NCBI GenBank assembly: GCA_030602785.1 | Contig: JAUVZB010000006.1 | Span: forward strand, 1-64,000 | DNA: 64,000 bases | Direction: 5' to 3' | Source: Dehalococcoidia bacterium | GTDB taxonomy: Bacteria > Chloroflexota > Dehalococcoidia > GIF9 > AB-539-J10 | Part shown: positions 1 to 64,000 of the stretch, in pieces | Layout of the letters: the number at the start of each line of letters is the position of its first letter | How positions within the stretch are numbered: position 1 is the first letter of the stretch | Notes under the pieces: generated by a model | What the model was told of the DNA's origin: nothing | Seen by the model: the letters and a program-made list of their open reading frames with translations, nothing else | The model's database searches: none | Made by a program: the position numbers and the translations under genes

Positions 1-286
1 AAGGCTATGGCAAATGCAACATGGTCATCGTGGGCGCGGCTATGCGCAAACTCGTTCACATCATCTTCGGAGTGCTCAAGAACGGAAGCCCTTTCGACCC
101 TGCCATAGCTATAGCAGCTTGACATGCAAGACGGTATCTACATTCGGACCGCCTCGCGTCCACCGGGCACGTGCAACATGCCCCTACATCTCACGCTTCG
201 CGCATTCCCGGCCTTCGTGAAGTGGCACACCAACCCTGCCCTACGCTGAGTAGCCTCACCGTCAGTGTGGCTATTCCGACACGCTC

Positions 287-1546
287 CTAGGAGTCTGTTC
301 CCGGCCCACCGGCGAGAATGCGCTGCGCCATCTCCACTTCCTGCTCCCTCGAGCCGACCTCTCCGTTCAACCGCGCCACCCGCAGCCTTGCCAGAGCCGA
401 GCCAATAGCCGGCCCCTCCACGAAGCCAAGTTCTCGGAGTATTCGCCCGTCCAGGGCGGGACGGATATGCCGCAGGTGAGTGAGGTAGAGAGAGACTCGG
501 GACCGGGCAAGGGGGTGCCCGTACAGCAACTCTGCTGCCGAGAGCGACACAATGCTCTTGTCGCACAGCAGGCCAACCACGTCGCTTGGCCTCAGGCCCG
601 GCCTGTCCAGGTCCGCCTCGAAAACACGAAGTGCAAAGCTATCCTGCATCGGCCCAAGCAGGCGGCCGGGCAGATTCAACCGGGTCGCCACTGATGCCAA
701 CCGCTCCTTATCAAGCCCCCACCCGAGCACACACCACAAGACCGACTCTAGCCGCACGGCAGACAGTTGATTCGCCTTCGCGTGCCGGAAGGCCTCGAAC
801 TGCCCGGGGCCGAAGCTCAGGGACTCATCGATTGCAGCAAGCACTCCGAGGGTGTCGAGCCGCCGCAGCATATGCTCAGGCTCACGCTCTGCAAGCATGT
901 GCTCTATCTCATGTCGCAGACGGTCGCCACTGATGCTCCTCACATACAGAAGCCCACGCGCCAGCAGCTCAAGCGACGACTTCTCGAATGCGAATCCAAG
1001 CCGCTGCTCGTAGCGCACGCCACGAAGTATCCTGGTTGCATCGTCCTTGAAGCTTGCCTCGTGCAGCACTCTGAGAAGACCGTGCTGCAGGTCGCCCCTG
1101 CCTCCGTACGGGTCAACAAGTTCACCGTGCCGTTCTGTGCCGAGACGGATGGCCATCGCATTTATCGTGAAGTCGCGTCTCAGAAGGTCCTCCTCGATAC
1201 TCCCCGGGTGCACGGACGGCAGAGCCCCGGGACTGTGATACGACTCCTTCCGTGCCGTCGCGAGGTCCACACGGAAGGAACCGGATGTGAGCGTAGCCGT
1301 CCCGAACCTCTCGTGGAGCACTGGCGCGGGGTTTCCGGATGTCCCGAAGGAGCGGGCGATGTCGAGTGCGTCTCCCTCGATAACTATGTCCAGGTCAAGG
1401 CTGCTCTCGCCCAGCAGAAGGTCGCGAACGGCCCCTCCAACCAGACAGGCACGGTAGCCCTTCTGCGCGGCACAATAACCAATCCGTGTCAGCAGCTCAC
1501 GCGTTGGAGCTGGCAGCCACCTGTCGAGTTCAGCTGAAAGGTTCAT
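287..1546 (-). CDS. tRNA nucleotidyltransferase / poly(A) polymerase family protein (CCA-adding-like)
   Basis: N-terminal LVGGAVRDLLLG...LDLDIVIEGDA nucleotidyltransferase motif and RRDFTINAMAI motif typical of class II CCA/PcnB enzymes. Confidence 0.9.
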   Translation of the reverse strand: MNLSAELDRWLPAPTRELLTRIGYCAAQKGYRACLVGGAVRDLLLGESSLDLDIVIEGDALDIARSFGTSGNPAPVLHERFGTATLTSGSFRVDLATARKESYHSPGALPSVHPGSIEEDLLRRDFTINAMAIRLGTERHGELVDPYGGRGDLQHGLLRVLHEASFKDDATRILRGVRYEQRLGFAFEKSSLELLARGLLYVRSISGDRLRHEIEHMLAEREPEHMLRRLDTLGVLAAIDESLSFGPGQFEAFRHAKANQLSAVRLESVLWCVLGWGLDKERLASVATRLNLPGRLLGPMQDSFALRVFEADLDRPGLRPSDVVGLLCDKSIVSLSAAELLYGHPLARSRVSLYLTHLRHIRPALDGRILRELGFVEGPAIGSALARLRVARLNGEVGSREQEVEMAQRILAGGPGTDS

Positions 1547-1757
1547 TCTCGAAGCATCCCTCGTCGATTATAACATTGACAGTCGTACGTGCAGGGCAGA
1601 GACCCGGGAAGCAGACCCGGGAAGCAGGCTTGACTGCGCAGCCGGCTCCGACTACGATGTCACCTTCACCGTCCTGCGCTTGTGCGGGGGAGCGCCTGAG
1701 CCAATCGGAGCAGACCACCCCGAATCGCGCAGAGGCTTGACTACAAACGGAGGTGCG

Positions 1758-2909
1758 ATGAGCTTTCTAGGATACAAACGAGCCGACGGCACGGTCGGCG
1801 TGCGAAATCACGTGGGAATCATCTCCACAGTCACGTGCGCCAACGACGTGGCGAAATGGATATCGGACAGGGTGCCCGGCACCGTGTCATTCACACACCA
1901 GCAGGGCTGCGGCAATCCCGGTCCGGACATGGCACACGTACACAGGACGCTCAGCGGCCTCGGAGCCAATCCGAATCTTGGGGCCGTCTTGCTTGTTAGC
2001 CTGGGCTGTGAGGGGCCTGTGGACCACATCCAGCAGGCGATTGCACGCACAGGGAAGCCAGTCGAGCGGGTGGTCATCCAGGAGATTGGCGGCGCCAGCA
2101 AGGCGTTCGAAGAGGGAGCACGGATAGCACGAGGGATGCTCACGGCGATTTCCGAGCTTCAGAGGGAGGAAGTCAACGACTCCAATCTACTCATCGGCAT
2201 CAAGTGCGGCGCCTCAGATACCACGCAGGGCATCGCCGCCAACCCCACCGTCGGCGCCATGTGCGACCTCATCGTGCGGGCCGGGGGCACCTGTGTCTTC
2301 GGGGAGACTCCAGAGATGCTGGGGACCGAACACATCCTCTACCGCAGGGCCGCAAATGAAACCGTCGGCCAGAGGATATACGACATCGTCGCAGACGTGG
2401 AGAAGCGTGCGGCCATACTGGGCGTCGACATCCGTGGAGCGAATCCGTCGCGCGGCAACATCGCCGGGGGACTCACAACTATCGAAGAGAAGTCGCTCGG
2501 CGCCATAGTGAAGGGCGGAACGACAACCATCCAGGGTGTCCTCGTCCATGGCGAACGTCCACCCGGGAAGGGACTCTTCCTTCTTGATGGCCCGGGACAG
2601 GAGCCGAAGGCCGTCACCGCACTTGCCGCAGCCGGCGCCCAGATAATCGTGTTTGCGACCGGCCTCGGTGCACCGCAGGGCTTCCCGTTCGTGCCCGTCG
2701 TGAAGGTGACAGCAAACCCCCGCACGGCAGAGCACCTCTCCGAGCACATAGACATCCTGGTCGACATATTCGGAGACGCCTCTCTTGAGACACTGGGCGC
2801 GCAGCTCTACCAGGAGACTCTCAGAGTGGCCTCGGGCCGCCAGACGAAGGCAGAGGCACTCAACTACGGGGCGTATCCCGACATCTGGACAACGGGCACG
2901 GTTTTCTAG
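1758..2909 (+). CDS. UxaA-family hydrolase/dehydratase large (C-terminal domain) subunit, paralog 1
   Basis: MSFLGYKRADGTVGVRNHVGIISTV; IKCGASDTTQGIAANP; GGLTTIEEKSLGAIVKGG; start chosen at ATG 1758 after an AGG-rich RBS. Confidence 0.88.
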   Translation: MSFLGYKRADGTVGVRNHVGIISTVTCANDVAKWISDRVPGTVSFTHQQGCGNPGPDMAHVHRTLSGLGANPNLGAVLLVSLGCEGPVDHIQQAIARTGKPVERVVIQEIGGASKAFEEGARIARGMLTAISELQREEVNDSNLLIGIKCGASDTTQGIAANPTVGAMCDLIVRAGGTCVFGETPEMLGTEHILYRRAANETVGQRIYDIVADVEKRAAILGVDIRGANPSRGNIAGGLTTIEEKSLGAIVKGGTTTIQGVLVHGERPPGKGLFLLDGPGQEPKAVTALAAAGAQIIVFATGLGAPQGFPFVPVVKVTANPRTAEHLSEHIDILVDIFGDASLETLGAQLYQETLRVASGRQTKAEALNYGAYPDIWTTGTVF

Positions 2910-3299
2910 TCCAGCTTCGGTTTGACCGTCAGCCGTTCCGGCACTGCTGTTCGCAGCACGTGTCGGTTGCACCATATAGTGACCCAGTATCACTGTACTG
3001 CCATGCCCTTCCGATGTGAACCTCTGTGAGTCCCATCGGCCTGGGGTGGACACGTGCCGGCAAGGCTCGGCCGGCTCCTCACATCCACCATCCATCAGGC
3101 GCGGGTCGAGGGCCGTTCCTTGGGGGGACTCACTGCAGCCAGACCCATGGCTCACGTATCCGACGGCCCGCTTGCGCCCGGTCACGGCAGCAGTTACCAT
3201 AGCCGACCAGCACAGGCTGCCCGTCCTCGGGCCGGCTTCCACGTTGGAACCTGCCCGTCCTGTCAACACGATGTGCGCGGGGCAGCCAGGGAGACAACA

Positions 3300-4448
3300 A
3301 TGGAGTTCCTCGGCTACCCGCGTCAGGATGGAACCGCGGGCACACGCAACTACGTGGGCATCATCCCCACCGTCGGATGTGCCTGCGACACCGCACGACA
3401 GATTGCCGAGAGCGTCGATGGATGTGCGCTCTTCACCCACTTCCAGGGCTGTGACCACACGCCGGATGAGCTCGAAGTACTTCAACGAACGCTGGTGAAC
3501 CTGGGGCGACACCCGAATCTGTCGGCAGTCATCTTCGTCGGCCTCGGTTGCGAGCCCACAGACACCCACGAAGTAGCACAGCAGGTCTCGCTCTCAGGCA
3601 AGCCCGTAGAAACACTCGTCATTCAGAAAGAAGGCGGCACGATTGCCACAGTCGCGCGCGGTTCGCGCCTCGCCAGCGAACTGTCCGCCAGGGCTGCCGG
3701 CGCCACCAGGGAGCTCTGCCCCCTATCCATGCTCGTCTTCGGGGCCGAGTGCGGCGGGTCGGACGCGACTTCGGGACTGGCGGCAAACCCGGCCATCGGC
3801 AACGCATTCGACACACTGCTATCCGCGGGCGGGAGCGGCATCTTCAGCGAGACACAGGAATTCATCGGCGCCGAGCACCTTCTCGCGGCGCGCGCCTCCA
3901 CCCCGGAACTCGGCACACGCATACTCCAGATGGTGGCCGCTTGTGAGCAACGTTTCCTCGACAAGGGCGTGGATATGAGGGGCGCCAATCCTGCCAGGGG
4001 CAACATCGAGGGCGGCCTCACAACGATAGAGGAGAAGTCGCTTGGCGCCATTGCCAAGGGTGGCACGCATCCCATCGACGGCGTGTGCGAGTACGGAGAG
4101 CGCCCTGCCGGACACGGCCTCTTCGTCGTCAACGGAATGGGCATGGACTCCGAGAACCTCACGTGCCTGGTTGCGGCGGGCGCAAACGTGCTGTTCTTCT
4201 CTACAGGCAGGGGGACACCCATCGGGTTCTCGTTCGTCCCTGTCCTCAAGGTCACGGGCAATCCGGGCACGTACGAGCACATGAAGGACAACATCGACGC
4301 GTACGTCAATCTCGCCTCGTCGGGCACGATTGACGCCAGCGGGAGTCTCCTGTTCACCCGGGCAGTCGATGTTGCCTCGGGCGGGACTACGAGTGCTGAG
4401 TTGCTGCACCAGAGCACCTACAACGGCATCTGCGTGACCGGCCCTTGA
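3300..4448 (+). CDS. UxaA-family hydrolase/dehydratase large subunit, paralog 2
   Basis: MEFLGYPRQDGTAGTRNYVGIIPTV; ECGGSDATSGLAANP; GGLTTIEEKSLGAIAKGG; internal start chosen by alignment to the other paralogs. Confidence 0.88.
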   Translation: MEFLGYPRQDGTAGTRNYVGIIPTVGCACDTARQIAESVDGCALFTHFQGCDHTPDELEVLQRTLVNLGRHPNLSAVIFVGLGCEPTDTHEVAQQVSLSGKPVETLVIQKEGGTIATVARGSRLASELSARAAGATRELCPLSMLVFGAECGGSDATSGLAANPAIGNAFDTLLSAGGSGIFSETQEFIGAEHLLAARASTPELGTRILQMVAACEQRFLDKGVDMRGANPARGNIEGGLTTIEEKSLGAIAKGGTHPIDGVCEYGERPAGHGLFVVNGMGMDSENLTCLVAAGANVLFFSTGRGTPIGFSFVPVLKVTGNPGTYEHMKDNIDAYVNLASSGTIDASGSLLFTRAVDVASGGTTSAELLHQSTYNGICVTGP

Positions 4449-4769
4449 CACACTGCGGATTGTATTTTGCACTCGACTTGTGTACTATCCAATGTTACGT
4501 GCTCTCACATAGGCATTCCGATTGGAAGGATAGAGTCTGTGTATCGGCGCATGCCCGTGCTCCTTATCTTCGTTTCCTCGCCCTGCATCCGGCGTGTCGC
4601 CGATCACATGGATTCGCCCATACCACTGGGCCCGTGCGAAAACAGGCGGCACACAATCGCACTGACTCCGCAGGCGTCACCCTTGCGGCTGTCGCCACCC
4701 GAACTGGGGAGAGGAAGACTCAAGGCACTAGGCCTGAAGAGGCTCAAGTAGTAAGAAGGAGGTTCTGAC

Positions 4770-5921
4770 ATGAAGACAAGACTACCCATCGTCCTCGTGG
4801 CCATGCTGGCAATAGTCAGCCTGGTCGTCGTCGGATGCGCCCCCGAGGCTGCAGCTCCTGACGAAGGAACCACAGCACCGGAGGAGGGCGAAGAAGAGGC
4901 TTCGACGCCCGCTGCACCCGAAGGCAAGACCTACAACTGGACGTTCCTCCACGAACACCCATCCGGCACACCTCACTTCAACTACTGTGTGGGAGTGGCT
5001 GACGCATTGGAGACAGCCACTGACGGACAGATGACCATGAAGATATCCGCCGGTGGAGAGATCGTCCCCGCCTATGACATCGCCGAGGCTTTGAAGGAAG
5101 GCGTGGCCGAGGTCGGCTGGGGCAACGCCGTCAGCAACGTAAAGCTACTCGGTCCTGTTGGCTACCTGTTGACCCCCACGGGCCTGCCCGGAGGGCCTCA
5201 CCCCATTGATCTGCTCGCCTGGTACTACATAGGCGGCGGCGAAGAGATCGCCAACAACATCTGGGGCGACTGGGGAATCTCCGTTGGAGCTATCCCCGGG
5301 GAGGCGGAGCTGTTCTGCCACTCAAACGTGAAGCTCGAGAGCATGGCCGACTTCAAGGGCGTCAAGTTCAGGACCATGGGCTTCTGGGCCGAGGTTCTTG
5401 AGGACAACGGAGCCTCCGTCGTGTCTATCTCCGGCTCCGAGCTCTACGAGTCGGCTCAGCGCGGCGTCATCGACGCGTTCGAGTACTGCCCGCCCGCACA
5501 GAACTGGCCGATGGGCTTCCACGAGATTACCAAGTACGTTGGCGTCCCCGGCATCCACTCTCCGTCCTGGATCTCCTACGTTCTCGTCAATCACGATGCA
5601 TGGAACGCACTGCCACCCAACCTGCAGCGTGAGTTCAAGGACCAGTGGAAAGTCGGCGTCATTGACCACTTCCTTGCCGACTGGTATCAGGACGGTGTGG
5701 TCATGGGCCTGTACGAGGACTACGGCACGGAGATTGTGCGTGTGTCCGATGATGCCCAGGAAGACATCGCCAAGGCCGGCCTCGCCATCTGCGAAAAGTA
5801 CGCAGCCGAGGACGCAACCTTTGCGACCGTCTGGGATCACCAGAAAGCATTCTTCATGACCATGAGACGCGCAACCCAGGAAGTGGCTCCCCAGATCAGT
5901 ATGTTCGACTACATCGACTAG
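4770..5921 (+). CDS. dctP: TRAP transporter substrate-binding lipoprotein (DctP family)
   Basis: Signal peptide with lipobox VVGCAPEA, acidic linker, DctP-like body; followed by DctQ and DctM. Confidence 0.9.
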   Translation: MKTRLPIVLVAMLAIVSLVVVGCAPEAAAPDEGTTAPEEGEEEASTPAAPEGKTYNWTFLHEHPSGTPHFNYCVGVADALETATDGQMTMKISAGGEIVPAYDIAEALKEGVAEVGWGNAVSNVKLLGPVGYLLTPTGLPGGPHPIDLLAWYYIGGGEEIANNIWGDWGISVGAIPGEAELFCHSNVKLESMADFKGVKFRTMGFWAEVLEDNGASVVSISGSELYESAQRGVIDAFEYCPPAQNWPMGFHEITKYVGVPGIHSPSWISYVLVNHDAWNALPPNLQREFKDQWKVGVIDHFLADWYQDGVVMGLYEDYGTEIVRVSDDAQEDIAKAGLAICEKYAAEDATFATVWDHQKAFFMTMRRATQEVAPQISMFDYID

Positions 5922-5946
5922 CCCTCTTCCCTGTCAACGTTAGCTC

Positions 5947-5985
5947 AGGGGGCCCCGTAGATTATGTCTGCGGGGTCCCTCTAGT
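5947..5985 (+). other. Intercistronic stem-loop between dctP and dctQ
   Basis: AGGGGGCCCCGTAGA-ttatg-TCTGCGGGGTCCCT imperfect inverted repeat in the dctP-dctQ gap. Confidence 0.6.
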
Positions 5986-5999
5986 GGAGTAAGAACGAC

Positions 6000-6512
6000 A
6001 TGACCGCAATTCAAAAGTTCTATGAGGGTGTCGGAGCCGTGACCGAGAAGGTCAGCGAAGTCTCCAAATGGCTCATCCTCATGGTTATTCTCGCCACCTC
6101 GTACGAGGTCTTCATGAGGTATGTTCTGAACTCTCCTACGTCGTGGGCATGGGCCACCACGCAGATGCTTGGAGCCTGCTTCATCGCACTCGGACTTGCC
6201 AACAACCACAGGATAAACGCCAACGTAAGGGTGGATATCATCTCAGAGAAGATCCCCTCCAGAGTCCGAGCCTGGCTTGAGGTACTCTTCACCTTGCTGT
6301 TCTTCTTTCCTCTGTTCGTGGTCCTTACCAAGCTCTTCATCCAGGACGCTCTCTTCGCAATCTCAATCAACCAGGTCGACAATATGTGTGCGTGGTCGCC
6401 CATCACATGGCCCTTCAAGACAGTGGTGGCTGCAGGCATACTCCTCGTCCTGATTCAAGGCATCGCCACATTCCTCAGAGACGTGACCACCCTGGTCAAG
6501 GGGGGTGAGTAA
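6000..6512 (+). CDS. dctQ: TRAP transporter small permease (DctQ)
   Basis: 4-TM hydrophobic protein of 170 aa between dctP and dctM. Confidence 0.88.
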   Translation: MTAIQKFYEGVGAVTEKVSEVSKWLILMVILATSYEVFMRYVLNSPTSWAWATTQMLGACFIALGLANNHRINANVRVDIISEKIPSRVRAWLEVLFTLLFFFPLFVVLTKLFIQDALFAISINQVDNMCAWSPITWPFKTVVAAGILLVLIQGIATFLRDVTTLVKGGE

Positions 6513-6514
6513 CA

Positions 6515-7861
6515 GTGCTGCAAGGACTGGACCTCAGCCCTCTTGCCATAGTGCTCATCATGTTCGGAGGACTCCTTATCGGAGTACTCCTCGGATATCC
6601 TCTCTTCTTTTCGCTCGGTTCCGTGGCGCTGCTCGTGGGCCTGATGACCCTCGGCCCGGCCGTGTTCAAAATCCTCCACCTGCGCGTCCTCGGGATGCTG
6701 TACAACTACACTTTTCTCGCTGTCCCTCTGTTCGTATTCATGGGAATAATGGTTGAGAAATCAGGGGCCGCCGAGAAGCTGTATGACGGCCTCCTGTTGA
6801 CATTCGGCGGACTCCGTGGAGGGCTTGCTATCGGCACCATCCTGATGGGCACGGTGCTCGCCGCGTGCGTGGGCGTCGTTGCCGCTTCAGTGACAACGAT
6901 GGCGCTCATTGCCGCGCCCACGATGCTGAAGCGCGGCTACAGCAAGGAGCTCGTGAGCGGCTCCGTCTGTGCCGGCGGCACTCTCGGCATCCTCATTCCG
7001 CCCAGCATCATGCTGGTCATCTACGGCCCCATGGCACAGATATCGGTCGGCAAGCTGTTCATGGCGGCATTCATGCCGGGCTTCTTGCTTTCGGCGCTCT
7101 ACATCCTGTACATCGTGGTGGTCTGTTTCCTCAGGCCGCACATGGCTCCGGCCTTACCTGAGGCGGAGAGAGCGGTTCCGCTGAGCACCAAGCTCTCCGC
7201 CCTGGCCAAGGGGCTTCTGCCCCCGATGTTCATCATCCTTGCGGTACTGGGAAGCATATTCTTCGGTATCGCCACTCCAACCGAGGCAGCCGCAGTGGGC
7301 GGTGTTGCCGCCACGTTGCTCGCAGTAGTCTATCGCCGCTTCTCCATGAAGATGCTCAAAGACACTTCGAGAGACACTCTCAGGATCGGAGCGATGGCTA
7401 TGGCTGTAGGCCTCGGCGCCAGCATGTTCACAGGTGTGTTTCTGCGCCTGGGCGGCGGCGACGCCGTGAGTGCACTCATCCTGGGCGCACCGGGCGGCAA
7501 GTGGGGCATCTTCGCCCTCATCATGTTCATGATCTTCATACTCGGGATGTTTATCGACTGGATAGGCATTCTCTTTGTGATGATTCCGCTGGTGAGTCCC
7601 ATCGGCGAGGCCCTCGGGTTCGACGCGCTCTGGTTTGCCATGATGCTGTGCATCAACCTCCAGATGTCATTCCTCACGCCGCCGTTTGCGTACGCCATCT
7701 TCTACCTGAAGGGTCTTGCTCCTCCCGAATGGGGCATTGACACAGGACATATCATCCGGGGTGTCATTCCGTTCGTCATCCTCATCATGGTAGGAATGGT
7801 CCTCTGTATCATCTTCCCCGACATCATTCTGTGGCTGCCACACCTGATGATCAAGTTCTAG
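6515..7861 (+). CDS. dctM: TRAP transporter large permease (DctM)
   Basis: 448 aa polytopic protein; SVCAGGTLGILIPPSIMLVIYG and GIATPTEAAAVG motifs. Confidence 0.93.
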   Translation: MLQGLDLSPLAIVLIMFGGLLIGVLLGYPLFFSLGSVALLVGLMTLGPAVFKILHLRVLGMLYNYTFLAVPLFVFMGIMVEKSGAAEKLYDGLLLTFGGLRGGLAIGTILMGTVLAACVGVVAASVTTMALIAAPTMLKRGYSKELVSGSVCAGGTLGILIPPSIMLVIYGPMAQISVGKLFMAAFMPGFLLSALYILYIVVVCFLRPHMAPALPEAERAVPLSTKLSALAKGLLPPMFIILAVLGSIFFGIATPTEAAAVGGVAATLLAVVYRRFSMKMLKDTSRDTLRIGAMAMAVGLGASMFTGVFLRLGGGDAVSALILGAPGGKWGIFALIMFMIFILGMFIDWIGILFVMIPLVSPIGEALGFDALWFAMMLCINLQMSFLTPPFAYAIFYLKGLAPPEWGIDTGHIIRGVIPFVILIMVGMVLCIIFPDIILWLPHLMIKF

Positions 7862-7874
7862 ACAGTGCTTTCCA

Positions 7875-7896
7875 GGGGGGCCACTACAGGCCCCCC
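7875..7896 (+). terminator. Putative hairpin downstream of dctM
   Basis: GGGGGGCC-actaca-GGCCCCCC perfect 8-bp stem just after the stop codon; no strong U tract. Confidence 0.5.
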
Positions 7897-8225
7897 TTCC
7901 CCTATTCACGAGAGCACAAACACCTGCCCCTGCAGGAACAAGCGGTGCCGTTCCAGGCTATCTTCCTCGAGGAGTCTGCCCGCGCACCCGCTCCACGCAG
8001 CTGTGACTATTGAAAAGACAGCAAGAAACCGATACCATACGCCGAGCCTTGGGTCGGCTGGGCGATGAATGCCACCGCACACCGGGGTGGCCGACTTCAC
8101 GCGGAAAGACTTGAGTTGCACAGCCTGAAATCACAGGTGAGCTGCAGGCAACCACCTACCAGGACCGCCGTCTCACCTGCGGCGAAAAACCCCAATTCGG
8201 TATGTTCGGCAAGGAGGTACCAGCT

Positions 8226-9596
8226 ATGATTAACGTTGAAGCCCTGAAGCGTATCGTCGGCGACGACTGGGTCGTCACCAAGCGCGACCAGATTACCGGT
8301 TACCTCGCGGACGAGACGTATCTCGGCGTGCTCCCCAAGCCTGCGGAGAACGTCGTTGTCGTCAAACCAGCCAATCCCGAGGAGATATCCGCTATCCTCA
8401 AGCTCGCCAACGAGGAAAAGACTCCTGTCTATCCCAGGGGTGGCGGCACGGGTCTTGTCGGCGCGGCTGTTCCCACCCGGGACGGCATAGTCCTGTCGCT
8501 CGAGCGACTCGACAAGGTCATCGAGGTCGACAAGGACAACATGATGATCGTCTCCGAGGCAGGCGTGACCCTCGAGCACATGCTGAAGGAAGTTGAGAAC
8601 GCGGACCTGCTGTTCCCCCCACACCCCGGCGATGAGGGGGCGCAGGTGGGTGGCATGGTCGCCTGCAACGCGGGCGGCACGCGCGCGGTGAAGTACGGCG
8701 TCGTTCGCAGCTATGTCAAGGGACTGGAGGTCGTTCTCCCGACCGGCGAGATAGTGCAGATGGGCGGCAAGCTGCTCAAGAACAACACCGGACTTGACCT
8801 CATACACCTGCTTATCGACTCCGAGGGAATCCTCGGCGTAATAACGAAGGCCACGCTGAAGCTCTACCCCAAGTTCGGCGCCACGGCCACACTGGTTGTG
8901 TCCTTCGAAGACCGCCGCGCCGCCATCGCCACCGTGCCCAAGATACTGCAGGCCGGCATCATCCCCATGGCAATCGAGTACACGGAGAAGTCGCTCATGG
9001 AGGAGACTGCGGTGCACGTCAACATGACCTGGCCCGCGAAGCAGGGCAAGGCCCAGCTCATCATCATCATGGCCGAGACCAATGAAGACCAGCTCTACGG
9101 CCTGTGCGAACAGCTCTCCGAGATCTGCGAGAAGAACAGCGCGGTGGATATCCTGATGGCCGAGACCACCTCCGAGCAGGCGGAAATCCTCAAGATCAGA
9201 AGCGAGGTCGGCAATGCCCTGAAGCCCAAGATCGCTGACGCACTCGACGTCACCGTGCCCCCGGCAGCCATCGCCACGATCCTCGACGAGATCGACAAGG
9301 TCTCACAGAAATACGGCATCTTCATCCCCGTGGTCGGCCACGCCGGCGACGGCAACCTGCATCCCAACATGTACTGGGAATTCGAAAAGAAGGGCGTGCT
9401 GAAGCAGGCGAAACAGGAGATCTACGAGGCTGCCATCCAGCTCGGCGGTGTAATATCCGGCGAGCACGGGATTGGCAAGACGAGGCTGCCGCAGTTCGAG
9501 ATGTGCTTCGACCCGAAGCAGCGCGAGCTGATGCTCGGCGTCAAGAAACTATTCGATCCGAACAACATCCTGAGTCCGGACAGCGCCATCTGCTAG
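8226..9596 (+). CDS. FAD-linked oxidase (GlcD / D-lactate dehydrogenase family)
   Basis: VYPRGGGTGLVGAAVP FAD-binding PP-loop-type motif; C-terminal GHAGDGNLHPN and GEHGIGKTR motifs. Confidence 0.92.
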   Translation: MINVEALKRIVGDDWVVTKRDQITGYLADETYLGVLPKPAENVVVVKPANPEEISAILKLANEEKTPVYPRGGGTGLVGAAVPTRDGIVLSLERLDKVIEVDKDNMMIVSEAGVTLEHMLKEVENADLLFPPHPGDEGAQVGGMVACNAGGTRAVKYGVVRSYVKGLEVVLPTGEIVQMGGKLLKNNTGLDLIHLLIDSEGILGVITKATLKLYPKFGATATLVVSFEDRRAAIATVPKILQAGIIPMAIEYTEKSLMEETAVHVNMTWPAKQGKAQLIIIMAETNEDQLYGLCEQLSEICEKNSAVDILMAETTSEQAEILKIRSEVGNALKPKIADALDVTVPPAAIATILDEIDKVSQKYGIFIPVVGHAGDGNLHPNMYWEFEKKGVLKQAKQEIYEAAIQLGGVISGEHGIGKTRLPQFEMCFDPKQRELMLGVKKLFDPNNILSPDSAIC

Positions 9597-9644
9597 CAGG
9601 AAGAGCACGCGTCTCCGGCGGTGTCGCCCGCGAACAGAAACCTG

Positions 9645-9672
9645 AGAGAGGGAAGCACGTGCTTCCCTCTCT
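9645..9672. terminator. Bidirectional terminator-like palindrome between convergent genes
   Basis: AGAGAGGGAAGCAC|GTGCTTCCCTCTCT perfect 28-bp palindrome between a + and a - gene. Confidence 0.6.
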
Positions 9673-9692
9673 TCCGTTTCCGCACCCGGGGC

Positions 9693-10868
9693 CTACTGCG
9701 GCAGCTTCCCGAGTCCCGCGATTTCCCGCAGCAGGTTGATGAAACACCGGTACATCGAGAACGTCACGTCGGGCGGCACAAGATGGTCGAGCGACGGGAA
9801 ATAGCCGCCCGCCTCAAGAAGAGAGGGTACCTTGGCCATCACCTCCTCGCGCAGCACAGCCTCGCCCTTCAGAAAAGCCCTTTTGTCTATGTTGCCGGCC
9901 AGCAGTATGTTCTTGCCATACCGCTTCCGCAACGCGACCGCGTCGTTCCCTGCCGCGCACTCGAGGGGCCAGAAGCCATTGATGCCGGCTTCCAGCCAGA
10001 GCGGGATGAGACGGCTCAGGTTGCCATCGCTATCCACGAATATGGCATCCACGCCGGCATCACGGAGCATCCCCGTGACCTTCTTGTAGCGGGGTACCAT
10101 GAAGCGCTTGAACATCTTCGGTGATATCAACGGCCCCGTCTTGAAGCACATATCCTCCCAGTACATGGCGAAGTCAACTTTTATGTCGGCCAAGACCCGG
10201 CTGACCATCTCTGTCTGGAGGTAGGCCATGTGCTCCATCATGTCCTCTACCAGGTTGGGATCATCGTAAACCAGGTAGAGGAGCTTCTCAACACCCATCC
10301 ACTCACGAATGTAGCCAAAGAGGCCGCCGACGTTCAGCATCACGGGCTCGTCCTTGGAGTTCATGCGCTTGACGTAGCCATCCCAGTCGGTCGGCCAGCG
10401 CTCGAGCGTCGCAGGATCCAATCGCTTCTTGTACTGCTCCCAGCTGGCTCTGTCCTTCACGGGGAAATCAAGGTACATGGGCATCTTCTCAGGGTGTTTC
10501 TTCGAAGCACGAATCTTCTGTCCGCCCGCGTTGACAAGCACGACCCTCTCCTCATCCTCCTCCAGAATGGTCGTCTCATACTGCGGCTGCACTGGGGGGA
10601 TGCCATAGACGTAGGGCACGCCTCCGACATCGATGGTCTTATCCATGAACATGCCGAGGTTTATCTCGCGGAGCATTCTTATGTGATCGAGCTGAAAATA
10701 CTCGCCGCGGAACCTGCTCTGCTTCACCTCCTCCGGGACGCCCTGCTTGACCCACTCGTCGAGAGTCTCTGTCCAGAAGTCGTGGAAGTATGGCGTCACC
10801 AGCATCAGGTCGCCCGGACGCTCGAAGTGACAGATTCCCAGGAAACGTTCTCTGGCGGTCGGTGTCAT
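9693..10868 (-). CDS. Uroporphyrinogen decarboxylase (URO-D) family protein
   Basis: MTPTARERFLGICHFERPGD start typical of URO-D-fold methyltransferase/decarboxylase paralogs; DGNLSRLIPLWLEAGINGFWPLECAAG. Confidence 0.8.
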   Translation of the reverse strand: MTPTARERFLGICHFERPGDLMLVTPYFHDFWTETLDEWVKQGVPEEVKQSRFRGEYFQLDHIRMLREINLGMFMDKTIDVGGVPYVYGIPPVQPQYETTILEEDEERVVLVNAGGQKIRASKKHPEKMPMYLDFPVKDRASWEQYKKRLDPATLERWPTDWDGYVKRMNSKDEPVMLNVGGLFGYIREWMGVEKLLYLVYDDPNLVEDMMEHMAYLQTEMVSRVLADIKVDFAMYWEDMCFKTGPLISPKMFKRFMVPRYKKVTGMLRDAGVDAIFVDSDGNLSRLIPLWLEAGINGFWPLECAAGNDAVALRKRYGKNILLAGNIDKRAFLKGEAVLREEVMAKVPSLLEAGGYFPSLDHLVPPDVTFSMYRCFINLLREIAGLGKLPQ

Positions 10869-11446
10869 GCGCAAGGACCTCCTCTGTGAATGGTCAGAGC
10901 CATTATAGACAATCACTCCGATGTACAACAGGACGCGCGCCAGATAAGCGGCGGGACGAAAACGGGCCGCGTGCGTGTTGACGTATGGCAGGCAAGCAAA
11001 TACACTGCCCGCAACCGGGAAAGCTCCGGCCGCCCGGTCGGTCCAGTCCCGCTCCCGAGCTACGGACTCCGCATCCAGGCCGGTCACGATTCTCCGTGGA
11101 CCAGAGGCACCCTGAGTTGCTCGCAGGCCCCCTCTGACACGTAACGCGCGCCAGCAAAGACTACCAGTCTGCAGACTGGTGGAGTACACTCTGAGCGTGG
11201 CTCGTTGTTGGCACGGCGACAGCTGTATCGGCTACAACCGCGGGCCCGCAATTGCATGCAGCAAACCACTCGGATACTCGTCTTGACTGACTTTCTTACA
11301 GGACTCGGGGACCGTGGTGCGACGGTTAGACCATCACGTGTCACAGGTTCACCTTATGTGCGGCAGCTTCCGACCCTGCCCCATGGACCCGATTGTCCCG
11401 GGGACCGGGTAAAGTTCAGATTCTGTTTTTCGGGAGGTATTGAGAC

Positions 11447-11734
11447 GTGAAACCCAAAGCCATCCTCATCGACACCAAGGACAATGTAGCCACGGCCTTT
11501 CAGGAACTCGCCAAAGGCGAGACGGTGACGGTCTCGCTCGCGGGTACTGAAGCGACCGCTGTGCTGACGCAGGACATCCCGTTTGGCCACAAGTTCGCGC
11601 TGTCCGCCATCGGGCTGCACGAGCCTGTTGTGAAATACGGAGAGACAATCGGACTTGCCACTGACCCCATACAGGCAGGCCAGCATGTCCATGTACACAA
11701 CATGGAGAGCCAGAAAGGAAGGGGGGACAAATAA
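11447..11734 (+). CDS. UxaA-family SAF-domain small subunit, copy 1
   Basis: 95 aa; GETVTVSLAG...DIPFGHKFALSAI...VVKYGETIGLAT..I.AGQHVHVHNM SAF signature; overlaps the next UxaA start. Confidence 0.88.
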   Translation: MKPKAILIDTKDNVATAFQELAKGETVTVSLAGTEATAVLTQDIPFGHKFALSAIGLHEPVVKYGETIGLATDPIQAGQHVHVHNMESQKGRGDK

Positions 11735-12888
11735 TGGACTTCCAGGGATATCGCAGGAAGACAGGCAAGGTAGGCATTCGCAACCACGTCCTCGTGTTTC
11801 CGACAGTCGTGTGTTCGTCCGAGGTCGCCCGCATGATCAGCGAGAAGGTGCCCGGCACGGTGTATGCGATTCATGGCGCCGGCTGCGGGCACATCGGCGA
11901 CGACAAAGACAAAGTCATCAGGACGATGGTGGGCATCTGCGGGCACGGCAACGTGGCCGGCGTCCTGCTTGTCGGCAACGGCTGTGAAGTCATCCAACCC
12001 GACCTCATCACCGCGGAGTTGGACAAGATAGGCCAGCGCTACGAGGTCGTGATCGTGCAGGAGGATGGCGGCACGCCCGGATGCATCGAGAGAGGAACGA
12101 AGCTCGCGCAGCAGATGGTCGAAGAGGCCAAGAGCGCGAAGCGGGAATCCATCCCCCTGTCCGAGCTGATGCTGGGCCTGGAGTGCGGCGGCTCGGACGC
12201 CTTCTCAGGTCTTACCGCGAACCCTTCTCTCGGCATCACTGCCGACAAGCTCATCGCTGAAGGAGGAACAGCCATTTTCTCCGAGACAACGGAGATGCTC
12301 GGCTGCGAACACGTCCTTGCGCGTCGGGCAACCGATAAGCAGGTCGCGCAGGACATCTACGACGCTATCTCCGCGGCGGAAGCCAGGGCAATGAGCGGAG
12401 GTGAAGACATTCGCGGCACGCAGCCATCACCGGGCAACATCAAGGGCGGACTAAGCAGTATCGAGGAGAAATCCCTCGGTTGCATCCGCAAGGGTGGCAG
12501 TACGCCCATCATGCAAGTCGTCAAGTACTCCGAGCATCCCAAGCGGAAAGGCCTCGTCATCATGGACGCCACAGCGGCAGACGTGATGAACGACACCGGA
12601 CTCCTGGCCTCAGGCTGCCATCTGATTGTGTTCACCACCGGCCGTGGCACACCGGTTGGCTCGCCGATTGCCCCGGTCCTCAAGGTGTCGACCAACAGTG
12701 TCCTGTACGGAAAGATGAAACCCAACATCGACGTAAACGCAGGCGTGATAGTCGACGGGGAGGGCACTCTCGAGAGCGTGGGACAACAGATATTCGACGA
12801 GGTCGTTGCGGCGGCCTCGGGCAAGCTCTGCCGTGCCGAGGAGCTCGGTCACCGCGAGTTCGATATCCACTTCGATATGCTCGTGTAG
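11734..12888 (+). CDS. UxaA-family hydrolase/dehydratase large subunit, paralog 3
   Basis: LECGGSDAFSGLTANPSLG; GGLSSIEEKSLGCIRKGG; directly coupled to the SAF subunit. Confidence 0.9.
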   Translation: MDFQGYRRKTGKVGIRNHVLVFPTVVCSSEVARMISEKVPGTVYAIHGAGCGHIGDDKDKVIRTMVGICGHGNVAGVLLVGNGCEVIQPDLITAELDKIGQRYEVVIVQEDGGTPGCIERGTKLAQQMVEEAKSAKRESIPLSELMLGLECGGSDAFSGLTANPSLGITADKLIAEGGTAIFSETTEMLGCEHVLARRATDKQVAQDIYDAISAAEARAMSGGEDIRGTQPSPGNIKGGLSSIEEKSLGCIRKGGSTPIMQVVKYSEHPKRKGLVIMDATAADVMNDTGLLASGCHLIVFTTGRGTPVGSPIAPVLKVSTNSVLYGKMKPNIDVNAGVIVDGEGTLESVGQQIFDEVVAAASGKLCRAEELGHREFDIHFDMLV

Positions 12889-12933
12889 TCCACGAGAGGT
12901 GAGGGCGAAAGAGACACAGGGGGGAGTCAGATA

Positions 12934-14703
12934 ATGGACAAGAGAAGCAGCATACTGGAAGCGTGCGCACCTCAGACACCTTCCCTATACGCACCCGGTG
13001 GGTTCACACGCGACGACCTTTCCAAGCCCCAGATTCTTCTGTACTCGACTTCCGGCGAGGCACACCCCGGCAGCTACCATCTCGACAAGCTGGTTGAGCA
13101 GGCCCGAATGGGCGTTGCACTCGCGGGTGGCACGGGCTTCAAGTTCACCACTTCCGATGTGTGTGACGGCATAGCCCAGGGCCATGATGGCATGAACTAC
13201 CCGCTCGCGTCGCGCGAGTTCATCGCAGGCATGATTGAGATTTACGCCTGCACGCACCAGTACGACGGGGCGGTCCTGATATCGAGTTGCGACAAGGGCC
13301 TCCCCGCGTGTCTCGTTGCCGCCGGCAGGCTCAAGGAACTCATGCCAGTCGTGGTCGTGCCGGGAGGCTCAAACGAGCCGGGGCCGAACTACCTCATGGA
13401 GGGTGCAGTCGGCATAGCGGATGCACAGGTAAGGGCCGGCTTGCTCGACAGGGAGGAACTCACGTTCATTCAGGACCACACGCTGCCCTGCAATGGAGCC
13501 TGCCAGTTCATGGGCACCGCATCCACCATGCAGGTGATGTCAGAGGCGCTCGGTCTGGCCGCTCCTACGACCGCACTGGCGCCCGCCACACAGCGCTACG
13601 TTCTCAACAACGCCCGCAAGGCGGGACACCTCGTGATGAACTTGCGGGCCAGGGGCATCCGCGCCAAAGATATTCTGACGGAAGGAGCCATCAGGAATGC
13701 CGTTGTTATCCACCAGGCAACCGGTGGCTCAACCAACGGACTCCTGCACCTCCCCGCGATTGCTCACGCTGCAGGCGTCCCCTTCGACGTGACGATGTTC
13801 GATGTTCTCGGGCAGAAGACACCGTACCTGACGAACATCCACACGGCGGGGCAGTACGCCTCACGTCAGCTGTGGTTTGCGGGCGGCATCCAGCGAATCA
13901 TCAGCATTCTGGCCGACATGGGACTCCTTGACATGGACGCTCTGACCGTCACGGGCCAGACCGTGCGGGAGAACCTCGAAGCGGTCAAGAAAACGGACTT
14001 CTTCCGGATGGGCGAGGGATACCTCAGCAACTACGCGACAACGGACGGCTCGCGCCGCCTCCAGCTGACTGATGTGATACGAACGCCTGATGACCCCAAG
14101 AGCAAGCGTGGCTCCGTGGCTGTACTCAAAGGCAACATTGCACCGGAGGGCTCCGTGTTCAAGTACAGCGCCTGCGACCCCACCATGTATGAGCACGTCG
14201 GAAGAGCAGTCGTGTTCGACTCAGAGGAGGACTGTTTCGCGGCGGTGACCGGCCTCAAGCTCGAAGCAGGCGATGTCGCCATCGTACGCTACGAGGGACC
14301 ACGAAGCTGCGGCATGCCGGAACTATTCAATACCTCTTCTGCTATAGTCGGCATCGAGAAGTACCGCAAGTCCATCGCACTGGTGACAGACGGACGGTTC
14401 TCCGGCGCCACCGCAGGACCGGTTATTGGCCACGTATCGCCGGAGGCTGCGAGCGGAGGCTCTATCAGCCTCATAGAGGATGGAGATCTCATCGAGATAA
14501 GCGTTGAGAGGCGAGCACTGAACATTGTAGGGACAAACGGCGAGAAGAGAACGCACGAGGAAATGGAGCGGGTACTTGCAGAACGCAAGGCTCGCACACC
14601 TGCCAGAACTCCGAAATACACCGCGGGAATCCTCGGTGCCTACACGCAACTCGCAACTTCAGCCATGAAGGGCGCCTACATGGGGAGGATTACCGGCTCC
14701 TAG
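12934..14703 (+). CDS. IlvD/Edd family dehydratase (dihydroxy-acid / sugar-acid dehydratase)
   Basis: TSDVCDGIAQGHDGMNYPLASRE, SSCDKG, CNGACQFMGTASTM, VTDGRFSGATAGPVIGHVSPEA motifs. Confidence 0.92.
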   Translation: MDKRSSILEACAPQTPSLYAPGGFTRDDLSKPQILLYSTSGEAHPGSYHLDKLVEQARMGVALAGGTGFKFTTSDVCDGIAQGHDGMNYPLASREFIAGMIEIYACTHQYDGAVLISSCDKGLPACLVAAGRLKELMPVVVVPGGSNEPGPNYLMEGAVGIADAQVRAGLLDREELTFIQDHTLPCNGACQFMGTASTMQVMSEALGLAAPTTALAPATQRYVLNNARKAGHLVMNLRARGIRAKDILTEGAIRNAVVIHQATGGSTNGLLHLPAIAHAAGVPFDVTMFDVLGQKTPYLTNIHTAGQYASRQLWFAGGIQRIISILADMGLLDMDALTVTGQTVRENLEAVKKTDFFRMGEGYLSNYATTDGSRRLQLTDVIRTPDDPKSKRGSVAVLKGNIAPEGSVFKYSACDPTMYEHVGRAVVFDSEEDCFAAVTGLKLEAGDVAIVRYEGPRSCGMPELFNTSSAIVGIEKYRKSIALVTDGRFSGATAGPVIGHVSPEAASGGSISLIEDGDLIEISVERRALNIVGTNGEKRTHEEMERVLAERKARTPARTPKYTAGILGAYTQLATSAMKGAYMGRITGS

Positions 14704-14745
14704 TCGCCCAACAATCCACCTGAAATCTGACAAGGAGGCAACTTG

Positions 14746-15942
14746 ATGGAATTCCAAGGCTACCTCAGACAGGACGGTTCGGTCGGCGTTCGCAACATGG
14801 TGGCGCTCATCCCCGCATCCAGATGCGCCAACGAGATGGCGTGCCGTATCGCCGACGAGGCAGGCGCGGGAGTACAACCCTTGCTGCACAATCAGCCATG
14901 CGTGCACGTGGGCCCGGACAACGTGATGGCCCGCCGAGTCCTCACCGGAATGGGGCAGAACCCGAATACCGTCGCTGCGATTGTGCTCGGTATCGGCTGC
15001 GACCCGTTCTCGGCCTTCGATATCGCCAACGACATCGCCACCTCGGGCAAGCCTGTCGAGGCACTAACCATTGAGAAAGAAGGCGACTACGACACGGTGG
15101 TCACCAAAGGCATCGCATTCGCCAAGCAGATGAAAGCGGACGCCGCTCTTCTCACCAGGCAGCCGTTTGACCTCAGCCACATCAAGCTTGCAGTCAAGTG
15201 CGGCGGTTCCGACACAACGTCCGCCCTGGGCTGCAACCCGGTGGCGGGATGGGTGGTAGACCAGATTGTGAAGGCGGGAGGAACATGCGTCTTCTCCGAG
15301 ACGGCCGAACTCGTCGGTGCAGAGCACATACTGGCTCGACGCGCCAAGGACCCCGCCGTTGCGCAGAAGGTACTCGACGCCGTAGCACGCACAGACAAGC
15401 GCATCCTTGACGCCGGCGTCGACATCCTGGGTTCCGAACCGACACCTGGAAACATCAAGGGTGGCCTGACCTCGATAGAGGAGAAATCCCTGGGCGCAAT
15501 CGCCAAGAGCGGTACGGTGCCGCTCACAGACGTCATCGAGTGGGGCCAGACGCTTCCCGGTCCGGGACTGTTCTTCATGGACGGCTCAGCCAACACTCCA
15601 CAGATGGTGCTCGGTCTATCGGCTTCCGGAGCACAGATGATGACCTTCGGATTCGGCGGAGGGCTGCCTGCGAGTTTCCGGTCTATGCCTGCGAACTCCA
15701 TGGGCAACCTGGCCATACTTCCCGTCCTCAAGATACTGAGCAGCCCGAAGGCGGCCCGCGAGATACCCTACTTCGATATCTACGCCGGCGGCATCATCGA
15801 GGGAACCGAGACGGTGGCCCAGGTGGGGCAGCGCCTGCTCGAAGAGATACTCCAAGTCCTCTCGGGCAAACCGACCAAGGTAGAACTGCGACCACGATAC
15901 CGCGAAGTGCTGGAAATGTGGAGGCTCGGCCCCTCCTTCTAG
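14746..15942 (+). CDS. UxaA-family hydrolase/dehydratase large subunit, paralog 4
   Basis: VKCGGSDTTSALGCNPVAG; GGLTSIEEKSLGAIAKSG. Confidence 0.9.
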   Translation: MEFQGYLRQDGSVGVRNMVALIPASRCANEMACRIADEAGAGVQPLLHNQPCVHVGPDNVMARRVLTGMGQNPNTVAAIVLGIGCDPFSAFDIANDIATSGKPVEALTIEKEGDYDTVVTKGIAFAKQMKADAALLTRQPFDLSHIKLAVKCGGSDTTSALGCNPVAGWVVDQIVKAGGTCVFSETAELVGAEHILARRAKDPAVAQKVLDAVARTDKRILDAGVDILGSEPTPGNIKGGLTSIEEKSLGAIAKSGTVPLTDVIEWGQTLPGPGLFFMDGSANTPQMVLGLSASGAQMMTFGFGGGLPASFRSMPANSMGNLAILPVLKILSSPKAAREIPYFDIYAGGIIEGTETVAQVGQRLLEEILQVLSGKPTKVELRPRYREVLEMWRLGPSF

Positions 15943-16006
15943 CAAGAGCGGTTGACGACACACCAGACACATCACGACACGAAAGAAGAAGGAGGATTGA
16001 GAATCC

Positions 16007-16558
16007 ATGGATGAGAAGGCAAGGGAAAAACTGCTCCAGAAGGCCTATGACCTCGGCTACGAGTATGAGAACGTCTACAGGGGCTGCGGCCAGGTTGTCA
16101 TAGCCGCACTCCAGGAGACCTTCGACATCTTCAGCCCTGACGTGTTCAAGTCGCTCACCGGTTGGGCAGGCGGCGGTGCGACCGTTGGCGACTCAGCTTG
16201 CGGCGCGTATGTCGCCGGTGTCTTGTTTCTGAGCGGCCTTAAGGGACGCGAGTATAGCAACTTCGCCGATCCTGAGAGAGTTCGATTCGAGAGCTTCGCC
16301 ATTGCGCGCAAGCTCCATGAGAAGTACATCAAAGAGTGGGGCTGCGTCAACTGCCATGAGATACAGAGGAAGGTTTATGGCAGGCCCTTCTATCTTCCCG
16401 ACCCCGATGAGATGAGGAAGTTCGACGAGCAGGGTGGCCACACGACAGGATGCACAATGGTGTGCGGCGTCGGTGCTCGCTTCGCAGCCGAAATCGCAAT
16501 CGACGAAGGTCTGCTCTCAGAGGAGAAACTGGCAGAACTCAGCAAGAAGTACGCCTGA
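16007..16558 (+). CDS. C_GCAxxG_C_C family protein
   Basis: YRGCGQVVIAALQE...GGGATVGDSACGAYVAGVLFLS...CVNCHEIQRKVYGR Cys pattern of the C_GCAxxG_C_C family. Confidence 0.75.
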   Translation: MDEKAREKLLQKAYDLGYEYENVYRGCGQVVIAALQETFDIFSPDVFKSLTGWAGGGATVGDSACGAYVAGVLFLSGLKGREYSNFADPERVRFESFAIARKLHEKYIKEWGCVNCHEIQRKVYGRPFYLPDPDEMRKFDEQGGHTTGCTMVCGVGARFAAEIAIDEGLLSEEKLAELSKKYA

Positions 16559-16712
16559 GTCTGTCCGGCTACAAGAGGGAATCCAGCCCGGGGTGCGCGT
16601 GCGAGAGCAGCAGCTCCGGGCTGCCTATTCCTGCTTTCGACTTGTGACAACTTGCAAGGCATCCTCCGGCAGGACAATCCCACCAACAATGGGACTAGAG
16701 GAGAACCACTAC

Positions 16713-17021
16713 ATGAAAAAGGCAATCATGATGGACCCCCGTGACAACGTCGCGACTGCCCTGGCGGCTCTCGAACCCGGCGACGAGATAGAAGTTATCT
16801 CGGCCAAGCGAGAGACAGTCCAGCAAGTTCAGTCGCGCGATTCCCTTCCCCTCGGACACAAGATTGCTCTCACCGACTTGCGGCAGGGTGACACCGTCGT
16901 GAAGTACGGAGCAAAGATCGGCAGAGCATCCAGAGACATCGCAGTCGGCGACTACGTGCATGTCCACAACGTCGTCAGCGACCGGATGCCGTTGACCGAG
17001 AACATGCTCGGTCACAAGTAG
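16713..17021 (+). CDS. UxaA-family SAF-domain small subunit, copy 2
   Basis: MKKAIMMDPRDNVATALAALEPGDEIEV...LPLGHKIALTDL..GDTVVKYGAKIGRASRDIAVGDYVHVHNV; aligned to copy 1 to select the start. Confidence 0.87.
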   Translation: MKKAIMMDPRDNVATALAALEPGDEIEVISAKRETVQQVQSRDSLPLGHKIALTDLRQGDTVVKYGAKIGRASRDIAVGDYVHVHNVVSDRMPLTENMLGHK

Positions 17022-17049
17022 GGACAGACGCGAACAGGAGGAGACAACC

Positions 17050-18231
17050 ATGACTCAGTTCCAGGGATTCGAGAGGCCAAACGGCCTTGTCGGTGTTCGC
17101 AACACAGTGCTGGTCATGGCCGTCTGCGACTGCGGAGAGCCTGCAGCGCGCCAGATGGCCGAGGGAATCGAAGGAGCCGTGGCAGTCACCCAGTATCATG
17201 GCTGCGTCGCCCTCGAGACTGTCCCCATCATGATTGGAGCGGCACAGAACCCCAACGTATGCGGCACCGTTCTGGTCATGATGGGCTGCGAGGGCATGAG
17301 AGCCGAACCCATAGCCGAGCAGATAGCCACGACCGGCAAGCCGGTCGAGATAGTCAACATCCAGGAAATCGGCAGCACGAAGAAAGCGATAGCCAGGGGC
17401 CGTGAGATAGTCGCAGGGATGGCGCGAGACGCCGCCAGAGAACAGCGCAAGCCCTTCGACATCTCGAAGCTGGCCGTGGGTGTGAAGTGCGGCGGCTCGG
17501 ATACGACAAGCGGCATCGCCGCCAACCCAGCCATTGGCGTTATGTCAGACCTGATGGTCGACGCAGGCGCGCGTGTGCTGATGATTGAGCCAATCGAGGC
17601 CATAGGGGCCGAGGAAGAACTGGCCGGTCGTGCCGTGGACGCCAACGTCAGGAAGGACATACTGGCCTGGGTGGGCAACGACGAGAAGAGATGGTCGGTG
17701 CCGGGAGCCGCTGTGGACTTCATGTGCGGCGGCAACATCGCGGGTGGACTGACAACCCTGGAGGAGAAATCCCTGGGCGCGGTCCACAAGAGCGGTCACA
17801 GGCCAATCAGCGGCGTTCTCAAGGTATGCCCTGAGCACATAGACCATCTGCCCGCGAAAGGCGGCTTCTACCTCATGGAGGGCATCCACATCGAACTGCA
17901 GGCGATGACCTATCAGGCCGCAGCAGGCGTCAACGTCATCGTGTTTGCTACGGGAAGAGGCGGGAGTTTCGGCCATGCCGTCTCCCCGCTCGTCAAGGTG
18001 ACAGGTCACCCCGAGACGTGGGCGCGTATGAGCGAAGACATGGACGTGAACGCCAGCACCATTATGGAAGGCACTGAGTCCATTGAGTCAGTCGGCAAGC
18101 GCATATTCGACGAAGTGCTGGCCGTCGCCTCAGGCAAAGTCACCAAGGGTGAGGAACTCGGTTTCTATAACTTCAACATCTGGAAACAGGACCCGAGACT
18201 CGAGGCACTGCTGGGTCTCAAAGGAGGCTAG
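17050..18231 (+). CDS. UxaA-family hydrolase/dehydratase large subunit, paralog 5
   Basis: VKCGGSDTTSGIAANPAIG; GGLTTLEEKSLGAVHKSG; adjacent to SAF copy 2. Confidence 0.9.
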   Translation: MTQFQGFERPNGLVGVRNTVLVMAVCDCGEPAARQMAEGIEGAVAVTQYHGCVALETVPIMIGAAQNPNVCGTVLVMMGCEGMRAEPIAEQIATTGKPVEIVNIQEIGSTKKAIARGREIVAGMARDAAREQRKPFDISKLAVGVKCGGSDTTSGIAANPAIGVMSDLMVDAGARVLMIEPIEAIGAEEELAGRAVDANVRKDILAWVGNDEKRWSVPGAAVDFMCGGNIAGGLTTLEEKSLGAVHKSGHRPISGVLKVCPEHIDHLPAKGGFYLMEGIHIELQAMTYQAAAGVNVIVFATGRGGSFGHAVSPLVKVTGHPETWARMSEDMDVNASTIMEGTESIESVGKRIFDEVLAVASGKVTKGEELGFYNFNIWKQDPRLEALLGLKGG

Positions 18232-18235
18232 AACC

Positions 18236-19189
18236 ATGGGAAAGAATCTCATTACCGGAGGTCTGGGCTTCATCGGCTACCACCTCACAAACTTGCTTCT
18301 CGACCAGGGCGAGGAGGTCATCATCTTCGATGTGGCGGCTAGTTCACCCCTCTTCCGCGACATACAGGACCGCGTGACTCTGATTCGCGGCGACGTGAGC
18401 AACTGGTCACAGGTACTCGACGCGGTGAGAACCAGTAAGGCAGACTGCATCGTCCACGCGGGGGCCATGCTTCCGCCCGGGAGCGAGCAGAATCCGCAGG
18501 CTGCATTCTCCATCAATGTGAACGGCACATACAACGTGCTCGAGGCCGCGCGCATGTTCGACGTGAAGTCGGTCATGTTCATCAGCACCCTTGCCACCTA
18601 CGGTCGTGACGTTCCGGCGGTTGTGCCCAACGACGCGGCACAGCACCCCGTGAACATGTACGGAGTGACCAAGGTCTGCGGCGAGCGCCTTGGCGAGTAC
18701 TACCACCGTCGATTCGGCGTGAACTTCAGGGGCGTGCGACTCACCCCTATCCTTGGAATGGGCCGCCGCGACAGCGCGCAGAGTGCCTACATCTACAAAT
18801 CCGGTCAGGAAGCCGCGGTAGGCCGACCCTACTCGCTCTACGTAGAACCAGACACCGGCATCGCCCTGCTCTATGTGAAGGACGCCGCATGGGGGTTGTA
18901 CGACCTGAAACAGGCGCCCGAGGACAAGCTCTCTACGCGCATCTATAACCTCTACGGGGTCACGGCCACGGGCCAGGGACTCATGGACTCAATCCTCAAG
19001 GCGATACCCGATGCCACGCTCGACTTCCAGCCGGACGCGAAGCAGATTCAACTGTTGGGGAACCTGCCAGAGAAGCTCGATGACGCCGTGGCACGGCGCG
19101 ACTGGGGTTGGGCGCCGCGTTACTCGCTGGACGAAGCCGTGGCGGACTTTATCAATGACATCAGGTCCAGGCCGGACATCTATGCCTGA
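18236..19189 (+). CDS. NAD-dependent epimerase/dehydratase family protein A
   Basis: LITGGLGFIGYHL Rossmann motif, YGVTK catalytic motif (YxxxK). Confidence 0.85.
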   Translation: MGKNLITGGLGFIGYHLTNLLLDQGEEVIIFDVAASSPLFRDIQDRVTLIRGDVSNWSQVLDAVRTSKADCIVHAGAMLPPGSEQNPQAAFSINVNGTYNVLEAARMFDVKSVMFISTLATYGRDVPAVVPNDAAQHPVNMYGVTKVCGERLGEYYHRRFGVNFRGVRLTPILGMGRRDSAQSAYIYKSGQEAAVGRPYSLYVEPDTGIALLYVKDAAWGLYDLKQAPEDKLSTRIYNLYGVTATGQGLMDSILKAIPDATLDFQPDAKQIQLLGNLPEKLDDAVARRDWGWAPRYSLDEAVADFINDIRSRPDIYA

Positions 19190-19227
19190 CGCGGACCCGG
19201 ATGGATTCGGAGTGAGGAGGTGACTGC

Positions 19228-20187
19228 ATGGGCAAGAGCCTGATTACCGGCGGGGCCGGGATGCTGGGGCGCGAGATTGCGCGCCTGCTCCTGGCTGATG
19301 GCGAAGATGTAACTCTGCTCGACCTGGCGCCTGCATCGAGGCTGCCGGCGGACATCAGAGACAGGGTAGCCCTCGTCCAGGGCGACATCACGAACTGGGC
19401 ACAGGTGCTTGGCGCTGTGAAGTCTGCCGGGGCCGACACCATCTACCACGTTGCAGCACTCATGCCGCCTGCGTGTGAAATCAACCACACCGCAGGATAC
19501 GCGGTCAACGTTCTCGGCACTTTCAACGTGCTCGAGGCCGCGCGGTTGTTCGACGTGGGCACTATCGTTTACTCCAGCACAACGGCGACATTCGGCGCCG
19601 AACTGCCGGACGTGGTGCCGAACGACTATGTTCAGCGTCCTCCCACCATGTACGGCACTTCCAAAGTATGCAGTGAGCTACTGGGACTGCACTACCAGCG
19701 GCACTACGGCCTGAACTTCCGCGCCATTCGATTCCTCTCCATGCTGGGACCGGGCCGGGTCGCCGGCTCCGGCTGGAGCGCATACACGTCGCTGGTCGTG
19801 GAGGAGTCTGCCAAAGGCCGGCCATTCACCATCAAGGTGAACGAGTCGCTGCGGCTCCGCTTCATCTACGTGAAGGACGCCGCACTGAGCCTGATACAGC
19901 TGGCCCGCGCGAGCGAGGACTCACTGACGTGCAGGGTATACGGCCTCGATGGCTTTTCGGCGTCTACCAGGGAGTTAATCGATGCGACAAGGCGCCATGT
20001 ACCGGATGCGCGCATATCGCTCGAGTTCGACCCCGAGTATCAGCACGTCATGGAGACGCAATACGTCTGCATACAGAAGCAGCCTGACGACAGCCCTGCG
20101 CGCAGGGACTGGGGTTGGCATCCACGATACATGCTGGACGATGCGGTCCGGGACCTTGTCGAGGATGTCCGCACAGGACGAAACTAG
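19228..20187 (+). CDS. NAD-dependent epimerase/dehydratase family protein B (tandem paralog of A)
   Basis: LITGGAGMLGREIARLL, MYGTSKVC motif; strongly similar layout to protein A. Confidence 0.85.
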   Translation: MGKSLITGGAGMLGREIARLLLADGEDVTLLDLAPASRLPADIRDRVALVQGDITNWAQVLGAVKSAGADTIYHVAALMPPACEINHTAGYAVNVLGTFNVLEAARLFDVGTIVYSSTTATFGAELPDVVPNDYVQRPPTMYGTSKVCSELLGLHYQRHYGLNFRAIRFLSMLGPGRVAGSGWSAYTSLVVEESAKGRPFTIKVNESLRLRFIYVKDAALSLIQLARASEDSLTCRVYGLDGFSASTRELIDATRRHVPDARISLEFDPEYQHVMETQYVCIQKQPDDSPARRDWGWHPRYMLDDAVRDLVEDVRTGRN

Positions 20188-20205
20188 AGACCGCAAGGAG
20201 GAGCG

Positions 20206-20973
20206 ATGAGATTCAAGGACAAGACGGTCCTTGTGACGGGCGGAGGACGAGGCATTGGTCGCGCCATCGCGGTCGGCTTCGCGCGTGAAGGCGCGTCGGT
20301 CGCGATAAACGCCGCCCACCTGTCGTCGGCGGAAGAGGCAGCACAGGTTGCACGTGAGTTTGGAGGACGCGTCATCGCCATTGAGGCCGACGTGGCCGAC
20401 GAGGACCAGGTCAATAGGATGGTGGACCGGGTTGTCAACGAGTTTGGCGGCCTGCACATCCTCGTCAACAACGCGGGCATAAGCCAGCCACTTGTCCCAC
20501 TGGTGGAGCAAGACACTGCCGACTTCGACCGGGCGATTGCCATCAACCTGCGGGGCACCTACGTGTGCTGCAAAGCCGCCGCCAGAGGAATGATGGAGCG
20601 CCGGAGCGGCAACATCGTGAACATCGCGTCAATCACCGCGCACACCGGGCCACCAATGCGAACGGCCTACGCGTCCTCGAAGGCCGCCGTGGTCAACCTG
20701 ACGATGGCTCTTGCCGTCGAGCTTGCCAAGTACAACATCAACGTCAACTCCATCTCGCCGGGGTACGTCCTCACGGACCTTGTCAAGAACTTCCTCAGCC
20801 AGGGGAAGATAAACGAAGAGGCCATCCTCAGTCGTACGCCCCTTGGCCGCATGAGCACTACCGACGACATCGCCAACGCGGCGTTGTTCCTTGCGTCCGG
20901 TGACGCGCGCAACATCACAGGTACGGACCTTCTTGTTGACGGGGGCTGGACGGCAAACGGGTACTATATGTAG
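20206..20973 (+). CDS. SDR family oxidoreductase
   Basis: VTGGGRGIGRAIA, NNAG, YASSKAAV, VDGGWTANGYYM. Confidence 0.92.
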   Translation: MRFKDKTVLVTGGGRGIGRAIAVGFAREGASVAINAAHLSSAEEAAQVAREFGGRVIAIEADVADEDQVNRMVDRVVNEFGGLHILVNNAGISQPLVPLVEQDTADFDRAIAINLRGTYVCCKAAARGMMERRSGNIVNIASITAHTGPPMRTAYASSKAAVVNLTMALAVELAKYNINVNSISPGYVLTDLVKNFLSQGKINEEAILSRTPLGRMSTTDDIANAALFLASGDARNITGTDLLVDGGWTANGYYM

Positions 20974-21029
20974 GCAGGCGCTCGGAGCGCATCGAGCGTT
21001 CCCGTACCACGGTTATCGAGGAGGCACAG

Positions 21030-22223
21030 ATGGAATTCATGGGATATCCCCGGCCTAATGGCACACCGGGGGCACGCAACTACATCGCTGTTATTCCTGC
21101 CGTGCAGTGCGGGAACGAGTTGGCCGACCGCATCGCCAGCGAAGTGGGTGGCAACGTCGTTGCACTGCCCCACAACGGGGCGTGCGTCAACATCAAACCC
21201 GACAAGGACATGATCAGCCGAACCCTCGTTGGATTGGGCTGTAATCCGAATGTCGCCGGCGCCATTGTCGTGGGCATAGGGTGCGACGGCATCCCCGCAG
21301 ACCTAATCGCGGAAGGAATTGCCGAATCAAAGAAGCCCGTTGAACTGGTCACCATCGAGCGAGAGGGAAGCTACGAGAATGCGCTGGCCAGGGGTGTGCG
21401 CGCAGCGAAGCAGATGCTCGCGGACGCGTCCCTGCTTCAGAGGGAGCCCTTTGACATCAGCCACCTCACCTTTGCCTCGAAGTGCACAGGCTCAACGCCC
21501 GCCTCAATCATGGCTTGCAACCCGGCAGTCGGCTGGGCAGCGGACGCACTCGTCAAGCAGGGGGGCACGTTCATCTTCTCCGAGACGGCCGAGACAATCG
21601 GCGCAGAACACCTTCTGGCCCGACGAGCGGTCAACCCGGATGTCGCTAAGCGCATCGTCGACGTCGCGCTACGCATGGAACAACGAATGAAAGACTCCGG
21701 CGTGGACATACGAGGTTCCCAGCCGGTGCCCGGCAACATCAGGGGAGGCATGACCACCCTTGAGGAGAAATCACTCGGAGCAATCGCGAAGAGCGGCAAG
21801 AGCCCCATCGACGGAGTACTCGAATGGAGTGAGAAGCCGACAGGCAAGGGCATGTTCTTCATGGACGGCTCGGCCAACACTCCCCAGATATTCCTGGGCT
21901 TCTCAGCAGCCGGAGCCCAGGTGATGAGCCTCAACTACGGTGCAGGATTGCCGACGATGCTGCACAACTACACCGTTGCCGTAGGTGGCATGCCCGTCGT
22001 ACCGGTTCTGAAGGTATTCAGCAGCCCGCAGGACATCGCCCAGATGGACTATTTCGACGTCTACGCGGGAACGATTATCGAAGGCAAGGAGACAATCGCC
22101 GACGTAGGACTACGCATACTGGAGGAACTGGTCGCAATCGCATCGGGCAAGCCATGCAGGCAGGAGATGAACTCCCGCTATAAGGAAATGCTGGTCATGT
22201 ACTACACCGGCCCTCTACTGTAG
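21030..22223 (+). CDS. UxaA-family hydrolase/dehydratase large subunit, paralog 6 (divergent motif)
   Basis: MEFMGYPRPNGTPGARNYIAVIPAV; GGMTTLEEKSLGAIAKSG; divergent SKCTGSTPASIMACNP in place of KCGGSDTTSGIAANP. Confidence 0.87.
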   Translation: MEFMGYPRPNGTPGARNYIAVIPAVQCGNELADRIASEVGGNVVALPHNGACVNIKPDKDMISRTLVGLGCNPNVAGAIVVGIGCDGIPADLIAEGIAESKKPVELVTIEREGSYENALARGVRAAKQMLADASLLQREPFDISHLTFASKCTGSTPASIMACNPAVGWAADALVKQGGTFIFSETAETIGAEHLLARRAVNPDVAKRIVDVALRMEQRMKDSGVDIRGSQPVPGNIRGGMTTLEEKSLGAIAKSGKSPIDGVLEWSEKPTGKGMFFMDGSANTPQIFLGFSAAGAQVMSLNYGAGLPTMLHNYTVAVGGMPVVPVLKVFSSPQDIAQMDYFDVYAGTIIEGKETIADVGLRILEELVAIASGKPCRQEMNSRYKEMLVMYYTGPLL

Positions 22224-22431
22224 GAACCAACTTGGAGCAGCATGACGCGGGGGCCGCGATGTTGGTGTCCAGCGCAAAGGTTCTCTTGGCAGGGCAGCAG
22301 CCCCGTCACCTTCACCCAGTGGCAGCATGTGACTGCGGCTGCCTCCACCACCCCCCCCCTGCTGTAATCAGAATATGGGGGCAATCCCCGTCGTTGCCCC
22401 TCGGGTGTGGGGTGGAGGGTTCGTGATGTAG

Positions 22432-22453
22432 GGGCGGACCTCCGTGTCCGCCC
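22432..22453. repeat. REP-like hairpin 1
   Basis: GGGCGGAC-ctccgt-GTCCGCCC perfect 8-bp arms, preceded by GATGTAG. Confidence 0.55.
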
Positions 22454-22480
22454 ATGGTGGCGGGGTGGTTTCGAATGTAG

Positions 22481-22500
22481 GGGCCTGGCATGCCTGGCCC
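22481..22500. repeat. REP-like hairpin 2
   Basis: GGGCCtGGCA|TGCCtGGCCC palindrome (one T/T mismatch pair), preceded by AATGTAG. Confidence 0.5.
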
Positions 22501-22652
22501 GTCGCCCTGTCGTCACACAACGCCGCTAAGACCAACACAGCCGTGAACGGCACACAACCCAACGGGCGACGCATGCATAGCTGCTGCAGCTTGACAGGGT
22601 GCACGGTATCTACGGCTACGATTGGGCTCATGGTCACCGGACTCTTCCACCT

Positions 22653-22726
22653 CTTCCTGTTCAATGTCAGCATCTCCTGCATGCGGACATTTTCGCTGAA
22701 CGCTTAGGGGAGGACAGAATCGTAGA
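22653..22726 (-). mobile_element. Remnant of the left end of the ISNCY-like element (inverted relative to the full copy)
   Basis: 74 bp reverse-complement match with one mismatch to 29351-29424, including the first codons MQEMLTLNRK of the transposase. Confidence 0.85.
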
Positions 22727-22832
22727 ACATCTACAACACCGCGGGGCCACGATTGACAGACATGAGGGCCGGAGCTATGATTTCAATCGTTGATTACGTC
22801 ACATGAACTCGACCGTTACACCAGTGACAAGC

Positions 22833-22858
22833 GGGGGGATTGAGCACTCAATCCCCCC
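22833..22858. promoter_or_regulatory. Perfect inverted repeat in the leader of the enolase-like gene
   Basis: GGGGGGATTGAG-ca-CTCAATCCCCCC, 12-bp arms, ends 34 bp before the start codon. Confidence 0.55.
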
Positions 22859-22892
22859 TTCGACTATCTGAGACAGACGAGGAGGACTCAGC

Positions 22893-24170
22893 TTGAAAGA
22901 TTGCTACAAGATTACCGGCGTCAACGCACGGGAGATTCTCGACTGCAGGGGCACGCCCACAGTGCAGGTTGACGTGTGCGTGGACGGCGCTCTTCGAGGC
23001 AGGGCCGATGTCCCTAGCGGACGCTCTACGGGCAGCTATGAGGCCTATGAGATGCGGGATGGTGGGCAGAGGTACTCCGGCTTCGGAGTGTTGAAGGCCA
23101 TTCAGAACGTCAACGCGACCATTGCGGGAGAGGTCATAGGCAAGGATGTAACCGGCCAGCGCGCGATAGACCAGCTCATGATTGGACTGGACGGCACAGC
23201 GAACAAGTCACGGCTGGGCGCGAACGCCATCCTCGGCGTGTCTCTCGCGGTCGCGAGGGCAGCCGCAGCCACCCTCGGGCTGCCACTGTACCGCTACCTC
23301 AACTCGAGCGCCCACGTCCTGCCTGTCCCGATGATGAACCTCATCAACGGCGGCAAGTTGTCCTCCAATGACCTCTGCTTCCAGGAGTTCATCATGATGC
23401 CGGTCGGAGCAAACAGCTTCTCCGAGGCGCTGCAGATGACCGCCGAGATAAACGCCATACTGCGTCCCATAACGGCAGAACGCTACGGTAAGCTCGCCAT
23501 CAACGTCGGCGACGAAGGTGGAGTGGTTCCCCCGATCGTGGACGTCAGAGAAGCTCTCGACCTGCTCCGTGAGGCCGTCCGCCGGTCAGGCTACGAGGAC
23601 AAGATTGTCTACGCCTTCGACTGTGCGGCGACACACCTCTTCGACAGCAAGTCCGGCACCTACAGTTTCGAGGGAAAGCAACTCAGCACTGAGGAAGTCA
23701 TCGAGTTCTTCAAGAAGCTGTGCTCCGAGTATCCCATCGCCTCCATTGAAGACCCGCTGCAGGAGGATGATTTCGAGGGCTTCGCCGCAATCACGAAGGC
23801 TCTCGACACACAGATTGTCGGAGATGACCTCTTCGTGACGAACAAGGAACGACTTGCCCGGGGACTGCAGAGGGGCGCGGCGAATGCCGTTCTCTGGAAG
23901 GTGAACCAGATAGGCACGTTGACCGAGGCCATGGAGACGGCCGCGATGGCCTTCAGGAATGGCTACGGTGTGTGCGTCTCCGAGCGGTCGGGCGAGACCG
24001 AGGACCCGATGATTGCCGACCTCGTCGTGGCACTCAACGCCGGCCAGATCAAGACAGGCGCTCCCGTAAGAAGCGAGCGCGTTGCCAAGTACAACCGTTT
24101 CCTACAGATCGAGGAAGAACTGGGCAGCGCGGCGACATACGCCGGTAAGAACTTCAGGAAACCTGTATAG
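22893..24170 (+). CDS. Enolase (phosphopyruvate hydratase) family protein, divergent active site
   Basis: NAREILDCRGTPTV, NVGDEGG, SIEDPLQEDD, WKVNQIGT, SGETED, GQIKTGAPVRSERVAKYN; several canonical residues changed (see findings). Confidence 0.9.
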   Translation: MKDCYKITGVNAREILDCRGTPTVQVDVCVDGALRGRADVPSGRSTGSYEAYEMRDGGQRYSGFGVLKAIQNVNATIAGEVIGKDVTGQRAIDQLMIGLDGTANKSRLGANAILGVSLAVARAAAATLGLPLYRYLNSSAHVLPVPMMNLINGGKLSSNDLCFQEFIMMPVGANSFSEALQMTAEINAILRPITAERYGKLAINVGDEGGVVPPIVDVREALDLLREAVRRSGYEDKIVYAFDCAATHLFDSKSGTYSFEGKQLSTEEVIEFFKKLCSEYPIASIEDPLQEDDFEGFAAITKALDTQIVGDDLFVTNKERLARGLQRGAANAVLWKVNQIGTLTEAMETAAMAFRNGYGVCVSERSGETEDPMIADLVVALNAGQIKTGAPVRSERVAKYNRFLQIEEELGSAATYAGKNFRKPV

Positions 24171-24207
24171 GCGCCGTCCAGTCCGGCCATGCCACCGCTC
24201 GAAGCCT

Positions 24208-25554
24208 ATGTACGTGAAGAACGGAGAGGAACTGACATCGCACGGGAACCGGGACCTGAGACGGGCCGCCCTCGACATCGTTGAGCACGCGCTCCATCGG
24301 GTCAACCCGTACCGCGCCACGAGGGAACTCGTAAGCCTTGACGGAGCAATCCTGCATGTCGGACAGCTTGGCTTCGACCTGTCGCAGAGAGGAGACATCT
24401 ACGTCCTCGGGGCGGGAAAGGCCAGCCTCCCCATCGCACAGGCTCTCGAGGACGTGATTGGTGACCGCATTCGAGACAGCCTCGTAGTCGTCAAAGAGGG
24501 ACAGGAGACGAGCACGCGCATCGTCAAGCTGAGAGAGGCCAGTCATCCCGTGCCCGATGCCCGGGGCTTCGAGGCCGCAAAGGAGATGAGGCGGCTGGCC
24601 GGACAGGCAAGGGCCGGCGACATCGTTTTCTGCGCCATCACCGGCGGCAGCTCCGCTCTTGCCCCCTACCCTGCTGAAGGGCTGACCATCGATGACAAGG
24701 CACAGGTGCACAAGCTGTTGCTCGAGAGCGGCGCAAGCATACGCGAAATCAACGCCGTCAGAAAGCACCTTTCTCAAATCAAGGGAGGACGCCTCGCCCT
24801 CGACATCTTCCCCGCGGAAATCATCAACCTCACAGTCTCAGACGTGACGGGCGACCCGTATGACTACATCACCTGCCCGACGGTTCCGGACACATCGACG
24901 TTTCAGGACGCGAGGCTCGTGCTTGACACCTACGCGCTGTGGGACTCGATGCCAACTGCCGCAGCGCGTTACCTCCGCGAGGCAACGCCTGACATGGAGA
25001 ACCCGCGGGACTTCGGGGGCATGCCCGTACACAACTTCCTGCTCGTACGAAGCGGTGAAGCCTGCGAGGCGGCGGCCGACGAGGCCCGCCGGCTCGGCTT
25101 CAGTCCTCGCATCCTGACTTGCGAGATGGAAGGTGACAGCATCGAGCAGGGCCGTGCCTTCGGCGAGCAGCTTGCACAGCATTCAGGCGACGGGCAGCTG
25201 CGCGGAGCTCCGTTTGCCCTCATCGCGGGAGGGGAAACCACGGTAACTCTGACCTCGCAAGGGGGAGAGGGAGGCCCCAACCAGGAGTTCGCACTCAGTG
25301 CCGCCCTCGCACTTGAGGCAGACAACATGGCAATCCTGTCCCTGGACACGGACGGAACTGACGGCCCGACCGGCATTGCCGGCGCACTCACTGACACCTC
25401 CACAGTAGAACACGCCTGCGGCGCAGGGCTTGACATCGCGACCGCACTCTCGCGCCACGATGTCAGCCCCCTGTTACGGACACTGAATGACGCGGTAATC
25501 ACAGGGCATACCGGGACCAATGTGAATGACCTCAAGATAGGGCTACACGCGTGA
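24208..25554 (+). CDS. Glycerate kinase, DUF4147/MOFRL type (glycerate 2-kinase-like)
   Basis: VLGAGKASLPIAQALED, CAITGGSSALAPYPAEGLT, GGETTVTL...GGPNQEFALSAAL, DTDGTDGPT. Confidence 0.9.
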   Translation: MYVKNGEELTSHGNRDLRRAALDIVEHALHRVNPYRATRELVSLDGAILHVGQLGFDLSQRGDIYVLGAGKASLPIAQALEDVIGDRIRDSLVVVKEGQETSTRIVKLREASHPVPDARGFEAAKEMRRLAGQARAGDIVFCAITGGSSALAPYPAEGLTIDDKAQVHKLLLESGASIREINAVRKHLSQIKGGRLALDIFPAEIINLTVSDVTGDPYDYITCPTVPDTSTFQDARLVLDTYALWDSMPTAAARYLREATPDMENPRDFGGMPVHNFLLVRSGEACEAAADEARRLGFSPRILTCEMEGDSIEQGRAFGEQLAQHSGDGQLRGAPFALIAGGETTVTLTSQGGEGGPNQEFALSAALALEADNMAILSLDTDGTDGPTGIAGALTDTSTVEHACGAGLDIATALSRHDVSPLLRTLNDAVITGHTGTNVNDLKIGLHA

Positions 25555-25625
25555 GGGCAAGTATCGTAGACCGCGCTTCGCGAGCCCTGCTAATCGTACG
25601 ATAAGCACACACAAGGGGGAACTGG

Positions 25626-26681
25626 ATGAAACGCGAGGAACGCAAGGGAAAGATTCAGACAGTCCTGGGGCTCATCGAACCCGGGGAGTTCGGCATCACG
25701 CTTCCACACGAGCACCTCATGAGCGACGGCTCAGGATGGTTCGTCGAGCCTACGGACGCATTCGAAAAGGAGATGGCCTACCACCCGGTATCGGTGGATA
25801 TCCTGTGGTGGCTTACCTACCACCGGTTCACGAACCTGGACGACCTCATCTTCATGGATGAGAAGGAAGCGGTCGACGAAATCATGCACTTCAAGCTAGC
25901 GGGGGGAAGCTCGGTCGTTGAGATGAGCAACATCGGGCTGGGACGCTCCCCGGCGGCCCTTGCTCGCATCTCCAGGGCGGCCGGCTTGAACATCATCATG
26001 GGCTCCGGCTACTACATCGACGCCGCGCTTCCTCCCGACATGGACGACAAGTCCGAAGACGAGATTGTCGAAGAAATCGTGAGAGACATCGATGAAGGAG
26101 TTGGCCCCAAGGGCATCTGCGCCGGGCTGATAGGAGAAATCGGATTGTCCTGGCCCATGATGCCTAATGAGAGGAAGTCACTCCGTGCGGCTGCACGAGC
26201 ACAGAAGCTCACAGGCGCAAATCTCAACATTCATCCCGGCCAGGGCGAGGATTCAGCGATGGAAGCCGTGCGAATCGTGGATGAGGCCGGAGGAGACCTC
26301 GCCAAGACGACCATGGACCACATCGACCGGGCAGTGCGCGAACGGGACAACCGCATCGCACTCGCCAGGACAGGCATGACACTTGAGTACGACCTGTTTG
26401 GACGAGAGGGCTACTACCCGATGGAACACCGCAAAATCGACCTGCCGAACGACCACGTGCGCATCAACGAGATAATGGACCTCATGGCCGCGGGATACAC
26501 GAAACAAATCATCATCTCGCAGGACATATGGAACAAGACGCAGCGCCGCAAGTACGGGGGCTGGGGCTACGCGCACATCCTGGACAACACCCTGCCGGTC
26601 ATGCGCGCGAAGGGCATGACCAGCGAGGACATCCATACAATCATGGTGGACAATCCGGCACGCTTGTTCGCCTTCGATTAG
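25626..26681 (+). CDS. Phosphotriesterase (PTE/PHP) family metal-dependent hydrolase, possible lactonase
   Basis: ITLPHEHLMSDGS (HxH), GLIGEIGLSW, LNIHPG, DHIDR, SQDIWNKTQRRKYGGWGY. Confidence 0.85.
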   Translation: MKREERKGKIQTVLGLIEPGEFGITLPHEHLMSDGSGWFVEPTDAFEKEMAYHPVSVDILWWLTYHRFTNLDDLIFMDEKEAVDEIMHFKLAGGSSVVEMSNIGLGRSPAALARISRAAGLNIIMGSGYYIDAALPPDMDDKSEDEIVEEIVRDIDEGVGPKGICAGLIGEIGLSWPMMPNERKSLRAAARAQKLTGANLNIHPGQGEDSAMEAVRIVDEAGGDLAKTTMDHIDRAVRERDNRIALARTGMTLEYDLFGREGYYPMEHRKIDLPNDHVRINEIMDLMAAGYTKQIIISQDIWNKTQRRKYGGWGYAHILDNTLPVMRAKGMTSEDIHTIMVDNPARLFAFD

Positions 26682-26710
26682 GCAGGCTGAACAAGCCGGA
26701 CACAAACGCA

Positions 26711-26742
26711 AGAGAGGCCCTCTCCGCGGAGGAGGCCTCTCT
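26711..26742. terminator. Bidirectional terminator-like hairpin between convergent genes
   Basis: AGAGAGGCC-ct-CTCCGCGGAG-ga-GGCCTCTCT followed by TCTT. Confidence 0.6.
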
Positions 26743-26792
26743 TCTTGTCCTTATCAGGCCGGGAGAGCCGGACCCCGGACGCGCCACGCTTC

Positions 26793-27614
26793 CTACTTCG
26801 GCAGCGTCTTCAGTGCATCGAGGATCATGGAGTACTCGCCACCGTCCAGCATCATCGTCTGGCCGGTCATGTAGCTGGACGCTTCTGAAGCCAGGAACAG
26901 CGCCGCGCCGGCCATTTCAATGGGCTCTGCGATGCGCCCGAGCGACGTGTTCATCTCCTTGCGCTTCAGATTGGTGTCATCCGTCCAGAGCGCCTGCGAC
27001 AGTCGTGTCCGGGTCACAGACGGAGCGATGCAATTGCAGCGGATATGGTACTGACCGAGCTCCTGCGCAAAGACCGCCGTCAGATGCTGCACCGCACACT
27101 TGCTGATTGAATAGGCGCTCATGCCGGGGTAGGGTCTGAAGCCGGAATCGGAGGATATGTTCACGATAGAACCGCCGGTTCCCTGCTCTATCATCCGCGC
27201 TGCAACGCGTTGGCTGAGGAAAAACACTGCTTTCAGGTTGAGCGCCATGGTCACATCCCACGCCTTCTCGTCCATGGCGAAGAGCGATGAGAACATCACG
27301 TTGGTGCCCGCATTGTTGACGAGGATATCCACGTGACCGAACTTGTCGACGGTCGCCTTCACGACTGCCTCATGCTCCTCGATGTGCCTGATGTTGGCAG
27401 CGATAGGAAGCGCCTTCCTGCCGAGAGCCTCGACTTCCCTGGCAACGTTCTCGAGGTCGGGCAACTTCCGGCTCGTCAGCACGATATCGGCGCCAGCCTC
27501 AGCGAGGCCGAGGGCGATTACCCTGCCGATACCACGGCTTCCACCAGTCACGATCGCTACCTTGCCATCCAGTCGGAACCGTTTCGCGAGTGATTCGAAC
27601 TTTTCTTCTTCCAA
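26793..27614 (-). CDS. SDR family oxidoreductase
   Basis: VTGGSRGIGRVIALG, NNAG, YSISKCAVQHL, MMLDGG. Confidence 0.92.
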   Translation of the reverse strand: MEEEKFESLAKRFRLDGKVAIVTGGSRGIGRVIALGLAEAGADIVLTSRKLPDLENVAREVEALGRKALPIAANIRHIEEHEAVVKATVDKFGHVDILVNNAGTNVMFSSLFAMDEKAWDVTMALNLKAVFFLSQRVAARMIEQGTGGSIVNISSDSGFRPYPGMSAYSISKCAVQHLTAVFAQELGQYHIRCNCIAPSVTRTRLSQALWTDDTNLKRKEMNTSLGRIAEPIEMAGAALFLASEASSYMTGQTMMLDGGEYSMILDALKTLPK

Positions 27615-27657
27615 TGGCCCCCTCCTTACTATCCTTATGTCACCTATCGTTGCGCGA

Positions 27658-29166
27658 CTAGCTCTCGCCGAACGTCTCAGGCTGCATCAGATTGCATCCG
27701 AAGGTCGGCTGTCTTTCCAGCTCCTTGGATTGGTCCAGTTCCTTGTCGATGCCGGAGAGGTATCGGGCGACATTTCTCCTGGCCTCGTAGTCGTAATCGA
27801 TGTTGAGTGCAATCGTCTCCATAATAGGAGAGCCACCACCGTGGACGCCGGCAATCTGGTACCACGAGGTCATCGCGGATGCGGAGACGTTCTCCACGAA
27901 GCGCCAGATGCGGTGCGAGTCCTCGGATGAGAACTTCGGGTTACGGACGATGTACTTGTCCAGATAGGGCTTCGTCTCAGGGTTGAGGAACTCTTCCTCA
28001 AACGGCATCGTCACCGCCAGTCCGCCGGCAACCTCTGTGAGCAGATTGTACTCGTGGTAGATGTTCTCACCCATGAGCCTGCGCCCGACGTTTGCGAAGA
28101 TGACGTTCGGGAAGAACGTGCCGCTGGCGGTCTTCTCGCCGTACATCGCGGCGGCAACGCCCGCTGCGAACGCCAACTCCGAACCCATGGCGTACTCGGA
28201 CATCTTCTCACGAACGTGGCTGACCTTCTGGATGTTGTTTGCTTCAGCAGCAAGGAGAGTGGCTCCAAGAATGACGTCGGACACAGCCGGCTTGCAGCCG
28301 CAGTAGCTATGACGGTGCGAGTCCGCAAAGGCCAGCGCCATACGGCGGCCGAACTCCCACTCCTTGCACATGAACACGCGTTCCTTGGGAATGAAGGTCC
28401 GGTCGAAGATAATCATGGAATCGGACACGCCGTACTTGCAGAAAGGCGAATCGAATTCCTTGCGCTCCCGCAGCCAGACCGGCCGTGTGATGAGCTTGAT
28501 CCCGGGATCATCGGCGGGGATAGCGAAAGCGACGGACCAGTCAGCGTCTCCCTCCAGCATGGCCCGCGTGGGCAGGACCAGGATCTCGTCCGCATAGGCC
28601 GCCATCGTGATACAAACCTTGCAGCCACTCACATAGATGCCCTCGTCCGTGACTTCATCCACGTGAACGTACTGGCCGGGTTCAACCTGCTCGCTGGGCC
28701 GCTTCATCCTGTCGCCCTTCATGTCCGTCTGAGCGCAGGCTGCACACAGGTCGTTGCTCTGATACCACTTCAGCCAGTCGTTGAAGCGGCCGTGATATTC
28801 CGTCCCGTACTTGTCGTCTATCTCTTTCGTGGAGACAGAGAGTGCGGTAATGGCATCGTGGCCCATGCAACGCTGGATACATCCGCCCACTCGCTGGGCC
28901 CCAAGACGTATCATCTTCTGCTTCTGCATCAGGTCATACGGATGCTGCGGAGTGTGCGCCCACCGGTTGATCTCCTCTCCAGACAGAGACGATGTCGCGG
29001 TAGCTACGCCCTTCCACCGTGGGTCCTGGGCAATCTCGTACGTGACAGCCATCACGTTGACACCGGGCACGACACGAGGGTCATCGCGCCCTACCTTCTC
29101 ACCTCCGATGTAGAGGTTGGGCCTCATCTTCGCCAGACCGGCCCTGTACTGTTCCGGGGTTCTCAT
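27658..29166 (-). CDS. 4-hydroxyphenylacetate 3-hydroxylase / 4-hydroxybutyryl-CoA dehydratase superfamily protein
   Basis: N-terminal MRTPEQYRAGL, GCIQRCMGHDA, DMKGDR, SHRHSYCGCK; 502 aa. Confidence 0.85.
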   Translation of the reverse strand: MRTPEQYRAGLAKMRPNLYIGGEKVGRDDPRVVPGVNVMAVTYEIAQDPRWKGVATATSSLSGEEINRWAHTPQHPYDLMQKQKMIRLGAQRVGGCIQRCMGHDAITALSVSTKEIDDKYGTEYHGRFNDWLKWYQSNDLCAACAQTDMKGDRMKRPSEQVEPGQYVHVDEVTDEGIYVSGCKVCITMAAYADEILVLPTRAMLEGDADWSVAFAIPADDPGIKLITRPVWLRERKEFDSPFCKYGVSDSMIIFDRTFIPKERVFMCKEWEFGRRMALAFADSHRHSYCGCKPAVSDVILGATLLAAEANNIQKVSHVREKMSEYAMGSELAFAAGVAAAMYGEKTASGTFFPNVIFANVGRRLMGENIYHEYNLLTEVAGGLAVTMPFEEEFLNPETKPYLDKYIVRNPKFSSEDSHRIWRFVENVSASAMTSWYQIAGVHGGGSPIMETIALNIDYDYEARRNVARYLSGIDKELDQSKELERQPTFGCNLMQPETFGES

Positions 29167-29350
29167 GTGTGAATTGTCCTCCTACGAAAACTAACAATCA
29201 CCAACGTGGCACCCGACATTCGGTCGTGGAATGCAGCGTCGAATGAATGCGGTACTACGATAGCTGCACCCGGCACAAACCTGGCGCGTGCTGAAAGAGT
29301 TTAGCACTGCCCCTGCGGTGGTTCAACAATAAGGGAGCCTGTGTTAACGG

Positions 29351-30749
29351 TCTACGATTCTGTCCTCCCCTAAGCGTTCAGCGAAAATGTCCGCATGCAG
29401 GAGATGCTGACATTGAACCGGAAGGAGCAGACACGATTACGGATACTGAACCATGTGGAAGGAGGGGGACTGAGAATGGGAGAGGCGGCGGAGATGATGG
29501 CGTTGTCGCTACGACAGGCACGGCGGCTACGCAAGGTGTATCGGAATATGGGTGCTGAAGGACTGGCGCACGGGAACCGGGGACGAAGGCCACACAACGC
29601 GGTTGACGCGGAGGTGGCGCAACTGGTGGTGGCGTTGACGAAGGAGAGCTATGCGGGAGTGAACCAGCAGCACCTGACAGAACTGCTTGAGGAGGAGAAG
29701 CAGATCTACCTGTCTCGGTCGACGGTGCGAAGAGTGTTGCTGCGCGCGGGGATACGGAGTCCGCAGACGCGCAGAGCGCCGAAGCATCGCAGCAGACGGG
29801 AGAGGAAGCCCCGTGAGGGGATGCTGTTGCAGGTGGACGGCAGTCCGCATGACTGGCTGGAAGGGCGAGGACCACGTCTGTGTCTGGTGGGAGCTATCGA
29901 TGACGCAACGAATCATGTGCCCTATGCGGTCTTCCGCAAGCAGGAGGACATCCAGGGGTACTTCACGATGCTGCGGCAGATAGTGAAGACGAAAGGGATC
30001 CCGCTGTCGCTGTACCACGACAAGCACACAATCTTCGTATCGCCGAAGAAGGAGGTGGAGTCGATAGACGGACAGCTGGCAGGGGAACGACCGCTGACGC
30101 AGGCTGGGCGGGCGCTTGCGGAACTCGGCATCACATCGATACCGGCTGACTCGCCCCAGGCCAAAGGCCGCATAGAGCGCCTCTGGCGCACGTTTCAGGA
30201 CAGGCTGGTGAGCGAACTGCGTCTGGCTGATGCGCGGGACATAGACGCAGCGACTCTGGTGCTACACCGCTTCCTGCCACGATACAACCGCAGATTCGTG
30301 GTGTCGGCAGCAGAGCTCGGGAGCGCGTATCGCCCTGTTGATCCAGGTCTCGATCTCGCCACGGTATTCTGTCTCAAGCACATGCGTACCGTAGGCTCTG
30401 ACAACGTGGTGCGCTTCAAAGGCCGCCGTCTCCAGGTGCTCCCGTCACATCACAGGACAAGCTACGCGAGGACCAGGGTCGAGGTCCATGAACGGATGAA
30501 CGGCAGTCTCGCCATCTACCACCAGTCTATGCGCCTCAACACCACCACCGCACCTCTTGAGGCCTCTGCCCTCAGAGCACACCGCAACGCGCAACAGCAG
30601 GTCGCAGCCATTCCCGAACTGCAGACACAATCCCCAACAACGCATCAACACAAACCAGCTCCGGATCATCCCTGGCGCAAGGCGTTCAAACCACAACGAA
30701 GAGAGAGGACATTATCGCTGAACAGTTAGGCGGACATTATCGCTGGACA
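29351..30749 (+). mobile_element. Insertion sequence, ISNCY/IS1202-like
   Basis: Transposase ORF bounded by related terminal sequences TGTCCTCCCCTAAGCGTTCAGCGAAAATGTCC (29361-29392) and, on the minus strand, TGTCCGCCTAACTGTTCAGCGATAATGTCC (30707-30736), with a second CAGCGATAATGTCC copy at 30732-30745; exact ends uncertain. Confidence 0.75.
29395..30729 (+). CDS. DDE transposase, ISNCY/IS1202 group
   Basis: N-terminal HTH; LQVDGSPHDWLEG (D), LVGAIDDATNHV (D), SPQAKGRIERLWRTFQDR (E). Confidence 0.9.
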   Translation: MQEMLTLNRKEQTRLRILNHVEGGGLRMGEAAEMMALSLRQARRLRKVYRNMGAEGLAHGNRGRRPHNAVDAEVAQLVVALTKESYAGVNQQHLTELLEEEKQIYLSRSTVRRVLLRAGIRSPQTRRAPKHRSRRERKPREGMLLQVDGSPHDWLEGRGPRLCLVGAIDDATNHVPYAVFRKQEDIQGYFTMLRQIVKTKGIPLSLYHDKHTIFVSPKKEVESIDGQLAGERPLTQAGRALAELGITSIPADSPQAKGRIERLWRTFQDRLVSELRLADARDIDAATLVLHRFLPRYNRRFVVSAAELGSAYRPVDPGLDLATVFCLKHMRTVGSDNVVRFKGRRLQVLPSHHRTSYARTRVEVHERMNGSLAIYHQSMRLNTTTAPLEASALRAHRNAQQQVAAIPELQTQSPTTHQHKPAPDHPWRKAFKPQRRERTLSLNS

Positions 30750-30750
30750 C

Positions 30751-30787
30751 CACGCATTCACTCCACGCATTCACTCTGCATTCACTC
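30751..30787. repeat. 13-bp tandem repeat, about 2.8 units
   Basis: CACGCATTCACTC CACGCATTCACTC TGCATTCACTC. Confidence 0.85.
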
Positions 30788-30931
30788 ATCCAAAATGTTA
30801 CTGGGGGGATATGGTTCACTCAGTTAGGAATGTTACTGAGGGGGATCATGCCGAGCGACGACAGGATGAGCATAGACTAGAGACGTAAGTACCTGAAGCT
30901 GGTAGCGCCCCGGTACGGCAGGGCAGGGCGG

Positions 30932-31855
30932 GTGGAACGTAGTGGGTTGCTGACAGAGATGGCAGCGGTGACGGGGCTGCACCGCAAGAGCCTGCTACGG
31001 CTGATGCACGGGCCGACGCTGGAGCGGGCACCTGGGAGGCCGAGGTTTCGGCGAAGACGGTATGGGGGGATGGTGGCTGACGTGGTGCGGGTGGTCTGGG
31101 AAAGCCTGGACTATGTGTGCGCGGAGCGGCTGACGCCGGAGCTGCTATCGACGGCACGGCACCTGGCCCGCTGGGAAGAGGTAGTGCTGACGCCCGAGAT
31201 GGAAGTGGCACTGGGGAGCATCAGCCGGGCCACGGTGCAGCGGCTGCTGCAGCGGTTCCAGCAGTACAGCCCGAAGCTCCCCCGGCGCAAGCCTCAGCCA
31301 CCCAATCGGCTCCTGCGCGAGGTGCCGATGGAGCGGTTGTCCTGGGCGATTGACTGCCCGGGCGCCTTTGAGACAGACCTGGTACACCACTGTGGGGCGG
31401 TCGCTGTGGGGGAGTACGTACACACCCTGCAACTGGTGGACATCGACCACCTGGTCGGCGAGATGCACATCACGGCAGACGGCCAATCGATGTACTAGCA
31501 CTCCGACCTGTCGGGCGGACAGGGCGGAATAGACATCTGGGTGGTGGAACGCCAGGGCGAGGGTTGCGGCACACCGCAAAACGTCGAAGCAGTCAACACT
31601 CCAGAGACGGACGGCTGGCCGTTTGTGACCGAAGACGGCAACGAGCTGTGGCTCACCCGCACGTACATGGGCACGCCTGCGCTCTATCGCTCGCGCATGG
31701 GACCGGATGGGTGGCAGGAACCGGATCTCATCGTATCGCAGTTCGCTGGTGAGGCATCACTGGACCAGGCCGGCAACCTGTACTTCACGCAGCATTTCTT
31801 CCACTCCGGGGAGATGCTGGAAGCTGACATCTACGTAGCCCGTCCCACGGGCTAG
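30932..31855 (+). pseudogene. Chimeric remnant: truncated IS transposase N-terminus fused in frame to a PD40/TolB-like beta-propeller C-terminus, with one internal TAG
   Basis: ORFs 30932-31498 and 31541-31855 share a frame (609 nt apart). Transposase-like up to HTLQLVDI; then GEMHITADGQSMY*HSDLSGGQGGIDIWVVERQ...DGWPFVTEDGNELWLTR, a PD40-like repeat pattern. Confidence 0.75.
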
Positions 31856-31878
31856 CTGCCCCCCCCCGAGGACCACTC

Positions 31879-32691
31879 TCAACGGCAGTGCCGCAGGAAC
31901 CACAGTGCCATAGCACCACCGCTGGCGGCAAGGACAACCCACACACCAGAGAGCGTCACGTCAACCGGCTGGCCGGAGCGGGCGAGGAACCACGTCATAG
32001 CAAGCAGCGCCAGCCCCATGGTGGCGACCTTCACAAGAACGAAGCCTGCTATGACAGTACCCCATGGTTTGCCCCCCCATAGCCACACCGCTCCCAAGAG
32101 AGCCAGCGGGACGACAACGCCAAGGTCGAGAACGTACACAAACATGGTCTGTCCGCCGGTCTGTGTGACACCAGCAGGCAACGCGCCGGTCAGGAAGAAC
32201 GGAATCAACTGCCCCAGCCACAGCACACAGAGCATGGCGGCCATGAGCGCCATGAATACTGCCACCGGCCGCACCGGGGTGCGGCCGTCAAAGCGCCCCC
32301 TGATTCCGTCCACATCGAGCTGGCTCGCAAGGCCGATGAGCGCGGCAATGGATAAAGCGAACAACGCCACATAGAGCAGAAAGGCCTTGTTCAGGGCGTA
32401 GGCAAACGACGCTCCAGTGTAGACGTACCACACATAGCCAAGCAGCCCGAACCAGACGATCGTGGCCCGCGCCGAACCCTTTGCCGCAAGCCTCTCAGCC
32501 ACCAAGAGGCAGGGGACCGCAAGCGCAAGCGTCACCAGATCGGTCCCCTGGTTCTGTGGAGTCACCCACGCGTTGTCACGATACAGTCCGGGCAGCAGAA
32601 GCCCCGCCGCGCTCGCCACAGCAGCAAGCACAACGATTGCCCTGGTGAACGTGTGCGCGGCACGAGGGTCGTCGCGCACAAGCGTCGGCAC
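31879..32691 (-). CDS. Multi-pass membrane protein, unknown function
   Basis: Several hydrophobic segments; start uncertain (GTG 32691 or ATG upstream). Confidence 0.6.
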   Translation of the reverse strand: MPTLVRDDPRAAHTFTRAIVVLAAVASAAGLLLPGLYRDNAWVTPQNQGTDLVTLALAVPCLLVAERLAAKGSARATIVWFGLLGYVWYVYTGASFAYALNKAFLLYVALFALSIAALIGLASQLDVDGIRGRFDGRTPVRPVAVFMALMAAMLCVLWLGQLIPFFLTGALPAGVTQTGGQTMFVYVLDLGVVVPLALLGAVWLWGGKPWGTVIAGFVLVKVATMGLALLAMTWFLARSGQPVDVTLSGVWVVLAASGGAMALWFLRHCR

Positions 32692-32860
32692 AGTACTCCT
32701 CCTCGGCACAAACCATCCTGCGCGTACGGAGTTGCGTATCCTACACCCCATCCCGCACCAGCCTACCGTTCGTCGCGGCGCAGTATAGCACTCTATTGAA
32801 AGCGGGAACATGAATCGCCTACTATTGTCCTCGAACCTGACGAAAGGGAAGGAGACCGAC

Positions 32861-33661
32861 ATGAAGCTTTCCACATACCACCAGTACGGCGAGGAACTCG
32901 AGCGAAGGCTGAGGCTGAAGACCTATCCGCTCGCCATCCGGCTCCTGCGCGAGGGCGAGGAAGTGCCCGACGGGCTCACCCGCCCGATGAGAGATCTCGG
33001 CTATCATCTTTCGCTCTGCCAGGCATTCCAGATATCCCGCCGCGACGGCACGCCCATGGCAATGTTGTTGGAGGACATGTGGTGTCCGGAGCCGGTCATT
33101 GGGTTCGGCCTGCTGAAGCCCCCGGAATACTTCATGGAGGGCAACAACCGCTATCCCAGAGATGTCTCCTGCCCGGAGGCGGGCAGGGTCTACGCGGAAG
33201 AGCTGCCCAAACTGCCGACGGGCCTCTACACCGGAGTGCTGTCCGCCCCACTCATCACCACCCCATTCGAGCCCGAGGTCGTCACCTTCTACTGCCTGCC
33301 GGCACAGCTCAGTATGCTGCTGCTCGGACGGGAGTACAAGGACGGCCACAACCTGACCTGCGATGTCTCCAGTCACGCAGCCTGTGTCTATGGCATCGTA
33401 CCTACGCTGCTCAACAAACGCAGCCAGATTGGCCTTCCCTGCAGGGGCGACCGCTACGCCGCGATGGCCGAGGACGACGAGATGTTACTGACCATGACCA
33501 CACAGGAGCTGGACGAACTGGTCACAGCCCTGCGCTACCTGGAGACCACCGGCTCCGTGTTTCCCAAGGGCTACCGCCTGCAGTACGAGTACCCTCTCCC
33601 GAAGCCATACCAGACGATGGTGGACCTGATGGGCTACGTAACGAAGGCGCGAGACTCGTAG
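32861..33661 (+). CDS. DUF169 family protein
   Basis: MKLSTYHQYGEELERRLRLKTYPLAIRLLREGEEVP and CQAFQISRRDG typical of the DUF169 family. Confidence 0.75.
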   Translation: MKLSTYHQYGEELERRLRLKTYPLAIRLLREGEEVPDGLTRPMRDLGYHLSLCQAFQISRRDGTPMAMLLEDMWCPEPVIGFGLLKPPEYFMEGNNRYPRDVSCPEAGRVYAEELPKLPTGLYTGVLSAPLITTPFEPEVVTFYCLPAQLSMLLLGREYKDGHNLTCDVSSHAACVYGIVPTLLNKRSQIGLPCRGDRYAAMAEDDEMLLTMTTQELDELVTALRYLETTGSVFPKGYRLQYEYPLPKPYQTMVDLMGYVTKARDS

Positions 33662-33695
33662 ACACCGGGGACCCGGCACCAACGGCTGACAGAAA

Positions 33696-33734
33696 AGAGG
33701 GAGCGCCGGCGGAGAAACCGTCGGCGCTCCCTCT
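33696..33734. terminator. Bidirectional terminator-like hairpin between convergent genes
   Basis: AGAGGGAGCGCCG ... CGGCGCTCCCTCT perfect 13-bp arms. Confidence 0.6.
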
Positions 33735-33767
33735 GACTATCAAAACACGGGGGGTGGGGCTACCGAA

Positions 33768-35258
33768 TCATGCTTTCCACGCCTGGAGTTGTCTCCTGTC
33801 CACCTTACCGGAGGCTATCTTAGGTAGCTCGGAGGTGAACTCGATACGCTGGGGCAGTTTGTATACCGCAAGGCTGTCCGCACAGAAGGCCCGCAGTGCC
33901 TGCTTGCTCAACTCCCGGCCCTCCTTCAGGACTGCGAACAGGACGGGAAGATGGCCGCCATCCTCCTGCACGACTCCTACGTACGCGGCCTCCGCCAGGG
34001 CCGGATGTGTCAACACCACTTCTTCTACCTCGGTCGGTGGTATCTTGACCCCGCTCGATGTAACGATGATGAAGGACTGCTTCTCCACATAGGTGACGTA
34101 GTCCTCTTCATCCCGCATCACAATATCACCGGTGTAGAACCAGTCATCCTTGAGCACCTGAGCTGTCAGTTCGGGCGCCTTGAAATAGCCATTCATGACC
34201 TGAGTGCCCTTGCATATGGCCTGGCCGGAATGGCCACGGGGGACCTCGGCCCCGTCTTCACCAATCACCTTGAACTCCAGGGTCGGCTGTCCGGCAGTTC
34301 CAAGCCGGCGGTTCTCCAAGCCTCCCATGCAAATGATAGGCGTCTCAGTTGTTCCGTATATCTCGGTCAGGACAAGCCCGTACTTGTTCTCCAGCGACTC
34401 CATCAGGGTGACGGAGGACTTGGCGCCGGCCGTCATGGCCACTCTCAGGCTGCCAAGATCCAGCTCTTCCAGCGTCTCATCAGGCACCATCGAGAGCGCG
34501 TTGAACATCGCCGGCACACCTACAATCAGGTTTATCCTGTGGCGCTGGATGGTCTCCAGCACGTTTTTGACGGTGAACCGGGGAGCCACGGCAATCGTGC
34601 AGCCCCTGTAGAGCGCGCCCAACGCTGCCCCCAACCCGAGGACGTGGAAAAAGGGAATCATGGCCATGATCGTCCACTCGGGCCGAAGCGCCATGTACTT
34701 CACACCCACTTCTGCGACGGTTATCAGGGACCTGTGTGTGTGCACTACGCCCTTGTGCTTGCCAAGCACGCCCGATGTATACAGAATCGCACACTCATCA
34801 GCCATATCCGGCCTGAGTTCAGGCGGCGCTGCAGGCAGCTGCTCAAGCTTCGCCTTGAACTCCGGAGAGTCGAGGGGGAACACGTGCTTCACGGGAGAGG
34901 GGCCGTTCGGAACAGCGGCAGCCAGCGCCTGCGCGAATCTGCTCTCGGTCAACACGATCGCTGAGCCGGAATCGAGCAACTGCGCGCCCAACTCGGGAGG
35001 CGTGAGCATGGCATTCAGTATGACAACCCTGGCCCCAGCCTTCGTCGCGCCAAAGTAGCCAATGAGCCAGTCCGTCGCCGGCGGCATGAGGACCGCCACG
35101 GGGTCTCCCGACTTCACACCGAGCCCCAACAACATGTTGGCGAGCCTGTTGGTCACCTGCGAGAACTCGTGATACGTGAGAGCGCCGGCTTCACTCATGA
35201 TGGCGGGCTTGTCAGGGAACGTCCGTACCGTCCGTTCCAGCATTTCTGTCAGGGTCAT
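33768..35258 (-). CDS. AMP-dependent synthetase/acyl-CoA ligase family protein (divergent motifs)
   Basis: ILYTSGVLGKHKGVVHTHRS, EIYGTTETP, WFYTGDIV, LPKIASGKVDRRQL. Confidence 0.88.
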   Translation of the reverse strand: MTLTEMLERTVRTFPDKPAIMSEAGALTYHEFSQVTNRLANMLLGLGVKSGDPVAVLMPPATDWLIGYFGATKAGARVVILNAMLTPPELGAQLLDSGSAIVLTESRFAQALAAAVPNGPSPVKHVFPLDSPEFKAKLEQLPAAPPELRPDMADECAILYTSGVLGKHKGVVHTHRSLITVAEVGVKYMALRPEWTIMAMIPFFHVLGLGAALGALYRGCTIAVAPRFTVKNVLETIQRHRINLIVGVPAMFNALSMVPDETLEELDLGSLRVAMTAGAKSSVTLMESLENKYGLVLTEIYGTTETPIICMGGLENRRLGTAGQPTLEFKVIGEDGAEVPRGHSGQAICKGTQVMNGYFKAPELTAQVLKDDWFYTGDIVMRDEEDYVTYVEKQSFIIVTSSGVKIPPTEVEEVVLTHPALAEAAYVGVVQEDGGHLPVLFAVLKEGRELSKQALRAFCADSLAVYKLPQRIEFTSELPKIASGKVDRRQLQAWKA

Positions 35259-35505
35259 ACGTGGACCTCCAAGAGACCATTATACCGAACGTGGCAGCAC
35301 GTAGTCGACCAGTCAACCGCGTTCGATGTGGGCGCGCCTTGCGCCCCTGTGCGGAGGCGCGGCGAGAAGCACCGTGAAACGGCTTCGAGGACACCGCAGT
35401 CCACCTTCGTTGCTTGGAGGAGCTACGTACGCAGTGCTACAATTGCGGCGGGCGAGCGGCTCCACCTGCCATCGGTCCACCGCCACACCCGCGCAACAGC
35501 AGACT

Positions 35506-36594
35506 ATGGAAACACGCGACTATTACGAGATACTCGGCATCGAACGTACTGCAAAGGAAACCGATATCAAGCGTGCCTACCGGGCACTTGCCATGCGCTA
35601 CCACCCTGACCGCAATCCGGGCGACGAAGAAGCCTCGGGGCGGATGAAGCAAATCAACGATGCCTACGCAGCTCTCGGCGACGCCGACAAGCGGCGGCTC
35701 TACGACCTCTACGGCCACGAAGGCCTGAACGGGGTCAGTCCGGCAAACGGGGTCGATTTCTCCAGCCTGTTCCGCGGGTTCGGTGGCTTCGGGTTCGGTG
35801 ACGGCGCATTCGGCAGCTTCTTCGGGCGTGGCCGTACAGGTACGAGAGAGCGACACCGGGCCGCGGACCTCCGCTACAACCTCGACCTGACACTGGAAGA
35901 GGCAGCCACTGGCGTGGAGAGAACCCTCGAGATACCGCGGAGACGCACATGCACGTCCTGCAGGGGCACCGGCGCGAAGGAAGGAGCCTCCACGACATGC
36001 GCCCGCTGCAGAGGCACCGGACAGGTAGTGAGGGAGCACAGGTCGGGCATCGGCGTGTTTCGTCAGATAAGCGTCTGTGGAGAATGCCGTGGCACCGGCC
36101 AGGTCGTGAAGGAGCCGTGCTCTCTCTGCAGTGGTAGCGGGCAACTCGAAGAGGTGCATGACGTCAGCATTACGATACCTGCCGGCGTCGACAGCGGCTA
36201 CACGCTCCGCATGAAGGGAGAAGGGGAGACAGGAGACGGAGATGTCAGAGCCGGCGACCTCTACGTTGTCGTGGGAGTTCAGCAGCACGCTGTCTTCGAG
36301 CGCCACGGCGACGACCTCTACACCGCAAGGGAGATTGACGTCGCGCAAGCTACGCTCGGAGCGGAGATATCGGTTCCGTCACTCGACGGAGATGCAACGC
36401 TGGAGATACCACAGGGGACACAGACGGGCTCTCTCTTCCGACTTGAGGGCAAAGGTATGCCGAGGCTCGGAAGTCACAACAAGGGGGACCTCTACGTCAT
36501 GGTCCAGCTCGTCACGCCCCGGGATATCAGCGAGGAGCAGAGGAATCTACTGGCCCGGTTCCAGTTCCTCGAACAGGAGAAGAACATCCAGTGA
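35506..36594 (+). CDS. dnaJ: Molecular chaperone DnaJ
   Basis: J-domain DYYEILGIERTA...HPD; four CxxCxGxG zinc motifs. Confidence 0.95.
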   Translation: METRDYYEILGIERTAKETDIKRAYRALAMRYHPDRNPGDEEASGRMKQINDAYAALGDADKRRLYDLYGHEGLNGVSPANGVDFSSLFRGFGGFGFGDGAFGSFFGRGRTGTRERHRAADLRYNLDLTLEEAATGVERTLEIPRRRTCTSCRGTGAKEGASTTCARCRGTGQVVREHRSGIGVFRQISVCGECRGTGQVVKEPCSLCSGSGQLEEVHDVSITIPAGVDSGYTLRMKGEGETGDGDVRAGDLYVVVGVQQHAVFERHGDDLYTAREIDVAQATLGAEISVPSLDGDATLEIPQGTQTGSLFRLEGKGMPRLGSHNKGDLYVMVQLVTPRDISEEQRNLLARFQFLEQEKNIQ

Positions 36595-37553
36595 ATAAGG
36601 ACATCGCACTCTCCACGATGTGGGCGCGGGGCAGGTACACGGACCTCACCAAGTTCTCGCGAGATGCACAATCCTGGGGCTATTCCGCCATCGAGGCAAA
36701 CGCCTACGTCACGTCGCACGAGATGCTTGGCATGCTCGCACAAGGGCCGCTCCCTCTCTCAAGCCTCCACAACCCCTGTCCAAACCTGCAGTCATCCCGG
36801 GACTGCCGGGCCTACGACCTATCACTCTGCTCTCTCGATGAATCCGAGCGCTCAGAGGCGGTGAGTTTCGCCGGAGAGGCCATCGAGCAAGCCGCACTGG
36901 TCGGTGCGTGCGCCGTGGTGCTGCACATGGGACACGTGCCTGTCGGCAAGTCCATGCAGCGGCGACTGCACGCTCTGTGGCACCAGGGGCAGATGGACTC
37001 GGAGGAGTACCTGAAGGTAAGTCAGCATCTCCTCGCGCTGCGGGGCGCCAACCAACGCGCCCACGTGGAGCGCGCTCTGCAGACCCTTCGAGAGCTCGAG
37101 GATATCGCGCGTCCGAGGGGAGTCATGCTCGGGCTGGAGACGCGGCACAACGTTCACGAGATACCAAACCTGGACGAGATGGAGTTACTGCTTGCGGAGT
37201 CCGACCCCGCAGTGGTGGGATACTGGCACGACACGGGCCATGCAGAGACACAGGAGCGACTCGGATTCGCCGGGCACCAGGACTGGCTCCAGCGCTACTC
37301 GGGCCGTCTGATTGGCATCCACCTTCACGACGTCAACAGCGAGCGCGACCACCAGTGCCCGGGGGCGGGCCAGCTTGATTGGGAGATGGTTGCGCGCTAC
37401 CTCCCGGACGCAGCCATTCGTGTGTGCGAGATAGGTGAGTGGAACGAGGAGTACTGCGCGGCAGGATTGCCCCCGCTCCTTGACAGCATGGGCATGCTCA
37501 CCGGTGGCAGCTCACACGAGCCCACGCGGTCCCCGGAAGCACCTGCAACCTGA
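36591..37553 (+). CDS. Sugar phosphate isomerase/epimerase (AP endonuclease 2-type TIM barrel)
   Basis: LGLETRHNVHEIPN, GYWHDTGHA, GIHLHDVN; overlaps the dnaJ stop by 4 bp. Confidence 0.78.
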   Translation: MNKDIALSTMWARGRYTDLTKFSRDAQSWGYSAIEANAYVTSHEMLGMLAQGPLPLSSLHNPCPNLQSSRDCRAYDLSLCSLDESERSEAVSFAGEAIEQAALVGACAVVLHMGHVPVGKSMQRRLHALWHQGQMDSEEYLKVSQHLLALRGANQRAHVERALQTLRELEDIARPRGVMLGLETRHNVHEIPNLDEMELLLAESDPAVVGYWHDTGHAETQERLGFAGHQDWLQRYSGRLIGIHLHDVNSERDHQCPGAGQLDWEMVARYLPDAAIRVCEIGEWNEEYCAAGLPPLLDSMGMLTGGSSHEPTRSPEAPAT

Positions 37554-37660
37554 CAGCCGAGCCCCTGCTCGTACGCACGGAACTGCCGACATCCACCATG
37601 CACCCGCGCACCGGAAACCGGTGTGGCTGCCGGGCAACAACCCCCTCACTCCCACACTGA

Positions 37661-38677
37661 CTACGAGACAGCCAGCATCTCGACAGCTTTCTTGCCCGCC
37701 TCACGCGCGCCCGTCTCGACAGCGTGAGCGAGGTACTTCTTAAGATCTATGAACTTGCCGACTCCATCGATGACGGCGTCAGGCACCTTGGAATCAGTGA
37801 GAACGAAGGTGTGCATCTCAGGTCCCAGTCGTTTGCGTATCTCGTCGAAGGGGATACTGCCCTCCAGGCCTGCGGCCGCAGCCCTGAGCTTCTGTTGGTC
37901 CGCCGTAAGTGCCGAGTGTCGCGATTCGAGGTCGGCGTGCGCCTTCCTCAATTCGTCGAGCTGCCCGGCAAGACCGTCCCTCTCCGAGATTACGGCAGTT
38001 TTCTCTCCCTCGATCGTCTCTATCCTCTTGCCTCGCTCCCCCACCTGAGAGCGCAGGTCATCGGCAGCGGTGCGATACTCCTCTCTCAATGCGGCAAGCT
38101 CGCTCTCGTATCGAGCCACCGTGTCAACTTTCTCCTTCTGCTGATCAGCGATCTGGGACTCATACTTCTGGACCAGTTCCGATTTTTCCTTATTGAGCAC
38201 GGATGTCTGTGACTTGAGGTGTTCGACACTAGACAGCCGGTCAACTACTTCCTCGTAGTTCGATTTCAGCTCCTCGTAGTCGCCGCCGACGACATCGGCC
38301 ACCTTCTGAACGAGCGAGTCGTAATTGGCTCGCTCATGGTCGCGCTCGCCCGCCACAGTGTCCACCTGCTCCTGCATCTGGTCGAGCTCTTTGGTGTACT
38401 GCTGGTGAAGCGCGCTGTAGGTCATCAGCGCCGACACCTTGGCAACCGAGTCGGCCCTTCCCTTGATGTCAAAGGGGCCGAAAACGCGGTCGGTGGCCTT
38501 GTCCACGCCGCTGAGTTGGGTCTTGTACTCCTTCAGCACCTTGTCGACAACGGGGTCAAGCCCGAGCTGGGAGTAGAGCCTCTCGGCCATTCTTTGCTGC
38601 TGCAGGTCCATGGTGGCGAGGCTGATGTCCTCGACCTTAACGATCTGGGTGTTATCAAGGTTGTTGTTCTCTTCCAT
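37661..38677 (-). CDS. Coiled-coil protein, unknown function
   Basis: Long heptad-rich region (EEVVDRLSSVEHLKSQTSVLNKEKSELVQKYESQ...). Confidence 0.7.
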   Translation of the reverse strand: MEENNNLDNTQIVKVEDISLATMDLQQQRMAERLYSQLGLDPVVDKVLKEYKTQLSGVDKATDRVFGPFDIKGRADSVAKVSALMTYSALHQQYTKELDQMQEQVDTVAGERDHERANYDSLVQKVADVVGGDYEELKSNYEEVVDRLSSVEHLKSQTSVLNKEKSELVQKYESQIADQQKEKVDTVARYESELAALREEYRTAADDLRSQVGERGKRIETIEGEKTAVISERDGLAGQLDELRKAHADLESRHSALTADQQKLRAAAAGLEGSIPFDEIRKRLGPEMHTFVLTDSKVPDAVIDGVGKFIDLKKYLAHAVETGAREAGKKAVEMLAVS

Positions 38678-39068
38678 GCGCAGGTCCCTCCCTTTGGCCT
38701 GTATTGATAGAACGTCACGTCACCATGACGAGTTTACGGGTCCACCCCAACCGCACAGTATCACAGGAGAGTCGGGCCGTCAGCAGGGCAGCAACAGGAA
38801 TGCCGGGAGGCTGCGGCAGTGGTCCAAGCCCCCTGACGAGAGCGAACCGGACCAATTCCTCAGCGGTGGCAGCCGGCACAGGAACGCAGCCAGAGCTCAA
38901 CAGCACGACAGCAAGGGCGACTGGCAGTCCCTGCGCACGACGTAACGGAAGGCGGCGGAGACAAGACTCGACTTCAGCACAGAGAGTTGAAGAGATCAGG
39001 CCGTGACCTGTCGCGTGATGTCGCGAATAGACATGTGAGAGGCAGATGCAGCAGCTTGTCTGAGAGCG

Positions 39069-39332
39069 TCAGGACTGCGGACGGAGCGCGTCAAGCTGCT
39101 CCCGTATCTCAGGGTACAGGTCACCGAGCTGTTCGAGCGACAGGATGTCGCCTGACACCGCCAGGACCTCCGTACCCGAGGGGCCAATCACTATCACAGC
39201 GGCGGCCTCCCTGTCCCCAGCGGCCGTCACACTGCCTGCCATCCGCTGAATCTCAACGGACGTGACCGCCACCGGGACAATCGTCAGTCCTCCAACGGCC
39301 AGCGCGTCCCCTAATCCTATCTTCTTCGCCAT
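39069..39332 (-). CDS. Small protein resembling the GerW/YtfJ core
   Basis: LGDALAVGGLTIVPVAVTSVEI pattern parallels VGDPITIGDVTIVPLRSAGF of the neighbouring GerW. Confidence 0.55.
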   Translation of the reverse strand: MAKKIGLGDALAVGGLTIVPVAVTSVEIQRMAGSVTAAGDREAAAVIVIGPSGTEVLAVSGDILSLEQLGDLYPEIREQLDALRPQS

Positions 39333-39925
39333 TTCCAGCGCACCACAACGATGAGGGTCTTGAGAGTCGAGGGATTGAACAAGAAGGCAAGCAGCGGAGG
39401 AACCGTCCTGATGGGGTACAGTCGAACGCCTATGCCTCCCTGCCCTTCAAGAAACGGCTCTCCTTCAAACACGGGCACAAGCCTGATGTCGTCACCTGTC
39501 CACAGGTTCACAAACATGGCCTTCAGGCACACCGGGCCGAGGAGCAACGCGGTATCGGCAGGGTCCTCCAGCCCCGCACGGAAGTCAAGGTAGAGGCGAC
39601 GAATGCTGAAGCAGTGAAGCAGTCGCCCCCACAACCGAGCGACGCTCTCGACAAGACCGCTCACCCTCACCAGCCGCCAGAGAAGGCGACCCGTAGATAC
39701 AACTGCCCGTGGCTTGCCAGCCTTCTTCTCAGGCTTCGGGAGGGCAGGCACCTTCCGCTCCTCACCAGTGCGAAAGGCTTTTCGCAGCCGCCCGAACAGC
39801 CACTCAACCCTCAGATGCAGTGCCGCCTTCCCGTAGACCTCAAGTCGAAGGTCGAGATCCACGGGAATACAGAGCAGCAGAGCTGTCAGCGCGGCGAGAC
39901 TGCACAGCGCAACAACAACCCACAC
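39317..39925 (-). CDS. DUF2953-like membrane-anchored protein
   Basis: N-terminal TM, LRVEWLFGRLRK; located beside GerW as in Firmicutes ytfI-ytfJ. Confidence 0.65.
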   Translation of the reverse strand: MWVVVALCSLAALTALLLCIPVDLDLRLEVYGKAALHLRVEWLFGRLRKAFRTGEERKVPALPKPEKKAGKPRAVVSTGRLLWRLVRVSGLVESVARLWGRLLHCFSIRRLYLDFRAGLEDPADTALLLGPVCLKAMFVNLWTGDDIRLVPVFEGEPFLEGQGGIGVRLYPIRTVPPLLAFLFNPSTLKTLIVVVRWKWRRR

Positions 39926-39931
39926 CCGGCA

Positions 39932-40318
39932 CTACCCTTCGGCTGCTTCCTGGGCTTCTTTGGCGCCAGCCATCCATGGCATCTTGGGGAGCACCTCAGA
40001 CACCTTGTCCGCCACCTGCGCGAGGCTACCCCTCACCGGCTCAAGTCTAACGCCATTCTTGTCGATGATGAGCGCTGCGACCGGCTTTACGCCACCACCA
40101 CCACCGGTTCCTGCAAGCTCCCCCTCACCCTTTGCCCTCACCTGGGCCTTTCCTCCACCACCAGTGCTGCCGAACCAGAACCCCGCACTCCGCAACGGGA
40201 CGATGGTTACGTCACCGATCGTGATGGGATCTCCGACGACCGTCTTGCTGCTAAGCATCTTCTCAAGCTCATCCGCGGTGGTTCTCAACAGCTTTTCCAC
40301 GTCTTCCAACATATCCAT
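39932..40318 (-). CDS. GerW (YtfJ) family sporulation-type protein
   Basis: LLRTTADELEKMLSSKTVVGDPITIGDVTIVPLRSAGFWFGSTGGGG...GGGGGVKPVAALIIDKNGVRL. Confidence 0.85.
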   Translation of the reverse strand: MDMLEDVEKLLRTTADELEKMLSSKTVVGDPITIGDVTIVPLRSAGFWFGSTGGGGKAQVRAKGEGELAGTGGGGGVKPVAALIIDKNGVRLEPVRGSLAQVADKVSEVLPKMPWMAGAKEAQEAAEG

Positions 40319-40449
40319 CCCTCCTGAACCGTCCCGTTGCGGTGAGCGACTCATCCGGCGGGACGCACTATTTCAAGGATAGCACGGAGCAACCCGGGAC
40401 ACAAGCAAACCGCGACACGAGCGAAATGCCCGGTGCACGGCCGCTTTTC

Positions 40450-41238
40450 CTAGTCGAAACTGACCGTATTGCCGTGCTGGGCGAACCCTCCGTCGACCCT
40501 GATGTACTCCCCGCTTATGAAGTCGGAGGCGCTGCTGGCAAGAAAGGCGGCTATCCCCATGAAGTCGGCCGGTTCACCCCAGCGACCCATCGGGGTCTTG
40601 TCCTCGACGAACTGGCTGAGTCCCGGGAAGTCCTTCCGCGCCACCACTGTCAACGGCGTGTCGATCCAGCCGGGCAATATGCAGTTCACGAATATGCCAT
40701 CTCGAGCCCAGGCAAGGGCAAGTGAATAGGTGAGCGAGAGTATGCCCATCTTGCTGCACGCGTAGGGCACAACTTTGCCAAGGCCGTACAACGATGTCAT
40801 GGACCCCGTGTTGATTATCTTTCCTCTCCCTGCCTTCTTCATTGCGGGATACACCGCCTGGCAGCACAGAAAGGCCCCCCTGAGGTTTATGTCGAGTATC
40901 TTGTCCCATTCCTCGACGGTGTAGTCCTGGGGCTGCTTGCGGATATTGACGCCGGCGTTGTTCACAAGGACGTCTATCCTGCCGTACTCGTCCAGCACCT
41001 TCTGGATACCACTCGTGATACTCTGCGGCTCGGCGACGTCCATGAACAGCCCCGAGGCCGTGACACCGAACCGACTCCTGATGTCCTCCACCGCCTCAGC
41101 GGTCTTCGACTCGTCACGGGCGGCAATAACAACGGCACTCCCCTTCGCGGCGAGACCGTCGGCGATGCCTTTACCTATGCCTCCGTTTCCTCCGGTAACA
41201 ACGGAGACCTTGCCCTCAAGACTGAATGGGTCTTTCAT
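40450..41238 (-). CDS. SDR family oxidoreductase
   Basis: VTGGNGGIGKGIA, NNAGVNIR, YACSKMGIL, VDGGFAQHG. Confidence 0.92.
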   Translation of the reverse strand: MKDPFSLEGKVSVVTGGNGGIGKGIADGLAAKGSAVVIAARDESKTAEAVEDIRSRFGVTASGLFMDVAEPQSITSGIQKVLDEYGRIDVLVNNAGVNIRKQPQDYTVEEWDKILDINLRGAFLCCQAVYPAMKKAGRGKIINTGSMTSLYGLGKVVPYACSKMGILSLTYSLALAWARDGIFVNCILPGWIDTPLTVVARKDFPGLSQFVEDKTPMGRWGEPADFMGIAAFLASSASDFISGEYIRVDGGFAQHGNTVSFD

Positions 41239-41468
41239 TGCTGTTCCCTCCTCTTGTTATGCCCCACGCCTCGAGAGCGGCAGCTGTAGCCTGCGCGTTC
41301 GTGTACGGGGTTCTTACACACCTATTCTACCGCTGTTGAGGCAGACGTATCGAGGCAAGACCACCATATCCGGAAGCCGAAGTGCCTCCGGACCGCCAGA
41401 ATCCTCTCCAAACCATTGGACAGCCGACCATATTCCAGTATCATGTTGCAAAGGCAAGGAGGTGATAC

Positions 41469-41840
41469 ATGGATGCGTTTGACTACAGTCTGCCCTGGGG
41501 CATGATGGCCTTCATGTTCAGTGGCGCATGGGTATTCCTGTCCCTCGCGATATATGCCTACGTAGCATTCTGTCTCTACACCATAGCCAAGAAGACGAAC
41601 ACCGAGAACCCGTGGCTCGCGTGGATACCCATCGCGAACTTCGTGCTCGCCTGCCAGATAGCGGGCAAGCCATGGTGGTGGGTGTTCTTCTTCTTCATCC
41701 CCATTGCGAACGTCGTCTTCGCTATCCTCGTCATGTGGAAGGTGGCTGAGGCCCGCAACAAGCCGGGTTGGCTCGGCATACTCATGATCGTTCCCATCGC
41801 CAACCTCGTCGTATGCGGCATCATCGCATTCGCTGACTAG
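41469..41840 (+). CDS. DUF5684-like small membrane protein
   Basis: YTIAKKTNTENPWLAWIPIANFVLACQIAGKPWWW...MWKVAEARNKPGWLGILMIVPIANLVV. Confidence 0.72.
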   Translation: MDAFDYSLPWGMMAFMFSGAWVFLSLAIYAYVAFCLYTIAKKTNTENPWLAWIPIANFVLACQIAGKPWWWVFFFFIPIANVVFAILVMWKVAEARNKPGWLGILMIVPIANLVVCGIIAFAD

Positions 41841-41853
41841 AACGGATTCTTTG

Positions 41854-41879
41854 GGGGAGCGCCGGGACCGGCGCTCCCC
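41854..41879 (+). terminator. Rho-independent-like terminator
   Basis: GGGGAGCGCCG-ggac-CGGCGCTCCCC followed by tTTTCTC. Confidence 0.65.
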
Positions 41880-42226
41880 TTTCTCTGCCACCCTCCCAGA
41901 GGGCGTTGTGCACACGCTCCGACCCGTGCCTGCAGTCGCTGGCGGGACTAAGAACATCGGCTCTCGTCCCTGTCCATCTTGCCAGTTGTTGCATCTTGCG
42001 CTATCGTGGAATGAAGAACCGTGGTGCCCGTGAGGCACGGGAGGGCAGACAACAGAGCCGCATCCGTCCGCGTGATTGCTGTCTCCCCTTCCCCGAGCAA
42101 GGCGGCTGGGAGCGGCGCGAGATTCGCAAGGAGATGGACCGTCTGCGCTGCAAGCAAGAGGAATAGCAGGGCAGTCCGATGCGCCCGGGTCGGCCGCTCG
42201 GCATGTGCAGTGGCCAAGGAGGAGAC

Positions 42227-43423
42227 ATGAGAGGAATGGCTCTGAGAGCGACAACCGTGGGGCTGCTTGTGCTGCTGCTGACGGCAGCCGCGGCGGTTCC
42301 CGTGCTCGCGTTCGACTCGCGCGGGGGAGACATCGTGACCGTCGGAGGCGGAGAAGAGGTCCAGGGAGACCTCTATCTCGGAGGACGTACAGTCACCACT
42401 ACGGGAGTGGTGCACGGTAGTGTCTTCGCCGCAGGGCAGACCCTGAGTATTGGAGGGACCATCGACGGTGGAGCCACTGTGGTGGGACAGACCGTAGCCC
42501 TCAGCGGCAGCATCGGACGCGGAGTCAGAGTCGGTGCTTCCACCGTAGACGCAACCGGTGATATCGAAGGAGACCTGGTAGCAGGCTGCGGCGCGCTCAC
42601 AGTGGCCGATGGCGCTCGTGTGAGAGAAGACCTCGTGTTCGGTGCAGGCCAGGTCTACGTGCGTGGCGAGGTGGAAGGTGACATCAAGGGCGCAGCCGAA
42701 ACCCTCGTGATTGTGGGCCGCGTCGGCGGCGATGTGCAAGTCAAGGTCGGAACGCTCGAAGTGAAGCCCGGCGCCGTAATCGAGGGCAATCTGAGCTACT
42801 CGGCCGGCACGGAGGCGGACATACCGGCCGGTGCCGTGAAGGGCACTGTTGCATTCACGGAACGCATCGAGGAGGAGGACACGGTGCCGGTACGCAAGGG
42901 CCTCGGAGCACTTGGCCCGTTGTTCTTCCTCGCCGGCATCACCTGGAAGATCGTCGGCTACCTCATGGCGTTGGTTGCGGGCATCGTGCTGATACTGCTG
43001 GTTCCCGGGCGGATGGCAGGCGCGTCGGACGCCATACGAACTCACACGGGCGCGAGCGCCGGATGGGGGGCAATCGCCCTCTTCGTGACGCCGCTTGCAG
43101 CCATCGTGGTCTGCATTACGGTAGTCGGGCTGCCCATCGGGCTCATCTCGCTTGCCGTGTGGGGCATCCTGCTCTATCTGAGCCAGCTCCCCGTTAGCCT
43201 GCTGATAGGACACCTCATACTTGGCAACTCGAAGCCGCTCGAGGGCAGGGGCTTCATGATTGGCTCTCTTGCTCTCGGCCTGCTGATACTCACGCTGCTG
43301 CGCGCCATCCCGCTCATCGGCTTCTTCGTGTGGCTGGCAATTGCGATGTTCGGAATGGGCGCATTCGTCGTCATGGGAAAGCGGATAATTGAGGCCAGGC
43401 GAAGCACGACAGACAGGGGCTGA
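42227..43423 (+). CDS. Polymer-forming cytoskeletal (bactofilin-like) membrane protein
   Basis: Signal peptide, repeated G-x-V/I-x-G-D beta-helix repeats, C-terminal TM helices. Confidence 0.78.
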   Translation: MRGMALRATTVGLLVLLLTAAAAVPVLAFDSRGGDIVTVGGGEEVQGDLYLGGRTVTTTGVVHGSVFAAGQTLSIGGTIDGGATVVGQTVALSGSIGRGVRVGASTVDATGDIEGDLVAGCGALTVADGARVREDLVFGAGQVYVRGEVEGDIKGAAETLVIVGRVGGDVQVKVGTLEVKPGAVIEGNLSYSAGTEADIPAGAVKGTVAFTERIEEEDTVPVRKGLGALGPLFFLAGITWKIVGYLMALVAGIVLILLVPGRMAGASDAIRTHTGASAGWGAIALFVTPLAAIVVCITVVGLPIGLISLAVWGILLYLSQLPVSLLIGHLILGNSKPLEGRGFMIGSLALGLLILTLLRAIPLIGFFVWLAIAMFGMGAFVVMGKRIIEARRSTTDRG

Positions 43424-43615
43424 TCCCTGCGCCGATGCCATGGCACAGGGACAGAAACGAGGGGGATGCCTTCCGGCCTCCGGGCCGGGGGCAAATCCCT
43501 CCATGCACGAAGCCGGGCGGCTCCGGGCAGCGCATCTCGGGTGAACAGGTGACCAGCCTGATGCACACGAAAACGTGAGCCACGCCCGGGTTCTGAAGGA
43601 AAGAAGGACCACTCC

Positions 43616-44101
43616 TTGAAGACACTCGTGGTCTACTACTCCAGGACAGGCAACACGAGGAAGATAGGGGAAGAGGTGGCGACGGCGCTGAAGGCGGATG
43701 TCGAGGAACTCAAGGACCGGAAGAACAGGCAGGGACGCGTTGGCTACATGAGGGCCGGGCGCGACGCCATGCGGAAACACCCGGCTGACCTGGAGCCGAC
43801 CGCGCGCAACCCTGCGGACTATGACCTGGTGGTTCTCGGCGGCCCCATCTGGGCATTCACCATCTGCACGCCGACCCGCACCTACGCCACCAGCCACAAG
43901 GACAGCTTCAAGAACGTGGCCTTCCTGTGCACTGCGGGTGACGCGCGGTTCGCGCAGAAGGGATGTGACGCACTCGGCGAAGTCACCGGCAAGGCACCCG
44001 TGGCAACCCTGGCGCTGGGCGAGAAAGACGTCGCAGGCGACCACGCACAGGCAGTGGCCGACTTCGTGGCGTCGCTGAATTCGCATGGCGCGGCAGACTA
44101 G
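43616..44101 (+). CDS. Flavodoxin-like protein
   Basis: TLVVYYSRTGNTRKIGEEVA, YDLVVLGGPIWAFTICTPTRTY; TTG start. Confidence 0.82.
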   Translation: MKTLVVYYSRTGNTRKIGEEVATALKADVEELKDRKNRQGRVGYMRAGRDAMRKHPADLEPTARNPADYDLVVLGGPIWAFTICTPTRTYATSHKDSFKNVAFLCTAGDARFAQKGCDALGEVTGKAPVATLALGEKDVAGDHAQAVADFVASLNSHGAAD

Positions 44102-44134
44102 AGAGACGCTTCAATCGGGCGGAGGGAGGAAGAA

Positions 44135-44509
44135 GTGGACGGCATGACATTGGCCTACATCGCAGGAGGGCTCTGCATTGCCTGGGGCATCGCGCACCTC
44201 GCTGCCACGAGGATGGTGATTGCGGATTTCGAGCCGCTGCTCCCGTTCAACCGGCGCACCATCATGATGTCGTGGATAGGAGGCGGCCTGACGCTCGTGT
44301 TCATCGGGGTGCTCGTAGCGCTGGTGGCGCGGGGCGGCGTATCGGCCGAGCCAATCGTGGTGACGGTCTTTCACACGTGCGCCGGGATGCTGTTCGCCTC
44401 GGCCGTGCTGATGCTCCTCACGGCGTCGCGCACACCTATCCTCGCGATGAAGATATGCCCGGCGATACAGACTGTGGCAGCGGTATTGCTGCTGTTTGCG
44501 GCTGCCTGA
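44135..44509 (+). CDS. Small membrane protein, unknown function
   Basis: Four hydrophobic segments in 124 aa; RBS GGAGGGAGG upstream. Confidence 0.6.
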   Translation: MDGMTLAYIAGGLCIAWGIAHLAATRMVIADFEPLLPFNRRTIMMSWIGGGLTLVFIGVLVALVARGGVSAEPIVVTVFHTCAGMLFASAVLMLLTASRTPILAMKICPAIQTVAAVLLLFAAA

Positions 44510-44517
44510 GCACCGGC

Positions 44518-45138
44518 TCAGCCCGTCGACGCCTGCCGTCCCACCTTGCGTCCAAGGTCGCGGGACTTGCCGGCGTACCGTTCGCGCACCTTCTCCGACG
44601 CCTCGACACCGCCCGCCCTCATCGTGTGTACGCGGCCGCACCCGGCCATCCGGCTGAGCTTCCCCAGTATGCGTGCAGGGTAACGCGTCATCCCCGCCAG
44701 CATGTTGATGGGGTAGGGCGCCCCTGAGGAGAGCAGTACCACGCCCACCTTATCCCTCCGCCTGGAAGCCCTGCCGGTGGGGCCGAACTTCCCCGGCCTG
44801 AGGGTCGGCAGCATGCGCTCCATGAAGCGCTTCATGATGGCCGTGGGTCCTAACTCGTAGATAGGCGTCGCGAAGACCAGCGCGTCGCAGTCGACAACCT
44901 GCTCCAGGATGCCACGCACATCATCGCCGGCGATAGAGCAGTCTCCGAGCGGCTTGGACGGGTCGTCTTCGGAGCACTTGCCGCAGCCCCGACAGAACTC
45001 GACCGTGACGTCGAGCAGGTCAATGAGTCGCACATCCGCGTCCGGCGCGGACTCCTTCAGTCCGGCTACGAAGCTGTCCACGAGTCCGGATACGACGCCC
45101 TCTCGATGGTAGGTCCCCTTGATGATGACTGCTTTCAT
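44518..45138 (-). CDS. Flavodoxin-fold / iron-sulfur flavoprotein-type NAD(P)H oxidoreductase
   Basis: CRGCGKCSEDDPSKPLGDCSI, DALVFATPIYELGPTAIMKRFMERM. Confidence 0.82.
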   Translation of the reverse strand: MKAVIIKGTYHREGVVSGLVDSFVAGLKESAPDADVRLIDLLDVTVEFCRGCGKCSEDDPSKPLGDCSIAGDDVRGILEQVVDCDALVFATPIYELGPTAIMKRFMERMLPTLRPGKFGPTGRASRRRDKVGVVLLSSGAPYPINMLAGMTRYPARILGKLSRMAGCGRVHTMRAGGVEASEKVRERYAGKSRDLGRKVGRQASTG

Positions 45139-45167
45139 TTCTTGTTCCCCGGTCTTGACAACTACAC

Positions 45168-45195
45168 ATTATACATGCATGATTTGCTTTGTAAA
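45168..45195 (-). promoter_or_regulatory. Sigma70-type promoter for the 45138(-) flavoprotein
   Basis: Minus strand TTTACA-16 bp-TATAAT, about 30 bp upstream of the start codon. Confidence 0.6.
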
Positions 45196-45214
45196 TAAGA
45201 CAGGTAGGATTCAC

Positions 45215-45484
45215 ATGGCACACAACAAGCGCAAGAAGTTCTACGGTTCGGTCACCGTCAGCGAACGCGGACAAGTCGTCATCCCGGCGCAGGCGCGCAA
45301 GGACTTCGGCATCGAGGCAGGTGAGAAACTCCTCGTGCTCGGAGACCTCGACAGGGGCCTCGTGTTCACGAAGTCCAACTTCATCCTCAAGATGATGGAA
45401 GGCTCCATGGGTGCGGCCAGGAAGATGGAATCGTTCCTGAAAGGCGAGGCCGCGATGGAAGACGAGGAAGACGACGAGGGCTAA
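45215..45484 (+). CDS. AbrB/MazE/SpoVT-type DNA-binding protein
   Basis: GSVTVSERGQVVIPAQARKDFGIEAGEKLLVLGD. Confidence 0.88.
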   Translation: MAHNKRKKFYGSVTVSERGQVVIPAQARKDFGIEAGEKLLVLGDLDRGLVFTKSNFILKMMEGSMGAARKMESFLKGEAAMEDEEDDEG

Positions 45485-45521
45485 GCCGGAACGGCGTCGG
45501 CGCACGGCACAGGAGGAAGAG

Positions 45522-46187
45522 ATGGTCAGACCACGCGTACAAGAGACGGACAGCGGCATCACGGGCGAGTTCACCTGTGAGGTCTACGATGAGCTGCAGC
45601 GAGGCTTCCGGGATCGCGGCTGGATGAGGACGAAGGACATCATCAAGGCCGGCATGACGTCGGGTCACGCACTTGAGATAGGGCCGGGGCCGGGGTACCT
45701 CGGGCTCGAGTGGCTGAAGTCCACGGAGGGGACGACACTCACGGGGCTGGACATCAGCGCGGACATGATTGCTGTGGCGGAGCGAAACGCCCGTGAGTAC
45801 GGCCTCCAGGATAGGGTCACGTACGTGGAGTCGCGGGCGCAGAGGATGCCATTCGAGGACGGCCATTTCGATGCCGTGTTCACGACCGGCTCGCTGCACG
45901 AGTGGACCGACCCCATGCAGGTGATGAACGAGATGGCGCGCGTGCTCAAGCCGGGTGGACGCTACTTCATCAGCGACATGCGGCGGGACATGAACCCATT
46001 GCTCAAGTGGTTCATGTGGCTTGGCTGCAAGCCGAGGGCCATGAGACCGGGACTGCTCATGTCCGTCAGCGCCGCCTACACACCGGCAGAATTGCGGGGG
46101 CTGGTCAATTCCTCCCACCTCCCGAACCCCGAGGTGACGTGGAATGTGATCGGGGTGGGGGTGTCAGGCCTCAGACCACGCGAATAG
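45522..46187 (+). CDS. Class I SAM-dependent methyltransferase
   Basis: ALEIGPGPGYLGLEW, GLDISADMI, MPFEDGHFDAVFTTGSLHEW. Confidence 0.88.
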   Translation: MVRPRVQETDSGITGEFTCEVYDELQRGFRDRGWMRTKDIIKAGMTSGHALEIGPGPGYLGLEWLKSTEGTTLTGLDISADMIAVAERNAREYGLQDRVTYVESRAQRMPFEDGHFDAVFTTGSLHEWTDPMQVMNEMARVLKPGGRYFISDMRRDMNPLLKWFMWLGCKPRAMRPGLLMSVSAAYTPAELRGLVNSSHLPNPEVTWNVIGVGVSGLRPRE

Positions 46188-46203
46188 TCGATGCGGCCAC
46201 GCT

Positions 46204-46968
46204 CTACTCTGCACCACACACAAAGAACTCGTACCCGTACCACTTCGCGTACTTCTTGTGGATGGCCATCTCAGTGTCGCACTCGTCGAACATGGCGAGG
46301 GCGTCGGGTGAGTCCGCGTACTTCTCTCGCAGCCCTGGCAGGCGCTTGAGCATCGGGGCGTAGTAGTCGTCCCACCAGGCGCGGTCCGGCAGGTGGAAGT
46401 GGCCGACTAACTCGAAGCCGCAGTCGCGAATCAGCTCCACGTTGTCCTCGACTGACTTCATGTCCGGGTAACCCTGAGCCCAGAAGTCGCGCAACTCCTG
46501 CGGAGGGTCGGCCCTGACCCACGACGCTTCGCTCGCCACGAGGTAGCCGCCGGGTTTCAGCAGTCTCCGACAGGCACGGAGCGCGTTCTCGAAGCCCATG
46601 ATGTAGAGCGCACCCTCGGACCAGATGAGGTCGAAGGTCTCTTCACGGAAGTCCATTGCATCCATGGACTGCTTCGTTGTGCGCACGCGGACGACCAGTC
46701 CCGCCTGCACAACCTTCTCCGACACTCTGTCCAGTGCCCAGTCGAACACGTCCAGCGCGATGATGTGCCCCGGCATCAGCTTCGCCAGCTCTATGGTCTG
46801 TGCCCCGGTGCCACAGCCGATGTCCAGCACGGTCGGCCGCTCCGGCAGCGGGCCGAGCATCGAGAACGCCTTCCGAGTGCTCGCAGTATTCCCGGGCCCC
46901 TGCCGGGGAAGCGGGCCGTAGAGGTCGGCCATGAGCGCCTCGATGCCAGCTGTCATCTCAGACATGTC
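46204..46968 (-). CDS. Class I SAM-dependent methyltransferase
   Basis: PTVLDIGCGTGAQTIELAKL, FREETFDLIWSEGALY. Confidence 0.9.
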   Translation of the reverse strand, partial: DMSEMTAGIEALMADLYGPLPRQGPGNTASTRKAFSMLGPLPERPTVLDIGCGTGAQTIELAKLMPGHIIALDVFDWALDRVSEKVVQAGLVVRVRTTKQSMDAMDFREETFDLIWSEGALYIMGFENALRACRRLLKPGGYLVASEASWVRADPPQELRDFWAQGYPDMKSVEDNVELIRDCGFELVGHFHLPDRAWWDDYYAPMLKRLPGLREKYADSPDALAMFDECDTEMAIHKKYAKWYGYEFFVCGAE

Positions 46969-47043
46969 ATTCACCCCCAAGTGTTACGGGGCAATTCTAC
47001 CCCAACGTCGCGCGACGTTTCTCATCGAGAGGGCTTGCACTGA

Positions 47044-47077
47044 GCACCTCCGCATGGTTGCAACCGTGTGGAGGTGC
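47044..47077. other. 34-bp imperfect palindrome upstream of the truncated cbiQ
   Basis: GCACCTCCGCATGGTTG|CAACCGTGTGGAGGTGC, 17 pairs (15 Watson-Crick, 2 G-T). Confidence 0.75.
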
Positions 47078-47086
47078 AACTGATAG

Positions 47087-47431
47087 CGTTCGCACAAAGC
47101 TACACAGGAGCCCTATGAGACGTTCCGCGACCTGCAGCGGATGCAGCCGGCGATGCGACTGCGAGGCTTCAAGGCAGGGGGCTTTGGAGTACGGCGCCTG
47201 CCCACGTCCGCGTGGCGCGGCGGCAGCGTGCTCGTCAGAAGCTACGAGCGCTCCGAGTCGGTATGCAGGGCCATGCTACTCCGGGGCTACGGTGCGGCAG
47301 GGAGCCATGGCATCGAGTTCAACGCGCACCGGAGAGATGCTCTCCTCCTCTCTCTTTTCCTCACGCTGGCGGCAGCATTCGTCGTAGCCGACATCGCGTG
47401 TGGACACGGTTCGGCGTCTCTACTACAATGA
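47087..47431 (+). pseudogene. 5'-truncated CbiQ / ECF transporter T-component remnant
   Basis: YETFRDLQRMQPAMRLRGF...VLVRSYERSESVCRAMLLRGYG...LLLSLFLTLAAAFVV is CbiQ C-terminal-like; in-frame stop TAG at 47084-47086 and no N-terminal TM region upstream. Confidence 0.75.
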
Positions 47432-48122
47432 CCGCAACGTGTTCCACGAAGACTCACCAGCCCCTGTAGTTGCGGCGCCCGAACTCGCTCTTGAGGTCTC
47501 AGGGCTGCAGTTCTCCTATCCCGATACCCCCGATGTGCTCTGCGGCGTGAGCATCGCCGTGCGGCCGGGCGAGGAAGCCGGGCTCATCGGCCCCAACGGG
47601 TCGGGCAAGACAACCTTCTTCCTCCAGGTATGCGGCGTGCTGAAGCCGTCGTCGGGGCAAGTACTGATATTCGGAAGGCCGGTCATCAACGGCTCCTTCA
47701 GGCCGGAGGTGGGGCTGGTATTCCAGAACCCCGACGACCAGCTATTCTGCCCGTCGGTGCGCGACGACGTAGCATTCGGCCCGCGGAACATGGGCCTCTC
47801 AAAGGAGGAGGCCGGGTCCCGCGTGTCCGACGCGCTGTGCACGGTCGGTCATCTCGACCTCGCCGACAGGCCGTCGCATCACCTGTCCGAGGGAGAGAAG
47901 CGGATGGTCTCGATCGCGGGAGTGCTTGCCATGCAGCCCCGGCTCATCCTGGAGGTATGCTCACGGGTGCTGCTGATGGACAACGGCCGAATCGTGGCCG
48001 ACGGCCACCCCGCTACGATAATGGCGGACGACGATCTCATGGAGACCCACGGCCAGGAGAAGCCCCACTCGCTTGTGCCGCATGTGCTGCGACACGAGCA
48101 CCATATGAGCACGACCCACTGA
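47400..48122 (+). pseudogene. CbiO-like ECF/nickel-cobalt ABC ATPase lacking the Walker B/H-loop segment
   Basis: LIGPNGSGKTTFFLQ (Walker A), FQNPDDQLF (Q-loop), LSEGEKRMVSIAGVLAMQPRLI then directly LEVCSRVLLMDNGRIVADG; LDEPTxGLDP...THD region absent. Confidence 0.8.
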
Positions 48123-48156
48123 GCGGCCGACGGACCAACTAAGGAGCAGACAGCCA

Positions 48157-49467
48157 ATGGAAGGCGGCAGAACACTCTACCTTGACCCGTTCTCGGGCAT
48201 CGCCGGCGACATGTTCCTGGGGCTTCTCATGGACCTCGGCGCCGACGAAAACATTCTCGTCGAGGAGTTTGAGCGGCTCGGAGTCCGCTTCGACCTCGCA
48301 GTGAGCCGCGTTAACAAGAACGGAGTATCAGCTGTCAGCACGAAGGTGACACTGGCAACCGACGACGAGGGCGGCGAAGAACACGGCCATGACCACGAGC
48401 ACACGCATGAGCACGACCACGAGCATACGCACGAGCACGACCATGGCGACACGTACGATAGCGACGAAGCGACCCCCCACGGATCCGCCATGCAGCTATC
48501 GGAGATATTCGAGATGCTGGGGCGGCTGAGCGAGCCAACGCAGAGCAAGACGAAGGAGATGTTCACCGCGCTGGTGGAGGCCGAGGCACAGGTGCACGGC
48601 ACAACGGCGGACTCGGTGCACCTGCACGAGGCAGGCGCCGTCGACGCCATCGTCGAGATAGTGGGCGCCGTGAAGGGGCTCGAATTGCTTGGCGTCGACC
48701 ATGTCTGCTGCGGGCTTGTGAATACGGGTACGGGATTCGCGCGCATGGCACACGGCAAGTACCCCGTGCCGACGCCGGCGACTGCTGAGCTGCTGAAGGG
48801 AATCCCCGTGCGCATGGACTCCGTCGGCGGCGTTCGCGCGGAGCTTGTCACGCCCACCGGCGCGCTCATCCTGAGCCAGCTCGTGGACGAGTACGGCCCC
48901 GTCAGCATGACCGTCGAGCGCATCGGCTACGGCGCAGGACAGCGCGACCTGGAGATTCCGAATGTCGTGCGCGGATACCTGGGCCATTCCGCGTCAGGGG
49001 ACGCAGCCAAGCGGCTCGCCCTTCTTGAGAGCAACATCGATGACATGAACCCGGAACTGTACGGCCACCTCATGGACCTGCTCTACCAGGGAGGCGCGCT
49101 CGACGTGTTCTACACGCCGGTGCAGATGAAGAAGAATCGCCCGGGGGTACGCATATCGGTCCTTAGCGAGGTGCACCGGAAGGACAGCCTCATCGACACG
49201 CTGATGAAGGAGAGCTCCACACTCGGCGTGAGGGTGAGCTACCCGGAGCGCTTCGAGGCAGAGCGAGAGGCACTCGACGTCGAGACGGAGCTGGGCACAG
49301 CGCGCGTCAAGGTGGCGCACTACCGCGGTCAGACGGTGAACGTCTCGCCCGAATACGAGTCGTGCCGCCTGCTGAGCAAGCAGTCCGATGTCGCACTCAA
49401 AGAGGTCTACAGCATCGTACTCGAGGCGGCGCGGGCACAACTCGGGCAGAGGGAGGCAGGCAACTGA
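48157..49467 (+). CDS. larC: Nickel-pincer cofactor biosynthesis protein LarC
   Basis: LYLDPFSGIAGDMFLGLLMDLGA, His-rich linker, HLHEAGAVDAIVEIVGA, LLESNIDDMNPELYGHLMDLL. Confidence 0.94.
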   Translation: MEGGRTLYLDPFSGIAGDMFLGLLMDLGADENILVEEFERLGVRFDLAVSRVNKNGVSAVSTKVTLATDDEGGEEHGHDHEHTHEHDHEHTHEHDHGDTYDSDEATPHGSAMQLSEIFEMLGRLSEPTQSKTKEMFTALVEAEAQVHGTTADSVHLHEAGAVDAIVEIVGAVKGLELLGVDHVCCGLVNTGTGFARMAHGKYPVPTPATAELLKGIPVRMDSVGGVRAELVTPTGALILSQLVDEYGPVSMTVERIGYGAGQRDLEIPNVVRGYLGHSASGDAAKRLALLESNIDDMNPELYGHLMDLLYQGGALDVFYTPVQMKKNRPGVRISVLSEVHRKDSLIDTLMKESSTLGVRVSYPERFEAEREALDVETELGTARVKVAHYRGQTVNVSPEYESCRLLSKQSDVALKEVYSIVLEAARAQLGQREAGN

Positions 49468-50246
49468 TGGCCGAACGACGGATGTTCGACGACGTACTGC
49501 AAGCCTACAGGCTGGGAGAGGTGGACGAGGAGGAGGCCGGCGCGAGGATACTCGAGCTGTTCTACGAGGGACAGGAGCACTTCCTCCTCGACATGGAGCG
49601 GGAGAGAAGGCTCGGCTTTCCGGAGGTTGTCTACGCGGAGGGAAAGCTCACGGGCGACCTGCTCGACATCGTCGGCCGCGTGCTTCAGAGCAACGGCAGG
49701 GCGTTCATTGCGAGCCTGAGCCCGGAGGGGGAGCAGAAGCTCCAGGAAACCTTCCACTCACACCGCATCAAGACAGCCGGCAGGGTAATGGTCATCGGCT
49801 CGGACGAGAGCGCGAAGGAGCAGCTCGGCACAGCCGGCGTCATCACTGCAGGCACATCCGATGTGCCCTTCTCCGAGGAGTGCGCACTGCTGCTCGAGGA
49901 GCTGGGCGTCAATGTGGTCAGGTCATACGACTCCGGCGTGGCCGGCATCCACCGGCCCTTCATGAGCCTCCGGCGCATGAAGGAGGCGAACGTCCTCGTC
50001 GTATTCGCCGGCATGGAGGGGGCGCTTCCCACCGTGCTGGCCTCGCTCACGGACATGCCTGTCATCGCCGTCCCCACCCCCATCGGCTACGGATTCGGCG
50101 GCCAGGGTGAGGCGGCGCTCATGACGATGCTCCAGAGCTGCTCCCCCGGCGTGACGGTCGTCAACATCGGCAACTCGGTCGGCGCCGCAGCGGCAGCCGT
50201 GCGGATACTGAGGGCAATACGGAGGGGTCAATCACAGAACGGTTAG
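49467..50246 (+). CDS. larB: Nickel-pincer cofactor biosynthesis protein LarB (NCAIR mutase-related)
   Basis: PEVVYAEGKL, AGTSDVPFSEECALLLEELG, AGMEGALPTVLASLTDMPVIAVPTPIGYG. Confidence 0.94.
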   Translation: MAERRMFDDVLQAYRLGEVDEEEAGARILELFYEGQEHFLLDMERERRLGFPEVVYAEGKLTGDLLDIVGRVLQSNGRAFIASLSPEGEQKLQETFHSHRIKTAGRVMVIGSDESAKEQLGTAGVITAGTSDVPFSEECALLLEELGVNVVRSYDSGVAGIHRPFMSLRRMKEANVLVVFAGMEGALPTVLASLTDMPVIAVPTPIGYGFGGQGEAALMTMLQSCSPGVTVVNIGNSVGAAAAAVRILRAIRRGQSQNG

Positions 50247-50263
50247 AGCAACTCCTGAACGCC

Positions 50264-51037
50264 GTGGCGAGGCGCGGCAGGCTGGTCGTGCTCTACTCGG
50301 GTGGCCTCGACAGCACCCTTCTCGCGAAGCTGGCATACGACGCGCTCGATAAGGATGCCGCCGCGCTGACAATCGACTCGGCGGTCGTCCCCCGGAGCGA
50401 GATCGCCGCCGGGCGGGCACTTGCCACCGAGATCGGCATCCGCCAGCACGTGTTGCTGCTGAACGAGTTGGAGCAGGAGCACTTCAAGGTGAATCCGCCC
50501 GACCGCTGCTACCACTGCAGGAAGGCGCGCGACGCCGCCGCGTGGCGCTGGGCCGGGACAAACGGCTATCCAACGATAGCCGATGGGCTGAGCTACTCGG
50601 ACCTCGACGACTACCGTCCCGGCCTGAAGGCCGCTACGGAGGACCTCATCTGGCATCCGTTCATCGAGTTCAAGGTGGGCAAGGAGGAGATACGAGAGTT
50701 CTCACGCGAACTGGGTCTCACTGGCTGGGACCGCCCCAGCGTGGCCTGCCTGGCCTCGCGCTTCCCACACGGGTATCCGGTCACGCGAACACGTGTGGAC
50801 CGTGTGGACAGGGCTGAGGAATTCCTGCGCGGTCTCGGCTTCGAGAAGGTGCGGGTGCGGCACTTTCCGCACAATCTAGCCGTAGTAGAGGTGGGCAACG
50901 CCGAGCGTGCGCTACAGCAGCGCGACCTCATAATCTCGCGGCTGAGGGAACTTGGCTTCTCCTTCGTATCGCTGGACCTCGAAGAATTCGCGAGCGGTAA
51001 GATGAACAGGACGGTCGACCAGCAAACAGCGGGCTAG
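50264..51037 (+). CDS. larE: ATP-dependent sulfur transferase LarE
   Basis: VVLYSGGLDSTLLAKLA PP-loop, PPDRCYHCRK, PSVACLASRFPHG; follows larB directly. Confidence 0.92.
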   Translation: MARRGRLVVLYSGGLDSTLLAKLAYDALDKDAAALTIDSAVVPRSEIAAGRALATEIGIRQHVLLLNELEQEHFKVNPPDRCYHCRKARDAAAWRWAGTNGYPTIADGLSYSDLDDYRPGLKAATEDLIWHPFIEFKVGKEEIREFSRELGLTGWDRPSVACLASRFPHGYPVTRTRVDRVDRAEEFLRGLGFEKVRVRHFPHNLAVVEVGNAERALQQRDLIISRLRELGFSFVSLDLEEFASGKMNRTVDQQTAG

Positions 51038-51209
51038 CCCCTGCGAAGGATAACCGCAGCCCTCTTGTCCGTCCGCGGCTGATGTGCCATGCTCACACCG
51101 TGACGGACGGTGGTTCTCTAGAGTACCCTTCTTCACGCGCTCGTGAAGAACAACCCCACGCAGCCCTCCGCCGTTATACATCCATGCAATGTGAGACAGG
51201 AGTGAAGTG

Positions 51210-52040
51210 ATGTTTGCTGAGTCGCTGCCTCTGTTCGTCAACTGGTTCGCCAATCCGAACTTCGTGGCAATGGGTCTTGCCATCGGGTTCGGGCTGTTCT
51301 GGTATGCGCTGTACCGACCACCGCTGACGGGTTACGGCTTCCTCTGGGGCGTTATGGCCGTCTCAGCCATTCTCACGCTCCTTGCAGTCGCGTTCATCCA
51401 GGTGCCGCTCCAGATACTCACCCAGCAGCTCACCGGGATGGCTTTCGACCAGGCCACAATCGTCAAGTGGCTCTTCTTCTTCGGCCTCCCGCTGATGTTG
51501 CTGAGCGGCCTTGTCCAGGAGGGAGCGAAGATGCTGCCGATGGTCTTCATCTGGCAGCGTGCCGAGCGCAACATATCTCCCGTAGTGGGAATCGTGCTCG
51601 GCGCAGCCGCCGGGGCCGGCTTCGGCATCTTCGAGGCGATGTGGGCACACAACCAGGTTTTTGCCGCCGGCTTCACCTGGGCATCTGTAGAGGCCGGAGG
51701 ATTCCCGGCCATCATACCCTTCTGGGAGCGATTCTTCACGATAGCCGGGCACATTGCCTTCTCCGCGCTTGCCGGCTACGGCCTTGCGAAAGGCAGGGGC
51801 TGGCTCTTCTTCCTCATCGCGGCCGGATTGCACAGCCTCATGAACTACAGCGTCATTCTCCTCCAGGCGCAACTCATCACCATGATGGCCGTCGAGATGT
51901 TGGTGGCGGCTGTAACGGTGGGCGCGACTGCCTGGGTGCTTTTTCTCCGCTACAGGGGAGACGGCGCTCCCTGGTCAGGAGGCTACCGGCGACGCCTGCA
52001 TCTGGGCAAGGAGCCGTCAGAATACGCCAAGCCGCAATAG
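51210..52040 (+). CDS. PrsW/YhfC-like integral membrane protease-family protein
   Basis: Multi-TM; LVQEGAKMLPMV, AGFGIFEAMWAH, AGHIAFSALAGYG, AAGLHSLMNY conserved E/E/H/H pattern. Confidence 0.68.
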   Translation: MFAESLPLFVNWFANPNFVAMGLAIGFGLFWYALYRPPLTGYGFLWGVMAVSAILTLLAVAFIQVPLQILTQQLTGMAFDQATIVKWLFFFGLPLMLLSGLVQEGAKMLPMVFIWQRAERNISPVVGIVLGAAAGAGFGIFEAMWAHNQVFAAGFTWASVEAGGFPAIIPFWERFFTIAGHIAFSALAGYGLAKGRGWLFFLIAAGLHSLMNYSVILLQAQLITMMAVEMLVAAVTVGATAWVLFLRYRGDGAPWSGGYRRRLHLGKEPSEYAKPQ

Positions 52041-52565
52041 ATGAGGAGTCAGTCGGGCATGGACGAGATTCGGTTCACAGCCATAGGCATCGTACGTTCA
52101 CCGTTCAAGGAAGCGGCGGGCACGCCGATACAGCCTCGTGCCGCGCGCGGAGTTGAGGGCAGCGTGGAGATCTTTCCTGAATACGAGGAAGGACTCCGAG
52201 ACCTCGACGGATTCTCTCACATTGTCCTCCTGTGCTACATGCACCTGGCGCGCCCTTTCGCGCTGAGAGTGCAGCCCTACATGGACACAACCACAAGGGG
52301 GCTCTTCGCCACGCGCTCGCCGTCGCGCCCCAATCCCATCGGCCTTTCAATCGTGAGGCTTGTCCGCATGGAGGGCACAACGCTGCACGTGAAGGACGTT
52401 GACTTCGTCGACGGGACACCGCTCCTGGACATCAAGCCCTACGTGCCTCGCTTCGACGACGGGGAAGACGTTCAGGTCGGATGGCTCGCCACGCGGATTC
52501 GAAGACTGGAGGAAACACGCGACGACGGGCGTTTCGCGCAGGGCACGGGCAAGGAGGGAGGCTGA
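52041..52565 (+). CDS. trmO: tRNA (N6-threonylcarbamoyladenosine37-N6)-methyltransferase TrmO
   Basis: IGIVRSPFKEAAGTPIQPR, LDGFSHIVLLCYMH, GLFATRSPSRPNPIGLSIVRL. Confidence 0.9.
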   Translation: MRSQSGMDEIRFTAIGIVRSPFKEAAGTPIQPRAARGVEGSVEIFPEYEEGLRDLDGFSHIVLLCYMHLARPFALRVQPYMDTTTRGLFATRSPSRPNPIGLSIVRLVRMEGTTLHVKDVDFVDGTPLLDIKPYVPRFDDGEDVQVGWLATRIRRLEETRDDGRFAQGTGKEGG

Positions 52566-52566
52566 T

Positions 52567-53115
52567 ATGTGCGCACGGCAGCCGGACAGGGGCTTCAAAC
52601 TGATGGCGCTCAGCTACAGGGTGAGGGACGCACGCAAACCCCGTGAGGACTTCCTTCAGGAGGTGGGCATCCAGCCGGGAGACACAGTGCTCGACTACGG
52701 CTGCGGGCCTGGCAGCTACGTGGCGCCCGCAGCGCGCATGGCAGGCGCGGCAGGGAGAGTGTATGCGCTGGATATGCACCCGCTCGCCATCGAGATGGCG
52801 GCGGAACGGGCGGAGCGGGCCGGCCTCTCCAATGTCACGACCATCCTGTCGGACTGCGCCACGGGACTCGACGACGATAGCGTCGATGTGGTACTGCTCT
52901 ATGACATCTACCACGACCTGAGCGACGCGCCACAGGTACTCGCCGAGCTGCGCCGGGTGCTCAGGCCGGATGGCGTCCTTTCATCCCACGACCACCATCT
53001 GAAGGGCGATGCGTTGAAGGCCGCTATCGAGTCGAGCGGCCTGTTCCGGCTGACCCGCACGGGAGCGCTAACTCAGACATTCGCCTCTGAGAAGCCGCTG
53101 GACCGGACTTCATGA
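52567..53115 (+). CDS. Class I SAM-dependent methyltransferase
   Basis: DTVLDYGCGPGSYVAPAARM, ALDMHPLAIEMA, VDVVLLYDIYHDL. Confidence 0.88.
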   Translation: MCARQPDRGFKLMALSYRVRDARKPREDFLQEVGIQPGDTVLDYGCGPGSYVAPAARMAGAAGRVYALDMHPLAIEMAAERAERAGLSNVTTILSDCATGLDDDSVDVVLLYDIYHDLSDAPQVLAELRRVLRPDGVLSSHDHHLKGDALKAAIESSGLFRLTRTGALTQTFASEKPLDRTS

Positions 53116-54846
53116 CGAAGCGGCGAGCCAGTCGTTGAGCGGCCAGGATTGCTCCCGGAGTTCTTTCCGAGACGTGAACTCGTAGGATTCACTGCCCGCA
53201 GTGAGCCGCGCGGCCGATGGCCCAACCGACAGCTCGAGTGGCTCTCCGGGCGCCCTCTCGTGCAGGATGTTGGCAAGGAGGATGGCCTTCTCAACACCGT
53301 CGCCCCGCCCGTAGTTCCACACCTCGTCAGGCTGGGCAAGTCGCCCGTGCTCGCCGTAGATGGACTCGTCCGGCATCTCAGACACCACGCGTACCACATC
53401 CGCATCGGACATCCCGTTGGCTCCCGCAATGGCCACGGGGTTACGTTTGAGGGCAGCGAGCAGAAACGGCCAGGGCTCAGTGCGGTTGAGGTCCCTGTAG
53501 GCGTAGAACGCCAGGTCGGCCACCACATTGCCGCCGCGCAGTTGCTCAAGGCGCGCCACGATGTCCTCCCTCCTCATCTCAAGCCCAAAGTCCAGGGGAG
53601 TGCCGGACTGAACGAAATGCTTCGCGCCGGCATCCGGAAGCCGCGGCTCCACACGACAGAAGCTCGTGAGGGCGTCGATGGCGCGCCCGGCGCGCTCGCA
53701 GTCGCGGCCCAACTGGCGCTTGAGTCGCTCGATGTCCCCGGGTTTCTCGCAGTCAATCTGGTTGTCCCTGATGAAGTCCTCGAAGTCGTTGAGCACTATT
53801 CTCTGAGGCAGCGGCGCGGGCTGGAACTCCTCCTCATCTATGTCGTCGAGCAGCTTCGACCTCGTGCGGTCGCTGATGCGGTACGGGCTGCCGTGCTCGT
53901 AGAAGAACGCGCGCTCGGACGGGATGTAGCGGTCAACACCATGAACAGGCCACCGAATCTGGAAACAACTCTGGAGATCGCGGTGATGCCGAAGGAAGTT
54001 CACGACTATCTCCTCGCTAATCTGCGTCTTCAGGTAGCTCCGCAGACGCTCAGAGTAGTGCGCATAGGCGCCAGAGCCTATCGTTGCCTCCTCATACACC
54101 GCGTGGATGTGACCCCCCAGGTGCGCAACAATGGTGACCCGCTCGTTCTCCAGGGCGCGCCTCGCCTGCGCAGAAAGGGCCGTGCCGTTGAACCACATCG
54201 CCTTGGTGAGCAGCCGACGGTTGTTCGTGAGCATGCCGTCGCCTATGTCGACGAAGTTCTGCGAGTGAAGAGGGGTCGCCATGAGGTAGATATCCTCCAA
54301 CGGGATACGTGCGACGATGAACAGGGCCGCAGCATAGAGTGCAGCGAGTGAAACGCACTCGCCCGCACCATTCCGATACGCGGGCTTGTGCCGGAAAGCA
54401 TCCATTGCCTCTACGGTCTCCGTCTTCCAGTACGGAATGACGTCGCCTTCGTACTTGTCGAGACCGAAATGTCTCCTTATGTCAATACTGAAGTAGTACT
54501 TGTCCCCTTCGTAGCCGAAAAGCGCGTTGGATTGTTTCAGCGTGTCCGTACTTATGAAGTCATTGAAGCGCTCAAGCTCCTTGTCCTTGGTCGTGAGACC
54601 CCACGTATCCAGATCGAGGTTGAAGACGTAGTGCTCCATGATGAACTGCTTGAGCCGGTTGATGCGGCGGTAGGGTTTCAACTTCTCAAGACCGTCGAAC
54701 CACGGGTCTTCACGCCACTGCCAGATACGCGGCGACATGATGTTGGCAAGAAGCAGGCTGTACATGAGCTCCGGGAATATGAAGACTTCCATGTCGGACA
54801 GCGTGACTGCAGAAGACCGTATCTCGAGTTCTCTTGACCGTGCCAT
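53110..54846 (-). CDS. Large hypothetical protein with transglutaminase/papain-like Cys-His segment
   Basis: Single 578-aa ORF from MARSRELE; GAGECVSLAALYAAALFIVARIPLEDIYLMATPLHSQNFVDIGDG. Confidence 0.7.
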   Translation of the reverse strand: MARSRELEIRSSAVTLSDMEVFIFPELMYSLLLANIMSPRIWQWREDPWFDGLEKLKPYRRINRLKQFIMEHYVFNLDLDTWGLTTKDKELERFNDFISTDTLKQSNALFGYEGDKYYFSIDIRRHFGLDKYEGDVIPYWKTETVEAMDAFRHKPAYRNGAGECVSLAALYAAALFIVARIPLEDIYLMATPLHSQNFVDIGDGMLTNNRRLLTKAMWFNGTALSAQARRALENERVTIVAHLGGHIHAVYEEATIGSGAYAHYSERLRSYLKTQISEEIVVNFLRHHRDLQSCFQIRWPVHGVDRYIPSERAFFYEHGSPYRISDRTRSKLLDDIDEEEFQPAPLPQRIVLNDFEDFIRDNQIDCEKPGDIERLKRQLGRDCERAGRAIDALTSFCRVEPRLPDAGAKHFVQSGTPLDFGLEMRREDIVARLEQLRGGNVVADLAFYAYRDLNRTEPWPFLLAALKRNPVAIAGANGMSDADVVRVVSEMPDESIYGEHGRLAQPDEVWNYGRGDGVEKAILLANILHERAPGEPLELSVGPSAARLTAGSESYEFTSRKELREQSWPLNDWLAASS

Positions 54847-55437
54847 CGTCTCTCCTGATTGCTGAGATCCTTCGAACTGACTATATGAACATGACGGATT
54901 CGCGTCAAATCCATGCTGGCCACCCCTGCAATTGCCGGGGAGTGAAATGCACTCCGGGCAGGGACAACGGGGATGACATCCCCTGCAAGTCACGAGAGAC
55001 AGATAGTCAACAGGGCGTCGGCTTTGACACGTTTGCCGTCAGCCGGCCACGCATCTCCGGCAACCGATGTCTGCCCTCCGGTCCTCGACCATGCTGGCGC
55101 CACGCACGGCGGTCGAAGGCGGGCTGCGAAGCAACGGCACGTGAGGGCGAAGCCAGGCCGGCATGAATCACGGGGCTGGAGACGAGCGGGGCAAAAGGAA
55201 AGCCCCAAGTGGCCTTGCACTTTTAGGATCGCGGCTTGGCCCCCTCTAGCTCGGGCCTTTCGCGTCCCTCAACCTGGCGGTCTCAGAACAACTACAGCCT
55301 CTGCGCTCTGGGTGTCCAGCCCCTCTATCCCTGGCTTGGTCGCTTGGGGCACCACCAAAACTAACAGTGTAGTGTCCCTCTGTCAAGTCCTCTTCAGCTT
55401 TGCGCGGAGTAATTGCATCCGATTTTCTCCGCCACGC

Positions 55438-55854
55438 TCAGCTCTCCTGAGGTGGACGCCTCTGCTTCCGCCACGTGACGAGGGAACCGATGACTCCGAC
55501 GGCAAGGACGACAGGGCACACGAGAACGGCGATGATGAAGAACACCGGCTCATCCAGGTCAGGCCTGTCCATCAGCGTCACGAACACGAGCGCATAGATG
55601 CCGTTGTGCAGTAACACCGACACGAAGAACCCGAGAATCGACCCGCCAATCATCATGACGAAGGTGCGCAACCGACCGCTGAGTCTCTTTCTCCCGAAGT
55701 AGAGGATCGCTGCGCCTGCCACTACTACGGCAGGCCAGAGGTGCAACACAACGTCCTGATAAACATCTTCGCGCTCTCTGTACCGGGCCGACCTGTCACG
55801 GCGATGGTCCAACCACCGCACTACACTCAGATCCAACGTACGCGACCGGGTCAA
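55438..55854 (-). CDS. Small membrane protein
   Basis: Three to four hydrophobic segments. Confidence 0.5.
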   Translation of the reverse strand: MTRSRTLDLSVVRWLDHRRDRSARYREREDVYQDVVLHLWPAVVVAGAAILYFGRKRLSGRLRTFVMMIGGSILGFFVSVLLHNGIYALVFVTLMDRPDLDEPVFFIIAVLVCPVVLAVGVIGSLVTWRKQRRPPQES

Positions 55855-56162
55855 TCCCGGGTGGCGTCCCCCGCACTCTGCTGCGCGGCAGGCCCGTCGG
55901 GATCGTCCTTCTCCTTCTCGTCCACCCTCTCTATCTCAAGGCTGCAGTCGCTGACAAGCCCTGCAATCGCCCCGACGGCAGCCAGCACCGGCGCCCAGGC
56001 GACAGTGGCAGCCGCGACCGGGACGCCGAGCGTCAACGGCACATCTACCAGTGTCCGCCCATCATGGATGATGCGGACCCGCCGGACGTTGCCCTCGTGG
56101 ATGAGTTCCTTCATCTTGTCTACGAGCTGCCCACCCGATACGGACACCTTCTCTTCTGACAC
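55851..56162 (-). CDS. DUF4342-like protein
   Basis: GTG start; KELIHEGNVRRVRIIHDGRTLVDVPLTLGVPVAAATVAWAPVLAAVGAIAGLV. Confidence 0.7.
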   Translation of the reverse strand: MSEEKVSVSGGQLVDKMKELIHEGNVRRVRIIHDGRTLVDVPLTLGVPVAAATVAWAPVLAAVGAIAGLVSDCSLEIERVDEKEKDDPDGPAAQQSAGDATRD

Positions 56163-56229
56163 GTTGCCCCCCCTTTCACGTGGTCTTCCTAGTGACACAA
56201 CGCCCGGGGCGCCGTCGAGGACAAGGGAG

Positions 56230-56799
56230 TCACTGTCCGACCCCCTCCTCGTCTCTTCGCGGCATCCCCAGCCACCGTGGAGTCCGCCGCATGTAGGCTG
56301 CGTACGTCCCTCCGTACCGCTCAAGGCAGTCCTCTTCTTCCTTAGCGGCGTCTGCCGCATGGAGACCGAAGGTGAGTGCGGCGTAGACAAGAATCCAGGC
56401 AGAGGCACACGCAACAGCCACACCGCAGAACATGACAATTTCACCAACATAGAGAGGGTGCCTGGAGAACCTGTAGGCTCCATGCTGCAGCGGAGAGGAC
56501 TCGAGTTCCTCGCGCATGAGTTCGCGCACGGCGAGCCCAAAAACCAGCGCCCCCAGTAGCGCCAACGGCAGGCCGATGTAGAACCAGAGCGTTCCCACCT
56601 TGAGGGGAACAAACATCGAGTACACCAGTGCCGCGAGGAAGAGCGCGGATAGCACCACTCTCTTCCTGGCCTTCGACGGAGTCGCTTCACCCCCGCTCAA
56701 CGAGTCCAGCGTTGCAGGCCGGAATGCCCGCAGAACCGGCATGGGCAGCCAGTAGTACACGAAGAACAACCACGCGTTCCACAGACCGGGTTCCATCAC
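56230..56799 (-). CDS. Isoprenylcysteine carboxyl methyltransferase (ICMT)-family integral membrane protein
   Basis: HGAYRFSRHPLYVGEIVMFCGVAVA...EEEDCLERYGGTYAAYMRRTPRWL. Confidence 0.85.
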   Translation of the reverse strand: MMEPGLWNAWLFFVYYWLPMPVLRAFRPATLDSLSGGEATPSKARKRVVLSALFLAALVYSMFVPLKVGTLWFYIGLPLALLGALVFGLAVRELMREELESSPLQHGAYRFSRHPLYVGEIVMFCGVAVACASAWILVYAALTFGLHAADAAKEEEDCLERYGGTYAAYMRRTPRWLGMPRRDEEGVGQ

Positions 56800-56817
56800 T
56801 TCACCTCCCCGGGATAG

Positions 56818-57059
56818 TCAGGACCGGCGCCCACGACCAAAGCCCGAGAGGCCGGCCAGTACCGCGATGAACAGTGCCACCTTGAAAGAAGTGAGCCATG
56901 AGATGGAGTCGGCCACGAACCCTTGTCGGCGGCCCCCGGGAACAGGTCTGGAATGGTCCAGGCCCACAGCAGCTTGACGACAAACAGCGCCACTACGAAC
57001 GCCGCGATGACAAGTGCAAGGATGCCCGGGCCGAGCGCAAACCACCAGATGCCTTTCAT
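56818..57059 (-). pseudogene. Small two-TM membrane protein with apparent frameshift
   Basis: MKGIWWFALGPGILALVIAAFVVALFVVKLLWAWTIPDLFPGAADKG in one frame, FVADSISWLTSFKVALFIAVLAGLSGFGRGRRS in the next. Confidence 0.6.
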
Positions 57060-57289
57060 GCGACACCTCCCCGTCACACGTGTGACCTGTCCACGAGTCT
57101 AGTCAGACTGGGTCGCATGGTCAAGGTACATCCGTGGTGTCCTCGTGTTCCGACTCAACATGGCCCCATCGACGCGGGTGCTCAGTGCCCCCGGGCGCGA
57201 GCAGACAGGACACGGGCAGGTAACAGGCAGCCACGGAGGTCCCCTTCCGTACCGCCTCGCGCGGTGTTCAAGGCTTGTATCCTCGCAGG

Positions 57290-58792
57290 CTACGGAACCA
57301 GGAGATACTCGTCTATGAGCTTGGACAACTCCTCGTAGTTGCCACTCACGCGCTCAATGAGCCCTTCGTCGTGGTAGCGCTTCAACCTGGCCACCGTCTG
57401 CTCGACGACAACAGCAGGAAAGACACCGTCTTTCTCATATATCGCGCGCTGTTCGAGCAAAGCTGCCGCTGACTGCACACACGAGGCCGGCAGATGAGGA
57501 AGGCTGTCACGGATGGACTCCTGGCCCTCAGCAAAGATGTTCACCCCTATATGCTGATTCGCAGCGATATCGAGGGCGTCAGCCATCTGCAGTCCGTGAC
57601 GCGCGGCAACGGCAAGTCCCGCGAGCAGAAGATAGATGTTCGCCGAGCCATCAGGGCTCCGTATCTCGACGGTCTGGCTGCCTCCCTGGACTGGACACCC
57701 GGAGAGCTGCTGCGGGTTGGCATCGCAGGCCATCTCCTTGATATTCAACCAGCCAAGGGGGACGCGAATAAGGGCCGAGCGGTTGCGGTCGCCCCAGCAG
57801 ACATGGGTGGGAGCCTCCTGATGCGGAACAAGTCGCAAGTACGATGTAGGGACGGTGTTGCCAAAGGCGGTCAACGACGGCGCGAGCGTGAGGTAGCCGG
57901 CTATCACACGTCTCGCTGCGTCGCTCAACTCCCCATTCTCAATCATCGCGTTTCGGCCATCCTGCATCAGCCTGGAATGGATATGGAGGCCGTTCCCTGC
58001 ATGACCCGGGACGATTTTCGGCGCGAGGGTCACAGTCACGCCCTCGTTGCGCCCCAGCATCCGAAGCATCCACATCGACACCAGGAGCTGGTCGGCGGAT
58101 TCCTCCAGCGGGACGGGAGACAGCTCGATCTCGTGCTGCTCCATCTCCCGGCCACCCTCGCAGATGTTACCAACCTCGGAGTGACTGTACTTCACCTTGA
58201 CGCCTGCACGAACAAGCGCCCGCATGGCTTCGATTCTGTGTTTTTCTCCTCTGCAGAATGGCGCTGACTCGTGATATCCCTTCTGAGGCTTCACGGGATA
58301 GAGATGGCTGTCAGGGAAGATGACGTAGTATTCCAGTTCACCAAGCGTGTCCAGCGTGAATCCTGTCTCTCGCGTCAGAACCTCGTGCGCCCTGTGCAGC
58401 ACGTTCTCCGGGGCCGCCGCAAGGCGCTCACCCTCACCAGTGTAGTAGCTGCACAGGATGTCCATGGTCGGAAAGGGAGTGAACGGATTCCGGAAGGCCG
58501 TTTTGTACCTCGGCACAACGTAGAGGTCGCTCGACGAAGGGTCCACATAGGGCAGAAGGCTGGAGCCATCAACCCTCTCGCCCTCGGACAGCAGTCTGTC
58601 CAACGCGGCCTCGCTGGTGACGACGAAGCTGAGCGTCTTCAGACGGCCGTCGCCTCCGACATGCCGGAAGTGCACGAACTGGATGCCGTTCTCCTTCACA
58701 TAGCGGATGAGGTCTTCCTTCGTGATTTCGGTGGCAGGTTTGTCGAGGAACACCCCCACCTCGTTGTCATTCCCGTTCGCAAGGTGCGCCAT
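57290..58792 (-). CDS. Glutamine synthetase family protein
   Basis: ELEYYVIFPD, EVGNICEGGREMEQHEIELSP, PGHAGNGLHIHSRLMQDG, NRSALIRVP, EIRSPDGSANIYLLLAGLAVA. Confidence 0.88.
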   Translation of the reverse strand: MAHLANGNDNEVGVFLDKPATEITKEDLIRYVKENGIQFVHFRHVGGDGRLKTLSFVVTSEAALDRLLSEGERVDGSSLLPYVDPSSSDLYVVPRYKTAFRNPFTPFPTMDILCSYYTGEGERLAAAPENVLHRAHEVLTRETGFTLDTLGELEYYVIFPDSHLYPVKPQKGYHESAPFCRGEKHRIEAMRALVRAGVKVKYSHSEVGNICEGGREMEQHEIELSPVPLEESADQLLVSMWMLRMLGRNEGVTVTLAPKIVPGHAGNGLHIHSRLMQDGRNAMIENGELSDAARRVIAGYLTLAPSLTAFGNTVPTSYLRLVPHQEAPTHVCWGDRNRSALIRVPLGWLNIKEMACDANPQQLSGCPVQGGSQTVEIRSPDGSANIYLLLAGLAVAARHGLQMADALDIAANQHIGVNIFAEGQESIRDSLPHLPASCVQSAAALLEQRAIYEKDGVFPAVVVEQTVARLKRYHDEGLIERVSGNYEELSKLIDEYLLVP

Positions 58793-59084
58793 TAGTCGTG
58801 CATCCCCCTGTCTGTGATTCTCATCAGTCAGCCACGCCGATCGAACACATCTCCAAATCGGCGGCGTTGCAGCAGCGGCAGTTGTTGCCTCTTCTTGCCG
58901 TTGCATTGTACTACGGCCCACCATTGCGACGGCAATACCAGAAGCAGAAGGGCACAGCCTCCGGTGGGGGCAAGAGCGTGAATTTGTAGGGAGTCCCTCT
59001 ACGGCGGTACGATTGCCCCGGGTTCACCGAACGTCAGAGACGCCGGGGAGCACTGCACAACACCGCTCAGAAGGAGACAGCCAT

Positions 59085-59651
59085 ATGAAAGCCCTGGGTA
59101 TCGTCGGTAGCCCGCGCAAGGGAGGCAACACCGAAACCATCACCAGCCACGCCCTCAAGGCCCTCGCAGAGGAGGGAATCGAGACGGAGTTGATACCGCT
59201 GGCCGGCCTGAGAATCGAGGGATGCACGGCGTGCGGAGCCTGTGCGAACGCGGAGACCTGTCCGATAGATGACGACCTCCTGCCCATCTATCACAAGATG
59301 AAAGAGGCGGATTGCATCATCCTGTCGTCCCCGGTCTATTTCAGCAGCGCAACCGCGCTCATCAAGGGTCTGATGGAACGCACAGGCTTCATCGGGCGCA
59401 ACAACGGCCGGGTCTTCAAGGGAAAAACTGGCGGTCCAATCGTGGTAGGTCGAAGAGGCGGACAGAACTTCACCTTCGCCCAGATGAACTACTGGTATCA
59501 GATACTTGAGTTCTACATGACGGGCGCCAGCTACTGGAACATCGCGTTCGGCAGAAACAAGGGCGAGGTTGCGAACGATCAGGAAGGCCTCGACACTGCC
59601 TGGAGCTTCGGCAAGAATCTGGCCTACCTGATGAAGAAGCTGAACGCGTAG
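59085..59651 (+). CDS. Flavodoxin-fold NAD(P)H oxidoreductase / iron-sulfur flavoprotein-type
   Basis: LGIVGSPRKGGNTETI, CTACGACANAETCPIDDD, ADCIILSSPVYFSSATALIKGLMERT. Confidence 0.88.
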   Translation: MKALGIVGSPRKGGNTETITSHALKALAEEGIETELIPLAGLRIEGCTACGACANAETCPIDDDLLPIYHKMKEADCIILSSPVYFSSATALIKGLMERTGFIGRNNGRVFKGKTGGPIVVGRRGGQNFTFAQMNYWYQILEFYMTGASYWNIAFGRNKGEVANDQEGLDTAWSFGKNLAYLMKKLNA

Positions 59652-59822
59652 TCGGTCAAGGCCCCGGTCGAGCCCCGTGCGCCGTCATCCAGAGCGACGC
59701 ACAGAGTCGGCAAGCAACAACCCGATGCTGCCTCCTCCTGTCTGCCGCCATATTACAGGGACAGGCCCGCGACGGGGCAACTCCGCCCCCACTCCCTCCC
59801 TGGCGCAGGATGTCGTCGCGCC

Positions 59823-60503
59823 CTAGTCGCCGCCGCTGCCCTTGGGCAGGTGAGGGACAAGCCACGACAGGAAGGCATCCTCGCTGCGCGTCTGCAGGAA
59901 CACGCGTCCGGGCCCGGTGAACACGCACACGAGGCCTTCGCCGCTGAAGAGCGTCGATTTCAAGCCACCGACGCGCTGGACACGATAGTTCACGCTCTCG
60001 TCAAATGCCACCATGTGACCGTTGTCAACGGTGTAGGACTCGCCGGCGCCGAGAGACACTTCATGTATGGCGCCGTAGCTCGACAGAAAGAGGTGACCAC
60101 GCCCGCTGGCTCGGAGCAGGAAGAGACCCTCTTTGGCAAAGAATCCTTTGGCGCCCGCCCACTTCGTGTCGACAGTAAGCTGTGGTGATGATGCCAGATA
60201 TGACGAAGACTGGATGAACAGGGTCGTGCCCGAGAGGTCGAGATGAATTATGTCGCCTGGCAGCGGCGGAGCGAATGTGACCTCGCCCTGAGCCGAGGCC
60301 CTGAAGGTGTTGATGAAGAAGCTCTCGCCACCCAGGAGTTTCCGCTTCAGCCCGGAGAAGACCCCTCCCTTGATGCTGGTCTGCATCTCGATGCCGGAGG
60401 ACATCGAGACCATGGCGCCCGCCTCGGCGCTGATCTCTTCGCCTGCCTGCAGATTCACTCTGGCCAGGGAATACGAAGGCCCGTAGAGTATCTCGTGTTC
60501 CAT
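59823..60503 (-). CDS. AIM24/TIGR00266 family protein
   Basis: SYSLARVNLQAGEEISAEAGAMVSMSSGIEMQTSIKGG.FSGLKRKLLGGESFFINTF. Confidence 0.9.
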   Translation of the reverse strand: MEHEILYGPSYSLARVNLQAGEEISAEAGAMVSMSSGIEMQTSIKGGVFSGLKRKLLGGESFFINTFRASAQGEVTFAPPLPGDIIHLDLSGTTLFIQSSSYLASSPQLTVDTKWAGAKGFFAKEGLFLLRASGRGHLFLSSYGAIHEVSLGAGESYTVDNGHMVAFDESVNYRVQRVGGLKSTLFSGEGLVCVFTGPGRVFLQTRSEDAFLSWLVPHLPKGSGGD

Positions 60504-60537
60504 CAGTGTCTCCGTTGCAATGCAGCCCCAGAGGTCA

Positions 60538-61173
60538 TCAATGCGGGGCGAAGTGCTGCTCCTGGCGGGGCGACGGGACAGCGGGGAAGTGCTCCATGGC
60601 GCGCGCGGCAGCAACAGGGGCTCCGGAAGACGACCCCGAGCAGTCCAGGGACTGCACAACCGGCGTCAGGACGTCCCTCAGATCGAAGTCCACCCAGGCC
60701 GAATGATGTTCTAAATGATAGGTCGAGTGCAGGTCGAGCCCGGCGAAGTGCGACAACACGTGGTGGCAACCTTCGCACAGCCAGATGGAATCGGAGCGTT
60801 CCATAATTGAGTGCAACACGGCGGGAACCGACGGCCGTCCCAGGGCAATCAACCCCTCGGCAGCAACCCAGCGCACCTCGAAAACGCGGTCCCCCAGGGC
60901 CTCCACAAGCCCATCTGTCGCCCGGCGGTCCGCGATATCCCTGAGACACATGGCCGCCTCAAACCGCACGCGGCTCTTGCGGTGCTTCAAGGCCTGCAGC
61001 AACAACTCCACAGGGCGGGGACCCATCTCGACAAGGGCGCGACGGGCTCGCTCGCGCGTCACGCCATCACTGCTGCCCAGCTGCAAGACCATGCCCTCGA
61101 TGGTCGGGGCACAGGTCAGCGCATCGTCGGGTTGCGACGTGCGCCTGCCGAACCAACTGAAGAGCCCTTTCAT
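60538..61173 (-). CDS. HEAT-repeat protein
   Basis: RERARRALVEMGPRPVELLLQALKHRKSRVRFEAAMCLRDIADRRATDGLVEALGDRVFEVRWVAAEGLIALG. Confidence 0.8.
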   Translation of the reverse strand: MKGLFSWFGRRTSQPDDALTCAPTIEGMVLQLGSSDGVTRERARRALVEMGPRPVELLLQALKHRKSRVRFEAAMCLRDIADRRATDGLVEALGDRVFEVRWVAAEGLIALGRPSVPAVLHSIMERSDSIWLCEGCHHVLSHFAGLDLHSTYHLEHHSAWVDFDLRDVLTPVVQSLDCSGSSSGAPVAAARAMEHFPAVPSPRQEQHFAPH

Positions 61174-61507
61174 GTACCAGACGCGGCGGCGTGCCGCTCA
61201 AGACCTGCCATAGAATCCCTTGGATTATAGGCGTCACGCCCGCCCGTGTCCAACATGTCCGTTCCTCCACATCACACTACCCGTCCGGGACCCGTCAGAT
61301 GATTGGCAGGACGCGCATGGAGAAGGATGCCAGGACACAACACGTGCATTCGCACGAAAGGACCGCGTGCACGGAGACATCGCTCACGGGGGGTCGCAGC
61401 CGGCACAGGTTCCTGCAGCCGGAGTGCCGTGAGTCGCGTGAACGAGTGCACCCTCATGCATGTTGAAAGGAATTTTCGCGCAACCAGAAATATCGCCACC
61501 GAGACTA

Positions 61508-61536
61508 TTGACATGGCTAGTATGTAGGAAGAGAAT
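61508..61536 (+). promoter_or_regulatory. Candidate sigma70-like promoter for the second TRAP operon
   Basis: TTGACA-17 bp-GAGAAT; about 370 nt upstream of dctP2. Confidence 0.35.
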
Positions 61537-61909
61537 GCTATTTTGTGAGGGTTGCTCTCCATGGTTCTGTCCTGCGAGCGGCCGTAGGTTGTCCTTCGTG
61601 CCAAGGCTCCCGTTTTTCCCTACTTCTTCTCAACTACGACTTCGCAACATCCCGGCTGCAGGCAGGCAATATCCTTGCGCACGTGGCGGCCGGTTATGCC
61701 ATGAACAAACCTGCACCACTCTCCACCGCAAAGAGACAATGGTTTTCAATGCAGGGCGCACTCCCCGCGCCCTGTGATGTAAAAGGCAGAGAACAACTGT
61801 TCGCGGACCATGATGAGCTCCCTCTGGTCCAACGACCAGGGAGGTGCTGCCTATGAGATAGCTCAGCCGCACGGCAAGCTCTCTGATGGGATTTCGGAAG
61901 GGGGATTGA

Positions 61910-63022
61910 ATGGAAAAGCGGATACTTGCAGTGCTTGCGTCGTTGGTGCTTGTCGTGGGTGTGGCCTTGATTGGCTGTGCCCCGGAGGCAGCGCCAACAG
62001 AGGAGGAGGAAGCTGCGCCGGCTGCGCCGGCGGCGGAGGTATTCAACTGGAAGGTCCAGGGATACGTGCCGGCGGGCTTGCTCTTCCACGATTTTCTGGA
62101 ACACCTCGCCGTTTCAATGGAGACAATCACCGATGGTCGCATCGTGATTGACCCTCTGCCTTCAGGAACTGTGGTTGACACCAACAAGGCTCTCGACGCC
62201 GTACAGTCAAAAGTCCTGGATGGTGTTTACTGCTACACCGCCATGTGGATCGGCAAGGCCGAGGTAGCACCCCTTTTCTGCTCCACACCGGGCTTCTTCA
62301 GCCCCAAGGACAGAGTGATGTGGGAGCTATATGGTGGCGGCGCAGAGTTGAGGCAGGAGTTTTACAACAGCATAGGAGTGGACTGCCACGTCATCGCGGC
62401 TGGCTGCACTGACGCGGAGATATTCATGTGGTCCAACACTCCGCTGCGGACCCTCGACGACTTCAAGGGCAAGAATTTCCGAATGATGCCCTTGATGGGC
62501 AAGGTGCTCGAGGAGCATGGTCTCTCCACAGTTTTTCTGCCCGGTTCCGAGATAATCCCAGCCCTGGAAAGGGGGGTCCTGGATGCCGCCGAGTATAGCG
62601 TTCCTGCTTTCGACCTAAAGGCGGGCTATGCCGACATCTGCCAGTACTACCACTTCCCGGGCATACATCAGCCGAGCTCGATGCCCGAGCTGGTGTTGAA
62701 TGAGGCGAACTGGGAGGCTCTGCCGGACGACCTCAAGGAGAAGGTGGAATACGTCTGCAAGAGAGAGATGTTCTGGAGCTGGAATTACTCCGATTACATG
62801 AACATCCTCGCCCTCGAGGAGTTCGACAGGCTGGGTCGCGAGATGGTGATTATGGAGCCGGAGACGGTGGCAACGTTCCTCAAATGGGCGGACGAATACC
62901 TGGATGCCGAGTCTGAGAAAGACGATTTCTTCGCCAAGGTATGGAACAGCCAGCAGGAATTCAGAGACAGCTGGTACCCCTACGCCCACGCCATGCATTT
63001 CTCGCACGAGACCGGATACTAG
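61910..63022 (+). CDS. dctP: TRAP transporter substrate-binding lipoprotein (DctP family), second system
   Basis: Lipobox LIGCAPEAAP, acidic/Ala-rich linker; followed by DctQ and DctM. Confidence 0.9.
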   Translation: MEKRILAVLASLVLVVGVALIGCAPEAAPTEEEEAAPAAPAAEVFNWKVQGYVPAGLLFHDFLEHLAVSMETITDGRIVIDPLPSGTVVDTNKALDAVQSKVLDGVYCYTAMWIGKAEVAPLFCSTPGFFSPKDRVMWELYGGGAELRQEFYNSIGVDCHVIAAGCTDAEIFMWSNTPLRTLDDFKGKNFRMMPLMGKVLEEHGLSTVFLPGSEIIPALERGVLDAAEYSVPAFDLKAGYADICQYYHFPGIHQPSSMPELVLNEANWEALPDDLKEKVEYVCKREMFWSWNYSDYMNILALEEFDRLGREMVIMEPETVATFLKWADEYLDAESEKDDFFAKVWNSQQEFRDSWYPYAHAMHFSHETGY

Positions 63023-63051
63023 CGAGACACTAACTGCATATCAGGTGACGT

Positions 63052-63082
63052 GGGGAGGCCCCCACTTGCGTAGGGCCTCCCC
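63052..63082 (+). other. Intercistronic stem-loop between dctP2 and dctQ2
   Basis: GGGGAGGCCC-ccacttgcgta-GGGCCTCCCC perfect 10-bp stem. Confidence 0.75.
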
Positions 63083-63637
63083 ATGGACACCCGCGGACAG
63101 GTTTTCTGCGGATGGAGGCAAAGTGTGACGAAACGCTTCATTGAAATCATCGATAGCCTCAGTGACAGGACAGGGAAAGGCGGAAGCTGGATTATCCTTG
63201 CCCTCATCGGGGCGATGGTCCTGGCAACATTCATGCGGTATGCATTCAACAAATCCCCTTTCTGGGCCTATGACATGGCATGGATGCTGTACGGTGCTCA
63301 TTTCCTGCTTGGAGGGGCGTACTGCCACCTCCACCAGGGACACGTGAGAGTTGACCTGTTTTCCGAGCGCCTTTCCCCCAGGCCCAGGGCCATTCTGGAG
63401 GTTGTCGGGTACCTCGTCTTCTTCTTCCCTCTCTTCTACGTGCTCGTGGTCAGTTCCATACCCTATACCTACAATACGTGGGTCATCGGCGAGACCTCGC
63501 CGTCCAGCTCCTGGGCACCTATTCTGGGCCCCATGAAAACGCTGATGGTGCTCGGGTTCCTGCTGCTGGCCCTCCAAGGGCTGGCGCAGTTCCTCAGAGT
63601 CCTGCCCGTAGCCATAAGGGGCCATCATGAGCGTTGA
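63083..63637 (+). CDS. dctQ: TRAP transporter small permease (DctQ), second system
   Basis: 4-TM protein between DctP and DctM; start could be GTG near 63122. Confidence 0.85.
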   Translation: MDTRGQVFCGWRQSVTKRFIEIIDSLSDRTGKGGSWIILALIGAMVLATFMRYAFNKSPFWAYDMAWMLYGAHFLLGGAYCHLHQGHVRVDLFSERLSPRPRAILEVVGYLVFFFPLFYVLVVSSIPYTYNTWVIGETSPSSSWAPILGPMKTLMVLGFLLLALQGLAQFLRVLPVAIRGHHER

Positions 63638-64000
63638 TCTCCTCACCGTCTTGATGTTCGTCGGTATTCTGCTGGGCGTGGCCACCGGCTTCCCCATCGC
63701 TTTCGTCCTTGGTGGCCTCGGCGTGCTGTTTGGATTCCTTTCCGGGGTAGGGATTCAAGGTCTGGTGCCCATACGGGCCTTCGGAGTGGTGGACGAGTAT
63801 ATCTTCGCCTGCATCCCTCTGTTTGTCTTCATGGGCTGCATGATGGAGCGCTCGGGTTGCTCGGAGCTGGCCTTCGGCACCCTGCACAAGTGGATGGGAA
63901 ACATAAGAGGAGGCCTGGCGATTGCCACAATCCTCATCTGCACCCTGTTTGCAGCTACTACAGGGATAATCGGTGCTTCCGTCACTACCATGGGACTTGT
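63627..64000 (+). CDS. dctM: TRAP transporter large permease (DctM), partial, runs off the window
   Basis: MSVDLLTVLMFVGILLGVATGFPIAFVLGG...YIFACIPLFVFMGCMMERSG; overlaps the dctQ2 end. Confidence 0.9.
   Translation, partial: MSVDLLTVLMFVGILLGVATGFPIAFVLGGLGVLFGFLSGVGIQGLVPIRAFGVVDEYIFACIPLFVFMGCMMERSGCSELAFGTLHKWMGNIRGGLAIATILICTLFAATTGIIGASVTTMGL

Follow-up and report, generated by a model that had tools for sequence, protein, structure and literature searches.

The DNA analyzed here (referred to below as the window) is a stretch of 64,000 nt from a Dehalococcoidia bacterium, which carries on its plus strand the intact genes larC (48157..49467; PF01969, TIGR00299 and NF052512), assigned to nickel insertion, larB (49467..50246; NF033503) and larE (50264..51037; TIGR00268). 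An AAGGAG ribosome-binding site of its own precedes larC, and the genome encodes three LarA-type proteins at other loci. To the left lies a divergent methyltransferase gene (46204..46980, minus strand) which, as established by profile HMMs and comparison with genomes of the same genus, is the conserved left neighbor of larC. Between the two, on the plus strand, are found the remnants of nikQ (47114..47431), encoding the T-component of an ECF transporter, and of nikO (47439..48122), encoding an ECF ATPase of the CbiO/NikO type, with a putative promoter (47401..47429) across their junction. Several further observations were made on LarC and on the remainder of the window. Positions 48380-48460 encode a His/Asp/Glu-rich repeat insert of LarC (HGHDHEHTHEHDHEHTHEHDHGD), possibly a nickel-binding stretch, which varies in length among the congeners; second, separate LarC-like fragments are present at L159 (G000:C80:391-804) and L160 (G006:C81:3202-3615), matching only positions 238-366 of PF01969, i.e. 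the LarC2 part. At 1680-22223, interspersed with genes resembling those of TRAP transporters and dehydratases, six similar proteins with a UxaA/altronate-dehydratase-like start, M-x-F-x-GY-R-x-x-G-x-x-GxRN, form an unusual local expansion (1680-2909, 3054-4448, 11734-12888, 14743-15942, 17050-18231 and 21030-22223). Two neighboring ORFs that resemble integrases/transposases (29395-30729 and 30932-31498) occupy 29395-31498.

A preceding sequence-only reading described the ORF at 47400-48122 as a CbiO-like ATPase that retains the Walker A, Q-loop and signature motifs and has lost, in frame, Walker B, the D-loop and the H-loop, and both parts of this description hold. The ORF is homologous to ECF ATPases and contains Walker A (GPNGSGKTT, 47589..47615), the Q-loop QNPDDQLF with the Q-helix motif NPDxQ, and an LSGGQ-type signature (LSEGEKR, 47883..47903). 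Alignment with the intact NikO proteins of four relatives (L014, L015, L029 and L031), a check proposed in that reading, displays a 38-column gap, so that the 35-40 missing residues estimated before are exactly 38 (114 nt, in frame). The lost segment extends from YDEPSANLD through SHDLE and comprises the Walker B strand LLLYDEP, the D-loop SANLD, the next helix and the H-loop SHDLE, so the Walker B glutamate and the H-loop histidine are both gone; its equivalent in the CbiO of 5X3X is LLLDEPTAGLD...FSTHDVEL. The lost motif had been anticipated as LDEPTxGLDP, whereas the relatives of the remnant carry YDEPSANLD instead. After the signature, the remnant reads ...MQPR-LIL-EVCSRVLLMDNGRIVADG, and 3' of the gap the alignment with intact NikO picks up again at LILEVCSRVLLMDNGRIVADG. 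The breakpoint, CTCATCCTG, falls within 47943..47951, its exact base being ambiguous, close to the previously suggested 47945-47955. CbiO/ECF-ATPase profile matches to the ORF at 47400-48122 end at residues 183-184, and because of the deletion the best models, TIGR01166 and TIGR04520, score under their cut-offs. Over the shared columns, nearly all of which are 5' of the gap, the remnant is 61-72% identical to its relatives; given this identity and an alignable C-terminal part that continues past the gap, chance resemblance is of no concern. The product of the remnant is predicted to be incapable of binding Mg-ATP properly and of hydrolyzing it.

The earlier description of the loss as "precise" does not imply selection. 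In the relatives, the segment corresponding to the gap has L-x-L codons at each of its ends, in identical codon phase, and in L014 and L015 about 7 of 9 bases are shared between the two, so that a deletion between these short repeats, by recombination or slippage, would yield an in-frame product without any selection. Such a deletion probably left a single L-x-L copy, here CTCATCCTG at 47943-47951, as judged from the relatives. No long direct repeat remains at the breakpoint in the window.

The other components of the importer are affected as well. Of the T-component, the nikQ remnant encodes only the ~105 aa at the C-terminus, among them the coupling-helix region, whereas the N-terminal ~160 aa are missing: the remnant matches PF02361 at positions 156-210 of 216 only, and in tblastn searches with four intact NikQ proteins the alignment begins at residue ~158 of intact NikQ. 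In the intact relatives the gene order is nikM-nikQ-nikO; here, no NikM is encoded between the nikQ remnant and the divergent methyltransferase gene upstream, and no CbiM/NikM S-component was detected in 6 congeners or in the genome of the window, whose completeness is 95%. A search for another intact CbiO, also suggested by the earlier reading, yielded no close candidate in the window genome, where the best other ABC protein is at most 40% identical, and neither NicO nor HupE/UreJ nickel permeases were found there. Since only the tail of NikQ is left and CbiM/NikM, a second close NikO, NicO and HupE are all missing, the importer as a whole is broken: the complete T-component and the S-component that make up a functional group I ECF nickel/cobalt importer along with its ATPase are not there, and with a dead ATPase and no membrane partner, no transport is predicted to be possible. 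The nikO ORF is clearly homologous to a functional family and has lost both essential parts and its partners, as is characteristic of a gene remnant. The other CbiQ of the genome (G000:C50) was considered as a partner and rejected, as it adjoins a fused tandem ATPase and belongs to a separate ECF-type system. As a separate observation, the intact nik loci L029, L031 and L164 encode, upstream of nikM, a Fur-type regulator, a small secreted protein with a His/Cys-rich tail and a short membrane protein.

The sigma-70-like element at the junction, TGGACA-N17-TACAAT (47401..47429), covers the last codons of nikQ (TGT GGA CAC ... CTA CAA TGA, coding for C G H ... L Q stop) and the stretch before nikO, and it is the only promoter-like site in 46981-48160 (plus-strand scan, up to 3 mismatches). 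The GTG at 47400, from which the ORF was originally counted, overlaps the -35 box of this putative promoter, and the intact homologs start at a site equivalent to GTG 47439; the start was therefore reset to 47439, which probably is the true one and gives an ORF of 227 aa (47439-48122). In the window as well as in L029 and L031, the start codon in the nikO frame is located 9 nt after the -10 hexamer (7 nt in L013), a spacing that suggests a near-leaderless nikO mRNA.

The five same-genus genomes with a full-length larC (G001-G005) all contain methyltransferase-larC-larB-larE in the same order and orientation, with 63-77% protein identity, and in each of them the spacer of about 144-182 nt between the methyltransferase gene and larC is devoid of matches to nik coding sequences. 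When the congener spacer is compared with the window by BLAST, one short match is obtained, at the nikQ/nikO junction of the window. The element common to the window and the congeners is TGGACA (TAGACA in G004)-N17-TACAAT. Each of these six genomes contains the pattern TRGACA-N17-TACAAT exactly once: the five congeners carry it just upstream of larC, and the window genome at the nikQ/nikO junction. In a shuffled 64-kb window, 0 occurrences are expected by chance. This pattern was set after the alignment had been viewed; hence, as an independent test, the five congener promoters, none of which adjoins a nik gene, were made into a profile, with which 858 kb of sequence comprising nik and other loci were scanned. 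The window ranked highest (E 7e-6), followed by L029 (E 0.025) and by L031 (E 0.15); the latter two are marginal individually, and all three matches are at the nikQ/nikO junction. In L013 and L014, TAGACA-N17-TACAAT is also present at the junction, with weak overall similarity, and the element is absent from the junction of L015. Because the best matches to the profile derived from the congeners come from the window and two intact nik operons, and lie at the junction itself, the lar promoter of the congeners looks like a fossil of a nikQ/nikO junction promoter.

Taken together, these findings are best explained, with a high degree of confidence, by the ORF being the nikO remnant of a group I ECF nickel/cobalt importer that once preceded larCBE in the ancestor of the genus and is now being lost. 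The order of events that we infer begins with an ancestor that would have carried nikM-nikQ-nikO in front of larCBE, with the promoter at the nikQ/nikO junction. In the lineage leading to the window genome, the losses would have taken nikM and the greater part of nikQ, and nikO would have been hit by the 114-nt deletion, whereas in the five sister species everything except the junction promoter would have been deleted. The junction promoter, which formerly would have started nikO, probably still works and would now drive larCBE, the genes predicted to make the nickel-pincer cofactor. More tentatively, this internal promoter may have outlived the genes on both of its sides and become the sole promoter of larCBE, the dead ATPase gene of the window species staying translatable only on account of its position in between. 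As a whole, the feature is an ordinary gene remnant; the story of the inherited promoter is unusual.

The two remnants differ in their apparent constraint. In NikQ, 8 of the 39 residues that are invariant in five relatives are changed (0-4 in the others), including W>S, Y>C and L>R, as expected under relaxed constraint, whereas the 8 changes at 87 invariant sites of the NikO remnant are within the range of intact genes (1-10). The nikO remnant contains no stop codon or frameshift, and its third-position bias is normal; its GC3 is 0.82, against 0.81-0.85 for the neighbors. Accordingly, from the open frame and the lack of excess change at conserved sites, it appears that either nikO was inactivated recently or its frame continues to be constrained to some degree; neither a simulation of stop codons nor the codon-position distances decided the timing. 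One possible source of constraint is that the remnant heads the larCBE transcript and is maintained for being translated there, rather than for its product, such that an out-of-frame lesion would leave ~700 nt untranslated and cause Rho-dependent polarity. The genome does encode Rho, the only promoter-like site lies upstream of the remnant, the probability that all 227 codons would stay free of stops under neutral substitution is 0.20 at 0.1 and 0.04 at 0.2 substitutions per site, and NikQ, which is relaxed, is outside the putative transcript. Nevertheless, we consider selection of this kind unlikely, given that recency accounts for the same facts, that larC has a ribosome-binding site of its own and that a cryptic nearer promoter could exist.

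A still less probable scenario is that the nikQ-nikO fragment is no leftover of an ancestral operon but arrived from elsewhere by a recent insertion into the ancestral spacer between the methyltransferase gene and larC. It is consistent with the nik-lar linkage not being found outside the genus among the loci compared, nor being visible in G027, where nik and lar occupy separate contigs, nikO lying at the end of its own, and with the presence of nadC, rather than lar, downstream of nik in L014 and L029. However, the larC promoter of the congeners matches the nikQ/nikO junction itself, which indicates that the junction predates the gene loss; a recently inserted fragment would have had to carry a promoter nearly identical to the resident one and deliver it to the correct spot, and the GC3 of the remnant is native. 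Of the two readings offered from the sequence alone, the early pseudogene is supported by the truncated NikQ, the absent CbiM/NikM and the five congeners without nik. The other, a non-catalytic paralog that would serve in regulation or as a structural component, would fit the intact Walker A, Q-loop and signature, the open frame and the normal rate of change at conserved sites; it is nonetheless very improbable, because there is no transporter, that is, no cognate T- or S-component, and no close partner ATPase, the loss from the nucleotide-binding core is gross as opposed to the point changes typical of degenerate sites, and none of the congeners examined has the gene. An assembly or binning artifact, with 114 nt collapsed or the contig foreign, might be invoked for a metagenome-type assembly of 141 contigs with 5% contamination, but is very unlikely given the lack of a long repeat at the breakpoint, the independent truncation of NikQ, the genome-wide absence of NikM, the synteny with congeners on both sides of the contig and the GC3 shared with the neighbors.

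A broken transporter gene alone is ordinary; the comparison of congeners turns the decay of the importer into a small, clear case of operon loss caught part-way, in which a promoter-like element located at a coding junction in the intact nik operons can be followed to a free-standing position in front of larCBE. It also has a consequence for annotation: if the ORF were labeled an ECF/cobalt ATPase, a nickel importer would be attributed to a genome that lacks it, although nickel is needed there for three LarA-type proteins. In sequence, the remnant resembles the NikO/CbiO proteins, such as that of CbiMQO from Rhodobacter capsulatus (PDB 5X3X and 5X40), with which it shares Walker A, the Q-loop/Q-helix NPDDQLF, the signature and the C-terminal part. 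The order nikQ-nikO is also that of CbiMQO-type importers, from which the window differs by the missing Walker B, D-loop, H-loop and NikM and by the truncated NikQ. Heterodimeric ABC transporters with a degenerate nucleotide-binding domain have lost catalytic motifs in one ATPase; such domains keep the fold and an active partner, whereas the remnant is devoid of a 38-aa core segment and of the membrane part. On lar-linked nickel transporters, no direct text was found in the open literature. A parallel is Lar(MN)QO of Lactiplantibacillus plantarum, reportedly a lar-linked nickel importer of lactic acid bacteria, in which the ECF nickel importer genes are said to adjoin the nickel-pincer cofactor genes, as they do here; in contrast to that system, the importer in these genomes is broken or absent, and only larCBE has stayed intact.
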